Shown here: piece after piece, positions 1 through 42,499 of the stretch
Position numbering within the stretch: the first letter of the stretch is position 1
Layout: each line of letters starts with the position of its first letter
Source of the DNA: Deltaproteobacteria bacterium
GTDB lineage: Bacteria > Myxococcota_C > UBA6777
Assembly (NCBI GenBank): GCA_002731275.1
Contig: PCBK01000089.1
Location: 1 to 42,499 of the forward strand
DNA: 42,499 bases
Reading direction: 5' to 3'
Position numbers and translations under genes: made by a program
The notes under the pieces: model-generated
Seen by the model: the letters and a program-made list of their open reading frames with translations, nothing else
What the model was told of the DNA's origin: nothing
Database searches by the model: none

Positions 1-52
1 GAGGAAGGGGGAAGTCACGAAGTGACAGGGGGATGGAGAGGTTTGTAGAAGG
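1..52 (-). repeat. Hairpin repeat, family A (copy 1)
   Basis: A 5-bp stem (GTCAC, 14-18, with GTGAC, 22-26) encloses the loop GAA and is flanked by G-rich runs. Read on the minus strand it has the same layout as two copies at the other end of the window (42194-42240 and 42453-42499). The shared order is a CAAAC-CTCTCC lead, CCCTG, a stem with a TTC-type triloop, then a TTCCC pyrimidine tract. The stem bases differ (GTCAC/GTGAC here, GAGCC/GGCTC there) but remain paired. Its left edge may lie outside the window. It is probably a dispersed REP-like element; no transposase is seen nearby. Confidence 0.6.
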
Positions 53-584
53 GGTCGTTGCAAAGTGAATGAAGCAAATGACAACCGCATATGCCACCTG
101 AGCAATCGAGCGTTAAGAGGATGTCGCTTGCGACATATGTATTGCAGTAAGGGATTGTAGCGTACATTCGGGTGCACTTTGCGAAGACACAAGTGCAACT
201 GCCCCTGGATCAGAAATCTGGTAAACACCATACACACGGTATAAACATGCCCCCTTCTCTAGAATCCTCTGGGAAGTTTACAGAGAAACAAAGACAATAG
301 CCCCTAGAGTAGAGGATGGTCGATGAGTCCAAGTATATCGAAAAAACAGAACACAAGACTTAACAAGCGTTCAGTATACATATATGATAGCTCCTGTCGG
401 GATGACATACCCCCATCCAAACATGCGCATATGATTACAGTATCACCAAAAGAGATGAAGAATTATCCGTGCAGATGGGGAAAAAACACCACAGATGGAA
501 ACAAAAAGATGGAGGATTGAGGGATGCTATTTGAACGGTCAGAGATACTTTACAGAATGGACGAAGAGACCTACAGAGAGGCTG
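53..584. other. Intergenic region, no convincing gene
   Basis: No recognisable gene lies in this 0.5 kb. A perfect inverted repeat of two 7-bp arms (ATGTCGC and GCGACAT, 2-nt spacer) sits at 121-136 and could be an operator or a small hairpin. An ORF at 323-520 (+, 65 codons) has an AGAGG-like element ahead of its ATG. Its product is basic, resembles nothing I know and has no coding-like features, so I do not call it a gene. A following ORF at 524-739 overlaps the XRE gene in antisense and is probably a shadow. Confidence 0.5.
121..136. repeat. Perfect 7-bp inverted repeat
   Basis: Two 7-bp arms with a 2-nt spacer make a 16-bp near-palindrome. Its size fits a dimeric repressor site or a very tight hairpin. 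No promoter or gene in the correct position could be assigned to it. Confidence 0.35.
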
Positions 585-899
585 TCATGAGGATCGAGCA
601 CGCATTGCAAGGATCACTTTCCGAACAGCTTCAAACTCCTCAAGAGGAAGGTGTGAGAGAGCCAATACCAGCTCAGAAATTTCAGTTAAACGAGAAAGAT
701 CCACCTCTGGGGCTTGCAGCAAAGAAGGAGAAACACTAAAAGCTTCTGCTATCTTATCGATAGATTCAGCGCTATAGCCTGACCCCCCACGTTCTAGCAG
801 GGATAAATAACTGACAGACAAACCCGTCTTTTGCGCGAGCGTTTCGAGGGTCCACTTTTTGTCTTTCCTTAATTCACGGACGCGACTTCCGACTTCCAT
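585..899 (-). CDS. Small XRE-family transcriptional regulator
   Basis: This is a 104-residue cytoplasmic DNA-binding protein. Residues 6-62 form a helix-turn-helix of the Cro/C1 (XRE, SinR-like) type. The pattern is VRELRKDKKWTLETLAQKTG, then a recognition helix around SVSYLSLLERG, then SIDKIAEAFSV. Residues 70-104 are a helical, leucine-rich tail that may dimerise. The ATG at 899 is preceded by AGGAG at a good distance (8 nt), which fixes the start. The gene lies downstream of a doubtful ORF that stops one base before this ATG. No partner toxin, prophage repressor target or metallopeptidase is visible, so the regulon is unknown. The fold is confident; the role is only a transcriptional regulator. 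Confidence 0.85.
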   Translation of the reverse strand: MEVGSRVRELRKDKKWTLETLAQKTGLSVSYLSLLERGGSGYSAESIDKIAEAFSVSPSLLQAPEVDLSRLTEISELVLALSHLPLEEFEAVRKVILAMRARSS

Positions 900-900
900 A

Positions 901-1179
901 TCATTCGCTCCTAATCAAATCCATACATACCATGTCATCCAAAAATATAATCCCAAAAGAGATACGAAGCAACTTTTGTTTTTTTTCAGTGTCACTCAAT
1001 TTTCCTGCTTGCCGTCCAATTCCAGCATGACTAGAACAAACATCATCAAGCTGCTCATCTGCTTCTCCAGCCAAGGAGGCGCAAGAGCAGATGTTTCTTG
1101 AAGGCCAAGGAAGGTCGACCAGTAAAGGAGAGGCGCCCTCCTCGCTCTGGTAAACACTTCGCACATAAAATGTATTCAC
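901..1179 (-). CDS. Doubtful small ORF upstream of the XRE gene
   Basis: This ORF has 92 codons, would need a GTG start, and has only a weak ribosome site. Its stop codon lies one base upstream of the XRE ATG, a spacing seen in translationally coupled genes and the only reason to list it. The sequence is Cys- and Ser-containing with no domain I recognise. Other ORFs cross it on the same strand. It could equally be untranslated leader of the XRE gene. Confidence 0.2.
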   Translation of the reverse strand: MNTFYVRSVYQSEEGASPLLVDLPWPSRNICSCASLAGEADEQLDDVCSSHAGIGRQAGKLSDTEKKQKLLRISFGIIFLDDMVCMDLIRSE

Positions 1180-1207
1180 TTTCTTTTAAGGATGAAAGGA
1201 CAAAGAC

Positions 1208-1516
1208 ATGAGTCAGCAAGCCAACAACAAGATCGAAAAAACAACCAACACCCCGTCGCGAAATGACTTTGGTGTATACAGCAATAAAAGTGGCTACAGC
1301 TCGACAAAGCTCCCCCCAACCAAAAAGAACCAAATGCACAACAAAGGACGTGTGAGAAACAACCCGACAAGATCAGGTGCCTATAGAGTGGTTCTGTTGA
1401 AGAATGACACGACAAACGTCGTCATCCACAGGTATGACACAAAAAACGACGACTCTACCAGTACAAATAAACCCCGCGAAAAAGCAGCTCCTCTACAAAA
1501 CCCCCACGTGCTCTGA
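1208..1516 (+). CDS. Possible small disordered protein
   Basis: This ORF encodes 102 residues rich in Asn, Thr, Lys, Ser and Pro. No membrane segment, signal peptide or cysteine is present, and it is likely unstructured throughout. AAAGGA stands about 8 nt before the ATG, which supports translation. The ORF ends 8 nt before the 3' end of the kinase gene on the other strand, so the two would be convergent. No family is recognised. The A/C-rich composition resembles real genes in this window but is also what A/C-rich intergenic DNA would give. Confidence 0.35.
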   Translation: MSQQANNKIEKTTNTPSRNDFGVYSNKSGYSSTKLPPTKKNQMHNKGRVRNNPTRSGAYRVVLLKNDTTNVVIHRYDTKNDDSTSTNKPREKAAPLQNPHVL

Positions 1517-1524
1517 GCCCTCCC

Positions 1525-3606
1525 TTACTTCCTCCTCGAAAGAACAGCCCCTTTCGCCAAAAAATCAGACTTTTTAGGCTCATTTAAACGCCCTGCGAGC
1601 TGTTGCACCAATTGTGGCAACTCTCCAAAAGGAATCGTCTTGCGAGTGAACCCCATCTTCTTGATGGTTTTCTTCACCACGAGCTTTGCCATAGGCCCAA
1701 TGTGCTTGGTATACTCTTGCTCAAGCTCCTCCAAAGCAGCCGCACAATCCGGCATATCAAGAACTTGCGCTGCAAGCTCAGGTGGTAGGTCCTCTGTCTC
1801 AGCTGAGGACAAACCATGACTCTCTCCCAAACCGCTGAGAGGTGGACCGGTCTCAGGAAGAATCGTTACAGGTGTGATACATTGCTGGATCAACGAGACG
1901 TAATGTCGTCCAATCAATACAGAGAGCATCAACTTATTGATCATTTTTTGAGAAAATACGAACAACACACCGATCTGTTCGAGCTGCCACGCCAACACAC
2001 GACCATCCTCAAACCACACATCCAACCCTCTCGCGTCAAACGGTAGTGAGAAGAATGCCTGAACAACGGGCGTAAAACGCAACACAAACCTATCCATGCC
2101 CTCCACAGGAAGACCATAGTGTGACATCAGTTGGCCATCTAAAGAGAACAACGCCACCGCCTCGACTCCAGAGACACTCGCAAGTTGGACAACAGCTTGC
2201 GCCTGCTCTTGTGATGTGTGTTGGCTGTTTTGCACGTAACCATCCAACGCCATCGACTCGCGTTGTTCGGGACAACCAAAGATCATCCCTGCGACATCAT
2301 CAAGATACGGGAACACCCCCATGACGTTCTCTTTTGTCTCGATGAATCCGTGCCGCCAGGAACCATTGGGTCTCGCCGCCTGGAGTTGTTGACAGATCCC
2401 ATCGACCAAGTGAACACCTTGCACACACACTTCGGGAAAAAACCCCTGTGAAGACAACACATGACCGGTGATATCGAGAATCACACTGCCCCGCATCGCC
2501 TCGTCTTTAAATGTTCCCGGCGCGATTTGATGGAACGCTTGTAGTTGTGTCGAAAAAATATGATCCTGCAAGAGTGCGCCATCAGGGACAGATGTATCCG
2601 CGAAAGGAAGCGGTTCGAGTGCCTTTGGATCAATAGAGGGTGGCGGTGCGGAGGACAAAGAAGGCATGTACTGCGTATCGAACTCACTCCCCGTGTCCTC
2701 CTCAGCGTCGACAAAGGTGTCTACACTTCCACCTTCGTCAGGCAACGCCTCGATCGCGACCAACAACTCACGGAGAAAATCACCTGCCGTGGGAGGCCGC
2801 TGTTCACGATTGAAGGCAAGCGCCCAGTGAATGACCTGTTCGAGGTAATGCCCATCGAGATCAGGTCGGTACATCCGCAGTGGAGTGAGATCGCCGTTGG
2901 TCTGCTTGACGAGCGCTTCGGTAAAATGGTTGGACGTCACAGGCGGCTTTCCTGCCAGCATCTCATAAATCACCGAAGCAAAAGCATAAATATCTGAACG
3001 ATGATCGACATCCTCCCAATTTCCGGCGGCTTGTTCAGGTGACATATACTGAGGCGTCCCGAGCGCAACCCCCGTCCGAGTCAGCTTGTTTGAGACCTCC
3101 TGGACCACCTTCGCGATGCCGAAGTCGAGCACCTTCACGCGCTCTTGCTTGCCGTGGCGTACACACAGAAAGATATTGTCAGGCTTTAAGTCTCTGTGCA
3201 AAATACTATTTTCGTGAGCACACTCCAAAACAGACGCGACCTGGGTGACGAAGTTCGCCAATCTCTCTTTGCCAAACGCCTGCTTCTCCTTGATCGCCTG
3301 GTAGAGACTGATGCCATCCAAAAGCTCCATGATTTGGTAGGCACCAATACCTTGTTCCCAACCAAAGTCAAGGACAAAGACGACGTTATCATGTTGCAAT
3401 GACCGAATGGCCAACGCTTCTCGACGAAATCGCTCCAGAATCTTTTTGTTGGAGGCATACTCCGGATGAAGCACCTTTACAGCGTGGTCGGTCCCCAAGA
3501 TCTTGTGACGAGCTTTATACACCACGCCCATCCCACCACTACCAATTTCCTGAAGAATTTTGACCTGGCCAATATCCCGGCCTATCAAGTCAGCTTCACG
3601 TGTCAT
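1525..3606 (-). CDS. Eukaryotic-type Ser/Thr protein kinase with roadblock-like tail
   Basis: This 693-residue kinase would transfer ATP phosphate to Ser/Thr of unknown targets. The catalytic domain is residues 14-285. It has the glycine loop G22-SGGMG-27, lysine K44, catalytic HRDLKPDN with D139, DFG with D161, and a GTPQYMSPEQ activation segment, so it should be active. No transmembrane helix or PASTA domain is seen, which makes it soluble. Residues about 350-580 hold two regions resembling Roadblock/LC7 modules (one contains VEAVALFSLDG). The last 80 residues contain a helical stretch with HIGPMAKLVVKK, a tail I have seen on other bacterial kinases. Roadblock modules commonly pair with small Ras-like GTPases, but none is nearby. 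It is divergent from the 574-residue gene, with 185 nt between them. The tail assignments are tentative. Confidence 0.93.
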   Translation of the reverse strand: MTREADLIGRDIGQVKILQEIGSGGMGVVYKARHKILGTDHAVKVLHPEYASNKKILERFRREALAIRSLQHDNVVFVLDFGWEQGIGAYQIMELLDGISLYQAIKEKQAFGKERLANFVTQVASVLECAHENSILHRDLKPDNIFLCVRHGKQERVKVLDFGIAKVVQEVSNKLTRTGVALGTPQYMSPEQAAGNWEDVDHRSDIYAFASVIYEMLAGKPPVTSNHFTEALVKQTNGDLTPLRMYRPDLDGHYLEQVIHWALAFNREQRPPTAGDFLRELLVAIEALPDEGGSVDTFVDAEEDTGSEFDTQYMPSLSSAPPPSIDPKALEPLPFADTSVPDGALLQDHIFSTQLQAFHQIAPGTFKDEAMRGSVILDITGHVLSSQGFFPEVCVQGVHLVDGICQQLQAARPNGSWRHGFIETKENVMGVFPYLDDVAGMIFGCPEQRESMALDGYVQNSQHTSQEQAQAVVQLASVSGVEAVALFSLDGQLMSHYGLPVEGMDRFVLRFTPVVQAFFSLPFDARGLDVWFEDGRVLAWQLEQIGVLFVFSQKMINKLMLSVLIGRHYVSLIQQCITPVTILPETGPPLSGLGESHGLSSAETEDLPPELAAQVLDMPDCAAALEELEQEYTKHIGPMAKLVVKKTIKKMGFTRKTIPFGELPQLVQQLAGRLNEPKKSDFLAKGAVLSRRK

Positions 3607-3791
3607 CTTCGCTCACCACACATAAAAGTGTCCTGTATTCCACATTTTGCAGGAGGGTGTCTCGGCAGCACAGCCTCCACTTTCATCGATGCCTCTGTAC
3701 ATCTTCGACATATATAACCGTTGATAGTAGTCTGAAGACCATTCATCGGTCAAGACACAATCCCCAAAGCTCCATCACGGCAAAATAAAAC

Positions 3792-5516
3792 ATGAACACA
3801 CCTGACATCGCCGAAGCGCTCGTCGCAGCAGCTCTCATAAAGGCCGGCTATATACTCAAGCATTGGGACACACCCATCGAAGGATTCGACCTCAAACCAG
3901 ATCTACATGCCACTTTCAAAAAGCGACACCTGTTTGTCCAAGTCAATATCTCCAGCTCTCCCCAAGGTCTCCAAAAAAAATTCTGGCGAAATATCATCGA
4001 ACCCTTCGAAACCAAAGAACACTTTGGACCCCTTACCCAAAACGCCCTCGTCACCTTTACAAACATCCCCACGCTGTCCTCTCAACTTCCTCGTAGCCAC
4101 GAGATCTTCGACGCGATATGCCCCACATCGATGACGCAAAAGCAGATCAACGCCTTTCACATCCTCTTGGAAAATATCGCAGTGACAGACAAACAATCCC
4201 TCTGCTCACAGCTCACCAAGACACAAAAAACACTCCCACACACAATCCGTACAGCGCTGTCAACATTGATCACGTTCTTCAAAACGTTGAAAACACAAAA
4301 CACTTTCCCACTCCCCCCACAATCGACCTGCTCCGAAAAAACACTCCACTTCACCCACGGACTCAGTTGCCGAAAAAACACTCTGAGAGCTGCCATTCTA
4401 GGCACCGAACAACTCCATACATGGCAGGCGTTGGGACTCGGGACGTACCAACGCATCCACATCCCACATCCCACCTCCAACGATGAACACGTCCGACTGG
4501 AGCGAGCCAGTCAGCTCAATATCGACAACACAATGTGCATACAAAGAAGCCTTCGAGGCTATCACATCACTGTCGCCGATGAACTGCACGCTCTCTTTGC
4601 ACACTTTGGGGCCGCAAACATCGTCCAATGGATCGAAGAAATGGCGCACCACAACCCTGGTTTGACAGAGACAATAGAAGACGCCAGCGATCCCCAAAAA
4701 GCCCTACAAAAAGCCTCCGCGTTCAAGACATTTTGCCAGAAAACCACCCGCACACAGGTCAAACAACTCCTCAAATGTGCTGATGGCTCACGACAAGACA
4801 TCTACTCTTCGAGAAATTGGCTCCTTGAGCTGCTTTTACTCTCAAGCCAGACCTCACAAACCACCGTACAGAGTAGAATCAACCAAAATATCACACTGTT
4901 GATCAGCCGGAGACAGCGCCCACATCCAAAAACACTTCGACAACTCTTGCGCTGGCTGCTCCCACTCACAACAGAGCAAACACCCAAACACATCGCCTCT
5001 TTATGGATGCAATCCCGACGATACAACCTGGACACCCACTCGTACTTTCATCCTCTCTACACAGAACTCTTCAACTTCTTCTCATCCAAACTCACCTCAC
5101 CTCGGTGGAGCCTTGAAGGATACCCAGACAAAAACGGCGTCCCCATCCCACATTGGCTGCACAAACCCTCCTCAAAAAAAGGACAAATCCGCATGCCATT
5201 TTTGTTCACAGATCACCAAACAGGCCGCATGTTGTGCTGCAGCGTGCAATCCTGTCACGCGTCCAATGTGGGGAACAAGCGACGAGAGCTCGCTGGAAAA
5301 TCACGCATCCTCTCCTACACTCGCGGCGATCAAAGAGAGTGGCTTACAAACAAAACGCTGCGAAAGGTTCTCATCCTTGACGGAAACTGGAAGGGTCCAA
5401 AACACAACATTGATAAACACATTGAATTTTTAGTGAAGGCAGGATGGGATGATGTGTTAAGTCCTCACCACATCGACAAAATCGAGACAATATGGCGAGC
5501 ACATTTTGCAGAGTGA
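3792..5516 (+). CDS. Orphan protein with restriction-nuclease-like features
   Basis: This is a 574-residue soluble protein with no assigned family. Residues 4-18 form a helix (AEALVAAALIKAGY). It is followed by an alternating segment with PD at 35-36 and a strand containing LFVQVN about 12 residues later. That order recalls a PD-(D/E)xK nuclease core, but the usual (D/E)xK would here read QVN. The C-terminus (about 500-570) has RILSYTRGDQREWL, VLILDGNW and LVKAGWDDVL, a style I associate with the final domain of some type II restriction enzymes. The middle is helical. Four Cys/His-containing turns around 455-490 might bind a metal. No methyltransferase, helicase or toxin partner is adjacent. 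It could be a degenerate or solitary nuclease; that is inference. The coding strand is extremely A/C-rich. Confidence 0.8.
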   Translation: MNTPDIAEALVAAALIKAGYILKHWDTPIEGFDLKPDLHATFKKRHLFVQVNISSSPQGLQKKFWRNIIEPFETKEHFGPLTQNALVTFTNIPTLSSQLPRSHEIFDAICPTSMTQKQINAFHILLENIAVTDKQSLCSQLTKTQKTLPHTIRTALSTLITFFKTLKTQNTFPLPPQSTCSEKTLHFTHGLSCRKNTLRAAILGTEQLHTWQALGLGTYQRIHIPHPTSNDEHVRLERASQLNIDNTMCIQRSLRGYHITVADELHALFAHFGAANIVQWIEEMAHHNPGLTETIEDASDPQKALQKASAFKTFCQKTTRTQVKQLLKCADGSRQDIYSSRNWLLELLLLSSQTSQTTVQSRINQNITLLISRRQRPHPKTLRQLLRWLLPLTTEQTPKHIASLWMQSRRYNLDTHSYFHPLYTELFNFFSSKLTSPRWSLEGYPDKNGVPIPHWLHKPSSKKGQIRMPFLFTDHQTGRMLCCSVQSCHASNVGNKRRELAGKSRILSYTRGDQREWLTNKTLRKVLILDGNWKGPKHNIDKHIEFLVKAGWDDVLSPHHIDKIETIWRAHFAE

Positions 5517-5624
5517 GGGCCGCTGGATGGAAAAAAGGAAACGGAAGAAGGCTCTCTTCTCGTGGAGTGAGGGTTTTTCGTCAACTCTTTTTTCTTGCAA
5601 CAGCCATCACCTGACGGGAGGATT

Positions 5625-6287
5625 CTACCAGGGCAAAACTTCCCCATTGGTGTGCCAAAACGTACCGGAGTTGTCGAGATTGAGTTCATCGATACGCTGG
5701 ATCAAGCCAGCAGCAGATTGATCGGCGTCAATCATGCCCTGTCGACCTGTCATATCTGTACGCACAAACCCTGGGTGCAAGATAGCGACAGAGATAGAAC
5801 GATCTTTCAGGTCATGTGCGAGGGACACACCGGCCATATTGAGCGCGGCTTTTGACATCCGATACCCATAACGACTTCCCGATGTGTTGTCCGCAATCGA
5901 ACCCATTCGGCTTGTCACGAGCGCGACTTTTGCGCCCTCTGACAGATGGGGCAAGAGCGTATGTGTGACGCGCAAAGGTCCGACACTGTTGACTTCAAAC
6001 TGCTTGAAGATCGTGTCGTAATCCATCTCCTCAAGGGTCTCACGTTTCAAAATCCCTGCGTTGTTGATCAGGATGTCGATCTTCTCGTCGCCAAGTGACG
6101 CTGCAAATGTATCGAGTGAAGCCTGATCGCTCACATCAACACCTGTCACAACCCGAACACCCAAAGCATCAAGCGCTTCACTTGACGAACGACAGAGCGC
6201 GATCACTTGCTCGCCTCGCTCTTTGAGTTGTCGACAAAATTCAAGTCCAATACCACGGTTTGCTCCGGTGACAACAACAGTCCCCAT
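5625..6287 (-). CDS. Short-chain dehydrogenase, C-factor-like
   Basis: This is a 220-residue NAD(P)-dependent SDR of the classical short type. The cofactor glycine motif TGANRGIG lies at residues 7-14, NNAG near 85, the catalytic Ser in TSRMGS, and the YxxxK pair in YGYRMSK. C-terminal HPGFVRTDM is the usual substrate-loop start. The length and motifs fit the group containing the Myxococcus C-factor (CsgA) and carbonyl reductases that act on small carbonyl compounds. The actual substrate cannot be read from sequence. AAGGAG lies upstream of the ATG at 6287. The gene is divergent from the Hsp70 pair, with about 205 nt between starts, and has no co-directional partner, so it is probably monocistronic. 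Confidence 0.93.
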   Translation of the reverse strand: MGTVVVTGANRGIGLEFCRQLKERGEQVIALCRSSSEALDALGVRVVTGVDVSDQASLDTFAASLGDEKIDILINNAGILKRETLEEMDYDTIFKQFEVNSVGPLRVTHTLLPHLSEGAKVALVTSRMGSIADNTSGSRYGYRMSKAALNMAGVSLAHDLKDRSISVAILHPGFVRTDMTGRQGMIDADQSAAGLIQRIDELNLDNSGTFWHTNGEVLPW

Positions 6288-6492
6288 AATGTGATCTCCT
6301 TCTAACGACCTAAAGATTTGATTGTGGATGAAGTCTGTCTATCAAAACAGACCGTGGCAATATTGGGACAGCTTTATCCATTGTCCACCCCCCCCACACC
6401 GTCATGGCGAATCTGGCAGCCATTCTATTGGAGAATCTCACAGAGAGTGTTACATTGTGACTTTGACACAGTTGACCTTCGGGACACACATC

Positions 6493-8577
6493 ATGACAGG
6501 GACATCAACCAACACAACAACGCAAACCTATGTGGGCATTGATCTAGGGACAACACGTTGTGTGATGGCGAGCCAAACAGGTGATGCCTCGCCCACGATC
6601 ATCCAGTTAGAAAGTCAACAAAATGCCCTCCCTTCGCTGATCTACTTCCCAGAGGATGCACCCCCACTATGTGGGCAAGAAGCATCCTCTCTGCTCCTCG
6701 CACATCCCGAACGTGGCGGTCTTTTGTTTAAAAGAAAGATGGGCCAACCACAGTGGTACCTACAAATCGACACCACAAAGTACACAGCCAAAGCGCTCTC
6801 TACGCTTTTACTGCACCACCTTCACTCGATCTGGTGCGAACATCATCCCCAAGCAGAAGCTGTGATCACAGTTCCGGCCTACTTTGACGACATCGCACGT
6901 AGAGAGACCATCGAGGCCGCAAGAGACGCCGGATGGCAAGTCCTCGGACTGCTCAACGAACCAAGTGCCGCAGCCCTCGCCTATCACGCTATTTACCCAC
7001 CCAAAGACACGGCTCCACAATGTGGTCTGGTATTCGACCTCGGTGGTGGTACACTCGATGTCACAGTCCTGCGGCAATCATCCGATAAGATCGAGATGCT
7101 CAGCAGCACCGGCGACACAAAGCTCGGCGGCCAAGAATGGGACGACGCGATCGCCTGGAAACTCTCCAGCCAATGCGCCCGCGAATACGAATGGGACCCG
7201 CTCGACGAACCCAAGGCGTTCGAGCACCTTCGCAGACAATGTCAACAGCTGCGAGAACACCTCACAAACAAACACACAGAGACATTGTTCTTTGCGTACG
7301 AAGGGATCCAATTAGAGCTCACGATCACGCGAGAAGAGCTCGAACGATGGTGTCGTCCATTTGTCGAACGTTCCATCGCAATCGCACAGCGCGCACTCGA
7401 TGAAGCACAGCTCTCCATCTCACAACTCGATCATATCATCCTCGCTGGCGGGGGAAGTCGAATGCCTATGATCAGAGAAGCGCTTCAGGCATGGAGTGAT
7501 CTCCCCTTGGAGAGTCGATTGGACCCGGAGCGTTCGATCGCTGTTGGCGCAGCGATCAGAGCACAACAGCTCGCACAGCTCCCCCAAACCCAAAGACGCT
7601 CTGACGCTGATGCCTACCTCCCTGGGGCCCAACTCAGCGAGATAAGCGCTCACCCTTTGGGTTTCTTGATCATGAAGGACGGCACACCACACAACAAAAT
7701 CCTGTTTCCAAAGCACACACCTTTGCCAGCAAAGTACAAAAAGAGTGGATTTACCACGTCCCACAACAACCAAACGGAGATCGACATCCACCTGATGCAG
7801 AGCGACGCGCCAACACCTAAGGCCGAAACCTGTCTCGCCTCTTTCAGAATCCACGACATCCCCCCTAACCCCCAAATAGAATTGACCTTTCGATATGGTC
7901 TCAACGCTCTGATCGAAGTCGAAGCGGTCGAGCTTGAAACAACACAAACACTGCTCGTGACCCCTATCACCTCCCCATCACTCGAAACGCTTATCACACC
8001 GACGCCTAAAGATATTGTCTTCGCAATCGACTGCTCGGCGAGCATGAAGGGAAAAGCAATCCTCGAAGCCAAGCTCGCCGCCTACGAATTCCTCAACAAC
8101 ATACGCCCGGAAGGGATGCGCTTTGGACTCGTGAGCTTTGGTGATCCAGGCGTCCACGTCCGCACACAGCTCCAACCACAACCCATCGTGATACGAGCCC
8201 ATCTCGCAGAGCTACAAGCCGTTGGAACGACACCACTCGGTGCAGCCATTCACGCGTCGATAGACCTCTTTGGGACAACGCAACGCGAGAAGCATTTGAT
8301 GATCATCACAGATGGTACACCAGATAACAAAGCAGAAGCCGAAAATGCCGCAAGCCTCGCGCACAAACAAGGGATCAACATCAAAGTCATCGCAATTGGG
8401 CAGGCACTCGATCGACCATTCCTCGAACATAGGATCTGCCAAACAACTGCGGACTGTCATGCTGTTAACGACCCTATCGATCTTTCACAAGTATTCACAT
8501 CTCTCGCGTCAGAACTCTCAAAGCGCACAGGGGCCCTCACCAAATGGCCTCCCAAAAATGGGAGCAACACACTATGA
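6493..8577 (+). CDS. Hsp70-type ATPase with C-terminal VWA domain
   Basis: The reading frame opens at 6322, but the ATG at 6493 places the Hsp70 signature VGIDLGTT near the N-terminus as expected, giving 694 residues. No strong ribosome site is seen. The nucleotide-binding domain covers roughly 1-375, with the phosphate-1 loop, a phosphate-2 loop FDLGGGTLDVT and the adenosine motif ILAGGGSRMP. A beta-sandwich substrate-binding domain follows (about 380-500, beginning HPLGFLIMKDG). Instead of the helical lid there is a VWA domain from about 508. Its MIDAS motif is DCSAS (513-517), with a following TTPLG and an Asp in TDGTPDN near 606. Known Hsp70 proteins use the lid to trap peptides, so here VWA-mediated protein binding may replace that; this is inference. 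It overlaps the next Hsp70 by 4 bp. Confidence 0.92.
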   Translation: MTGTSTNTTTQTYVGIDLGTTRCVMASQTGDASPTIIQLESQQNALPSLIYFPEDAPPLCGQEASSLLLAHPERGGLLFKRKMGQPQWYLQIDTTKYTAKALSTLLLHHLHSIWCEHHPQAEAVITVPAYFDDIARRETIEAARDAGWQVLGLLNEPSAAALAYHAIYPPKDTAPQCGLVFDLGGGTLDVTVLRQSSDKIEMLSSTGDTKLGGQEWDDAIAWKLSSQCAREYEWDPLDEPKAFEHLRRQCQQLREHLTNKHTETLFFAYEGIQLELTITREELERWCRPFVERSIAIAQRALDEAQLSISQLDHIILAGGGSRMPMIREALQAWSDLPLESRLDPERSIAVGAAIRAQQLAQLPQTQRRSDADAYLPGAQLSEISAHPLGFLIMKDGTPHNKILFPKHTPLPAKYKKSGFTTSHNNQTEIDIHLMQSDAPTPKAETCLASFRIHDIPPNPQIELTFRYGLNALIEVEAVELETTQTLLVTPITSPSLETLITPTPKDIVFAIDCSASMKGKAILEAKLAAYEFLNNIRPEGMRFGLVSFGDPGVHVRTQLQPQPIVIRAHLAELQAVGTTPLGAAIHASIDLFGTTQREKHLMIITDGTPDNKAEAENAASLAHKQGINIKVIAIGQALDRPFLEHRICQTTADCHAVNDPIDLSQVFTSLASELSKRTGALTKWPPKNGSNTL

Positions 8578-10121
8578 GTGAAACATTCCCCATCTTTGGG
8601 ATCGATTTAGGAACGACAAATTCGGCCATCGCGAGAGTCGATGACCGCAACCATATCGAAGTGCTCCCCAACCAGGAAGGGGATCGACTGACCCCCTCAG
8701 CCGTCCTCTTCGAAGGAGAATCCCTTTACGTAGGTAACGTCGCGGCAGAGGCTTCAGGACACGAAGGAGGAGATGTCGTCCGCGATGTCAAACGGTTCAT
8801 CGGAGATGAGCACTGGCTTTGGGAACACAATGACATCTTTTACACCCCCTCGGACATCCACGCGATCATCCTCAAAAAGCTCGCACAAGATGCTGAACAA
8901 TACACAAGCATCCCAGTGAAAGACGCCGTGATCTCTGTGCCGGCCTACTTCAATGATCTGCAACGTAAGGCAACCCTCGAAGCCGCTTCCCTCGCAGGTA
9001 TCAGGGTCCACAGACTGATCAATGAGCCGACCGCTGCAGCCCTTGCGTACGGATATGACCTCCCCGACGAAGACGGGCTACAATTGGTGGTTGACCTCGG
9101 CGGAGGGACGTTCGACGTGACGCTCTTACAAAAAAATGGAACCACGCTCGACATCATCGCCTCAAATGGGCACGCCAGATTAGGTGGAAAAGACTGGGAT
9201 GATCGACTCATTCACTACTTCAGTGTCGACTTTGTCACCCACTACGGAGTCGACCCACTCGATGATCCCATCGCATATCAGCAGCTTCAGCAACGAACGC
9301 GCTCGACAAAACACGCGCTGTCTCGAAGAAACAAAAGCTTCCTATCACTCTCCCATGCAGGCTTCCAACACCAGCTCCAAATAGATCGAGAGACATTCGA
9401 GTCACTCGGAAAACCACTCTTGGACCAGTGCAAGGCGTTATGTGACCTCGTGCTCGAAGACGCGAACACATCTTGGGCAGCACTTCAGAACGTGTTTCTC
9501 GTAGGTGGCGCGACGAGAATGCCAAGCATACAAGCCTGGATCACCAACGCGTGGGGAAAACCAGGGATATCCACGGTCAACCCAGACGAAGCAGTCGTTA
9601 AAGGCGCCGCACTCGAAGCCGCTCGTATCGCCAACACACAACACAACCCCACTCCCCACGCACAAGCAGAACCATCACCGTACAGACTCAAAGGAAGCGT
9701 ACAGGCACGAGACATCACCAATCACACCCTTGGAATCGTCGTGCTCGACTCACTTGGGCGTTCATTTGTCGATACGTTGCTCCCACGACACACCTCCCTC
9801 CCCGCAAGCACACAGCACGTGTACTACACCGCATACGACAACCAAGTCAGCGTCACCATCCAACTCGTCGAAGGAGAGAGTAAACTCCCCGAAGAATGTG
9901 TCGAAATCGGCTCATGTGAGATCACAGGACTCCCACCGAGACCCGCAGGACAGCGCGTTGAACTACACCTCGGATATGATCTCAACGGTGCCCTCTCTGT
10001 CGAGCTTTACGATACAGGCTCCAATACAAGTCAACGCGTCGATCTCCAAAGAGGCTCCCATCGCACCGCAACCGAAACACAATGGATGAAGCGCCAACTC
10101 CAAAGCGTCCGTGTCCAATAA
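8574..10121 (+). CDS. Lidless Hsp70/DnaK-like chaperone ATPase
   Basis: This 515-residue protein starts at the ATG at 8574. That ATG overlaps the stop of the previous gene (ATGA) and has GGAG 9 nt upstream, pointing to translational coupling. The Hsp70 nucleotide-binding domain (1-375) is complete: FGIDLGTTNSA, VPAYFNDLQR, NEPTAAALAYG, DLGGGTFDVT and LVGGATRMP. It should therefore hydrolyse ATP. The beta substrate-binding domain (about 400-500, HTLGIVVLD onward) is present, but the protein ends where the alpha-helical lid of DnaK (about 638 residues) would begin. That size resembles HscC-type or other short Hsp70 proteins. No DnaJ or GrpE gene is adjacent. It probably works with its VWA-bearing partner, perhaps as a hetero-pair. 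Confidence 0.93.
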   Translation: MSETFPIFGIDLGTTNSAIARVDDRNHIEVLPNQEGDRLTPSAVLFEGESLYVGNVAAEASGHEGGDVVRDVKRFIGDEHWLWEHNDIFYTPSDIHAIILKKLAQDAEQYTSIPVKDAVISVPAYFNDLQRKATLEAASLAGIRVHRLINEPTAAALAYGYDLPDEDGLQLVVDLGGGTFDVTLLQKNGTTLDIIASNGHARLGGKDWDDRLIHYFSVDFVTHYGVDPLDDPIAYQQLQQRTRSTKHALSRRNKSFLSLSHAGFQHQLQIDRETFESLGKPLLDQCKALCDLVLEDANTSWAALQNVFLVGGATRMPSIQAWITNAWGKPGISTVNPDEAVVKGAALEAARIANTQHNPTPHAQAEPSPYRLKGSVQARDITNHTLGIVVLDSLGRSFVDTLLPRHTSLPASTQHVYYTAYDNQVSVTIQLVEGESKLPEECVEIGSCEITGLPPRPAGQRVELHLGYDLNGALSVELYDTGSNTSQRVDLQRGSHRTATETQWMKRQLQSVRVQ

Positions 10122-10338
10122 CCCTCAAAAAGAGAACGACAAGCCCAAACCCCAAGACGATCGAAGTCTCCTCCCTTTCAAAAAAAATAAAACGTGTTTC
10201 ACACACGCAAAAATCCAGGCAAATAGGTCATTTCTTCAACGTGCGCCTAAAGCTATGGCGCAAGCAAGAGCTTGTCATTTACAGGAATTCTGATAAGCAT
10301 AAGAAAGAAACGGAGCTTTCAATGGAGTAAACAGGAAG

Positions 10339-10953
10339 TTGAAAAAACGCAAAACGTACCACCACGGAGACTTGAAAGAAGCACTGATGGATGCAGCGTT
10401 GAGACTGATCCGCTCAAAGGGCTTGAGGGGATTTAGCTTGCGAGAAGCCGCTCGTGAAGCCGGTGTTGCCCCGAGTGCTCCGTACAGACACTATAAGCAT
10501 CGAAAAGAATTACTCGCGTCTCTCGCCGAACGCTCGCAGATTCAGTTGATGCAAGAGGTACGCGTCGCTGTCCAGAATGCGCCGGACGAGCCGCTTGAGC
10601 GATTCAAAGCCGTATGTGGCGCATACGTCTCATTTGCAGCACACCACCCCGAACAATTTGTCGTGATCTACGACAGTGAATATATGCCCTCCTCCAAAGG
10701 TGACGTCAGAAAAGAGATTGAGCAAGAGATCAAACTCCTCGTCAAAGAGGTGATCGGCGACGTCAACCATTCGCAGGCAGCATCCAATCGCGACGTCGAG
10801 TTGACAGCCAGAGCCCTCGTCTATGGTCTTTGTCGTCAGTACGTCGATGGACACTTTTCACGCGCTGGTGTCGGACCAGAGAGAGCGACAGAACTCGCAA
10901 ACACCGTCGCAACAGTCCTACGTTTCGGTCTTATCCCCCCTCCAACGACCTGA
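10339..10953 (+). CDS. TetR/AcrR-family transcriptional regulator
   Basis: This is a 204-residue one-component regulator. The N-terminal 60 residues hold the TetR helix-turn-helix. They begin with YHHGDLKEALMDAAL, then FSLREAAREAGVAPSAPYRHYKHRKELL, where PYRHYKHR marks the recognition helix and the following turn. The remaining helices form the ligand-binding and dimer domain, whose ligand is unknown. The start is TTG: an in-frame stop at 10300 excludes an upstream start, and the first ATG (10387) would delete the conserved YHHGDL segment. GGAG at 10324-10327 stands about 11 nt upstream. It lies between the Hsp70 pair and the large lipoprotein, co-directional with both, and may control either. 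Confidence 0.92.
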   Translation: MKKRKTYHHGDLKEALMDAALRLIRSKGLRGFSLREAAREAGVAPSAPYRHYKHRKELLASLAERSQIQLMQEVRVAVQNAPDEPLERFKAVCGAYVSFAAHHPEQFVVIYDSEYMPSSKGDVRKEIEQEIKLLVKEVIGDVNHSQAASNRDVELTARALVYGLCRQYVDGHFSRAGVGPERATELANTVATVLRFGLIPPPTT

Positions 10954-11096
10954 TATCCCCTGCGGCTCCACCGAAACAAATCGATTCTGCTTTGTGTTCA
11001 TCAAAAGGGTGGCCGGATGGAACCCACAAAATTGTGCATTGTCACATGTTGGTCACATTCGGTGCATACAATCCAGCAGCAAATGTGATATACGTT

Positions 11097-11112
11097 CATG
11101 CGTGATCGCATG
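11097..11112 (+). promoter_or_regulatory. Perfect hairpin/palindrome upstream of the 989-residue lipoprotein gene
   Basis: CATGCG and CGCATG pair across a TGAT spacer, about 55 bp before the ATG at 11167. The octamer TACGTTCA occurs on both sides (11091-11098 and 11120-11127). The arrangement could be an operator, for example for the TetR protein just upstream, but nothing in the sequence proves this. Confidence 0.3.
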
Positions 11113-11166
11113 GACGCAGTACGTTCAGAAGGTATGGTTCCTCGAATATAAGGACGAATAAACTTC

Positions 11167-14136
11167 ATGAAAGAATGGTCTTTTGGATTTTGGCTCTGTA
11201 TCGTTTTATGTTTAGGCTTGATGGCAGGTTGCGATTGTGGCGAAGGCGGCAATCTCAACGAATATTCACAAATCAAGGTCGAACCACAAAATATCGCGTT
11301 TTCAGCGATCAGTGTAGGAGAAGAAGAGACGAAGATTGCAACTGTGACCAACACAGGACAGCTCGATCTCCGTATCGAATCCATCAAGCTGATCGAAGTC
11401 GATGAAAACACGCCCTTCTCTCTGTCTGACGCGAAAAAGTGGACCTTCCCGATCACCGTCTCAAAAGGTGAATCACTGACCATCCCCATACGCTACGCCC
11501 CCACACAAGCCGGCGCGTTCAAGGGAAAAGTAAGGCTCATCACAGACGCAAAAAATGCAGGAGATGAAGGCGAAACAGACATCAAACTCATCTCTACATA
11601 CATTGGTGGCCTGCTGCTCGCCCCCAACCCCGTCGACTTTGGGTACGTCCCCCCCAAAGAGAAAAAATCCAAAAAGGTCACCATCACCAACAATGGCCAG
11701 GCCAAAGTCACGATCACAAAGATCACCTTCAAAAAGAACGAAACAGGTGAGTTTGCTATCCTGAAGCAACCCACACTCCCCGTTGAGCTCGACGCAAACG
11801 GCGCGACAGAGTTGGAGCTGGAATACACCCCCAAAGCACCAAAAGCCAACGGCATCATCGACTTGACGCTCGATGACGGCAACACATTCTCCCTCAATCT
11901 CGTGGGTCGCATGTCCGCCCCCAACCTGGAAGTGTCGCCCGAAACCCTTCAATTTGTCGACCCACAAGTCGGCAAGATGGTCAAGGCAAAGCTTACGCTC
12001 AAAAATGTCGGAAACCTCGAACTTGTCATCAATAAAATGGACATCGACGCGACCAGCGCCGAAGGATATAGTATCCCATCACCGCCGACACTTCCGCTGA
12101 AAATTGCCCCAGAAAAAGAAGTCGTGCTCGAGGTCGCGTTTACAGCCAAAGACATCGACAAGACACAAGGCAAACTCAATATCGATAGCAACGACCCCAA
12201 CAAACCACAGGTCGTTGTCCCCCTCCTCGCGAGCGCTGGAGGCTGTGCACTCAAGGCGATTCCCGCACAACTCTCCTTTACAAAAGACGGCGTCAAGCAA
12301 GTGATTCTCGCAAACAGCGGCACCGAAAAGTGCACGCTCTCCAACATCAAATTGGACGAAAAAGGAAGCAACGAGTTCACCCTTGGCAACACCCCCAAAG
12401 CCAACCATGTCCTCGGACCCAACGAAAATGTGAAGGTGGAGGTCACGTTCAAAGGCGGCAGTAATAAGCCACAAACGAGCAACTTGCTCGTCACCTCTAA
12501 CGACCCCAAAAATCCCACTCTCACTGTCCCTATCGAGTCACGCCCCCCCAACACCAAAGCGTGCGATATCAAAATACAACCCACCATCCTACAGTTTGGA
12601 TTCGTCGGGATCGGTCAATCAAAGACCGCTGGCGTCACTGTCATCAATAACGGCTACGACGAATGTCTCATCAAGATCTCTGGTGTCTCTGATCCATTAC
12701 AGGTCTTCAGTCTGCAAACCTCCATCCCTGTGCAGGGACGCACGATCAAATCGGGTCAACAATTCAACATCGATGTGAGCTACGCACCGAGAAACTCAAC
12801 CGTCGCACAAGGGGAATTGCTACTCACAACGACAGATCCAGCGCTTCCCACAGCGCGCATTCCTTTGCTCGGCTACTCGGGACAACTTTGCCTCGAAATC
12901 ATCCCACGTCCACTCGACTTCGGCTCTATCAGAAAAGGCTGCAGAAGTCGCGACATCGACATGGATATCGTCAACACCTGCACGAGAACGGTAAGTGTGA
13001 CCGCGATCAAATGGGGAGCCACAACATCTCCTGAGTTCTCCCTGTCCCAACCAGCAAGCACACCAAGACAACTGAACTCCGGACAATCTATGGGGATCAA
13101 AGTCCGCTACACCCCCAAAGATCTGGGACAAGACAGAGGTGTCTTGCAAATCGAAAATGATGTCCCCGGCCAAACACCTATCAACGTGATCACCGCCGGC
13201 CAAGGCATCTCAACGAGCGAGCAAACAGACACCTTCACACAAGAAAAACAACCCAAAATCGACATCTTGTTTGTGATCGATGACTCCAACTCGATGAAAG
13301 ACAACCAAAACAACCTGTCGCAAAACCTCGGCTCCTTCATGAAGTGGGCCAACCAACTCAACGCCGACTACCACATCGCCGTCACCACAACAGACGCAGA
13401 CTGTGGCACCAAGTACAAATACGACCCCGCCAAGAAAATTTGCGACAGACCTTCAAGACCTGACATCCCAAACACAGGCTGTTTTCGTGGTAGCCAAAAG
13501 GTCATCACGCCGCAAACCCCCAATGGCTTGACGCTCTTCTCCAACAACGTCAAAGTCGGTCTCAACGGTTCCGGTAACGAGCAAGGTATCGAAGCCTCCT
13601 ACAAAGCACTGCAACCTGATCGCCTCAACGATTGTAACCAGGGATTCTTGCGCAACGATGCGTCTCTGTCGATCGTCTACGTTTCCGATGAATCAGACAG
13701 CTCACCGAACTCCATCGCCTTCTACGTCAAGTTCTTCTTGGGTCTCAAGAAAAACAACAACGCGCTCGTTCGGGCTTCTGCTGTTGTTGGTCCTCCTGGA
13801 AACGGCTGCGCAAATGGCTCTCAACAGGCCAAAGCCGCGCCGAGATACTGGGACATCGCGACACAAATGCAAGGCGTCACGGCTTCTATCTGCTCGACCA
13901 ATTGGTCCAACACATTAAGCCAACTCGGTGCCGTCACCTTCGGCCGCAAACGCTCATTCGCTCTGTCACAAGCGGCAGACCCCAACAGCATCGTGGTCAA
14001 AATCAACGGTCAAACCGTCACACAAGGCTGGTCCTATGACACCAGCTCCAACAGCATCGTCTTTGAAACAGGCTCCATCCCCGCTGCTGGCGCGCAAATC
14101 GTCGTCACCTACAAGACACAGTGCATCGCCCCCTGA
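11167..14136 (+). CDS. Choice-of-anchor-D repeat lipoprotein with VWA-like domain
   Basis: This is a 989-residue predicted lipoprotein. A hydrophobic signal peptide ends in the lipobox LMAGC, with Cys22 as the lipidation site. Residues about 35-690 contain roughly six Ig-like repeats of the ASPM/SPD-2/Hydin (choice-of-anchor D) kind. Each begins with a phrase like PxxLxFGxVxxGxxK and carries VTNTG or VINNG strands. A VWA-like domain follows (from about 697) with the MIDAS DDSNS at about 705 in FVIDDSNSMKDN. The last 60 residues are another small beta domain ending IVVTYKTQ. No enzymatic motif is seen. It is likely periplasmic-facing or surface-exposed and used for adhesion or assembly, as inferred from VWA plus Ig-like repeats. 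It follows the TetR gene by 213 nt. Confidence 0.9.
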   Translation: MKEWSFGFWLCIVLCLGLMAGCDCGEGGNLNEYSQIKVEPQNIAFSAISVGEEETKIATVTNTGQLDLRIESIKLIEVDENTPFSLSDAKKWTFPITVSKGESLTIPIRYAPTQAGAFKGKVRLITDAKNAGDEGETDIKLISTYIGGLLLAPNPVDFGYVPPKEKKSKKVTITNNGQAKVTITKITFKKNETGEFAILKQPTLPVELDANGATELELEYTPKAPKANGIIDLTLDDGNTFSLNLVGRMSAPNLEVSPETLQFVDPQVGKMVKAKLTLKNVGNLELVINKMDIDATSAEGYSIPSPPTLPLKIAPEKEVVLEVAFTAKDIDKTQGKLNIDSNDPNKPQVVVPLLASAGGCALKAIPAQLSFTKDGVKQVILANSGTEKCTLSNIKLDEKGSNEFTLGNTPKANHVLGPNENVKVEVTFKGGSNKPQTSNLLVTSNDPKNPTLTVPIESRPPNTKACDIKIQPTILQFGFVGIGQSKTAGVTVINNGYDECLIKISGVSDPLQVFSLQTSIPVQGRTIKSGQQFNIDVSYAPRNSTVAQGELLLTTTDPALPTARIPLLGYSGQLCLEIIPRPLDFGSIRKGCRSRDIDMDIVNTCTRTVSVTAIKWGATTSPEFSLSQPASTPRQLNSGQSMGIKVRYTPKDLGQDRGVLQIENDVPGQTPINVITAGQGISTSEQTDTFTQEKQPKIDILFVIDDSNSMKDNQNNLSQNLGSFMKWANQLNADYHIAVTTTDADCGTKYKYDPAKKICDRPSRPDIPNTGCFRGSQKVITPQTPNGLTLFSNNVKVGLNGSGNEQGIEASYKALQPDRLNDCNQGFLRNDASLSIVYVSDESDSSPNSIAFYVKFFLGLKKNNNALVRASAVVGPPGNGCANGSQQAKAAPRYWDIATQMQGVTASICSTNWSNTLSQLGAVTFGRKRSFALSQAADPNSIVVKINGQTVTQGWSYDTSSNSIVFETGSIPAAGAQIVVTYKTQCIAP

Positions 14137-14193
14137 TCCTTCAATCCACGCCACCTCCCTTCCCACCAAAGACTTGATCTATCCCAAGCGTAG

Positions 14194-14213
14194 ACATATG
14201 TTCCATATGTTCA
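14194..14213 (+). promoter_or_regulatory. Tandem 10-bp repeat upstream of the photolyase gene
   Basis: Two head-to-tail 10-bp units (ACATATGTTC and CCATATGTTC, 9 of 10 identical) stand one helical turn apart, 46 bp before the photolyase start. Each carries the palindrome CATATG. Direct repeats at one-turn spacing suit cooperative binding by a regulator. It is a candidate operator only. Confidence 0.3.
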
Positions 14214-14258
14214 TCATTTATTGATCATTTGAAGCATATACAAGACAAGGAGCCACCC

Positions 14259-15791
14259 TTGACAACCCTACGCCTGGTATTAGGGGATCAACTTCACATC
14301 GGACATTCATGGTTTTCAGAAGCACAAGAGGACGTCCTCTATGTGATGATGGAGATCCGCTCAGAGACGGATTACGCCCATCACCACATTCAAAAAATAG
14401 TGGCGTTTTTTGCTGCGATGAGAGCGTTCTCCAAAGCCCTGAAAGAACAAGGACACAATGTCCACTACATCGAACTCGATGCACCTGAGAACCAACAAAC
14501 CATCACGGGAAACATCAACACGCTCATCAAAGAACACGCAGCCACGCGATTCGAATATATGCTCCCAGACGAGTACAGAGTCGATCAGGAACTCAAGACA
14601 CTCTGCCAACACATCGACATCGACTCATCAGCCGTAGAAAGCGAGCACTTTTTGACCACGCGCAACGAGTTAAAAGACTTCTTCAAGGGGAAAAAGACCT
14701 ACTTGATGGAATCCTTCTATCGGAATATGCGCAAAACATACGACATCTTGATGGAGGGAGACAAGCCTGTCACAGGTCGCTGGAATTACGACGCAGAGAA
14801 TCGTAAAAAGCTCAAGCAAAAGGACAACATCGTCTCACCAAAGCTGTTCTCCAAGGACGTCAGTGAGCTTGTCGACTTGATCGAGGCAGAGGGAATCAAA
14901 ACCATCGGGAGGATCAACAGAGTGGCCTTCATCTGGCCGACGACGAGAGAAGAATCCTTGGAGCTACTGGACTTCTTTGTGGAGCAGTGTTTGCCGTCCT
15001 TTGGTCGGTTCCAGGACGCGATGACAGATCGTGGTTGGTCCTTGTATCACTCGCGGCTGTCCTTCTCGATCAACGTCAAACTCCTCCACCCCCTCGAAGT
15101 CGTAGAGCGTGTCGTCGAATCATGGCAAGGAGGTCGAGAGGATGTAGACCTCGCACAGGTCGAAGGTTTTGTCAGACAAATCATCGGATGGCGAGAGTAT
15201 ATGCGTGGAGTGTACTGGGCTCATATGCCGTCGTATGCAAAGATGAACACGCTCTCTCATACGACTCCCCTGCCCTCGTTCTATTGGGACGCAAACACAA
15301 AGATGGCGTGCATGAAACAAGCCATTCATCAGTCCTTGGAGCACGCATATGCGCATCATATCCAAAGATTGATGGTTACGGGGAACTTTGCGTTGCTGCT
15401 CGGTTGTGATCCTGACGAAGTCGACGCGTGGTATCTCGGTATCTACATCGACGCACTCGAATGGGTTGAGATCACAAACACACGTGGGATGAGTCAATTC
15501 GCGGATGGCGGCATTGTAGGGACAAAACCCTACGTCTCCAGCGCAAATTACATCAACAAGATGAGCGATCATTGCAAGGGCTGTCAGTACGATCACAAAG
15601 CACGACATGGAGCCAAATCTTGCCCATTCAACGCCTTGTACTGGGAGTTTTTTATCAGGCACCGAGAGGCGTTTGCACACAACCCACGTATCGGCATGGC
15701 TTACAGACATATCGATAAAATGAGCGATGATGAACAACAAGCGATCGTCGAGCGTGCCGCATACATCAGGGAACACAGAGACACACTATGA
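14259..15791 (+). CDS. FeS-containing photolyase/cryptochrome (PhrB/CryB type)
   Basis: The frame opens at a TTG at 14229, but AAGGAG at 14247-14252 sits 6 nt before a second TTG at 14259. The family also starts close to RLVLGDQL, so the protein has 510 residues. It belongs to the deoxyribodipyrimidine-photolyase-related FeS family, which repairs (6-4) photoproducts or senses light using FAD. The N-terminal domain is Rossmann-like and the C-terminal domain helical. Four cysteines at 383, 439, 442 and 455 (C, then CKGC, then C) have nearly the spacing of the 4Fe-4S ligands of Agrobacterium PhrB as I remember them. The stop overlaps the start of a DUF2256 gene by 4 bp. A tandem 10-bp repeat upstream may regulate it. 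Confidence 0.93.
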
Positions 15792-15949
15792 CCCACAAGA
15801 AGAAACACCTGCCATCCAAAGTCTGCGAGGCCTGTGGCCGCCCATTCAATTGGCGCAAAAAGTGGGCACGCTGCTGGGAGCAAGTCAAGTATTGTAGCCA
15901 ACGTTGCAAGAGACACCGACAAAAAGAAGCCGTCCCTCCATCACAGTGA
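15788..15949 (+). CDS. DUF2256 zinc-ribbon-like small protein
   Basis: This 53-residue protein's ATG overlaps the photolyase stop (ATGA). It has CEAC at 13-16 and CSQRC at 36-40 around the core [20 protein letters not shown], the signature of DUF2256. The four cysteines (13, 16, 36, 40) probably bind zinc. DUF2256 genes are known to lie beside, or be fused to, cryptochrome/photolyase genes, and the 4-bp overlap fits that pairing. Its biochemical role is not established; assisting the photolyase is inference. It has no membrane segment, and its ends are basic and probably disordered. Confidence 0.9.
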
Positions 15950-16066
15950 TCCTTTCCGCTCCTTCTGTGCAACTTTTCCATCGAAAGAGTGTTCCAATGT
16001 CCACGTACAGGGGATATACTTCCTCATGTCTGCGAACACTTTCCTCGAAGGGAGCGAAAATACTTT

Positions 16067-17041
16067 ATGCGCATCATCTACACCCGAATCTTTTTACTGT
16101 TCACGCTGATGACAGCATTCACATGGGGGTGTGATTGCTCCGGAACCACTCCCGTCGAATGCGATACATATACATACACCTGGAAAGTCGTAAGCTCAGG
16201 CGTACAGACAGACTTACACGCAGTCTCACGTGCTGGTGACAAATATATGTGGGCAGTGGGCGCTGGTGGCGTCGTGCTCCACACCAAGGACAATGGTAAA
16301 ACCTGGGCGACACAAACGTCAGGTGTGCAAGACGATCTCTTCGGGGTGACATTCATCAGTGAGAAGAAAGGCTGGGCTGTTGGCGCAAAGGGTACCATCA
16401 TCCGCACAGAAGACGGTGGAGCTTCCTGGACAAAGCTCACAGCCCCGGTCACATCAACACTTCGAAGCGTTCAATTTCTCAACGATCAAGATGGCTATAC
16501 AACAGGCGATGAGTACACCTTCCTGCGTACGAAAAATGCCGGCCAAATCTGGAGCTCAACGGTCCACCGAAGTGACCTTGAGTTCTCTGCCCTCGCCTTC
16601 TACGACACCTTGATCGGGTACGTCGTAGGCACATCAGGGATCATCTTCTTCACCATCGATGGCGGCGTGACGCTGACCTCCGTTCCAACAGGGACAGCGA
16701 AGCGGTTTCTATCGGTCCATGTTGTCGATCAAAGTGAAGCCTGGTGTGGAGGGGAAGACGGAAACTTAAAGGTCACCTATGACAGCGGTAACAGCTGGGA
16801 ATCACGCTCATCGACAGTCAGAGCCGACATCAACGGCATCGGCTTCATCGACTTGAATAGAGGCTGGTTTGTCGGCTCAGCAGGCGTGATCTACGGTACA
16901 AAAGATCGCGGCAACGTCTGGAGCAATGAAGCCCCTTCGACTTTGCCTGACTTGAGCGCGATCGCCGTCTCAAAGACAGGCGGCGCTGTCGTAGGAAAAG
17001 GTGGAACAATCCTCCACCTCGACGCCCAATGTGCAAAGTGA
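16067..17041 (+). CDS. YCF48-type seven-bladed propeller lipoprotein
   Basis: The ATG at 16067 is preferred over an upstream in-frame ATG (15989). It is followed directly by a signal peptide ending at Cys22 (TAFTWGC) and preceded by AAGGGAG. The mature protein (about 300 residues) contains seven repeats of the form GWAVGxxGxIxxTxDGGxxW. Examples are WAVGAGGVVLHTKDNGKTW and GWAVGAKGTIIRTEDGGASW, and the last, GAVVGKGGTIL, closes the ring. Seven units fit a seven-bladed YCF48/BNR-like propeller. Plant and cyanobacterial YCF48 assists photosystem II assembly, but in non-phototrophs such propellers are surface or periplasmic proteins of unknown role. The Asp-box-like turns do not prove sialidase activity. 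Confidence 0.88.
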   Translation: MRIIYTRIFLLFTLMTAFTWGCDCSGTTPVECDTYTYTWKVVSSGVQTDLHAVSRAGDKYMWAVGAGGVVLHTKDNGKTWATQTSGVQDDLFGVTFISEKKGWAVGAKGTIIRTEDGGASWTKLTAPVTSTLRSVQFLNDQDGYTTGDEYTFLRTKNAGQIWSSTVHRSDLEFSALAFYDTLIGYVVGTSGIIFFTIDGGVTLTSVPTGTAKRFLSVHVVDQSEAWCGGEDGNLKVTYDSGNSWESRSSTVRADINGIGFIDLNRGWFVGSAGVIYGTKDRGNVWSNEAPSTLPDLSAIAVSKTGGAVVGKGGTILHLDAQCAK

Positions 17042-17117
17042 ACCTAACACACACAGAACGCGTTGTGATTGGTGAAAGGTCGATAAAACGCACACTTCTC
17101 ACTTACAGGCAGATACC

Positions 17118-17759
17118 ATGCGAATTGTAGCCATCAGTGATACTCATACCAAACACAACCAGTTTGACATCCCCGACGGAGACGTCTTGATCCACGCGGG
17201 AGACTTTACCTCGCGCGGAAAGCAGAAAGAGATCAGAAGATTCAACAACTTTTTGGGGACACTCCCCCATAAACACAAAGTTGTCATTGCCGGTAATCAC
17301 GACTTCGCCCTCGAAAACGAACCCGAGCTCGCAGAACCTATGCTGACGAATTGCACGTACCTGCGAGATAGTTCCATCGTAATCGAAGGCGTCAAGATCT
17401 ACGGTAGTCCTTGGCAGCCGGAGTTTTTCAACTGGGCGTTCAACCTCCCAAGAGGTGAACCGCTCAAAGAGAAGTGGGAGCAAATCCCCGATGATACAGA
17501 TATCCTGATCACACATGGCCCCCCATATGGCATCCTCGACAAGACTGCAAGAGGCGAACACGTCGGTTGTGAAGAGTTAATCAAGATCGTCCTCAAAAAG
17601 AAACCAGCCTATCATATCTTCGGACACATTCACGAAGCCGCCGGAGAGATCAAACAAGATGGGATCCACTTTATCAACGCCAGCCTCCTCAACCTCCAAT
17701 ACAAACCGGCTTTTGCACCAACGGTTTTCGACATCCAAACACAAACTGAAGTGATTTGA
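17118..17759 (+). CDS. Calcineurin-like metallophosphoesterase (MPPED/UPF0046-like)
   Basis: This 213-residue cytosolic enzyme has every metal-site motif of the calcineurin-like superfamily in order: SDTH near 8-11, GDF near 32, GNHD near 60, THGPP near 135 and GHIH near 167. It probably uses two metal ions to hydrolyse a phosphodiester or phosphomonoester. The short length and the PxWQPEF..WAFN segment fit the MPPED1/MPPED2 (239AB, UPF0046) group, whose members act on cyclic nucleotides and other phosphodiesters. The substrate here is unknown. No strong ribosome site is seen, though the ATG at 17118 begins directly with the beta strand MRIVAISDTH. It is probably transcribed alone. Confidence 0.93.
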   Translation: MRIVAISDTHTKHNQFDIPDGDVLIHAGDFTSRGKQKEIRRFNNFLGTLPHKHKVVIAGNHDFALENEPELAEPMLTNCTYLRDSSIVIEGVKIYGSPWQPEFFNWAFNLPRGEPLKEKWEQIPDDTDILITHGPPYGILDKTARGEHVGCEELIKIVLKKKPAYHIFGHIHEAAGEIKQDGIHFINASLLNLQYKPAFAPTVFDIQTQTEVI

Positions 17760-18414
17760 TCGTAAAACAAGCACCGCACACGACAATTTACGTGGTATAG
17801 CCGTCCTTTGTACCCAAATCTTATCTACATGTAACAGGGAAAAGGTATCTCGCGCCAATATACACCCTCCACGCATGATGAACATACCTTCACGCACGAG
17901 CAAGATGTCTTCTCGTACCAAAACACCTTTATGATCGAATCATTACAAAGACCTCTCAGGTGCTTCATGTACCGACATGTCTGTCCAAACAATCAATATG
18001 CGCAGACGAAATGATGACGTTGACAAAAAACCCTTTCTTTTCAGCCACACACGAAGTCTTCCTTGCCACACAACAAGTCACTTGACCCATCCAACATGCG
18101 ATATCGACAACACGACAGGCAAAAATAGCCACACAACATGCGATTTTTACGACAAAACAATTGAAACCGATGGCTCTCCAACCGACACCTACTCATCTAC
18201 TTTTTTGTCGGACGGCCTGATTGCCCGTGAAATGTGTCATGAACTTTCGGATCATCTACGCATATGGTAGAACAGGCATCGTAGACATGCAGGTGGATGG
18301 AGATTGAATCATTATCTTCCCCTGTCCGTCGAAGAGTCAAAGCATAGCCCAAATGAGCTTCCTTCTGTCGCGATATTGGAAGAAGGAGCCTTGCGTTGAG
18401 TTGGAGAAGATATC
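17760..18414. other. Intergenic region, no convincing gene
   Basis: This 655-nt gap has no gene I can support. The best ORF (17977-18270, +, 97 codons) lacks a ribosome site and resembles no protein. An 11-bp direct repeat, CAACATGCGAT, occurs at 18092-18102 and 18134-18144. The region must also hold the promoter of the propeller gene at 18415, but no clear -35/-10 pair stands out. Confidence 0.5.
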
Positions 18415-19440
18415 ATGCGATGGTACCGATTGGTAGGACTGATTTGTCTGATGACGTTATGCGTAGCCTTGCCAGAGGCAGACGCCCGAAAACGACGAAG
18501 AAAGCGAAAAGTTGTCAACAAACACCGCCACCAAATGCTCACCATCTTCAAAATCGCCCCCAAGCAACTGAGCATCTCAAAAGACGGCAAAGAGGTATGG
18601 GGCAGTGAGCTGTACGAATCACGTATCACGATCATCAACACAGAGAAACTCACCACCAAACGAGTAATCCGCCTGCGTGACAAAGGCACCCCCGTTGAAA
18701 TCGTCCACACAAACAACGGAAAAGAAGCCTGGGTCTCCATCCTCAACAAGCGACGTGTCCACGTGTACGACGCAAAAACACACAAGCTCCTTCACAAGAT
18801 CAGGACAGGACGCGAACCCAAAGGTATCGCGTTCAGCCCGGACGGTCGGTGGGCCATCGTCAGTAACTGGAAAGGTCGCTCCATCACGTTGATCGATAGA
18901 AAGACATACAAACGCGTCCGCGATGTACGTGTCAGTCCGGTCCCAAGGGGTGTCATCTTCACAAAAGACGGCAAAGAAGCCTGGGTCGCGAGCTTCGTCA
19001 GAAATTGCATCGACATCCTCTCTGTACCGGACTTCAAGATCATCAAGACGATCAAAGGACTGCCCCGAAATCCCCGTCACTTTGCCCAAACCAAAGACGG
19101 CAAGACGATGTATCTCACGACAAACGGCGGCGGCAAGCTCTTGATGTTCGACATCAAAAGCAGAAAACTCAAACTCAAACTCCGAACAGGACGAGGACAG
19201 CGGACCATCACATTGAGTCCCGATGAGCGCTTTGCCTACGTGGCCAACTACTACTCCAAAAATATCTCCGTTATCCGCCTCAAAGATCACAAGATCATTG
19301 AGACCATTCCTGCTGACAGAATGTGCATTGGGATGGTCCTCACACCTGACGGAAAGAAACTCTTTGTCACCAATTACAACATGTACCGCGTGATGGTCTT
19401 CAACACCCCCAAGCATATATGGACCCGCCCTTCCCCCTAA
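18415..19440 (+). CDS. YVTN-type beta-propeller protein, exported
   Basis: This 341-residue protein has an N-terminal signal peptide (hydrophobic 6-20, probable cleavage after EADA) followed by a very basic stretch (RKRRRKRK) and then a propeller. Repeats of about 43 residues carry phrases such as LSISKDGKEVW, IAFSPDGRWAIVSNW, VIFTKDGKEAWVASF, ITLSPDERFAYVAN and MVLTPDGKKLFVTN. This is typical of the YVTN/YncE family of seven-bladed periplasmic propellers. Such proteins are mostly uncharacterised; some bind nucleic acid or metals. GGAG lies 8 nt before the ATG. It is co-directional with the following NAD synthetase gene (30 nt gap), but there is no functional link I can name. Confidence 0.88.
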   Translation: MRWYRLVGLICLMTLCVALPEADARKRRRKRKVVNKHRHQMLTIFKIAPKQLSISKDGKEVWGSELYESRITIINTEKLTTKRVIRLRDKGTPVEIVHTNNGKEAWVSILNKRRVHVYDAKTHKLLHKIRTGREPKGIAFSPDGRWAIVSNWKGRSITLIDRKTYKRVRDVRVSPVPRGVIFTKDGKEAWVASFVRNCIDILSVPDFKIIKTIKGLPRNPRHFAQTKDGKTMYLTTNGGGKLLMFDIKSRKLKLKLRTGRGQRTITLSPDERFAYVANYYSKNISVIRLKDHKIIETIPADRMCIGMVLTPDGKKLFVTNYNMYRVMVFNTPKHIWTRPSP

Positions 19441-19470
19441 GGCCGTATGCCTTCCAGAGAGGACACGACA

Positions 19471-21546
19471 TTGAACGTTCACTCATCTTTCTTCAATCTC
19501 TACACACATAACTTTGCCCGCGTGGCAGTCGCGATCCCAGAAGTCCACGTCGCAGATCCAGCCGTCCACGCCGAATCCGTGATCGAGATGATGGAAGAAG
19601 CCTGCTCACAACGAGCCCTCCTGATTCTCTTTCCAGAGCTAGGGCTCTCTGCGTATTCATGTGAAGATCTCTTCCACCAACAAGCGCTCTTACGTGGATG
19701 CCTCGACGCGCTCCAGAGCATCCTCCACGCGACAACAGCGCTCCCGATCACTGCAGTGATCGGCATCCCCTTAGTCTTTCGTCACCAATTGTACAACTGC
19801 GCGGTCGTCATCCACGAAGGCCAAATCCTCGGCGTGACACCAAAAACCTACCTCCCCAACTACAGAGAGTTTTACGAACTGCGCCAATTTACACCTGCTG
19901 AACACGCGACCTTTTCGAAGGTGTCGCTGTGTGGCCAGGATGATATCCCCTTTGGGACAGATTTGATCTTCCAACTTCGCGATCAGCCACTGTTCTCCTT
20001 CCACGCCGAGATCTGCGAAGACGTCTGGGTCCCCATCCCACCTTCGTGCTACGCGGCCCTTGCAGGTGCAACAGTCTTGCTCAACCTCTCCGCCTCCAAC
20101 ATCACCATCGGGAAAGCCGAGTACAGACAACAACTCGTCTCCAACCAATCCGCCAGATGTCTGAGTGCATACCTGTACTCCGCTGCAGGGACAGGTGAAT
20201 CGACGACAGACCTCGCCTGGGATGGACACGCGCTGATCTACGAAAATGGTCACCAACTCGCGGAATCAGATAGGTTCAGCTATGAACCTCAACTTATCTA
20301 CGGTGACATCGACCTGGAGAGGCTCTCTCAAGAGCGCATGAGACAAGGGAGTTTTTCACAAAACGCCCGGACACACGCCGAAACCATCAAGTCTTTTCGG
20401 ACCATTCAATACTCATCACAATTACCGAGAGGCACACAGCTGCTCCTCTCACGAGAATACGAGCGCTTCCCCTACGTACCATCGAACCCACATATCCGTG
20501 ATAAACGATGTTTTGAGGCGTATCAAATCCAGGTGCAAGGGCTCGTCAAGAGGATGAAGGCGGCGAGGATCAAAAAGGCGATCATCGGCGTCTCTGGAGG
20601 ACTCGACTCGACCCACGCCCTGATCGTCACAGCACGTGCGATGGATCTTTTGGGCTATCCCAGAGAGAATATCCTCGCGTACACCATGCCCGGCTTCGCA
20701 ACCAGCTCGCGGACGCTCGAACAAGCGCATGCTCTGATGAAGTCCATCGGCTGCCACGCAGAAGAGCTGGACATCCGACCGAGCTGTATGCAAATGCTCA
20801 AGGATATCGGTCACCCATACGCTGAGGGTGAAGAGGTTTATGACATCACATTCGAGAATGTCCAGGCAGGTGAGCGCACAAGTCATCTCTTCCGCCTCGC
20901 CAATCTCCACGGTGGGATGGTCATTGGGACAGGTGATTTGAGCGAATTGGCCTTGGGTTGGTGTACCTACGGTGTTGGCGATCATATGTCCCACTACGCG
21001 GTCAACGCGAGTGTCCCCAAGACACTGATTCAATATCTCATCCGATGGATTGCAGAGACCGGTCAAATGGGGATTGAATCGAGTCGCGTCTTGAAACAGA
21101 TCTTGGACACAGAGATCAGTCCAGAGCTGATCCCCTCCTCCCAAGAGGGAGATAACGAGCCTCAACAAAAGACCGAAGATTCAATTGGACCGTATGAATT
21201 GCAGGATTTCCATCTGTACTACACGTTGCGATTTGGGTACACCCCTCCTCGCATCGCCTTCATCGCGTACAATGCGTGGCACAACAAGCACAAAGGGACG
21301 TGGCCTTCTATCCCAAAAGATCGGCGTAATGAATACACAATCGCGGACATCAAGACACACCTGCGGACATTTGTACATAGATTCTTTCAGATCAGCCAAT
21401 TTAAGAGAAGTTGTATCCCCAACGGACCCAAAGTGGGTTCAGGTGGCTCCCTCTCCCCTCGCGGTGATTACCGCGCCCCAAGTGACGGTGAATCAGCAGC
21501 CTGGAAACGAATGATCGCTGAGATCCCCGACGATCTCGACGCATAA
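19471..21546 (+). CDS. nadE: Glutamine-dependent NAD+ synthetase
   Basis: This two-domain enzyme (691 residues) makes NAD+ from deamido-NAD, ATP and glutamine. An ATG at 19447 opens the frame. The TTG at 19471 is better: GAGAGG stands 8 nt upstream, and the start [20 protein letters not shown] aligns by eye with the M. tuberculosis-type NadE N-terminus. The nitrilase-like glutaminase domain (about 12-300) has the triad Glu in [10 protein letters not shown], Lys in PKTYLPNY and Cys in [10 protein letters not shown]. The synthetase domain (about 340-680) has the pyrophosphate loop SGGLDS and [11 protein letters not shown]. The length matches the about 680-residue Mtb-like class. It converges on the Asp-rich gene 7 nt away. 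Confidence 0.96.
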
Positions 21547-21553
21547 TCCTCAA

Positions 21554-22573
21554 TCAACCTTCTTGCTCTCGCCTCCGTCGTCTTCGGACACTCACACGCA
21601 TCCAAAAGATCCATATCAAAGGAATCCCAAACTGGACGAAGCTGCTCCATTGACGACGCCAGCGACGTTGATTGCGAAGATATGTGTACTTTGTCCCAGC
21701 GCGTTGGGGCATATCATCATAGTCATCGCACCCATCGGACGAATAATCATCATCAGAATCATCATCATCACCATAGCCATCACCATCACCGTCCAGGATG
21801 GGATCATGCCCACACCCTTGGCCATCATCGTACTGACTCGAATCATCCGAATCATCTGTGTCGTCTGAGTCATCAGAATCATCTGAATCATCATCATTAT
21901 AGTCATCGTAATCGCCAATCTCGACTCCACCGCACCCAACGACGGCAGGTCCTCCAGGCGCACGGTAAGGTCTTCTCTTGGTCGTCTGGTTTGTGCTGCT
22001 AGAGGGATTGGAGTCGACAGGCTTTGTCTTGACAGGCGTCGGTGGAGCGATCCGTACATCGAGTTGAATGCGTCCCTTCTCAAATGTCCGCAATTGCTTT
22101 GTGTCATCGACGTGGAACCAAAAGCTCGCTCGGAGCTTGAGCAGATCATCTTGTTCGACGTTGATGGACTCGACGATCAGTTGTCCTTTTGTGATCTTGG
22201 CGTCGTACTCGATCAGTTGTCCGTTGTATTCGGTATAGGTCCCAGTGACTTCTTTTTCGGAGACCTTGTAGACGTGGACGCCTGAGACTTGTCGCAGAGA
22301 CTGGATCGAGAAGGAGAAACGGGCTGTTTGTTGACTGTTACCAGGGATGGCGAATTCAGCGACGAATGAGACAGGTTTCTCCCACAATCCGGATGTGGTC
22401 TTCGCCGAGATCTTCCCTTCGATGGAAAAGATGGGTTGCTTTTTGGATGTGACAGACGAAAAAACGTCTGAAGACCAGTTCCCATAGATCAACCCATCTT
22501 CTGCGAGAGCTGCGTCTGGGATGGAGGCCATGAACAAAAGAAGTGCGATGAAAAACCGGTTTATTCGGGACAT
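21554..22573 (-). CDS. Asp-rich exported protein with C-terminal hydrophobic/Arg tail
   Basis: The start is set by AGGAGG at 22580-22585, six bases before the ATG at 22573; the frame extends further upstream without support. The 339-residue product has a signal peptide (NRFFIALLLFMASIPDAALAE). A beta-rich domain of unknown family follows (about 25-210) and mentions no catalytic motif. Then comes a long Asp/Ser run (about 230-295) that includes a DGDGDGYGDDDD calcium-type stretch. The end has basic RRWRRQW, a hydrophobic segment (SFVQFGIPLIWIFWM) and six consecutive arginines, which together look like a membrane-anchoring tail. The Asp-rich stalk may bind calcium. It is monocistronic. The function is unknown. 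Confidence 0.85.
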   Translation of the reverse strand: MSRINRFFIALLLFMASIPDAALAEDGLIYGNWSSDVFSSVTSKKQPIFSIEGKISAKTTSGLWEKPVSFVAEFAIPGNSQQTARFSFSIQSLRQVSGVHVYKVSEKEVTGTYTEYNGQLIEYDAKITKGQLIVESINVEQDDLLKLRASFWFHVDDTKQLRTFEKGRIQLDVRIAPPTPVKTKPVDSNPSSSTNQTTKRRPYRAPGGPAVVGCGGVEIGDYDDYNDDDSDDSDDSDDTDDSDDSSQYDDGQGCGHDPILDGDGDGYGDDDDSDDDYSSDGCDDYDDMPQRAGTKYTYLRNQRRWRRQWSSFVQFGIPLIWIFWMRVSVRRRRRREQEG

Positions 22574-22818
22574 ATAAGACCTCCTATTGCGCAGACCAGA
22601 TCGTGCCCTGTTGGGTATGTACACGGTGAAAGGCACTGACAGAGCATGGATATACCTACAATAATGCTCATCAATTGTATTGACAAGGTGAGTGTGATGT
22701 TGTTTCAAAACAAAGAAGATAAGAACACTATTTCTGGGTAATTGGAGAAAAAAGAGAGACTGAAGTGATATTTTCGTGACAACAGAGAATAAATAGTGAA
22801 GAATGCTCCCCTGTCATG

Positions 22819-22850
22819 CACAAGAACCTCGCTTGTGTCGAAGAACGAGG
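22819..22850 (+). promoter_or_regulatory. Possible H-type RNA pseudoknot ahead of the BtpA gene
   Basis: CACAAG (22819-22824) pairs with CTTGTG (22832-22837). CCTCG (22827-22831) in its loop pairs with CGAGG (22846-22850). The joins are 2, 0 and 8 nt, a geometry compatible with a compact H-type pseudoknot. It lies about 92 nt before the BtpA start, so it would be in the leader if transcription begins upstream. It resembles no riboswitch class I know, and chance is possible. Confidence 0.3.
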
Positions 22851-22941
22851 ACTATCGGAAGATCATGACGCCGAGAACGACCCAAGTTCAGGGTACCATA
22901 ACTCATGAAGCCAGGTATGCTCAACATAAAGGACCGGATGG

Positions 22942-23772
22942 ATGACACCAAGAAAGATTGATTACTTTCGCCGAGGACGACACTTTTTGTTTGGGATGGT
23001 GCACTTGTGGCCCATACTCCAAGGAAACTACTCACTTTCCGAGATCGAAGAGCGCGCAGTCACAGACGCAATGCGTTTGGCCGAAGCAGGCTTTGACGCC
23101 GTGATGATCGAAAACTTCGGCGACGCTCCATTCTACCCAGAGAGTGTCCCTCCCCACACCATCGCAGGTATGACGCGCATCGCATACGCCATCTCTCGCA
23201 AGTTTGAAGAACTCGGACGAGACGCCCCCAAATTGGGGATCAACGTTTTGCGTAACGACGCACAAGCGTCCATCGCGATCGCAGCGGCAGTCGGCGCGGA
23301 CTTTGTCCGCGTCAACGTCCACAGCGGCGCGATGGTCACAGATCAGGGACTCATCCAAGGAAAAGCACACGAAACGGTCCGATACCGCGATATCATCCAC
23401 CCCGAATGTGTCATCCTCGCAGATCTCCAAGTCAAACACTCCGCGCCACTCGCCAAACGCAGCATGGAAGAAGAAGCCCATGAACTCTGGAAGCGCGCAA
23501 AAGCCGACGGTTTAATCCTCACAGGGACACGAACAGGCGCATCTGCCGACCTGCAACAATGTAGACAACTCAATCAAATCTTCCCAGAGTGCCCTCTCCT
23601 CGTAGGAAGTGGTGTCACCCCCGAACAGTTGCAAAAGCTGCTCCCACACAGCACCGGACTGATCGTGGGCACATGGCTCAAGCAAGATGGTCAACTGCAC
23701 AATCCAGTCGACCTTGATCGCGCAAAAGAACTCGTCTCATTGGTCAGAAAAAAAGCTGGCGTGAATAATTAA
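22942..23772 (+). CDS. BtpA/SgcQ-family TIM-barrel protein
   Basis: This 276-residue soluble protein belongs to the BtpA family. It shows FLFGMVHLWPI near the start, FDAVMIENFGDAPF (about 50-63), GINVLRND, ADFVRVNVHSGAMVTDQG, a DLQVKHS strand, a LILTGTRTGA strand and LLVGSGVTPEQL. The periodic strand-helix pattern gives a TIM barrel with a phosphate-binding end like that of other ribulose-phosphate-type barrels. Cyanobacterial BtpA is needed for photosystem I stability, while SgcQ of E. coli sits in a sugar operon. Here no photosynthesis gene is seen, so a metabolic role is more likely. AAAGGA precedes the ATG by 8 nt. It faces a convergent small gene downstream. Confidence 0.9.
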   Translation: MTPRKIDYFRRGRHFLFGMVHLWPILQGNYSLSEIEERAVTDAMRLAEAGFDAVMIENFGDAPFYPESVPPHTIAGMTRIAYAISRKFEELGRDAPKLGINVLRNDAQASIAIAAAVGADFVRVNVHSGAMVTDQGLIQGKAHETVRYRDIIHPECVILADLQVKHSAPLAKRSMEEEAHELWKRAKADGLILTGTRTGASADLQQCRQLNQIFPECPLLVGSGVTPEQLQKLLPHSTGLIVGTWLKQDGQLHNPVDLDRAKELVSLVRKKAGVNN

Positions 23773-23844
23773 CGTTCCCCCTACAAAGACCTTCCAACAC
23801 GACAATTGAGTTTGTATCCGACGACCGCCGGATTAGCGTGGGCC

Positions 23845-24240
23845 TCACCCGGCCACGCCACACGAGTTGGCGACAGACGGATCATAATACGACTCGATGA
23901 AGTGCTCACCTAGCGTCTCCCTCGCAATCTCACCTTCAATTTCGATGATCTGCTTCATCCAGTATTGCGTGATCTTTTCCTCAGGGAAGGCCAACGCAAA
24001 TTCGCGAATCAGCTCCGCAGCCAGTTCCCGGTGATAACTCTCCCACAAACGCTGAATGGCTTCCTGGTAAAAGTAAAACTGGCGATTCGGATTGAGCTTC
24101 TTCGCAGCATCCATGAGATCCGAAACATCATCGGACTTGCGTGCATCTTTCAGCAACGCGTTCATCGATGGTCCCTTCAGCAATTGAAGCATCATGATGC
24201 CTATCACCGCCGCAAGACCCCATAACCATACATTTGTCAT
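23845..24240 (-). CDS. Small membrane-anchored protein of unknown function
   Basis: This is a 131-residue protein whose ATG at 24240 has GGAGC 7 nt upstream. The in-frame TTG just before is too close to it. Residues 3-22 form a single hydrophobic helix (VWLWGLAAVIGIMMLQLL). The rest is a charged helical domain (about 30-115, with ARKSDDVSDLMDAAKKL and RLWESYHRELAAELI). The C-terminal residues (SVANSCGVAG) look flexible. The topology suggests a cytoplasmic helical domain tethered to the inner membrane. No family or catalytic motif is recognised. It converges on the BtpA gene and stands back to back with the 196-residue gene (197 nt apart). Confidence 0.75.
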   Translation of the reverse strand: MTNVWLWGLAAVIGIMMLQLLKGPSMNALLKDARKSDDVSDLMDAAKKLNPNRQFYFYQEAIQRLWESYHRELAAELIREFALAFPEEKITQYWMKQIIEIEGEIARETLGEHFIESYYDPSVANSCGVAG

Positions 24241-24352
24241 CAATTCGCTCCTTACAAATATCCTGCTTTATCAAGGTTCCTACACATACCCTATACCAGA
24301 TAAGAGACAACATCGTCACAAAAGTCACTTGGACTTTCCATCGACAGACTAA

Positions 24353-24367
24353 GATGCATTTTGCATC
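24353..24367 (+). promoter_or_regulatory. Perfect 6-bp inverted repeat
   Basis: GATGCA and TGCATC are separated by TTT, about 70 bp before the ATG at 24438 and about 110 bp from the divergent start at 24240. It could be an operator shared by the two genes or a small hairpin. No direct support beyond symmetry. Confidence 0.25.
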
Positions 24368-24437
24368 GAACCATGTTATGGATGCTTCGTATCAATGATG
24401 TCGCGAACGTACAATTGACAGCACCAGGGAGAAAAAG

Positions 24438-25028
24438 ATGCCATTTGTAATTCGACATAAAAGCACGATGCCAGCGAGTTTGTACAAGAAGCTCGGCGAA
24501 GACATTGAGATCATCGATGTGACCTCAAAAGCGCCTGAACCGTGGCAAAAGCTCAGCCCATTTTACCCACACGGTGGCATCCCCATCCCATTCTCGCCAA
24601 CACACACAAGTCAATCTGTCGAGGGGATCTGGCAGGGTCTCAAGGTCTTCGAAGCGTACGACATTGATCCTGTGAAATTTACCAATGACACCATGAAGAA
24701 GCTCAAACGAACTGTTCGGAAATATGGGCGAGTACGAGGGCATAGAGCAGGAGTCGATGGGGAGGAGCTGCTTTCGTATCGAGACGCGCGGTGGTTGATC
24801 TATCTGCCCGCTTACAAATATATGCTCGATCACTGCGTTCAAAGCGAGCTAGAAGAGCTGCGAGCACTTGGCGAAAAAACAACGGTTGTGCTTCTCGATT
24901 ACGAGAAAAATGACAAGATCAACAACACCTCAAAACCCCTCTCTCACGCCAGCCTGATCAAACGCTATCTCGATGGCGAGTGGCCTACTCTGCCCGATGA
25001 TTTACGACGAGCAGATGAAGCTCCCTGA
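24438..25028 (+). CDS. Conserved protein, possibly DUF6939 / NADAR-like
   Basis: This 196-residue soluble protein has the segment HGGIPIPFSP then SVEGIWQGLKVFE (about 46-72). RTVRKYGRVRGHRAG (about 95-109) and a RDARWLIYLPAYKYML segment (about 115-131) follow. I recall this pattern from a conserved family of unknown function, probably DUF6939. The SVEGIWQGLKVF element also resembles the (S)VEHxxQAxKF helix of NADAR (YbiA-like) proteins, which act on ADP-ribose or riboflavin intermediates; that link is inference. GGGAG lies upstream of the ATG at 24438. It converges on the wall-active gene 6 nt away. The family name is not certain; that it is a real gene is. Confidence 0.75.
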   Translation: MPFVIRHKSTMPASLYKKLGEDIEIIDVTSKAPEPWQKLSPFYPHGGIPIPFSPTHTSQSVEGIWQGLKVFEAYDIDPVKFTNDTMKKLKRTVRKYGRVRGHRAGVDGEELLSYRDARWLIYLPAYKYMLDHCVQSELEELRALGEKTTVVLLDYEKNDKINNTSKPLSHASLIKRYLDGEWPTLPDDLRRADEAP

Positions 25029-25034
25029 CCTTGG

Positions 25035-27062
25035 CTACGCACCGAGCATCTGACGTGCGCGGTTGTAGTAAGTCAGACGAGACTGGTATCCGTTGGTCCC
25101 ACCATTGATCAGACGTGTGACACGCTCAAAGTCGCCTGCATCAGCCGCGGAGTTGATGTCACGGCTGTTCCAATACCACGCCGCAATACGCGAAGAGTTC
25201 TCATCGAGAGAAGCCAATTCAGGGTTATTCACAAAATCTACGCCCAACGCTTGGCTGGCTTGTGTGTAGTTGTAACGTCCTGTCACCTGGATCAAGCCAC
25301 GTCCTTTGAATCGACGACCATCACCGGGTTGTGTGTTCCCCAGGTCCGCACGACCTTCATATGCTGCACCAGAAGCGATCTCTTCGTTGTAGATAAATCC
25401 ACCACTCTCATGAGCGAGCTGCGCGAGGAACATCGCCTGACGTTGTGGTGTGTTGATGTTCGCCTCTTCCATGGCGCGGTTGATATGGGGTGCTAACTCT
25501 TCCGCTCTTGGTGCGGAGAGATTGGGCGAAAGATAACGAAGCTGTTCAGCAGTGATCCCCTGACCAGGTTGGGAAGGTCCAGTCGGAGCGACAGGCGCTG
25601 CCCCCTGTACAGGTTGGCTTGGCTGTGAGCTGTTACCTGGAAGAACAAGTGTTTGTCCGGGGTAGATGCGGTTTGGATTGCTGATGTTGTTAGCTTGTGC
25701 GAGCTCTTGCCAGGATGTCCCATGACGACGTGCGATAGAACTCAACGTATCACCGGGCTGCACTGTGTACTGTGCAGGAGGCGTTGGCTGGCTTGGCTGT
25801 GTTGGTGCCGCTGGCGCTGTTGGATTGGAAGGATTGGGATTCGCAGGTGCCGCTGGATTCGCAGGTGCCGCTGGGTTCGCTGGTGCGGTACCGTTTGGAT
25901 TGCGAACTGAGATCACAGCTGGTGTCCAGTTGACACCGTTCATGTAGTTTTTCAGATCATCATGGGAGATTTGACGTGGTCCTTGATCGAGTGGGTCATT
26001 GACCGTGAACTGCTGACTCTGTGGATCATACCCTGTGACAGTGATAAAGTGTCCATCATTGTATGATGACCAACCACCTCCACTTGCGCCGGGGTTTCCG
26101 TTCACGACGACGGGATTTCCGTCCATGATCGACTGCGCGATAGCGTCTGTATCTGCGGGGAGTCGAACAGCTTCTGCACCTGCCGCCTCTGCGCCTCGAA
26201 CGATCTCAGAGCCACTTGTCCACGTGCTGTGTTCTGCGTCATTTCGGGTCCCATCAGCATTCACACCATCACGAGAAGCTTCTGTGACCATCGCCTGACG
26301 TGTCGCCTGCAACGTCTGTACAGAAGAAGATTGATTGTCACCAGGGACAGCCATCCCAACAGAGTGGAGCGCCATCGCGAGAGATGTCGGACCACAGTCG
26401 GCGTTACTGCCGTTTGGATCACCGTCAAATTGGTTGATATGGACCTGATCAGGCGTCAACGAAACACCTGTCTGCGTTCCAGTCGGATCAACGGGATTGG
26501 CAGGTGTTGCAGGGTTCGCTGGCGTTGTAGGATTCGCTGGTGTTGTAGGATTCGCCGGTGTTGTGGGGCTTGATGGAGAGCTTTGCCCTGGGATCTGGAG
26601 GACTTGTCCTGGATAGATACGATTTGGATTGCTGATGTTATTGGCTTCGGCGAGCGCTTGCCACGTCGTCCCATGTTGTCGGGCGATCGCGCTCAAGGTA
26701 TCGCCGGCCCGGACGGTGTGGGTCTGATTTGCCTCTGCTGGCTGCTGCGCAAATCCCGGAAGACGGGAGGTCGCGAAGTTCAGATCTTGCTCTGCGACAC
26801 GTGCACCATGACCCGTGAGCGCCTTCGCTTTGTTGTCCTCTTCATAGGAGGTAAATGTGCTCTTTTGACCGACGCGCTCACGTATCTGCTGAGAGATCCG
26901 CTGAAACGTCTCCTTCGTCTTATTGAGCGCCTGGCCAGCAAGATCACGTAGACGATCAGGCAAGTTCGGTTGGCGGCGCTCTGGGGTTCTCTGCTCGACT
27001 GCGTCAATCGGCTTTTGGTGAATTGGTCGACGCGGTTCGGGACGGGGATCATTCACTCTCAT
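25035..27062 (-). CDS. LysM-C39-LysM-GH19 multidomain wall-active protein
   Basis: The ATG at 27062 has GAGGAG 6 nt upstream and is preferred to one 11 codons earlier, giving 675 residues. A basic/proline-rich N-terminus (1-100) has no signal peptide. Then come LysM 1 (about 110-155, [17 protein letters not shown]), a TTPANP-type linker, and a C39-like papain-fold domain (about 200-400, [12 protein letters not shown] with the Cys, [11 protein letters not shown] with the His). A PAN linker, LysM 2 (about 430-475) and a GH19 chitinase/lysozyme domain (about 505-675) follow. GH19 has the catalytic Glu in AHESGG and a second in AYEGR, then [10 protein letters not shown]. It would bind glycans and cut glycan and peptide. 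Export must use another route (contractile injection, lysis or toxin delivery); this is inferred. Confidence 0.92.
25837..25890 (-). repeat. Three 18-bp tandem units in the second PAN linker
   Basis: Three in-frame 18-bp units (ggattcgcaggtgccgct type, on the plus strand) encode a PAAPAN-type linker between the C39 and second LysM domains. The first two are identical and the third differs at a few positions. In-frame repetition makes linker length variable without a frameshift. Confidence 0.85.
26494..26565 (-). repeat. Four 18-bp tandem units in the first TPANP linker
   Basis: Four consecutive 18-bp units (26494, 26512, 26530, 26548) encode the TTPANP-type linker between LysM 1 and the C39 domain. 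The units differ at a few positions, mostly at third bases. Divergence within a constant period suggests old duplication with selection for proline-rich flexibility. It is a coding minisatellite, not a CRISPR array. Confidence 0.88.
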
Positions 27063-27416
27063 GAGCAACTCCTCATGCAAAAAAGCGGATTTCACGGATA
27101 CAAAGGGTCAAGATGTCTCGCCAGGCGATCCTCAAGCACCTTCCGGATACAAAAATAGCATACAACAAGTATCGAACATTCCCCCGAAAAGTTTCTCGCT
27201 CATTGCAAAAAAACGATGTTAACACAGTACACTATGCAAAACACATGAACTCCATTCACGGGTGAACAGACCAATGTACCGACATATATAGACCTGCTCT
27301 ACGAGCATTTTTCTGACATCCCCACCAACCATTCAACGAAGATTCACACTCCCTCCACGATACATTCACCTCAAAAAGACAATGATCTGTATCCACTTTT
27401 AAAAAAGGAGTTGGGC
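27063..27416. other. Divergent intergenic region
   Basis: This 354-nt stretch separates two divergent cysteine-peptidase-fold genes and must contain both promoters. No ORF here resembles a protein. An AT-rich patch at about 27205-27245 (runs of A and the TTAACACAGTACACTATG segment) is the likeliest promoter area. I cannot pick a -35/-10 pair with confidence. Confidence 0.4.
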
Positions 27417-28091
27417 ATGATCGACACAAAGGATATGAGACTCCCAATCCACACACTTGGAATTGGGACGAGCTGGCTGCTATCGATGATCGTCTTGATA
27501 TGGTGGGGTTGTGGACACATGTGGAGGGAGCCGAGAAAGAAGAAACGTCAATCCATCTCTTCGATGTATCGAGGAGCTCCTCCGAAGATGAAGGTCGACA
27601 AGCTCCCATACTACCTGCAGATAGACAAGCGCTGGCGCAAGGTCAAACTCGGCCATACAAACGAAACACTCGCAGCTGTAGGTTGCACCCTGAGCTGCAC
27701 AGCGATGGCGATGGCGAGATACGGATACACGCTCAACCCCAAACAGCTCAACCAAAAGCTCAAAAAGCACAAAGGTTTCACCCAAAGGGGATGGTTGATC
27801 TGGAGCGGCATCCATCGCGTCTCAAAAGGAAGATTACGGGTCGTGACCCCCAAACGTCCAACGCACAGAATGATCTTGTCACAACTGGCTCTCAAGAATC
27901 CAGTCATCGCGAAGATCAAACTCAACAACTGGAGTGTCCATTGGGTGCTGATCGTGGGAAAGAGAGGACGTGATTACCTGATCAAAGATCCTCTTGACAG
28001 CAAGAAAAAGATCCGGTTGCTTTCGGAGTACAGAAGTGACATCTATTCGATCAGGTGGATTGAAAAGATCGCAGGTACGTCAAAGAGTTGA
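27417..28091 (+). CDS. Membrane-anchored C39-like cysteine peptidase
   Basis: The ATG at 27417 is 6 nt after AAAAAAGGAG; the TTG at 27411 is too close to that site. The 224-residue product has an N-terminal hydrophobic segment (about 12-31, IGTSWLLSMIVLIWWGC). This ends at a Cys that could be a lipobox (WWGC), though it is not canonical. The rest (about 60-220) is a C39_2-type papain-fold domain. Its catalytic Cys is in GCTLSCTAMAMARYG (about 90), the His in SVHWVLIVG and the Asp in LIKDPLD. Such domains cleave peptides, often at double-glycine sites, or act as inactive peptide binders. It is divergent from a gene holding the same fold (354 nt apart), suggesting a functional pair. Confidence 0.88.
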   Translation: MIDTKDMRLPIHTLGIGTSWLLSMIVLIWWGCGHMWREPRKKKRQSISSMYRGAPPKMKVDKLPYYLQIDKRWRKVKLGHTNETLAAVGCTLSCTAMAMARYGYTLNPKQLNQKLKKHKGFTQRGWLIWSGIHRVSKGRLRVVTPKRPTHRMILSQLALKNPVIAKIKLNNWSVHWVLIVGKRGRDYLIKDPLDSKKKIRLLSEYRSDIYSIRWIEKIAGTSKS

Positions 28092-28110
28092 ATGCCCATC
28101 AAAAGACGGC

Positions 28111-29505
28111 TCAATTTTCGCCTTCAACGAGCAAAAACAACGCATATGACTCGATCAAAGGCGGCGTGACAAAGGCCACCGAAGAGATCTCAAGCTTCGC
28201 ATCAAGAGGCAATGGGTATGGACCTGTCCCCACGACATAATCGGCTTCAGGCATGTCGATAAACAACATCTGCATCACCTCCATGTACAGTGACCAGTCC
28301 TCATCATCCGTCAGCAGCGTGTTGTCCATGTACCGCAAGTTGACCATCGCGTTGAACACGAAGATCAGGTTGGTGTAGGCTTCCTTCCCGTTGGGATTGG
28401 AGACATTGGGTGTGTCGAGATATTCACGTGCTTTCTTGCGCAAATACACGAGCGCCGCGAGCTTGAGTTCCTCGTCCATCAGGTCGGGATAGTCTTCGCG
28501 CCCAAACTCTTGTTTGATCTCAAAGATGCGCTTTTGGGCGCGAATCGTGTAGGCGAGCGGTGCAAATTCGATCGGAAAATAATCGTAAGAGTGATCTTCC
28601 CAGGTCAACGGATTTTCAGGGTCCATCGCCATCAACGTCGCTTTGCGGATAAAAGACATCGCGTTGTTGATGTCTTCCAAAAATGGCTGATATCCGTCCA
28701 ATAAAGGAATCGCAGAGAGGATATTGACGTTCACGACGCCCGAGATATTTTGCTTGACGTCAATCGTCGCGTTCTCCGTGTAGTACGTACCGATTGGGAG
28801 CTTCATGTCTTCTTGATTGGAGATGTCATCCCCGTAGACAAGCTCAACGAGTGTTTGGGCTTGCGGAGCAAGCTCATCCCACATAAAGCGCGACCCCAAA
28901 AGAGGCTCGTAAAACACAGTTGAGTTGATATCGACTCTGTACTCCAGTGTGTCAGGTGTCGTACTGTTTACAGCCATACACCAAGACCAAAAATCCCCAT
29001 CGGCGTTGTTCGCGAGAGCCTTCCGAAGATCAGTGGGTTCGATGATATGGTCGACAAGCCAATCTCCGATCACCGCAGGGAAGCGATAACCATCAATCAA
29101 TGGCCACCACCCCATCGCCCCCTCAGGGGCCTGGAAGATGACGTCCTTTGTGTTCCCCTGAAAGAACTTGGGGACCTCCTTCGCGTCGGAGAGTTGCAAC
29201 ATCAACTCGTCACACATCGACTGTGTGTCGGACTTGGTCACGCGCTCCAGATCCTTCACGGCCTGTGACATAAACCAAAGCGCCATGGTCGTCGATGCCG
29301 CAGCATCGACGACGTTCTTTGCGATATCAAATTGACCATCTCCAAGTGGCCAATAGAGCGTCAACCACTCCGGGTACTCACCGAGGATAAAACTCTCGTT
29401 ATCCTTGGGCAAATCGTCCGGTGATGTAAATTGTAAGTCTCTGTTGTGTTCGATCAGCTGCTGAATACGTTCCTCAATCTGCTTCCTTACGTTCTCTCCG
29501 ATCAT
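28111..29505 (-). CDS. Conserved-looking protein of unknown function
   Basis: The frame opens at 29580, but GGAGGT lies a few bases before the ATG at 29505 and sets the start, giving 464 residues. No signal peptide, membrane segment or known motif is seen. The N-terminal 30 residues are a charged helix (ENVRKQIEERIQQLIEHNRDL). Most of the rest is alternating helices and short strands rich in Trp and Tyr, with acidic turns (DDISNQEDMKL, TDDEDWSL). It ends LFLLVEGEN. The acid-rich surface is typical of soluble cytoplasmic proteins. It converges on the C39 gene (19 nt) and lies after the Nfu gene on the same strand (142 nt), so an operon is unclear. I could not assign a family. Confidence 0.8.
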   Translation of the reverse strand: MIGENVRKQIEERIQQLIEHNRDLQFTSPDDLPKDNESFILGEYPEWLTLYWPLGDGQFDIAKNVVDAAASTTMALWFMSQAVKDLERVTKSDTQSMCDELMLQLSDAKEVPKFFQGNTKDVIFQAPEGAMGWWPLIDGYRFPAVIGDWLVDHIIEPTDLRKALANNADGDFWSWCMAVNSTTPDTLEYRVDINSTVFYEPLLGSRFMWDELAPQAQTLVELVYGDDISNQEDMKLPIGTYYTENATIDVKQNISGVVNVNILSAIPLLDGYQPFLEDINNAMSFIRKATLMAMDPENPLTWEDHSYDYFPIEFAPLAYTIRAQKRIFEIKQEFGREDYPDLMDEELKLAALVYLRKKAREYLDTPNVSNPNGKEAYTNLIFVFNAMVNLRYMDNTLLTDDEDWSLYMEVMQMLFIDMPEADYVVGTGPYPLPLDAKLEISSVAFVTPPLIESYALFLLVEGEN

Positions 29506-29647
29506 GGCGACCTCCGCATGTCCAGTACAGAATGAACAGTTTACAACTCCACACGCGAATGCCGCGCACAAGCTGCACAAATAGACTCAAAAATGGATGT
29601 AAAGGGAGTATAACACGATTGAGGTAGGAAAGAAGCTGAGAATCGAA

Positions 29648-30196
29648 TTAGGAAGGGATCACGTTGATTTCTGGGTTGATTTGGTGACGCAAAAGGCGCT
29701 CAATTGCAGAGAGTGTTCCTGTTGTCGCGCTGGGACAAGTCCCACAGGCACCTTGGTAACGGATAAACACGGAGTTTCCGTCAATCCCAAGGAGATCAAG
29801 ACCACCACCATCGTTCGCAAGCGCTGGCCTCACCATCTCGTCGAGAATCCCGTTAATTTTAGACTTCAACTCGTCCGTTTCGGGATCTTCGTTGTCTGTG
29901 GAGGTCAAGTTGCGAAGTGTCTCAAGCATCTCATCGTCGACGTTTAAGATGGCCTTCCCTACAGCTTTCACCACAGTCTCCCAATCTTGCCCATCGTAGA
30001 TGGAGACCGTCAGGAAGGAACCCAAGTAAAAAACGGACTCAACGCCTTCAATGTCGTAGATTTGCGCCGCAAGTGGATCGTCTTTTGCGGCGTCGACATT
30101 TTGATACGAACGAGGGACACCACCGCTCAAGTCTTCGCTCAAGTTAAATTTGAATGCGTTCGGATTGGGTGTCGGTTCCAGGCTCACGATGTTCAT
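29648..30196 (-). CDS. Nfu-type Fe-S cluster scaffold/carrier
   Basis: This 182-residue protein has an N-terminal Nfu_N-like domain (1-90). It opens with EPTPNPNAFKF and has VESVFYLGSFLTVSI. A linker follows, then the NifU C-terminal domain (about 110-182, LDEMVRPALANDGGGLDLLGI). That domain holds the CxxC pair C151-GT-C154 in GACGTCPS, which bridges a 4Fe-4S cluster between two monomers. Such proteins deliver clusters to apo-enzymes in cytosol, a house-keeping role. The ATG at 30196 begins exactly at the conserved MNIVSLEPTPNPN segment. Its 5' neighbour on the same strand is the metal transporter operon (247 nt away), probably with its own promoter in between. Confidence 0.94.
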   Translation of the reverse strand: MNIVSLEPTPNPNAFKFNLSEDLSGGVPRSYQNVDAAKDDPLAAQIYDIEGVESVFYLGSFLTVSIYDGQDWETVVKAVGKAILNVDDEMLETLRNLTSTDNEDPETDELKSKINGILDEMVRPALANDGGGLDLLGIDGNSVFIRYQGACGTCPSATTGTLSAIERLLRHQINPEINVIPS

Positions 30197-30443
30197 GATT
30201 CTCTCCTATTCATACCCTAGCGTGGCTTCCAATCCACCACACCAGAAAAAACATATCTCTTTGTCGTACCATCATCGATGGAACTTTATTTCATACTATT
30301 TTGGTATATAATTTAATCAAGCAGGAAAAGCAACCCTTATCGGGAAGATCCCACACGAGAGACTTCGTCTCACTTGTAGAAGCAACACCATACAGAAAGG
30401 TTTCGGGAATGTGAATGTAAAGCTGCACTTTTCTTGGTTTGTG

Positions 30444-31778
30444 TTATTTCGAAGAGCGTTTGGAGGTCTGTTTGGGGATAGGTTGTCCGTGTGGGTCTTC
30501 TTCGGGATTTTCAAGTGAAGAGACGATATTATCGAGGATGTCAGGCCCCAAAAAGTGTTCCATATCGTCAGCTGATCGGTGAACGTGATCAGGTGGTAGG
30601 TTGAGATGTTGTTCCAAAAAGGATTCCCATAGACGGTGCGCTCGGACATGGGTGATCGCTTTTTCAAAACCAGCGTTTGTGAGCCTCATCCTCGACCCTT
30701 CCCAAAGGAGCATCCCATTGGCCATCAACTGTCGCGCTGCTTTTTTGATGTAAGGGCGACTCTCAGGGTGTTTGTCAAAGACATCTTGCTCATCGATCCA
30801 ATCAGGACCGTCCTCCTGAAGACGGTACAGTGCACCCAAGATGTGTTCACGAGCCAATCGACGGGCGAGAAGCAAGCGTCTCCAGGCCTTCGGTACCATC
30901 CCATAGCTTGGCGAGAAGAAGAAGACAATCGCAAACAGCGCACCAGCCATTACCGCCATACACCCGGCGATGGAGACCTTCCCTCCGAGTCCAAGCGCCA
31001 TCATATACCCAAGGAACGCTGCGAGCGCACCGAAAAGCGCGGAGAAGAAAAGCAGCACACCAAGTCTATCGGTCAGCAAGTAAGCTGTCGCGCCGGGCGC
31101 GATGAGCATCGCGACGACGATAATGGCACCAACAGATTCAAAGGCAGCGATCGTCGTAAGCGCGACGAAACCGAGTAACAGGTAATGCATCAGACGTGGT
31201 CGCAGTCCCATCGACTCAGCGAGCGCAGGATCAAATGAGGAGACTTTGAGCTCTTTGTAAAAGAAGGTCACAAACAAGACGTTTAAGACGAACACAAACG
31301 CCAGGATCAGGAAGGCGCGTGGTCCAAGGACGAAGTTCTTCCCAAGGGTGACGACGTCAAAGGGTGCCATCGCGATCTCACCGTACAATACGCAGTCGAT
31401 ATCGAGATCCACATTCCCTGCACGGCTGACCATAATGACACCGATGGAGAACAAGACCGTAAAGACAACACCGATGGACGCATCTTCGTAGATTCGCCCG
31501 GTCTTTTTAAGCGCGTCGACCAACATTGGGGTCAAGACACCCACAACACTCGCGCCGATCAATACAGGAAAAGACGCGACGCTCCCCGTCCATATCGAAG
31601 CGACAGCGATGCCGGGCAAGACGGAGTGACTGATCGCATCTCCCATCAAAGCGAGCTTTCTAAGGATCAAGAAGCTCCCAATCAAACCAGCCGATGAACA
31701 CGCTAAGACGCCAATCAAAATGATCCACCATTGATCTGTATGCAAACCGAGAAAGGTCGTAGCCAAAAATTGTGTCAT
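30444..31778 (-). CDS. Metal ABC permease fused to a DtxR/MntR-like domain (second permease)
   Basis: This 444-residue protein's start overlaps the previous permease stop by 4 bp (ATGA). Residues 15-295 are an ABC-3 (TroC/D, ZnuB-like) permease with eight to nine hydrophobic segments and motifs such as MGDAISHSVLPGIAVA and ESVGAIIVVAMLIAPGATA. From about 300 the chain becomes soluble and matches DtxR/MntR: a winged helix (HILGALYRL, SRPYIKKAARQL, SRMRLTNAGFEKA) and the dimer/metal region AHRLWESFL, then DDMEHFL. Near the end comes EDPHGQPIP, the DtxR signature. Counterparts of MntR ligands H77, E99 (here Asp), E102 and H103 are present, but those of the first helix are not. Domain role is metal feedback by inference. 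Confidence 0.93.
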   Translation of the reverse strand: MTQFLATTFLGLHTDQWWIILIGVLACSSAGLIGSFLILRKLALMGDAISHSVLPGIAVASIWTGSVASFPVLIGASVVGVLTPMLVDALKKTGRIYEDASIGVVFTVLFSIGVIMVSRAGNVDLDIDCVLYGEIAMAPFDVVTLGKNFVLGPRAFLILAFVFVLNVLFVTFFYKELKVSSFDPALAESMGLRPRLMHYLLLGFVALTTIAAFESVGAIIVVAMLIAPGATAYLLTDRLGVLLFFSALFGALAAFLGYMMALGLGGKVSIAGCMAVMAGALFAIVFFFSPSYGMVPKAWRRLLLARRLAREHILGALYRLQEDGPDWIDEQDVFDKHPESRPYIKKAARQLMANGMLLWEGSRMRLTNAGFEKAITHVRAHRLWESFLEQHLNLPPDHVHRSADDMEHFLGPDILDNIVSSLENPEEDPHGQPIPKQTSKRSSK

Positions 31779-33091
31779 GAAGAAAGACTCCCTTCTGGCG
31801 AAGCATCAGAGATTTCATCCTGGTCAGGCTCCGCTTCGAGTAACTCTTCGAGCTGCGCGATGATCTCAGGCGACAAAAAGTGCTCCATATCCTCAGCGTC
31901 ACGCTGTACATGGTCATCGGCGATCTCAGCCTGACGGATCAGGTAAAGCTCCCAGAGACGGTGTCCGCGTACGATCTTCTCGGCGCGCTCATGTCCTTTT
32001 TGGGTTAGCGCGTATCCATTCGCGGACTCGTCGAGAAAACCTTCACGACTCAGTGTACGACACCACCCCTTTAAGGCCCCTGCTGTAAGTTGAAAATGAC
32101 GTTGCACGCGTTCAAAAGAGACAGTACTGAGCGTATCCCCCTCTTCTTCAGCCTCTTTGTAGAAGGCTTTCAGGATATTCTCGATGAGGATCTTCCTCTT
32201 CATACGTCGCTGTCTCAACCACGTGGCGAGTAGACCACGTCCCGGCGCAAATGTGAGACTCAAAAGCAACATCGCCGAAGCCGTCAACACCATAATTGGT
32301 CCAGTCGGTGTCTTCGGTGCGATCGCGGAGAAGAACGCGCCAAACATCCCCGAAAGTGCACCGACACCTGCAGACAAGACCAGCATGACACCTAATCTAT
32401 TTGTCCATTGTCTAGCTGCGGCTGCCGGTATGATCAACAACGCAGCCATCAAGATGACCCCCACAGCCTGCAAACCGATCATCACGGCGATCACGATCAA
32501 AGACGTCAACAAGGCATCGAGACGCTTGACTGGAAACCCAAGACTTTCGGCAAAACCAGCGTCAAACGACAAGACCTTGAACTCTTTGAAAAACAGGCCC
32601 ACAATCAACAACAAGAAGCAAGCCATTCCGCCGATCAACATGATGTCTTCGTAGAGCAAAAAGGCAGCCTTTCCGAACAGAAAATTGTCCAAGCCGGCCT
32701 GATTCCCGGCACCACTCTGTTGGATCACGGTCAATAAGACAATCCCACCACCAAAAAAGACAGAGAGCACAAGGCCAATCGCTGTATCATTTTTGATGCG
32801 GCTGTGTCGGGTGATCTGCATGATCAAAAAGGATCCTATCAACCCACTGACCAACGCACCGAGCAACAAACCGACGGGATGTTTACTGTGTGTCAACAAG
32901 AAGAAGACACAGACACCCGGCAAGGCGGCATGAGCCATTGCATCTCCCAGCAAACTTTGACGCCTCAACAGCGCAAATGTGCCGAGCACACCGCTGGAGA
33001 TTCCGAGCAACATACACCCAAGCATCACGACACGCCTTGTGCTCGCGTGAGGACCGAAGTACTGGAGCAGCTCGCCCAGGATATCCATCAA
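31775..33091 (-). CDS. Metal ABC permease fused to a DtxR/MntR-like domain (first permease)
   Basis: This 438-residue protein overlaps both neighbours by 4 bp (33088-33091 and 31775-31778), so the four transporter genes are likely one transcript. Residues about 10-290 form an ABC-3 family permease with [20 protein letters not shown] and [21 protein letters not shown]. Residues about 292-438 resemble a DtxR/MntR repressor: a winged helix ([38 protein letters not shown]) and the metal region GHRLWELYL with AEDMEHFL. Ligand counterparts of MntR H77, E99, E102 and H103 are visible by eye; those from helix 1 are not. Its tail after DMEHFL is acidic and lacks the PIP motif of the other permease. 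This makes a hetero-dimer of two sensor tails likely. Confidence 0.93.
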
Positions 33092-33864
33092 GCCCTCTCC
33101 TTCGCGACAACATCAGCGGCCTGACTCAATATCGCCAGACGTCCGCCGTATGTTTTGCGCAAGTTGTCCTCATTGAACACCTCTTCAATGGGTCCGATGG
33201 CCACGAGGTGCATGTTGATCATCAACGCCCAGTCAAAATACTCTCGGACGGTCTGCAGGTCGTGATGCACGACGATAACGGTCTTGTTCTGGGAGCGAAG
33301 CTCAGACAGCAATTGAACGATGGCCTTTTCCGTCACGGCGTCCACCCCGACAAAGGGCTCATCCATCAAGTACAGATCAGCCTCTTGTGCAAGCGCACGA
33401 GCCAAAAATACCCGCTGCTGCTGGCCTCCAGAGAGTTGACTGATCTGTCGATTTGCGAAGGACTCCATCCCAACCTTCTCAAGGCATCGACGAGCAACAT
33501 CCATGTCCTTTCGACCTGGTCGACGAAACCACCCCAGCTTCCCATATCGCCCCATGACCACGACGTCCAGAACTGTCGTAGGAAAGTCCCAATCGACAGA
33601 TTCACGCTGAGGGACGTACCCAACACGATGTCGATTTTGCTGATAGCTCCCACCGTACAACTTGATCCAACCACTTGAGAGGGGGAGCAAGCCAAGAATA
33701 GACTTGAGCAAGGTCGTCTTCCCGGCACCGTTGGGACCGATGATCGCGACCAGCTTCCCATCGGGCACCTCAAAGTCGATATCCCAAAGGACAGGACGAG
33801 TGTGGTAAGCCACAGTCAAATCGTGGACTTCTACGGGGGCTTTGTTGTTCTCTTTATCAACCAT
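33088..33864 (-). CDS. Metal ABC transporter ATPase (TroB/ZnuC-like)
   Basis: This 258-residue ATPase powers the adjoining permeases. It has Walker [10 protein letters not shown] (about 41-49), the Q-loop in [14 protein letters not shown], the ABC signature LSGGQQQR, Walker [10 protein letters not shown] and the switch His in VIVVHHDLQ. The [20 protein letters not shown] segment is typical of metal-importing ABC ATPases (Mn, Zn or Fe). The frame begins at 33897, but the ATG at 33864 follows the end of the binding-protein gene by 7 nt and starts near the conserved [10 protein letters not shown], so it is preferred. Its own ribosome site is weak (GTGAG), which suggests coupled translation. It overlaps the first permease by 4 bp. 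Confidence 0.95.
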
Positions 33865-33871
33865 TACATAC

Positions 33872-34816
33872 TCACTTTTTGTCTGATGCCAGCGCACGCT
33901 TCAAGGTCTTCACGTTGTGTCGGACCATCCCCAGATAAGTCCCCTCAACAGTACCTTCTGCTCCCATCGCGTCGGAGAAAAGAGAACCACCGATTTTGAC
34001 CACGTGCCCCCTGGCTGCGCAGGCTTGCATCACAGCCTTGAGTGATTTCTCCGACACTGACGACTCCACAAAGATCGCTTTGAGTTTGCTCTTCATGATC
34101 AAATCCACAACACGCTCAACATCTTTGACGCCAGCCTCCGCGACTGTACTGATCCCCTGAATCCCCACAACCTTGACCCCATAGGCCTGACCAAAGTAAC
34201 CAAACGCGTCGTGTGACGTCACCAAGATCCGTTGTGATGTCGGGATGGAAGAGACCTGTGTCTTCACCCACTTGTGCAGCGCGATGAGCTTCTCTTCATA
34301 TGCCTTAGCTCGCTTCCTGTATTCCTTCGCGTGGGCCTTATCAGCCTTCGCAAAAGCCTCTCCAATCCGACGAACGACAAATTGCCATAGAGACACGTCA
34401 AACCACACATGAGGATCATGATACCCCTGAAAAGAAGGAGGTTTTCGCAAACTCTTTTTGGGAATATTGTCCGTACACGCGACGACGTGGCGTCGGCGTG
34501 CCATCTTCTTTAACAACCCTTGCATCTTCCCTTCGAGGTGGAGGCCATTGTAGAGAATCAGATCCGCTGTCGCGAGCCTTCTCGTATCGGCGGCGGTTGC
34601 CTTGTACAAATGGGGATCAACACCAGGCCCCATCAGTCCATCAACTCGGACATGCGGACCTCCAATCACCTTCGCAGCATCTGCCAACATCCCTGTCGTC
34701 GCCACAACGTACATTTTTCCGTCCTTTTTGGACGATTGACGCGATTGTGGGCAACCACAGAGCATCCCCATCATCAACAAACACCCTAACAAAAACCAAC
34801 TATTCTTCGAGCTCAT
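33872..34816 (-). CDS. Metal-binding lipoprotein of the TroA/ZnuA cluster
   Basis: This is a 314-residue periplasmic binding protein. The signal peptide ends in the lipobox LCGC with Cys22. The cluster A-I signature is complete: [12 protein letters not shown] (His, about 69), DPHVWFDVS (second His), a [15 protein letters not shown] segment (third His) and [10 protein letters not shown] with the Asp near 280. The His-His-His-Asp set is that of TroA and ZnuA; Mn-specific PsaA has Glu at the third position. There is no long His-rich loop. The metal could be Zn or Mn. GGAG stands 8 nt before the ATG at 34816. It opens the transporter operon; a near-palindrome lies 53-66 bp upstream. Confidence 0.95.
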
Positions 34817-34868
34817 CGAGCTTACTCCATTTATCTTTCAAAAGTTCATGACATACGTCAAATATTTT

Positions 34869-34882
34869 TTAGACATGGCTAA
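34869..34882 (-). promoter_or_regulatory. Candidate metal-repressor operator (TTAGaCATGgCTAA)
   Basis: This 14-bp sequence matches its own reverse complement at 12 of 14 positions, with CATG at the centre and TTAG/CTAA arms. It stands 53-66 bp before the binding-protein ATG, in an AT-rich strip. TTAG/CTAA arms are reminiscent of DtxR-family sites, though the spacing is not the DtxR 19-bp consensus. A DtxR-type regulator is plausible, as such domains are fused to the permeases. Confidence 0.45.
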
Positions 34883-34956
34883 CTTTAAAAGAAGATAGCT
34901 TTACATTTCTCAATGTCAACTAAAAAATGGCTTGGGAAGAAAAAGCGTGGAGGAGA

Positions 34957-36183
34957 TCAGTTTGGGTGTCGGAACTTGTAGTGTAATTGGTGAATATGTT
35001 CGAGCAGTTTGTACATGCTGACAGGTTTGTGGAGGAACATGTCAGCGCCTTTTTCCAGCGCTTCATCACGCTCTTTGTCCCCGATGACACCGGAAAGGAT
35101 GATAATCGGGATCGCTGGAAGCATTGGATTTTCACGGATCTTTTTCAGCAGCTCAAGACCGCTCATGCCCGGCATTCTCATATCCATCACGATGATGTCA
35201 GGGATCATGTCTCTCAGCATCGCGAGAGCTTTATCCCCTCTTTGGGAGACGAGCACTTCGCAACCTTTCAGCTCCAAAAAATCGGACATTGTCTGGATGA
35301 CCATCGTGTTGTCTTCGACGAGCAACACCGAGATCCTATCGTTGTTGACCTGTCGGATCTTGGGAAGCTCACGAGACGCCGTAGAGGGCTTGGGTCCCTT
35401 CACAGGGAAGACCAGTTCGAATCCAGGGAATTCATCATCAATGTTGCTGTGAAATGTACCTCGATGAAGCACCACAAGCTCACGAGAGAGTGCTTGGGAG
35501 ATGGTGATGCTTTGCGTTTTGTAGAGCGTTTTGAGTGGTAGCGGAGACCAATGTTCACAGTGAGGGGGAGGTTGTGCCCAAATCCTGATCCGAATACTCG
35601 GTTCATGTTCGTGGGGTTCAGCGACGACCTGGACGTGACTGTGTTCGGGACACACACGCACGATGATCTCAAACAGGTTGAGGAGGATCTGCTTCAGCCT
35701 CGACTCATCGGCGTAGAAAGTCCCCATATTGAGAGCAAAGTCGGTTCTCAGTTGAATCGTTTTCTTTTCCAGTAAGGGGCGAATCCACCGAAGAGCGTAA
35801 CGAAAAATCGTCTGAAAGTCGACATGACTGCACTCGAGCTGAAGGCCTGAAGATTTAATGAGTGTCAGATCGTAAAGGTTGTCGAGCAGCGTCAACAGTT
35901 GACGTCCGCTGGCTTCGATGCGTTCGAAAAACTGAAGTTGTTTGGCGTTCTCTGTATCAGCATACTTCTCACGCAACAGCTCGGTCATCCCGAGAATTGC
36001 ATTCAAAGGGGTACGCATTTCGTGATTGAGCAGAGATTGAAAAACTGTTCGTTGCAGGTTTCTATCTTCGAGCTTCGTTTCAAGCTCTGCGATACGCTTG
36101 GTGGCGATCGCGAGTGCCCTTTGCGTCTCAAGCAGCTTCGCCCTCAAGGCTTCAGGCGACTCGTCATGTTGTGATGACTTCAT
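34957..36183 (-). CDS. Hybrid sensor/receiver protein with degenerate kinase domain
   Basis: This 408-residue soluble protein has no membrane or PAS sensor. Residues 10-45 form a coiled coil. A HisKA dimerisation domain follows (48-115, NHEMRTPLNAILG with His54). The ATPase domain (about 140-270) keeps DESRLKQILLNLF, but the N-box Asn and following Ala are replaced (NLFEIIVRV). No DxGxG loop or G-rich lid is visible (WAQPPPHCEHW stands there), so ATP binding is doubtful. A CheY-like receiver ends the chain (about 285-402), with D334 in VMDMRMPGMSG and Lys in HKPVS. It may receive phosphate from another kinase. It is 22 nt downstream of glutathione reductase and 140 nt upstream of the transporter operon. 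Confidence 0.88.
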   Translation of the reverse strand: MKSSQHDESPEALRAKLLETQRALAIATKRIAELETKLEDRNLQRTVFQSLLNHEMRTPLNAILGMTELLREKYADTENAKQLQFFERIEASGRQLLTLLDNLYDLTLIKSSGLQLECSHVDFQTIFRYALRWIRPLLEKKTIQLRTDFALNMGTFYADESRLKQILLNLFEIIVRVCPEHSHVQVVAEPHEHEPSIRIRIWAQPPPHCEHWSPLPLKTLYKTQSITISQALSRELVVLHRGTFHSNIDDEFPGFELVFPVKGPKPSTASRELPKIRQVNNDRISVLLVEDNTMVIQTMSDFLELKGCEVLVSQRGDKALAMLRDMIPDIIVMDMRMPGMSGLELLKKIRENPMLPAIPIIILSGVIGDKERDEALEKGADMFLHKPVSMYKLLEHIHQLHYKFRHPN

Positions 36184-36205
36184 TCAACAATCCTGTCCGC
36201 GGAGC

Positions 36206-37555
36206 TTATCGCATCACGACGAACTCTTCAGAGCTTGTGGGGTGGATGGCCACAGTGGCATCGAAATCAGCTTTGGTGGCGCCCATTTTAAGCGCAACAG
36301 CAAAACCTTGGATCATTTCATCAGCGCCAAGACCGATGACATGGATACCAACGATTTTCTCGTGAGCGCCGACAGTCACAAGCTTCATTGCGGTGTGGGG
36401 ACGGCGTGTGGTGAAGGCATGATACATGTTGGTAAAACGGGTGTTGTAGACTTTGACATCATCGCCAAATTGATCATGCGCTTCGTCTTCGGTCAATCCG
36501 ACAGTTCCGATGGGAGGATGGCTAAAAATAACAGAGGGAACGTCAGTGTAGTCGAGTTTGGCGTCTTTTTTCCCATCAAACAAACGGTCCGCGAGTTTCC
36601 GCCCCGCAGCAATCGCCACAGGCGTCAATTGAATACGCCCTGTCACATCGCCCACTGCGTGGATACTCGGAACGTTCGTATTTTCCTGTTCATCGACGAT
36701 GATATAACCCTGTTCGTCGATTTGCACCCCGGCGTGCTCCAGGCCAAGAGAGTCGCTGTTCGGGTCACGTCCAACAGCCCATATGACCGCATCGAGCTTC
36801 TTGATTTTGAGTTCTTCTTGCTGAAGACATACGGAGAGTTGGTCTTCTTCTTTCTTGATACAACGCACGAGTGAACCTGTGTGGATATGGATGCCAGCTT
36901 CGTACATCTCCTCCATCAAACTATCCCGAAGCATCGCGTCAAACTGTCGCAAAAACTGTCGTTGTCGGATAAATAAAGAGACCTCCGAGCCGAGAGAGTG
37001 CAAGACACCAGCCAGCTCAACCGCGATATACCCGGCGCCGACAATGGCCACTCTCTTTGGCAGCGTCTCCATCTCGAAGAAGCCGTCAGAGGTGAGGCCA
37101 AGCTCTGCACCCTCCACGTCGGGAATACGTGGGCGCCCACCTGTCGCGATCAGAATGTGCTTCCCTTTATAACGTTCGCCGTTTACTTCGACTGTATGGG
37201 GATCGACAAAGGATGCATAGCCCGAGACAAAGGTGATCCCTGCGTTGTTCACGTTTCGATCATAGATACCATTGAGCCGCTTGACATAGGCGTCTCTAGA
37301 GGACTTAAGGCGCTCCCAGTGGAATTGGGTCAGCTCAACGTCAAAGCCGTAATCTTTGGCGTCATGAATCGCTTCGGCGATCATCGCCGCGTTCCACATG
37401 ACTTTTTTGGGCACGCAACCGACATTGACACAGGTACCACCGAGACGACCACCTTCGATGAGACAGACTTTTGCACCATAGCTCGCGGCGCGACGCGCAG
37501 ACGCCATCCCACCACTTCCTCCCCCAATGACCAAATAATCAAACTCTTGACTCAT
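36206..37555 (-). CDS. gor: Glutathione reductase
   Basis: This 449-residue FAD enzyme reduces glutathione disulfide with NADPH. FAD motif GGGSGG lies near residue 12. The redox-active cysteines are in [13 protein letters not shown] (about 39-51). The NADPH site [11 protein letters not shown] (about 172-182) is followed by Arg residues (SLFIRQRQ) that prefer NADPH. The FAD pyrophosphate loop is AVGDVTG, and the catalytic C-terminal His is in [11 protein letters not shown]. The length and motifs match bacterial Gor and separate it from lipoamide dehydrogenase and mercury reductase. GGAGG stands 8 nt before the ATG at 37555. The hybrid sensor gene follows after 22 nt. Co-transcription would connect redox balance with metal uptake. 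Confidence 0.95.
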
Positions 37556-37917
37556 CTATGAACCTCCATGCAGGCGAAACCATCTGTCATCAACAAAAGA
37601 ACCAATGTGTTCGTCTGAGAATCATAGCACTCTCGCGCAGAAATTTAAGCCCCTGTGTAAAGAAAGCACACCACGACCTTCGAAAAACAACACCATACCA
37701 ACAGGAAACCACTCTCCAAGATCTCAACCCATCGGAGCATTTCTTCGCAAAGTGGTGACAACATTCGAGCGTGTGCAAGCAATGAGTTGGGTTTGGGAGG
37801 TTCTCGTGATACAATCCCTCCATCCAAAACGGCCATACCAACAACAGCACTGATTTCTCCATGTGCTCACGATGTTCCACGAGAAGATTAGGAACAAACA
37901 CACACAGGAGCAGATAG
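37556..37917. other. Divergent intergenic region
   Basis: This 362-nt region divides the glutathione-reductase gene (minus strand) and the BASS-type transporter gene (plus). It must contain the promoters of both. Short ORFs here lack ribosome sites and family resemblance. No strong palindrome was seen by eye. Confidence 0.45.
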
Positions 37918-38931
37918 ATGAGCCTCCCCAAAAAAATCATCGCAGCAGGTTTCTTCGGGATCATGATATGTATCTATGCCACGACAGCCTGGAGTGGTGA
38001 GATCATCCCACAAGCGCTCCCTGAAATCGACAAGGTGAAGTTGAAATTCGACGCCAACAGCCTGACCCTCCTCAACGTTATCCTTGGGCTGATCATGTTT
38101 GGCATCGCACTGGATCTCAGAGTCCAGGACTTTAAGGACGTCATTAAGAGACCAAAAGCACCTCTAATAGGACTCTTTGCACAGCTCCTCTTGCTTCCTG
38201 CCTTTACCTTCTTGCTCGCCTACATATGGATGCCCGGTGCCAGTATCGCGCTCGGTATGATCATGATCTCCTCATGTCCTGGAGGGAATACATCCAACTT
38301 CATCACCCACATGGCCGGAGGAAACACCAGCCTCTCGATCTCGATGACCGCAGTTTGTAACGCCGTCATCATCGTCATGTTACCCGCCAACTTCGCGTTT
38401 TGGGGCGCGATGCACCCACAAGCATCGCAGATCTTGAAGACAGTCGAGCTCGACCCCTTCAAGATGCTCTTTACGATCAGCGTGTTGCTCGCGCTCCCCT
38501 TGGTGCTAGGGATGCTGACAGCCCACTATGCGCCCAATATCGCGGAGAGAGCACGAAAACCGTTTAAAATTTTCTCAGTCCTCTTCTTTGCGGCTTTTGT
38601 TGTGATCGCCTTCTCCAAAAACTTCCAGTTCTTCATCAAGTTTATCAGCGTGATCTTCTTTATTGTACTCGTTCACAACACGTTGGCTTACGGGATTGGC
38701 TATTTAACAGGCTGGTTGGGCAAACTCCCAGCCCGTGACAGGAGGGCTATCGCGATCGAGGTTGGGATTCAAAATACGGGGCTTGGATTGATCCTGACCT
38801 TTTCGTTCTTTGATGGACTGGGTGGTATGGCGATGATGCTTGGATGGTGGGGGATTTGGCACTTTTTCTCGGGATTCACTCTCGCCACAATCTGGAACCG
38901 TATCGAGCTGCCTGGAGAAGCCGAGGGTTAA
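37918..38931 (+). CDS. BASS-family (bile acid:sodium symporter-like) transporter
   Basis: This 337-residue inner-membrane protein has about nine or ten hydrophobic segments. AGGAG sits 7 nt before the ATG at 37918. Family hallmarks are SLTLLNVILGLIMFGIALDL near the start of the core, MISSCPGGNTSNFITHMAGGNTSLSISMTA (the helix-crossing, Na+-binding region, about 118-147) and EVGIQNTGLGLIL (about 279-291). Members of the SBF/BASS group move organic anions such as bile acids, pyruvate or pantoate with sodium. The cargo here cannot be read. The first 25 residues may be a signal-like first helix. The 3' end overlaps the convergent HTTM gene by 4 bp. Confidence 0.92.
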   Translation: MSLPKKIIAAGFFGIMICIYATTAWSGEIIPQALPEIDKVKLKFDANSLTLLNVILGLIMFGIALDLRVQDFKDVIKRPKAPLIGLFAQLLLLPAFTFLLAYIWMPGASIALGMIMISSCPGGNTSNFITHMAGGNTSLSISMTAVCNAVIIVMLPANFAFWGAMHPQASQILKTVELDPFKMLFTISVLLALPLVLGMLTAHYAPNIAERARKPFKIFSVLFFAAFVVIAFSKNFQFFIKFISVIFFIVLVHNTLAYGIGYLTGWLGKLPARDRRAIAIEVGIQNTGLGLILTFSFFDGLGGMAMMLGWWGIWHFFSGFTLATIWNRIELPGEAEG

Positions 38932-40727
38932 CGCTTCGCGGGACGTTTCTTCTGCTTTTTGAAGCACGTCCCTGTCCAAAGGATCTTCTTTTGGGGGGTT
39001 TCGGGACCGTAATGTCTCGTGTACTCAAGCATGTAGTAAATCTTCACCTCATGCACAAGTTCTTGACCGTAGTGTTTGCGGTTCCACTCCTGACAGAGAT
39101 ATCGCGCCAGATACAACCGCCGACTTGCGAACTCCTTCGACCATAAATTCAAGTAGTACTTTCTCCAGCGCTGTCCACCAAATGAGGTCGCGATATCACT
39201 CGGCTTCTTCCAAGTCACAGGTTGTCCATTTCGGTACAAATCCACGACCTTCCCGTTGAGCAGCTTGCCAGGGATCACATACCAACCGTCTTCCTTCATC
39301 GGATTGGGCGCAAACAACCCCCATTTTTGGTCAATACGAAGCAACCAACCAAGCTCACGCCAACCATCCGACCATCCCTTGGCCATACCAGTCCCCGTGT
39401 CGAGATTCCAGATCAACACATAGATGCTCAACAAAAACGCAATGACGCCAGGGATCAAACCTGTCCGAGCCCGTAACATCGAAGGACGCAAAGTGCTCGC
39501 GAGGGCCAAAAATAACCACCACTTCATTCGCCAGGCGAACCTCCCAACCCCCATCAAGACACCACCAAACACCGTCGAACGCGCCAGAAAGGCGTTCATC
39601 GAAGCCTCTTCATCCAAGATATTCTCCCCCTGAACAACACCCCATCCCTTCGTGCCTTCGGGCAAAGTCTCCCCCTCTACCGCCTGCAAATTCACTCCAC
39701 GGACAAAGAAGAAACATCTCAATAACTTGAGCGCTTTTTGGTAGGAAGGCTTTTGCATATCGTACAGCACGACAACAGCTTCGGGCTTCTCGGAAGGCTG
39801 TAGCCGACGCTCCCACCACTGCCAAAATTCCGAGGGTAAGAACAGACACGCAGCACACCACGCGATATAAGGGAAGATCCCCAACTCCATACACAAACCA
39901 AAGCCCAGGTGCATCCCCATAAACATCAACACGAGCAACACACGGGTCCGGGCCAACGCAAAAGGCACAAACATCAGGAAGGGACCGTACAACTCAAATT
40001 GTAGCGTAAAGTGCGATAAAAACTTCATCACATCCGGGAATTGCAACAAATACTTGGCAAGTGGTGTGGCAAAGATATCCAGATGCAAAGCGTAGAAAAC
40101 AGCAGAGCCATTCTGCCAATCATGTCCAGTTTTCAGGAGGGAGGCGTACACATACAACAAGACAAACTGCAACATGATCGCGACAGTTGCGCCACTGAAG
40201 ACGATCTTGGGACCTTCTTTTGGTCTTTCACTCCACGCCCTATCCACAGAAAACATCGCCCCTATCGGGAGGAAGATCGCCCAGAACAACAACATCCTCA
40301 AGATTACGTCGCCACCATCGAGGATGTCGTAGTTTCTGTTTTGCACTGACATCAACAAAAACCAGCTCACGATCGTCGAAAGAGTCGTCCGATGGCCGAT
40401 TAACATACTGATGGCAAACACCAACGCGATGGCAAACAAGATACTTTGAATGAGGATAAGGCCAGATGAGAGATGGATGGAGATCAGATACTTTCCAGTG
40501 AACTGACTGATATACACACCACGCGGCAAGACGCCCATATCGCTGTAATGAGCCTTGACATACATCCAGCGAAAGATGATGTCCAATATCAACATCACGG
40601 AGATCCCAACGCGAAACAACGCAAGTGTTCTCGTGTCAATCCCAAACAGCCGTGGCAACCAATACTTCCACAGCCCTCGCTGTTCCGATGCAGGCATCGA
40701 CGGTTGTTCCAAGTTCTCAGAAGTCAT
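38928..40727 (-). CDS. HTTM-domain membrane protein with degenerate DCC1-like domain
   Basis: This 599-residue membrane protein has an HTTM (vitamin-K gamma-carboxylase-like) domain at about 25-310. It opens with FGIDTRTLALFRVGIS and has YDILDGGDVILRMLLFW, GHDWQNGSAVFYALHLD and FELYGPFLMFVPF. A segment at about 318-400 resembles a DUF393/DCC1 thiol-disulfide domain (VVVLYDMQKPSY). The usual DGxCxxC is lost, so it is probably not redox-active. Two more hydrophobic segments follow, then a soluble C-terminus (about 460-599) rich in Trp and Lys. Bacterial HTTM proteins are largely uncharacterised. AGAGG precedes the ATG at 40727. The stop codon overlaps the convergent transporter's stop (TTAA, 38928-38931). 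Confidence 0.88.
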   Translation of the reverse strand: MTSENLEQPSMPASEQRGLWKYWLPRLFGIDTRTLALFRVGISVMLILDIIFRWMYVKAHYSDMGVLPRGVYISQFTGKYLISIHLSSGLILIQSILFAIALVFAISMLIGHRTTLSTIVSWFLLMSVQNRNYDILDGGDVILRMLLFWAIFLPIGAMFSVDRAWSERPKEGPKIVFSGATVAIMLQFVLLYVYASLLKTGHDWQNGSAVFYALHLDIFATPLAKYLLQFPDVMKFLSHFTLQFELYGPFLMFVPFALARTRVLLVLMFMGMHLGFGLCMELGIFPYIAWCAACLFLPSEFWQWWERRLQPSEKPEAVVVLYDMQKPSYQKALKLLRCFFFVRGVNLQAVEGETLPEGTKGWGVVQGENILDEEASMNAFLARSTVFGGVLMGVGRFAWRMKWWLFLALASTLRPSMLRARTGLIPGVIAFLLSIYVLIWNLDTGTGMAKGWSDGWRELGWLLRIDQKWGLFAPNPMKEDGWYVIPGKLLNGKVVDLYRNGQPVTWKKPSDIATSFGGQRWRKYYLNLWSKEFASRRLYLARYLCQEWNRKHYGQELVHEVKIYYMLEYTRHYGPETPQKKILWTGTCFKKQKKRPAKR

Positions 40728-40784
40728 AGCCTCTTCCTTTTGTCATGAGACACCGTCATACCCGAATATCCGTGACGATGCTGA

Positions 40785-41705
40785 TCAGTAATCTTGTCGA
40801 TAAAGCTCGCGTAATTGGTACAAAGGTCTGTGGAAACCGAGCTGATCAAAGAACCCATCGGCATTCAGCATAGGTCCTTCCCAACGGGTCTCATCCGCGA
40901 ACGATGCGATCGTGGTATCGATGGGGACGTCATGTTTCAAGGTGACGAGTTGTCTCGCAATCGCGACCTGCTCACGCCCTGCTTCGAGTTTTTTGGCCAG
41001 CGATTTGGCACCTCGAAAGGACAGGGTCTGTACCCTGTCAATATCCGCGTATATCGCGTCGATGTTCTCGAATGAATCGAGCAATGCTTGCGCGGCTTTG
41101 GGTCCAACTCCTTTGATGCCCGGAATATTGTCGGTGCTATCTCCAACGAGCGCCTGATAATCGATCGCCTGTGAGGGTTTCACCCCCATCCTCTCGAAAA
41201 CACCAGCTTCATTGTAAAACAGACGTTTTTTGGCGTGGTAGATCACGACGGGAGGTTGTTGGTCTGTTACGAGCTGGCAGATATCCTTGTCAACACTCAC
41301 GATACGCGTTCCAAACCCGCTCTTTCTAGCGAGGGATGTTAGTGTCGCGATCAGATCATCGGCTTCATATCCTGGCACACAATAGCAACGGAATCCCAAG
41401 GACCTGATCATCTCCTGTACCAGATCAAATTGTGGAATGAGATCTTCTGGTGGCTCCCCACGATTGGCCTTGTACAGTTCATAAATTTCATTGCGGAAGG
41501 TACGTTGCCCCGCATCAAACACGACAGCACAGTTGTGTGGTCGTTGCCTTCGCATCATCGAGACCAGTGTCTGTCCAACTCCAAACACACCTCCGACCTC
41601 AACACCGTCTGGTGACAAAAAACTCCTCATCCCGTAGTAGGAGCGAAACAACATTGATGTACCATCGTACAACGTAAAAAATGAACGGTCATCTGGTGTA
41701 TGCAT
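40785..41705 (-). CDS. PolA-type 5'-3' exonuclease (flap endonuclease)
   Basis: This 306-residue stand-alone exonuclease corresponds to the N-terminal domain of DNA polymerase I and to Xni-like nucleases. It removes RNA primers or 5' flaps. Metal-binding acids occur in order: LYDGTSMLFRSYYG, AVVFDAGQRTFRNEIYELYKANR, PGYEADDLIATL, SVDKDICQLV and GDSTDNIPGIKGVGPKAA (helix-hairpin-helix). All expected residues are present, so it should be active. Full-length polymerase is absent: the frame ends after the arch region. The frame begins at 41729; the ATG at 41705 has AAAGG 8 nt before and is preferred, although the first ATG is possible. Genome-wide it may complement another PolA. Confidence 0.93.
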   Translation of the reverse strand: MHTPDDRSFFTLYDGTSMLFRSYYGMRSFLSPDGVEVGGVFGVGQTLVSMMRRQRPHNCAVVFDAGQRTFRNEIYELYKANRGEPPEDLIPQFDLVQEMIRSLGFRCYCVPGYEADDLIATLTSLARKSGFGTRIVSVDKDICQLVTDQQPPVVIYHAKKRLFYNEAGVFERMGVKPSQAIDYQALVGDSTDNIPGIKGVGPKAAQALLDSFENIDAIYADIDRVQTLSFRGAKSLAKKLEAGREQVAIARQLVTLKHDVPIDTTIASFADETRWEGPMLNADGFFDQLGFHRPLYQLRELYRQDY

Positions 41706-41967
41706 CAAGTGCGCCTTTCTTCTCTTCACAAAAAATCATTCAAAACAAGGACCATATACTCACCTCCATGTGGATTCTCTCACAATGGATTGAGTCCTCA
41801 CAAAACTGATGCATGAAAATACAACACCGCAGACCAACAGTCCAATGACATGTTCATGTGTTTTGGAGAGTATGATGAAGTCAACACGCCAGCTCTGCAC
41901 AAGCTCAAGTGGCAACTTGATCTGGATACACAAACCATATATCGTTACATGCTATGTCCCCCAAATA

Positions 41968-41987
41968 TACTCCGGCAGACGTTGCAC
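41968..41987 (+). repeat. Element B copy 1 (CCGGCAGACGTTGCAC)
   Basis: This is the first of three copies of a short element; it differs by a few bases from the two below. The shared core CCGGC-GA-GTTGCAC is 85 bp from copy 2. The copies are all in the same orientation. Confidence 0.6.
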
Positions 41988-42052
41988 CAGCATCCGAAGC
42001 AAGCGAACTGTGAGACCAAACGAATCCCTCCACCCAATCATACAATCCATGT

Positions 42053-42072
42053 TGATCCGGCGGACGTTGCAC
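42053..42072 (+). repeat. Element B copy 2
   Basis: TGATCCGGCGGACGTTGCAC, 19 of 20 positions identical to copy 3. It is followed directly by the 7-bp hairpin at 42072-42088 and a second triloop hairpin at 42099-42113. Confidence 0.7.
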
Positions 42073-42113
42073 CAGCGCAGCGCGCTGGACCGCATTTGAA
42101 CCCCTCTGGGGTT
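42072..42113 (+). repeat. Twin triloop hairpins after element B
   Basis: CCAGCGC pairs perfectly with GCGCTGG around loop AGC (42072-42088). AACCCC pairs perfectly with GGGGTT around loop TCT (42099-42113). Two perfect 3-nt-loop hairpins 10 nt apart point to a structured RNA or single-strand DNA element. No T-run follows, so it is not a standard terminator. Confidence 0.65.
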
Positions 42114-42193
42114 GGGGCTTTACCACTGACAGAACTCTTCTAGGAGGGGCTTCTCTTCGTGGCTGATTTGCTTCGTGCGCTTTGCAACATACG

Positions 42194-42258
42194 CCTCAAC
42201 AAACTCTCCACCCTGAGCCTCCGGCTCTTCCCTCCTCTCAAGCCTTTCGAGAGGAGGG
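42194..42258 (+). repeat. Hairpin repeat, family A (copy 2) with extended 10-bp stem
   Basis: Positions 42194-42240 match 42453-42499 at 46 of 47 bases; the only change is C or T in the loop of the hairpin GAGCC/GGCTC (42215-42227). The pyrimidine tract CCCTCCTCTC (42230-42239) then pairs with GAGAGGAGGG (42249-42258) in a perfect 10-bp stem. The element thus has two successive hairpins. Confidence 0.75.
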
Positions 42259-42296
42259 AGCAATTGACCGATATGTACGGGGTTTAGCTTGAAATC

Positions 42297-42316
42297 TGAT
42301 CCGGCGGATGTTGCAC
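42297..42316 (+). repeat. Element B copy 3
   Basis: TGATCCGGCGGATGTTGCAC, one base different from copy 2, 244 bp away. It is not followed by the twin hairpins. The region after it contains a weak inverted repeat (GGATAT at 42370-42375 with ATATCC at 42385-42390) and a run of T from about 42398. Confidence 0.65.
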
Positions 42317-42452
42317 TCGTGTCTCCGCAAACTCCCCTGACTCCACTATATTCTCCCCTTCTTGTAGGCGGATATAGCAAGGCCATATCCTTGGATTCTT
42401 TTTACTCGCGGGATTGCAGTGGGTTTTTTGCGTCTTCACTTGCAATCATCCA

Positions 42453-42499
42453 CCTCAACAAACTCTCCACCCTGAGCCTTCGGCTCTTCCCTCCTCTCA
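42453..42499 (+). repeat. Hairpin repeat, family A (copy 3), cut by the window edge
   Basis: This is 46 of 47 bases identical to copy 2, with the stem GAGCC (42474-42478) and GGCTC (42482-42486) and loop TTC. The window ends in the pyrimidine tract, so the second stem cannot be checked here. Confidence 0.75.

Follow-up and report, generated by a model that had tools for sequence, protein, structure and literature searches.

P1 and P2, two Hsp70-type proteins encoded by overlapping genes in the window (the whole stretch of 42,499 nucleotides that was analyzed, from the deltaproteobacterial genome G000), depart from ordinary Hsp70s in that a VWA domain stands in place of the helical lid in P1 and P2 has no lid at all. 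On the strength of sequence comparisons, we conclude that the pair probably belongs to, or near, the Hsp70 subfamily of the GAP1-N2 systems. In the reading that we favor, and to which we give about an even chance, P1 and P2 together make up a dedicated, free-standing two-subunit switch of the Hsp70 type, which is controlled by ATP, serves assembly or client capture and is kin to the GAP1-N2 Hsp70 sub-module. The locus comprises the following features:

5625-6287, opposite orientation to P1 and P2: short-chain dehydrogenase-type gene, upstream of P1
6493..8577, + strand: P1, Hsp70-VWA fusion of 694 aa (Pfam HSP70 and VWA; orthologue in G001)
7978..8574, + strand: VWA domain and C-terminal tail of P1, where the Hsp70 lid would be (Pfam VWA, PDB matches, AF2)
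8029..8043, + strand: first MIDAS motif of P1, DCSAS, residues 513-517 (from the translation)
8549..8577, + strand: P2 coupling region, a hairpin CTCCCA-AAAA-TGGGAG that includes the RBS GGGAG, then the ATGA overlap (from the sequence)
8574..10121, + strand: P2, lidless Hsp70 of 515 aa (Pfam HSP70 positions 1-517 of 599; orthologue in G001)

A preliminary description of this DNA had P1 join the Hsp70 ATPase and beta domains to a VWA domain with an intact MIDAS that replaces the lid, and P2 as a fully equipped ATPase that starts in the P1 stop codon and ends after the beta domain; both layouts are confirmed by Pfam, the translation and the catalytic residues. In P1 (Pfam HSP70, E 7e-75), an NBD at about residues 13-362 and an SBD-beta at about 378-490 are followed by the VWA domain at about 507-680 (Pfam VWA, E 5e-17, residues 507-660), whose MIDAS is complete, the DxSxS...T...D pattern being formed by DCSAS, the T within 'GTTP' and the D within 'ITDG'. 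All three elements recur in the P1 orthologue of G001, a genome from another genus of the same family, where the first motif is DTSAS, and this motif is DxSGS or DxSAS in nine remote Hsp70-VWA fusions (see below). P2 (Pfam HSP70, E 2e-116) stops just past the beta domain, and the alpha-helical lid is absent from both proteins, the profile matches ending at the beta domain and being followed by the VWA domain in P1 and by nothing in P2. Both belong to PF00012, with the phosphate-binding and catalytic motifs of the NBD and an SBD-beta, and both retain D8, G10, T11, K70, R71, P143, R151, E171, D194, T199, D201 and G342 (DnaK numbering). Against the DnaK/HscA equivalogs NF001413, TIGR02350 and TIGR01991 (cut-offs of 648, 823 and 709 bits), P1 scored 249, 241 and 259 bits and P2 371, 359 and 327 bits, all below the cut-off. 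An AF2 model of P1 (40 Hsp70 rows) has NBD blocks mostly at pLDDT 85-97, the SBD-beta at about 62-83 and a low VWA domain, and the PDB structures that it matches best are open DnaK and then BiP, both placed above Sse1 by foldseek. The VWA segment alone gave a weak AF2 model (mean pLDDT 62) that matched VWA and integrin I-domain folds first; by sequence, the PDB entry most similar to the segment is the archaeal VWA protein 8s05 (title: ArnAB).

As already described, the two Hsp70 genes overlap and have no DnaJ or GrpE gene beside them: the Pfam scan gave no match to either family among the scanned window proteins, and in the ATGA overlap the P2 ATG lies at 8574 and the P1 stop codon TGA at 8575-8577. 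A Shine-Dalgarno-like GGGAG at 8560-8564, nine bases 5' of the P2 start, sits within the small junction hairpin, whose statistical support is weak because 10 of 200 shuffles fold equally well or better (z = -1.7). An in-frame ATG at 8544, giving a P2 of 525 aa, is a possible alternative start that is less well supported than 8574. Because the upstream flanking gene is oppositely oriented and some 220 bases separate P2 from a TetR-type regulator gene downstream, P1 and P2 likely form a two-gene operon. Elsewhere in the window we observed, on the + strand, a 574-aa protein (3792-5516) that has no Pfam, NCBIfam or PADLOC match and adjoins a Ser/Thr kinase gene (1525-3606) and, on the - strand (30444-34816), two tandem ABC-3 metal permeases, each fused to a C-terminal DtxR-type Fe_dep_repr_C domain and accompanied by an ATPase and a ZnuA-like binding protein.

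A whole-genome search retrieved a P1 orthologue in G001 (E 8e-141, 42% identity over residues 13-677), which is followed on the same 9.8-kb contig (L031), in the same order and on the same strand, by a lidless orthologue of P2 (42% identical) in which a long low-complexity insert separates the NBD from the SBD. The preliminary description had considered that the fusion might be a sequencing or assembly join of two genes, or might have no relatives; the orthologous fusion in this separate assembly rules out the former and disposes of the latter. The translational coupling that it also proposed is borne out in part: the ATGA overlap exists in the window pair, but a gap of 773 nucleotides separates the genes in G001, so that the pair is conserved and the coupling is not. 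The other three of the five phylum genomes examined have no such pair, and since they are 86-93% complete its absence from them is likely rather than certain. Between G000 and G001, P1 and P2 are 41-42% identical, as against 69-81% for four other Hsp70 orthologues of the same two genomes. Such high divergence, together with the linker loss described below, would suit decaying paralogues, i.e., Hsp70 copies that evolve fast, have almost no function left and carry a VWA tail by accident, but the catalytic residues and the MIDAS are all kept in both genera despite this low identity, the reading frames are intact and the gene order is conserved, and we find this explanation barely credible. A lipoprotein-like protein encoded on the + strand at 11167-14136, which has HYDIN/ASH-type repeats and resembles CglD and MIDAS adhesins in its C-terminal region, had been put forward as a possible client; no such gene lies near the pair on the 9.8-kb G001 contig, none stood out in the remote clusters, and the proposal has no support beyond proximity.

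Using a search profile of the SBD-beta and VWA domains with two rows (P1 and its G001 orthologue), we found nine further Hsp70-VWA fusions, each of 679-730 aa, in eight genomes of two other phyla. They were missed by full-length or single-sequence queries: single-sequence scans of genome contigs and viral contigs gave no Hsp70-VWA fusion, and in a plasmid scan the matches were all to ordinary Hsp70s and covered query residues 14-474. A table of the neighbors, as suggested in the preliminary description and annotated here with Pfam, revealed that all nine accompany parts of GAP1-N2/DO-GTPase clusters and that seven of them (L098, L099, L102-L106) lie directly behind a lidless Hsp70, the gene order being reversed relative to the window pair. 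A GrpE-like gene precedes the remote pair in L098, L099, L102, L103 and, under the curated cut-off, L106; downstream, L099, L101 and L103-L106 encode a zinc-ribbon/FNIII (ZnR/FNIII) protein of ~1000 aa whose N-terminus is J-like, and L098 and L102 contain a protein start that resembles the start of this protein. GAP1-N2 scored above cut-off in L098, L099, L100, L102 and L103, and DO-GTPase2 in L098, L100, L102 and L106; the DO-GTPase2 match in L105 stayed below it. These clusters represent the GAP1-N2 GTPase systems described by Kaur et al. (2020; PMC7159879). The HSP70 passages of that paper outline a theme in which HSP70 and GrpE are accompanied by an FNIII protein with a fused DnaJ or TPR part and sometimes by another HSP70 that lacks the peptide-binding domain; their text mentions no Hsp70-VWA fusion. 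In one genome, G1203, two Hsp70-VWA genes (loci L099 and L100) are separated by ~14 kb; one has a lidless Hsp70 as its partner, and the other stands by itself next to a DO-GTPase2 gene and GAP1-N2.

In a tree of 38 Hsp70s, including P1, P2, the remote fusions and their lidless partners, phylum Hsp70s and E. coli DnaK, the first four groups stood together against the conventional Hsp70s and DnaK with a support of 100/100, several of the branches being long. Support was 57/87 for all fusions as one clade and 44/24 for P2 with the remote lidless group; a grouping of P1 with P2 was not rejected (p-AU 0.36), and P1 and P2 may be drawn together by long-branch attraction. A single fusion origin was neither shown nor rejected by a tree of the VWA domains only (p-AU 0.22). 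A tyrosine at DnaK position 478 occurs in P1 (2/2), P2 (2/2) and the remote fusions (9/9), as compared to 1/96 background Hsp70s and 0/25 phylum Hsp70s. The lone background case (L016/L222) is itself lidless, and its neighbors are a GrpE-like gene and genes for WD40 and FGE-sulfatase proteins. In L222 (5274-11676, - strand) the GrpE-like gene and the lidless Hsp70, a member of the odd subfamily, are followed by the WD40 and FGE-sulfatase proteins, which by eye resemble each other over some 60 residues at the N-terminus, and the locus looks like another Hsp70-linked conflict cluster; FGE-sulfatase appears, as FGS, among the effectors of such systems in the relevant passages of Kaur et al. (2020; PMC7159879).

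We compared the residues of P1 and P2 with those of E. coli DnaK, 25 other phylum Hsp70s and a background of 96 Hsp70s. The hydrophobic interdomain linker of Hsp70 couples the ATP state to the grip on substrate, and its hydrophobic residues (VLLL/VLLLD) are lost in both P1 and P2: in alignment columns that are partly gapped, positions 390-392 are hydrophobic in 0/4 P1 and P2 sequences from the two genera versus 94/96 background Hsp70s, and among the phylum paralogues they are fully hydrophobic in 14/25, the other 11/25 having a non-hydrophobic residue at one position. As far as can be judged from the residues, this loss argues against an ordinary foldase cycle. R167 and D393 of DnaK meet the HPD motif of the J-domain; both are present in 118 of 121 other Hsp70s (93/96 of the background and 25/25 phylum paralogues) and both are intact in P2 of either genus (2/2), whereas P1 has R167G and D393E in both genera and keeps neither contact (0/2). 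These features bear on the explanation that the pair is a true Hsp70 chaperone, in which the VWA domain serves to bring in a single client or to put together a single complex while the host DnaJ and GrpE act in trans. An SBD-beta that is recognizable in both proteins, with several cleft residues retained, and the J contacts of P2 would agree with it, but the linker hydrophobics are lost in both proteins, the J contacts are lost in P1, the lids are absent and no conserved client gene adjoins the G001 pair; we consider it fairly unlikely. We also weighed P1 as an Hsp110-like nucleotide-exchange factor for P2 that substitutes for a dedicated GrpE, given that a GrpE-like gene adjoins remote pairs and none occurs in the window, and that P1 is the more divergent, J-independent member of the pair. 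Hsp110 grips its partner partly through a helical domain, which P1 lacks, the P1 model matches DnaK and BiP ahead of Sse1, and GrpE and the fusion coexist in remote clusters, all of which makes this role very improbable. Among the remote lidless partners R167 is changed in 7/7 and D393 in six or seven of the 7 (L106 has D in a smaller alignment). The J-like N-terminus of the ZnR/FNIII proteins in L103-L106 and L099 lacks HPD in 5/5, and their partner Hsp70s have a changed R167, an apparent joint loss of the J-domain contact.

The window pair is free-standing, because GAP1-N2, DO-GTPase2 and ZnR/FNIII proteins all went undetected in its own genome: a GAP1-N2 protein was found in 0/5 phylum genomes and DO-GTPase2 in neither the own genome nor G001, and the J-like ZnR/FNIII protein is represented in the own genome only by a sub-threshold fragment with stops. 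ZnR/FNIII profile matches in G003 and G001 (L127, L128) were rejected, as they cover only the N-terminal J-like region and belong to small membrane-type proteins. The J contacts kept by P2, as opposed to those changed in the remote lidless partners, are consistent with this free-standing status, and we infer that the window pair would use the general DnaJ via P2 and the remote module its own J-like partner. Kinship with the GAP1-N2 systems, themselves proposed conflict systems, raises the question of a conflict or defence module, a pared-down immune threshold switch that would keep an unlinked effector in check until infection or damage occurs. The patchy presence of the pair (2/5 genomes) and its low identity between genera relative to other Hsp70s would fit, but no effector, GTPase or GAP1 is linked to the pair in the window, PADLOC, which has no model for P1 or P2, gave no match for either, and for the parent systems themselves a role in conflict is a prediction, so that we deem this reading decidedly unlikely.

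In the assembly or client-capture switch that we favor, P2 would hydrolyze ATP, stimulated by a J-protein supplied in trans, whereas P1 would bind ATP independently of J-proteins and hold a particular partner through its metal-dependent VWA domain and its open beta cleft. P1 and P2 would meet NBD to SBD, and the ATP state of the pair would assemble or release a complex rather than serve general client folding. The HSP70 components of GAP1-N2 systems are interpreted as NTP-dependent assembly components in the HSP70 passages of Kaur et al. (2020; PMC7159879). Because the window pair is only distantly kin to the Hsp70 parts of these GTPase systems and stands alone, it may be an ATP-driven switch for assembly and not a folding chaperone of the ordinary kind. 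It would be either a leftover of the GAP1-N2 Hsp70 sub-module (GrpE/lidless Hsp70/Hsp70-VWA/ZnR-FNIII) or a relative of it that has been retained independently. The preliminary description had spoken of a two-part chaperone that recruits a client; the division into two parts finds support, their order being kept in G001 and their association mirrored by the remote pairs, and the chaperone and client roles are putative. It is conceivable, if somewhat doubtful, that the VWA domain with its MIDAS takes over the role of the lid, metal-dependent partner binding replacing lid closure in a free-standing two-subunit switch with a single J-responsive subunit. If so, the Hsp70 engine could be rewired by swapping its lid for a metal-dependent binding domain, and control by J-proteins could be divided between two Hsp70 partners; the free-standing, soluble-looking two-gene version would then be a convenient test case for the little-studied Hsp70 component of the GAP1-N2 systems.

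With DnaK, P1 and P2 have in common the NBD and SBD-beta fold and a complete ATPase site, but they are lidless, their linker is degenerate, P1 lacks the J contacts and both score far under the equivalog cut-offs. Two other Hsp70s of the same genome, C34, which adjoins a J-domain gene, and the longer C120 (807 aa), likewise either stop once the beta domain is complete or lack an ordinary lid; unlike P1 and P2, they are conserved in 5/5 genomes, take a position among ordinary Hsp70s in the tree and keep R167, D393 and L391-L/V/I392-D393. C120 (L005) and its phylum orthologues also carry a long N-terminal extension that looks PilZ-like by eye. CnuD of the CoCoNuT systems (PMC11090510) is another Hsp70 NBD and SBD linked to conflict, and some of its clusters also contain TerY-like VWA genes as separate genes; the CoCoNuT passages of that paper mention no Hsp70-VWA fusion and describe the ATPase motifs of CnuD as degenerate, whereas catalysis in P1 and P2 looks intact. 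A further close likeness is to the HSP70 theme of the GAP1-N2 DO-GTPase systems as described by Kaur et al. (2020; PMC7159879), in which two Hsp70-type proteins occur together and one is lidless, as in the window pair. The latter differs in that the other components are missing from its contig and, detectably, from its genome, in its reversed gene order and in P2 keeping the J contacts that are changed in both remote partners. The arrangement of P1 and P2 lacks the core of a predicted class of systems to which it is nonetheless related, and it is both unusual and conserved.

Follow-up and report, generated by a model that had tools for sequence, protein, structure and literature searches.

The locus: a metal importer operon with two extended permeases

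The window, by which we mean the whole stretch of 42,499 nucleotides that was analyzed, carries on its minus strand an operon composed of a substrate-binding protein (SBP), an ABC ATPase and two permeases, P2 and P1. The features used throughout the text are the following, in the order of transcription.

34892 to 34919, minus strand: promoter-like TTGACA-16-TATCTT of the operon, called purely by consensus match (10 of 12 positions)
34868 to 34883, minus strand: operator-like box GTTAGCCATGTCTAAA, a variant of TTTAGCCNNGGCTAAA (match with two mismatches)
33872 to 34816, minus strand: substrate-binding protein of cluster A-I (ZnuA-TroA type), 314 aa (Pfam ZnuA, 5.3e-80)
33088 to 33897, minus strand: ABC ATPase of the Mn/Fe/Zn importer type, up to 269 aa (Pfam ABC_tran, 1.2e-30)
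31775 to 33091, minus strand: P2, the first (TroC-like) permease with a DtxR/MntR-like tail, 438 aa (Pfam, AF2)
32180 to 32236, minus strand: P2 residues 286-304, cytoplasmic helix from the membrane exit at Gly286 to Glu304 of the putative sensor (spacing, model)
31823 to 32182, minus strand: P2 residues 304-423, winged-helix and metal-binding regions (PF02742, model)
30444 to 31778, minus strand: P1, the second (TroD-like) permease with a DtxR/MntR-like tail, 444 aa (Pfam, AF2, Foldseek)
30846 to 30902, minus strand: P1 residues 293-311, cytoplasmic helix from the membrane exit at Gly293 to Glu311 of the putative sensor (spacing, model)
30471 to 30848, minus strand: P1 residues 311-436, winged helix with a degenerate recognition helix, and metal domain (PF02742, IdeR alignment)

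The two permease genes, whose coordinates had been given correctly in the first-pass annotation, overlap each other (31775-33091 and 30444-31778). P2 starts at a TTG; the next ATG, which returns a protein of 437 aa, overlaps the stop of the ATPase gene as TGATG. Both proteins have an ABC-3 domain over the curated Pfam cut-offs (1.8e-44 in P1 and 3.7e-65 in P2), a PsaC-like fold and an operon shared with an SBP and an ATPase, as expected of metal permeases of the TroC/TroD/ZnuB/PsaC type. When compared to NCBIfam, the SBP (33872-34816) finds AztC, MntC and EfaA as relatives, none over the cut-off, and the top matches of the ATPase are manganese/iron ABC ATPases, all below the cut-off.

Two further reading frames were recorded in the surroundings. 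A NifU-like ORF with the CxxC motif GACGTCPS lies at 29648-30196 of the window, on the same strand and 248 bases downstream of the operon. One protein, at 25035-27095, represents an unusual mix as judged by eye: it has two LysM-like stretches, repeats rich in proline and apparent peptidase-like and chitinase-like domains.

Both permeases end in a DtxR/MntR-like tail

The profile PF02742 (Fe_dep_repr_C, Pfam) matches the ends of both permeases over its curated cut-off, at residues 367-436 of P1 (8.4e-23) and at residues 363-419 of P2 (2.7e-16). We aligned the tails to the DtxR family, as had been proposed earlier. The P1 tail aligns to IdeR (1b1b) with an E-value of 1.6e-12 over IdeR residues 9-134, thus spanning the winged helix and the metal domain. 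The P2 tail matches MtsR, SloR and MntR (E-value 5e-9 and weaker), less strongly than P1 matches IdeR. AF2 models, built from alignments of 42 (P1) and 41 (P2) natural relatives, were obtained with a pLDDT of 92.6 and a pTM of 0.86 for P1, and of 89.1 and 0.82 for P2; the metal region of P2 has lower confidence, with a pLDDT of about 60-78 per block. A winged-helix fold is present in both tails. Foldseek associates the permease domains of both proteins with PsaC (7kyp), and the tails with the MntR DR2539 (8pw0), IdeR, DtxR or MntR. The first-pass description of two permeases that each continue into a winged helix and a metal region of the DtxR/MntR family therefore agrees with the family profile, with the sequence alignments and with the predicted structures. 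This result confirms that the fusion on both permeases is real and well beyond chance.

The metal-ligand region HRLWE..DMEHFL was found in both proteins, and HGQPIP was seen in P1 alone, again as first described. In IdeR numbering, the ligand set is composed of H79, E83, H98, position 102, E105 and H106. All six are present in P1, with Asp at position 102, and its metal domain comprises H312, H381, E385, H400, D404, E407, H408 and the motif DPHGQPIP. In P2 (N305, H377, E381, Q396, E400, E403 and H404) five of the six are present, because Gln396 occupies the position of H98, and DPHGxPIP is lost. The P2 tail is thus partly degraded, which makes the two tails unequal.

The metal site is kept and the DNA-reading surface is lost

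Two groups of PF02742 proteins were compared in IdeR numbering, namely 102 fused tails and 23 other proteins of the same loci; all counts of this comparison refer to the matches listed. Since the relatives were found through two motifs of the metal region, the conservation of the ligands is partly selected. No such selection applies to the missing recognition helix or to the stalk spacing described below. Ligands 79, 83, 98, 102, 105 and 106 are kept in both the fused and the standalone set. At least five of the six are found in 99 of the 102 fused tails, and all six in 89 (position 98 being His or Asp).

IdeR contacts DNA through Ser37, Pro39, Thr40 and Gln43, together with nearby backbone contacts (PMC8464063). 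A canonical recognition helix (S/T at position 40 with S/T/N at position 42) is retained by only 3 of the 102 fused tails, as compared to 20 of the 23 standalone proteins. Similarly, PF01325, the Pfam DNA-binding domain of DtxR, has no match in the 83 rows scanned (76 distinct fused proteins), and P1 and P2 are also without it, whereas PF02742 matches 82 of the same 83 rows. As a control, a standalone DtxR of the source genome matches PF01325 (1.3e-19) as well as PF02742. Neither of the features that mark a DtxR-family repressor, a PF01325 match or a canonical recognition helix, is found in the tails of P1 and P2. The same trend is detectable within one family of genomes: the window tails share 10-20% identity with their sister orthologues in the recognition helix and 72-78% in the metal region, as compared to 90-100% and 72-94%, respectively, among the standalone proteins. 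The tails therefore share with standalone MntR, IdeR and DtxR the winged helix, the metal-binding/dimerization domain and the ligand positions, but they differ in being membrane-bound and in lacking the recognition-helix consensus and the PF01325 match.

When both permeases of a system are fused, the two tails behave differently among the matches listed. The first tail drifts, with Asp at the position of H98 in 78% and DPHGxPIP mostly lost, while the second retains all ligands and DPHGxPIP. The window fits this pattern, since P2 has Gln396 and no DPHG.

A stalk of fixed length connects permease and tail

In the AF2 models a single continuous helix joins the last part of the permease to the tail (residues 294-322 of P1, with high confidence, and 287-316 of P2). 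The glycine at the membrane exit and the equivalent of IdeR Glu9 are exactly 18 residues apart in every one of the 102 fused proteins among the matches listed, with no insertions or deletions, and the same spacing is found in the 35 of 35 Chlamydiota fusions examined. In contrast, the winged-helix stretch between E9 and H79 measures 61 to 105 residues in the tails, versus 70-73 in the standalone relatives (among the matches listed). The 17 linker residues of the stalk are positively charged, with a mean of +4.6.

Such an extension has a precedent in tail-less importers. The window permeases share their fold with S. pneumoniae PsaBC and B. anthracis MntBC (Foldseek TM-score of 0.88 to 7kyp), as well as a cytoplasmic extension of the last helix, although PsaBC and MntBC have no tails and are built from two copies of a single permease. 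In B. anthracis MntBC a cytoplasmic extension of about 21 charged residues prolongs the last permease helix, and its removal from MntC abolishes Mn import (PMC8487065). The DtxR-like domain thus sits on a permease element that is important for transport, and the invariant spacing makes its coupling to the permease look rigid. We infer that the stalk passes movement between sensor and permease; a stalk of constant length would also fit a role that is purely structural.

The fusion is old and spans several phyla

A scan of 84,980 species returned at least 575 relatives, and we classified the best 80 loci, to which the locus counts in this section refer. The fusion is found in Planctomycetota, Bacteroidota, Verrucomicrobiota, Chlamydiota and others, often on both permeases. 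Relatives across several phyla rule out a system unique to the source genome, and no relatives of P1 were found among viral contigs. We counted 20 complete pairs with fusions on both permeases, mostly from Planctomycetota and including two loci from Verrucomicrobiota; four further loci with both permeases fused have problems at ORF boundaries. The first permease alone is fused in Bacteroidota, Chlamydiota, Sumerlaeota, Acidobacteriota and most Verrucomicrobiota. PF02742 matches in 104 out of 116 Chlamydiota genomes, nearly always once and in a frame with the length of a fused permease.

The permease tree is composed of two deep clades, corresponding to first and second permeases, and P2 groups with Chlamydia YtgC in the first-permease clade with 100% SH-aLRT support. 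The tree of the tails splits in the same way, with the standalone proteins forming one clade. As judged from these trees, the fusion is old and the tails stayed with their own permeases. A recent copy of the P2 tail as the origin of the second tail is unsupported, because the latter groups with the second-permease tails of Planctomycetota and not with P2. Second tails have probably been lost in several lineages: two close second permeases (L049:2333-3445 and L067:5387-6463) have an apparent winged-helix remnant and no metal domain, as seen by eye, and look like intermediate stages of this loss.

Other arrangements were also observed. In Saprospiraceae and relatives (L041, L044, L057, L065, L177 and similar loci), fused permeases of about 490-500 aa are seemingly the sole permease of the locus; a lone fused permease would give one transporter two identical tails. 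A FeoA domain was also matched in 4 of the 42 proteins of one alignment. In a Planctomycetota genome (L176:3-2123), an ABC-type ATPase, rather than a permease, seems to run into a DtxR-like tail, which has a cysteine at the primary-site position (SACEMEH).

A separate DtxR and an operator-like box

Treponema TroABCDR belongs to the same class of SBP-ATPase-permease-permease operons and likewise has a DtxR-family component. TroR, however, is a separate, DNA-binding protein, whereas the DtxR-like parts of the window are fused to both permeases and are without the recognition-helix motif. The first-pass annotation had stated that a separate repressor is lacking, which is correct for the transporter operon, where we found no DtxR ORF and hence no troR as in TroABCDR, but not for the source genome. 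A standalone DtxR of 226 aa (L001) is encoded on contig C35; its recognition helix, VAPASVTKMLKRL, is canonical and its C-terminal domain is of the FeoA type.

The palindrome TTTAGCCNNGGCTAAA occurs exactly before the gene of this standalone DtxR and in the promoter of the transporter operon of a sister genus, and these are the only exact matches in five genomes. The site noted earlier at 34869-34882 of the window does exist, with one match to TTAGN6CTAA in the window against 0.11 expected. Sites with up to two mismatches to TTTAGCCNNGGCTAAA are not enriched in the genome (approximately 9 per 10.75 Mb, versus 22 for a control pattern), so that their number is uninformative for defining a regulon and only exact matches are informative. 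The gene of a TonB-dependent receptor with a His-rich N-terminus (L164:3-1430, box at 1501, contig C70) is preceded, at a distance of about 70 bases, by a site with one mismatch. Judging from this box, the standalone DtxR probably also targets the receptor, which is a candidate outer-membrane partner of the importer.

The view that the tails replace a missing TroR is contradicted by the canonical DtxR elsewhere in the genome and by the operator-like box common to both promoters. Moreover, in 10 Bacteroidota loci (among the best 80 of at least 575 relatives) a standalone DtxR lies directly upstream of the SBP gene in operons with a fused permease. A dedicated repressor thus exists alongside the fused tail, which would be difficult to account for if the latter were merely the repressor. 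Transcription of the operon in the window is probably controlled by the separate DtxR at the putative box 34868-34883.

A probable parallel at a second metal importer

On contig C8 of the source genome (L002:1198-2286) we found a membrane-anchored DtxR-like protein with one or more FeoA domains. Where the neighbor could be read, in two sister genera (L013 and L015) and in Bacteroidota (L171:831-1853), this protein adjoins FeoB; a further membrane-anchored DtxR-FeoA protein comes from Bacteroidota (L170:1315-2337). These proteins keep PF02742, have no PF01325 match over the cut-off and are without the canonical recognition helix. This looks like the same conversion of a repressor into a sensor in a second metal importer. 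The resemblance supports the idea that tethered DtxR domains act on transport.

What the tails may do

The first-pass annotation had left a choice between metal-gated transport, membrane-tethered gene regulation or both. The loss of the DNA-reading helix, together with the maintenance of the ligands and of the stalk length, favors metal-gated transport over gene regulation, and the parallel splits of the permease and tail trees point in the same direction. We therefore regard as somewhat more probable than not a self-limiting importer of Mn2+ (or Mn2+/Fe2+), in which the tails would act as sensors through the stalk and the genes would be left to the separate DtxR. Each permease would end in a cytosolic sensor of the DtxR/MntR type, connected with the last membrane helix through a straight helix of fixed length. 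Metal that reaches the cytosol would bind the tails and shift the packing between winged helix and metal domain, and perhaps also between the two tails. This movement would be passed through the stalk to permease and ATPase and would slow down further import (trans-inhibition), while control of the operon would be left to the ordinary DtxR encoded elsewhere.

The steps of this model differ in their support. Metal binding by the tails is suggested by the ligands, gating of transport by the anatomy of the fusion, and inhibition as the sign of gating by the logic of feedback. Manganese is a guess. It relies on the ATPase, which is nearest to Mn/Fe models although below the cut-off; on the nearest structure of the tails, which is the Mn repressor DR2539; and on position 102, which is Asp/Glu as in MntR. 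This position is Asp/Glu in MntR and Cys in DtxR. Among the points against this model, the P2 tail has lost one ligand and DPHGxPIP, and the box in the window matches TTTAGCCNNGGCTAAA only with two mismatches.

The proposed mode is known from MetNI and ModBC, where transport is stalled once an accessory C-terminal domain of the ATPase detects the substrate that has been imported (PMC10710835). In those importers the sensors are on the ATPase and have unrelated folds, whereas the sensor proposed here belongs to the permease and derives from a family of transcription factors.

Among the closest known systems is Chlamydia YtgCR (CT069, with YtgA, YtgB and YtgD), which likewise joins a TroC-type permease and a DtxR-like domain within a four-gene ABC importer operon. 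The first-pass annotation had overlooked this studied precedent. This order, permease then DtxR-like domain in one ORF, is found in the window, and ligands and 18-residue spacing are identical in the two. YtgR is reported to be cleaved from YtgC and to bind operator DNA with Fe2+, or with Zn2+ in another study (PMC5599777, PMC7755916). The tails of the window may, by analogy, be freed by a protease and form a metal-bound dimer that represses the operon and other genes. YtgCR is, in the literature searched, the sole member of the family studied experimentally, P2 shares its permease clade, and a review reports orthologous fusions in 11 phyla and allows that the mechanism may be general (PMC5599777, PMC7755916). 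The C. trachomatis tail, whose recognition helix resembles that of DtxR no more than those of the window tails do, is nevertheless reported to bind DNA, and the loss of the consensus is thus by itself compatible with DNA binding. Still, we consider a cleaved repressor unlikely. The recognition helix is unconserved among close relatives (10-20% identity), an invariant helix of 18 residues takes the place of a flexible linker, and two unlike tails would mean two unlike repressors. In Chlamydia the first permease alone is fused and YtgR is usually the sole DtxR of the genome. The window instead carries two fused permeases, and its genome encodes a canonical DtxR elsewhere, whose promoter shares its box with the operon; Bacteroidota even keep a standalone DtxR and a fused permease in one operon.

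The remaining alternatives are less probable. The tails could act as metal acceptor, buffer or chaperone, catching the metal that leaves the channel and handing it on while the pump remains uncontrolled. The conserved ligands and the position of the tails, which from the topology would be at the cytosolic exit side, agree with this role, but it requires neither an invariant stalk nor a winged-helix fold, and DtxR sites work as sensors; we deem it distinctly unlikely. More doubtful still is a structural or assembly domain that pairs the permeases or docks the ATPases, with the ligands holding a structural metal. Two tails do co-occur with two permeases in Planctomycetota and in the window, and the trees match, but among the best 80 of at least 575 relatives many have one tail or a lone fused permease, and the metal domain is missing from the close second permeases L049 and L067. 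Least probable of all, and very much so, is regulation by a pair of uncleaved tails that bind the operator from the membrane: one-component membrane regulators exist and the site at 34869-34882 is real, but the DNA-reading surface is lost, the stalk is short, rigid and beneath the ATPases, and the shared box, present also at the promoter of the standalone DtxR, fits that protein.

Implications for metal import

The fusion of permease and DtxR domain is in itself already known, from YtgCR and, as reported in a review, from 11 phyla. In the literature searched, mostly without subscription papers, we found no description of the dual-permease fusion, of the invariant stalk or of the family-wide loss of the DNA surface, and no transport, metal-binding or structural experiments on non-chlamydial fused members. 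We see an even chance that these proteins form an importer family crossing phyla, whose DtxR domains are now rigidly coupled gates of the permease, with two unequal sensors when both permeases are fused; the published interpretation of such fusions as latent transcription factors, taken from Chlamydia YtgCR, would then be an exception or need revisiting, and the DtxR-FeoA proteins would be a parallel case.

Protein-level feedback in transition-metal importers is poorly known in comparison to gene control. Metal-gated transport is a specific and testable claim against the accepted model of Chlamydia YtgCR as a cleaved repressor. If the tails do gate, an allosteric sensor would lie inside a Mn/Fe ABC permease that is widespread in Planctomycetota, Bacteroidota, Verrucomicrobiota and Chlamydiota. 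Our data suggest that this importer senses intracellular metal and throttles itself.
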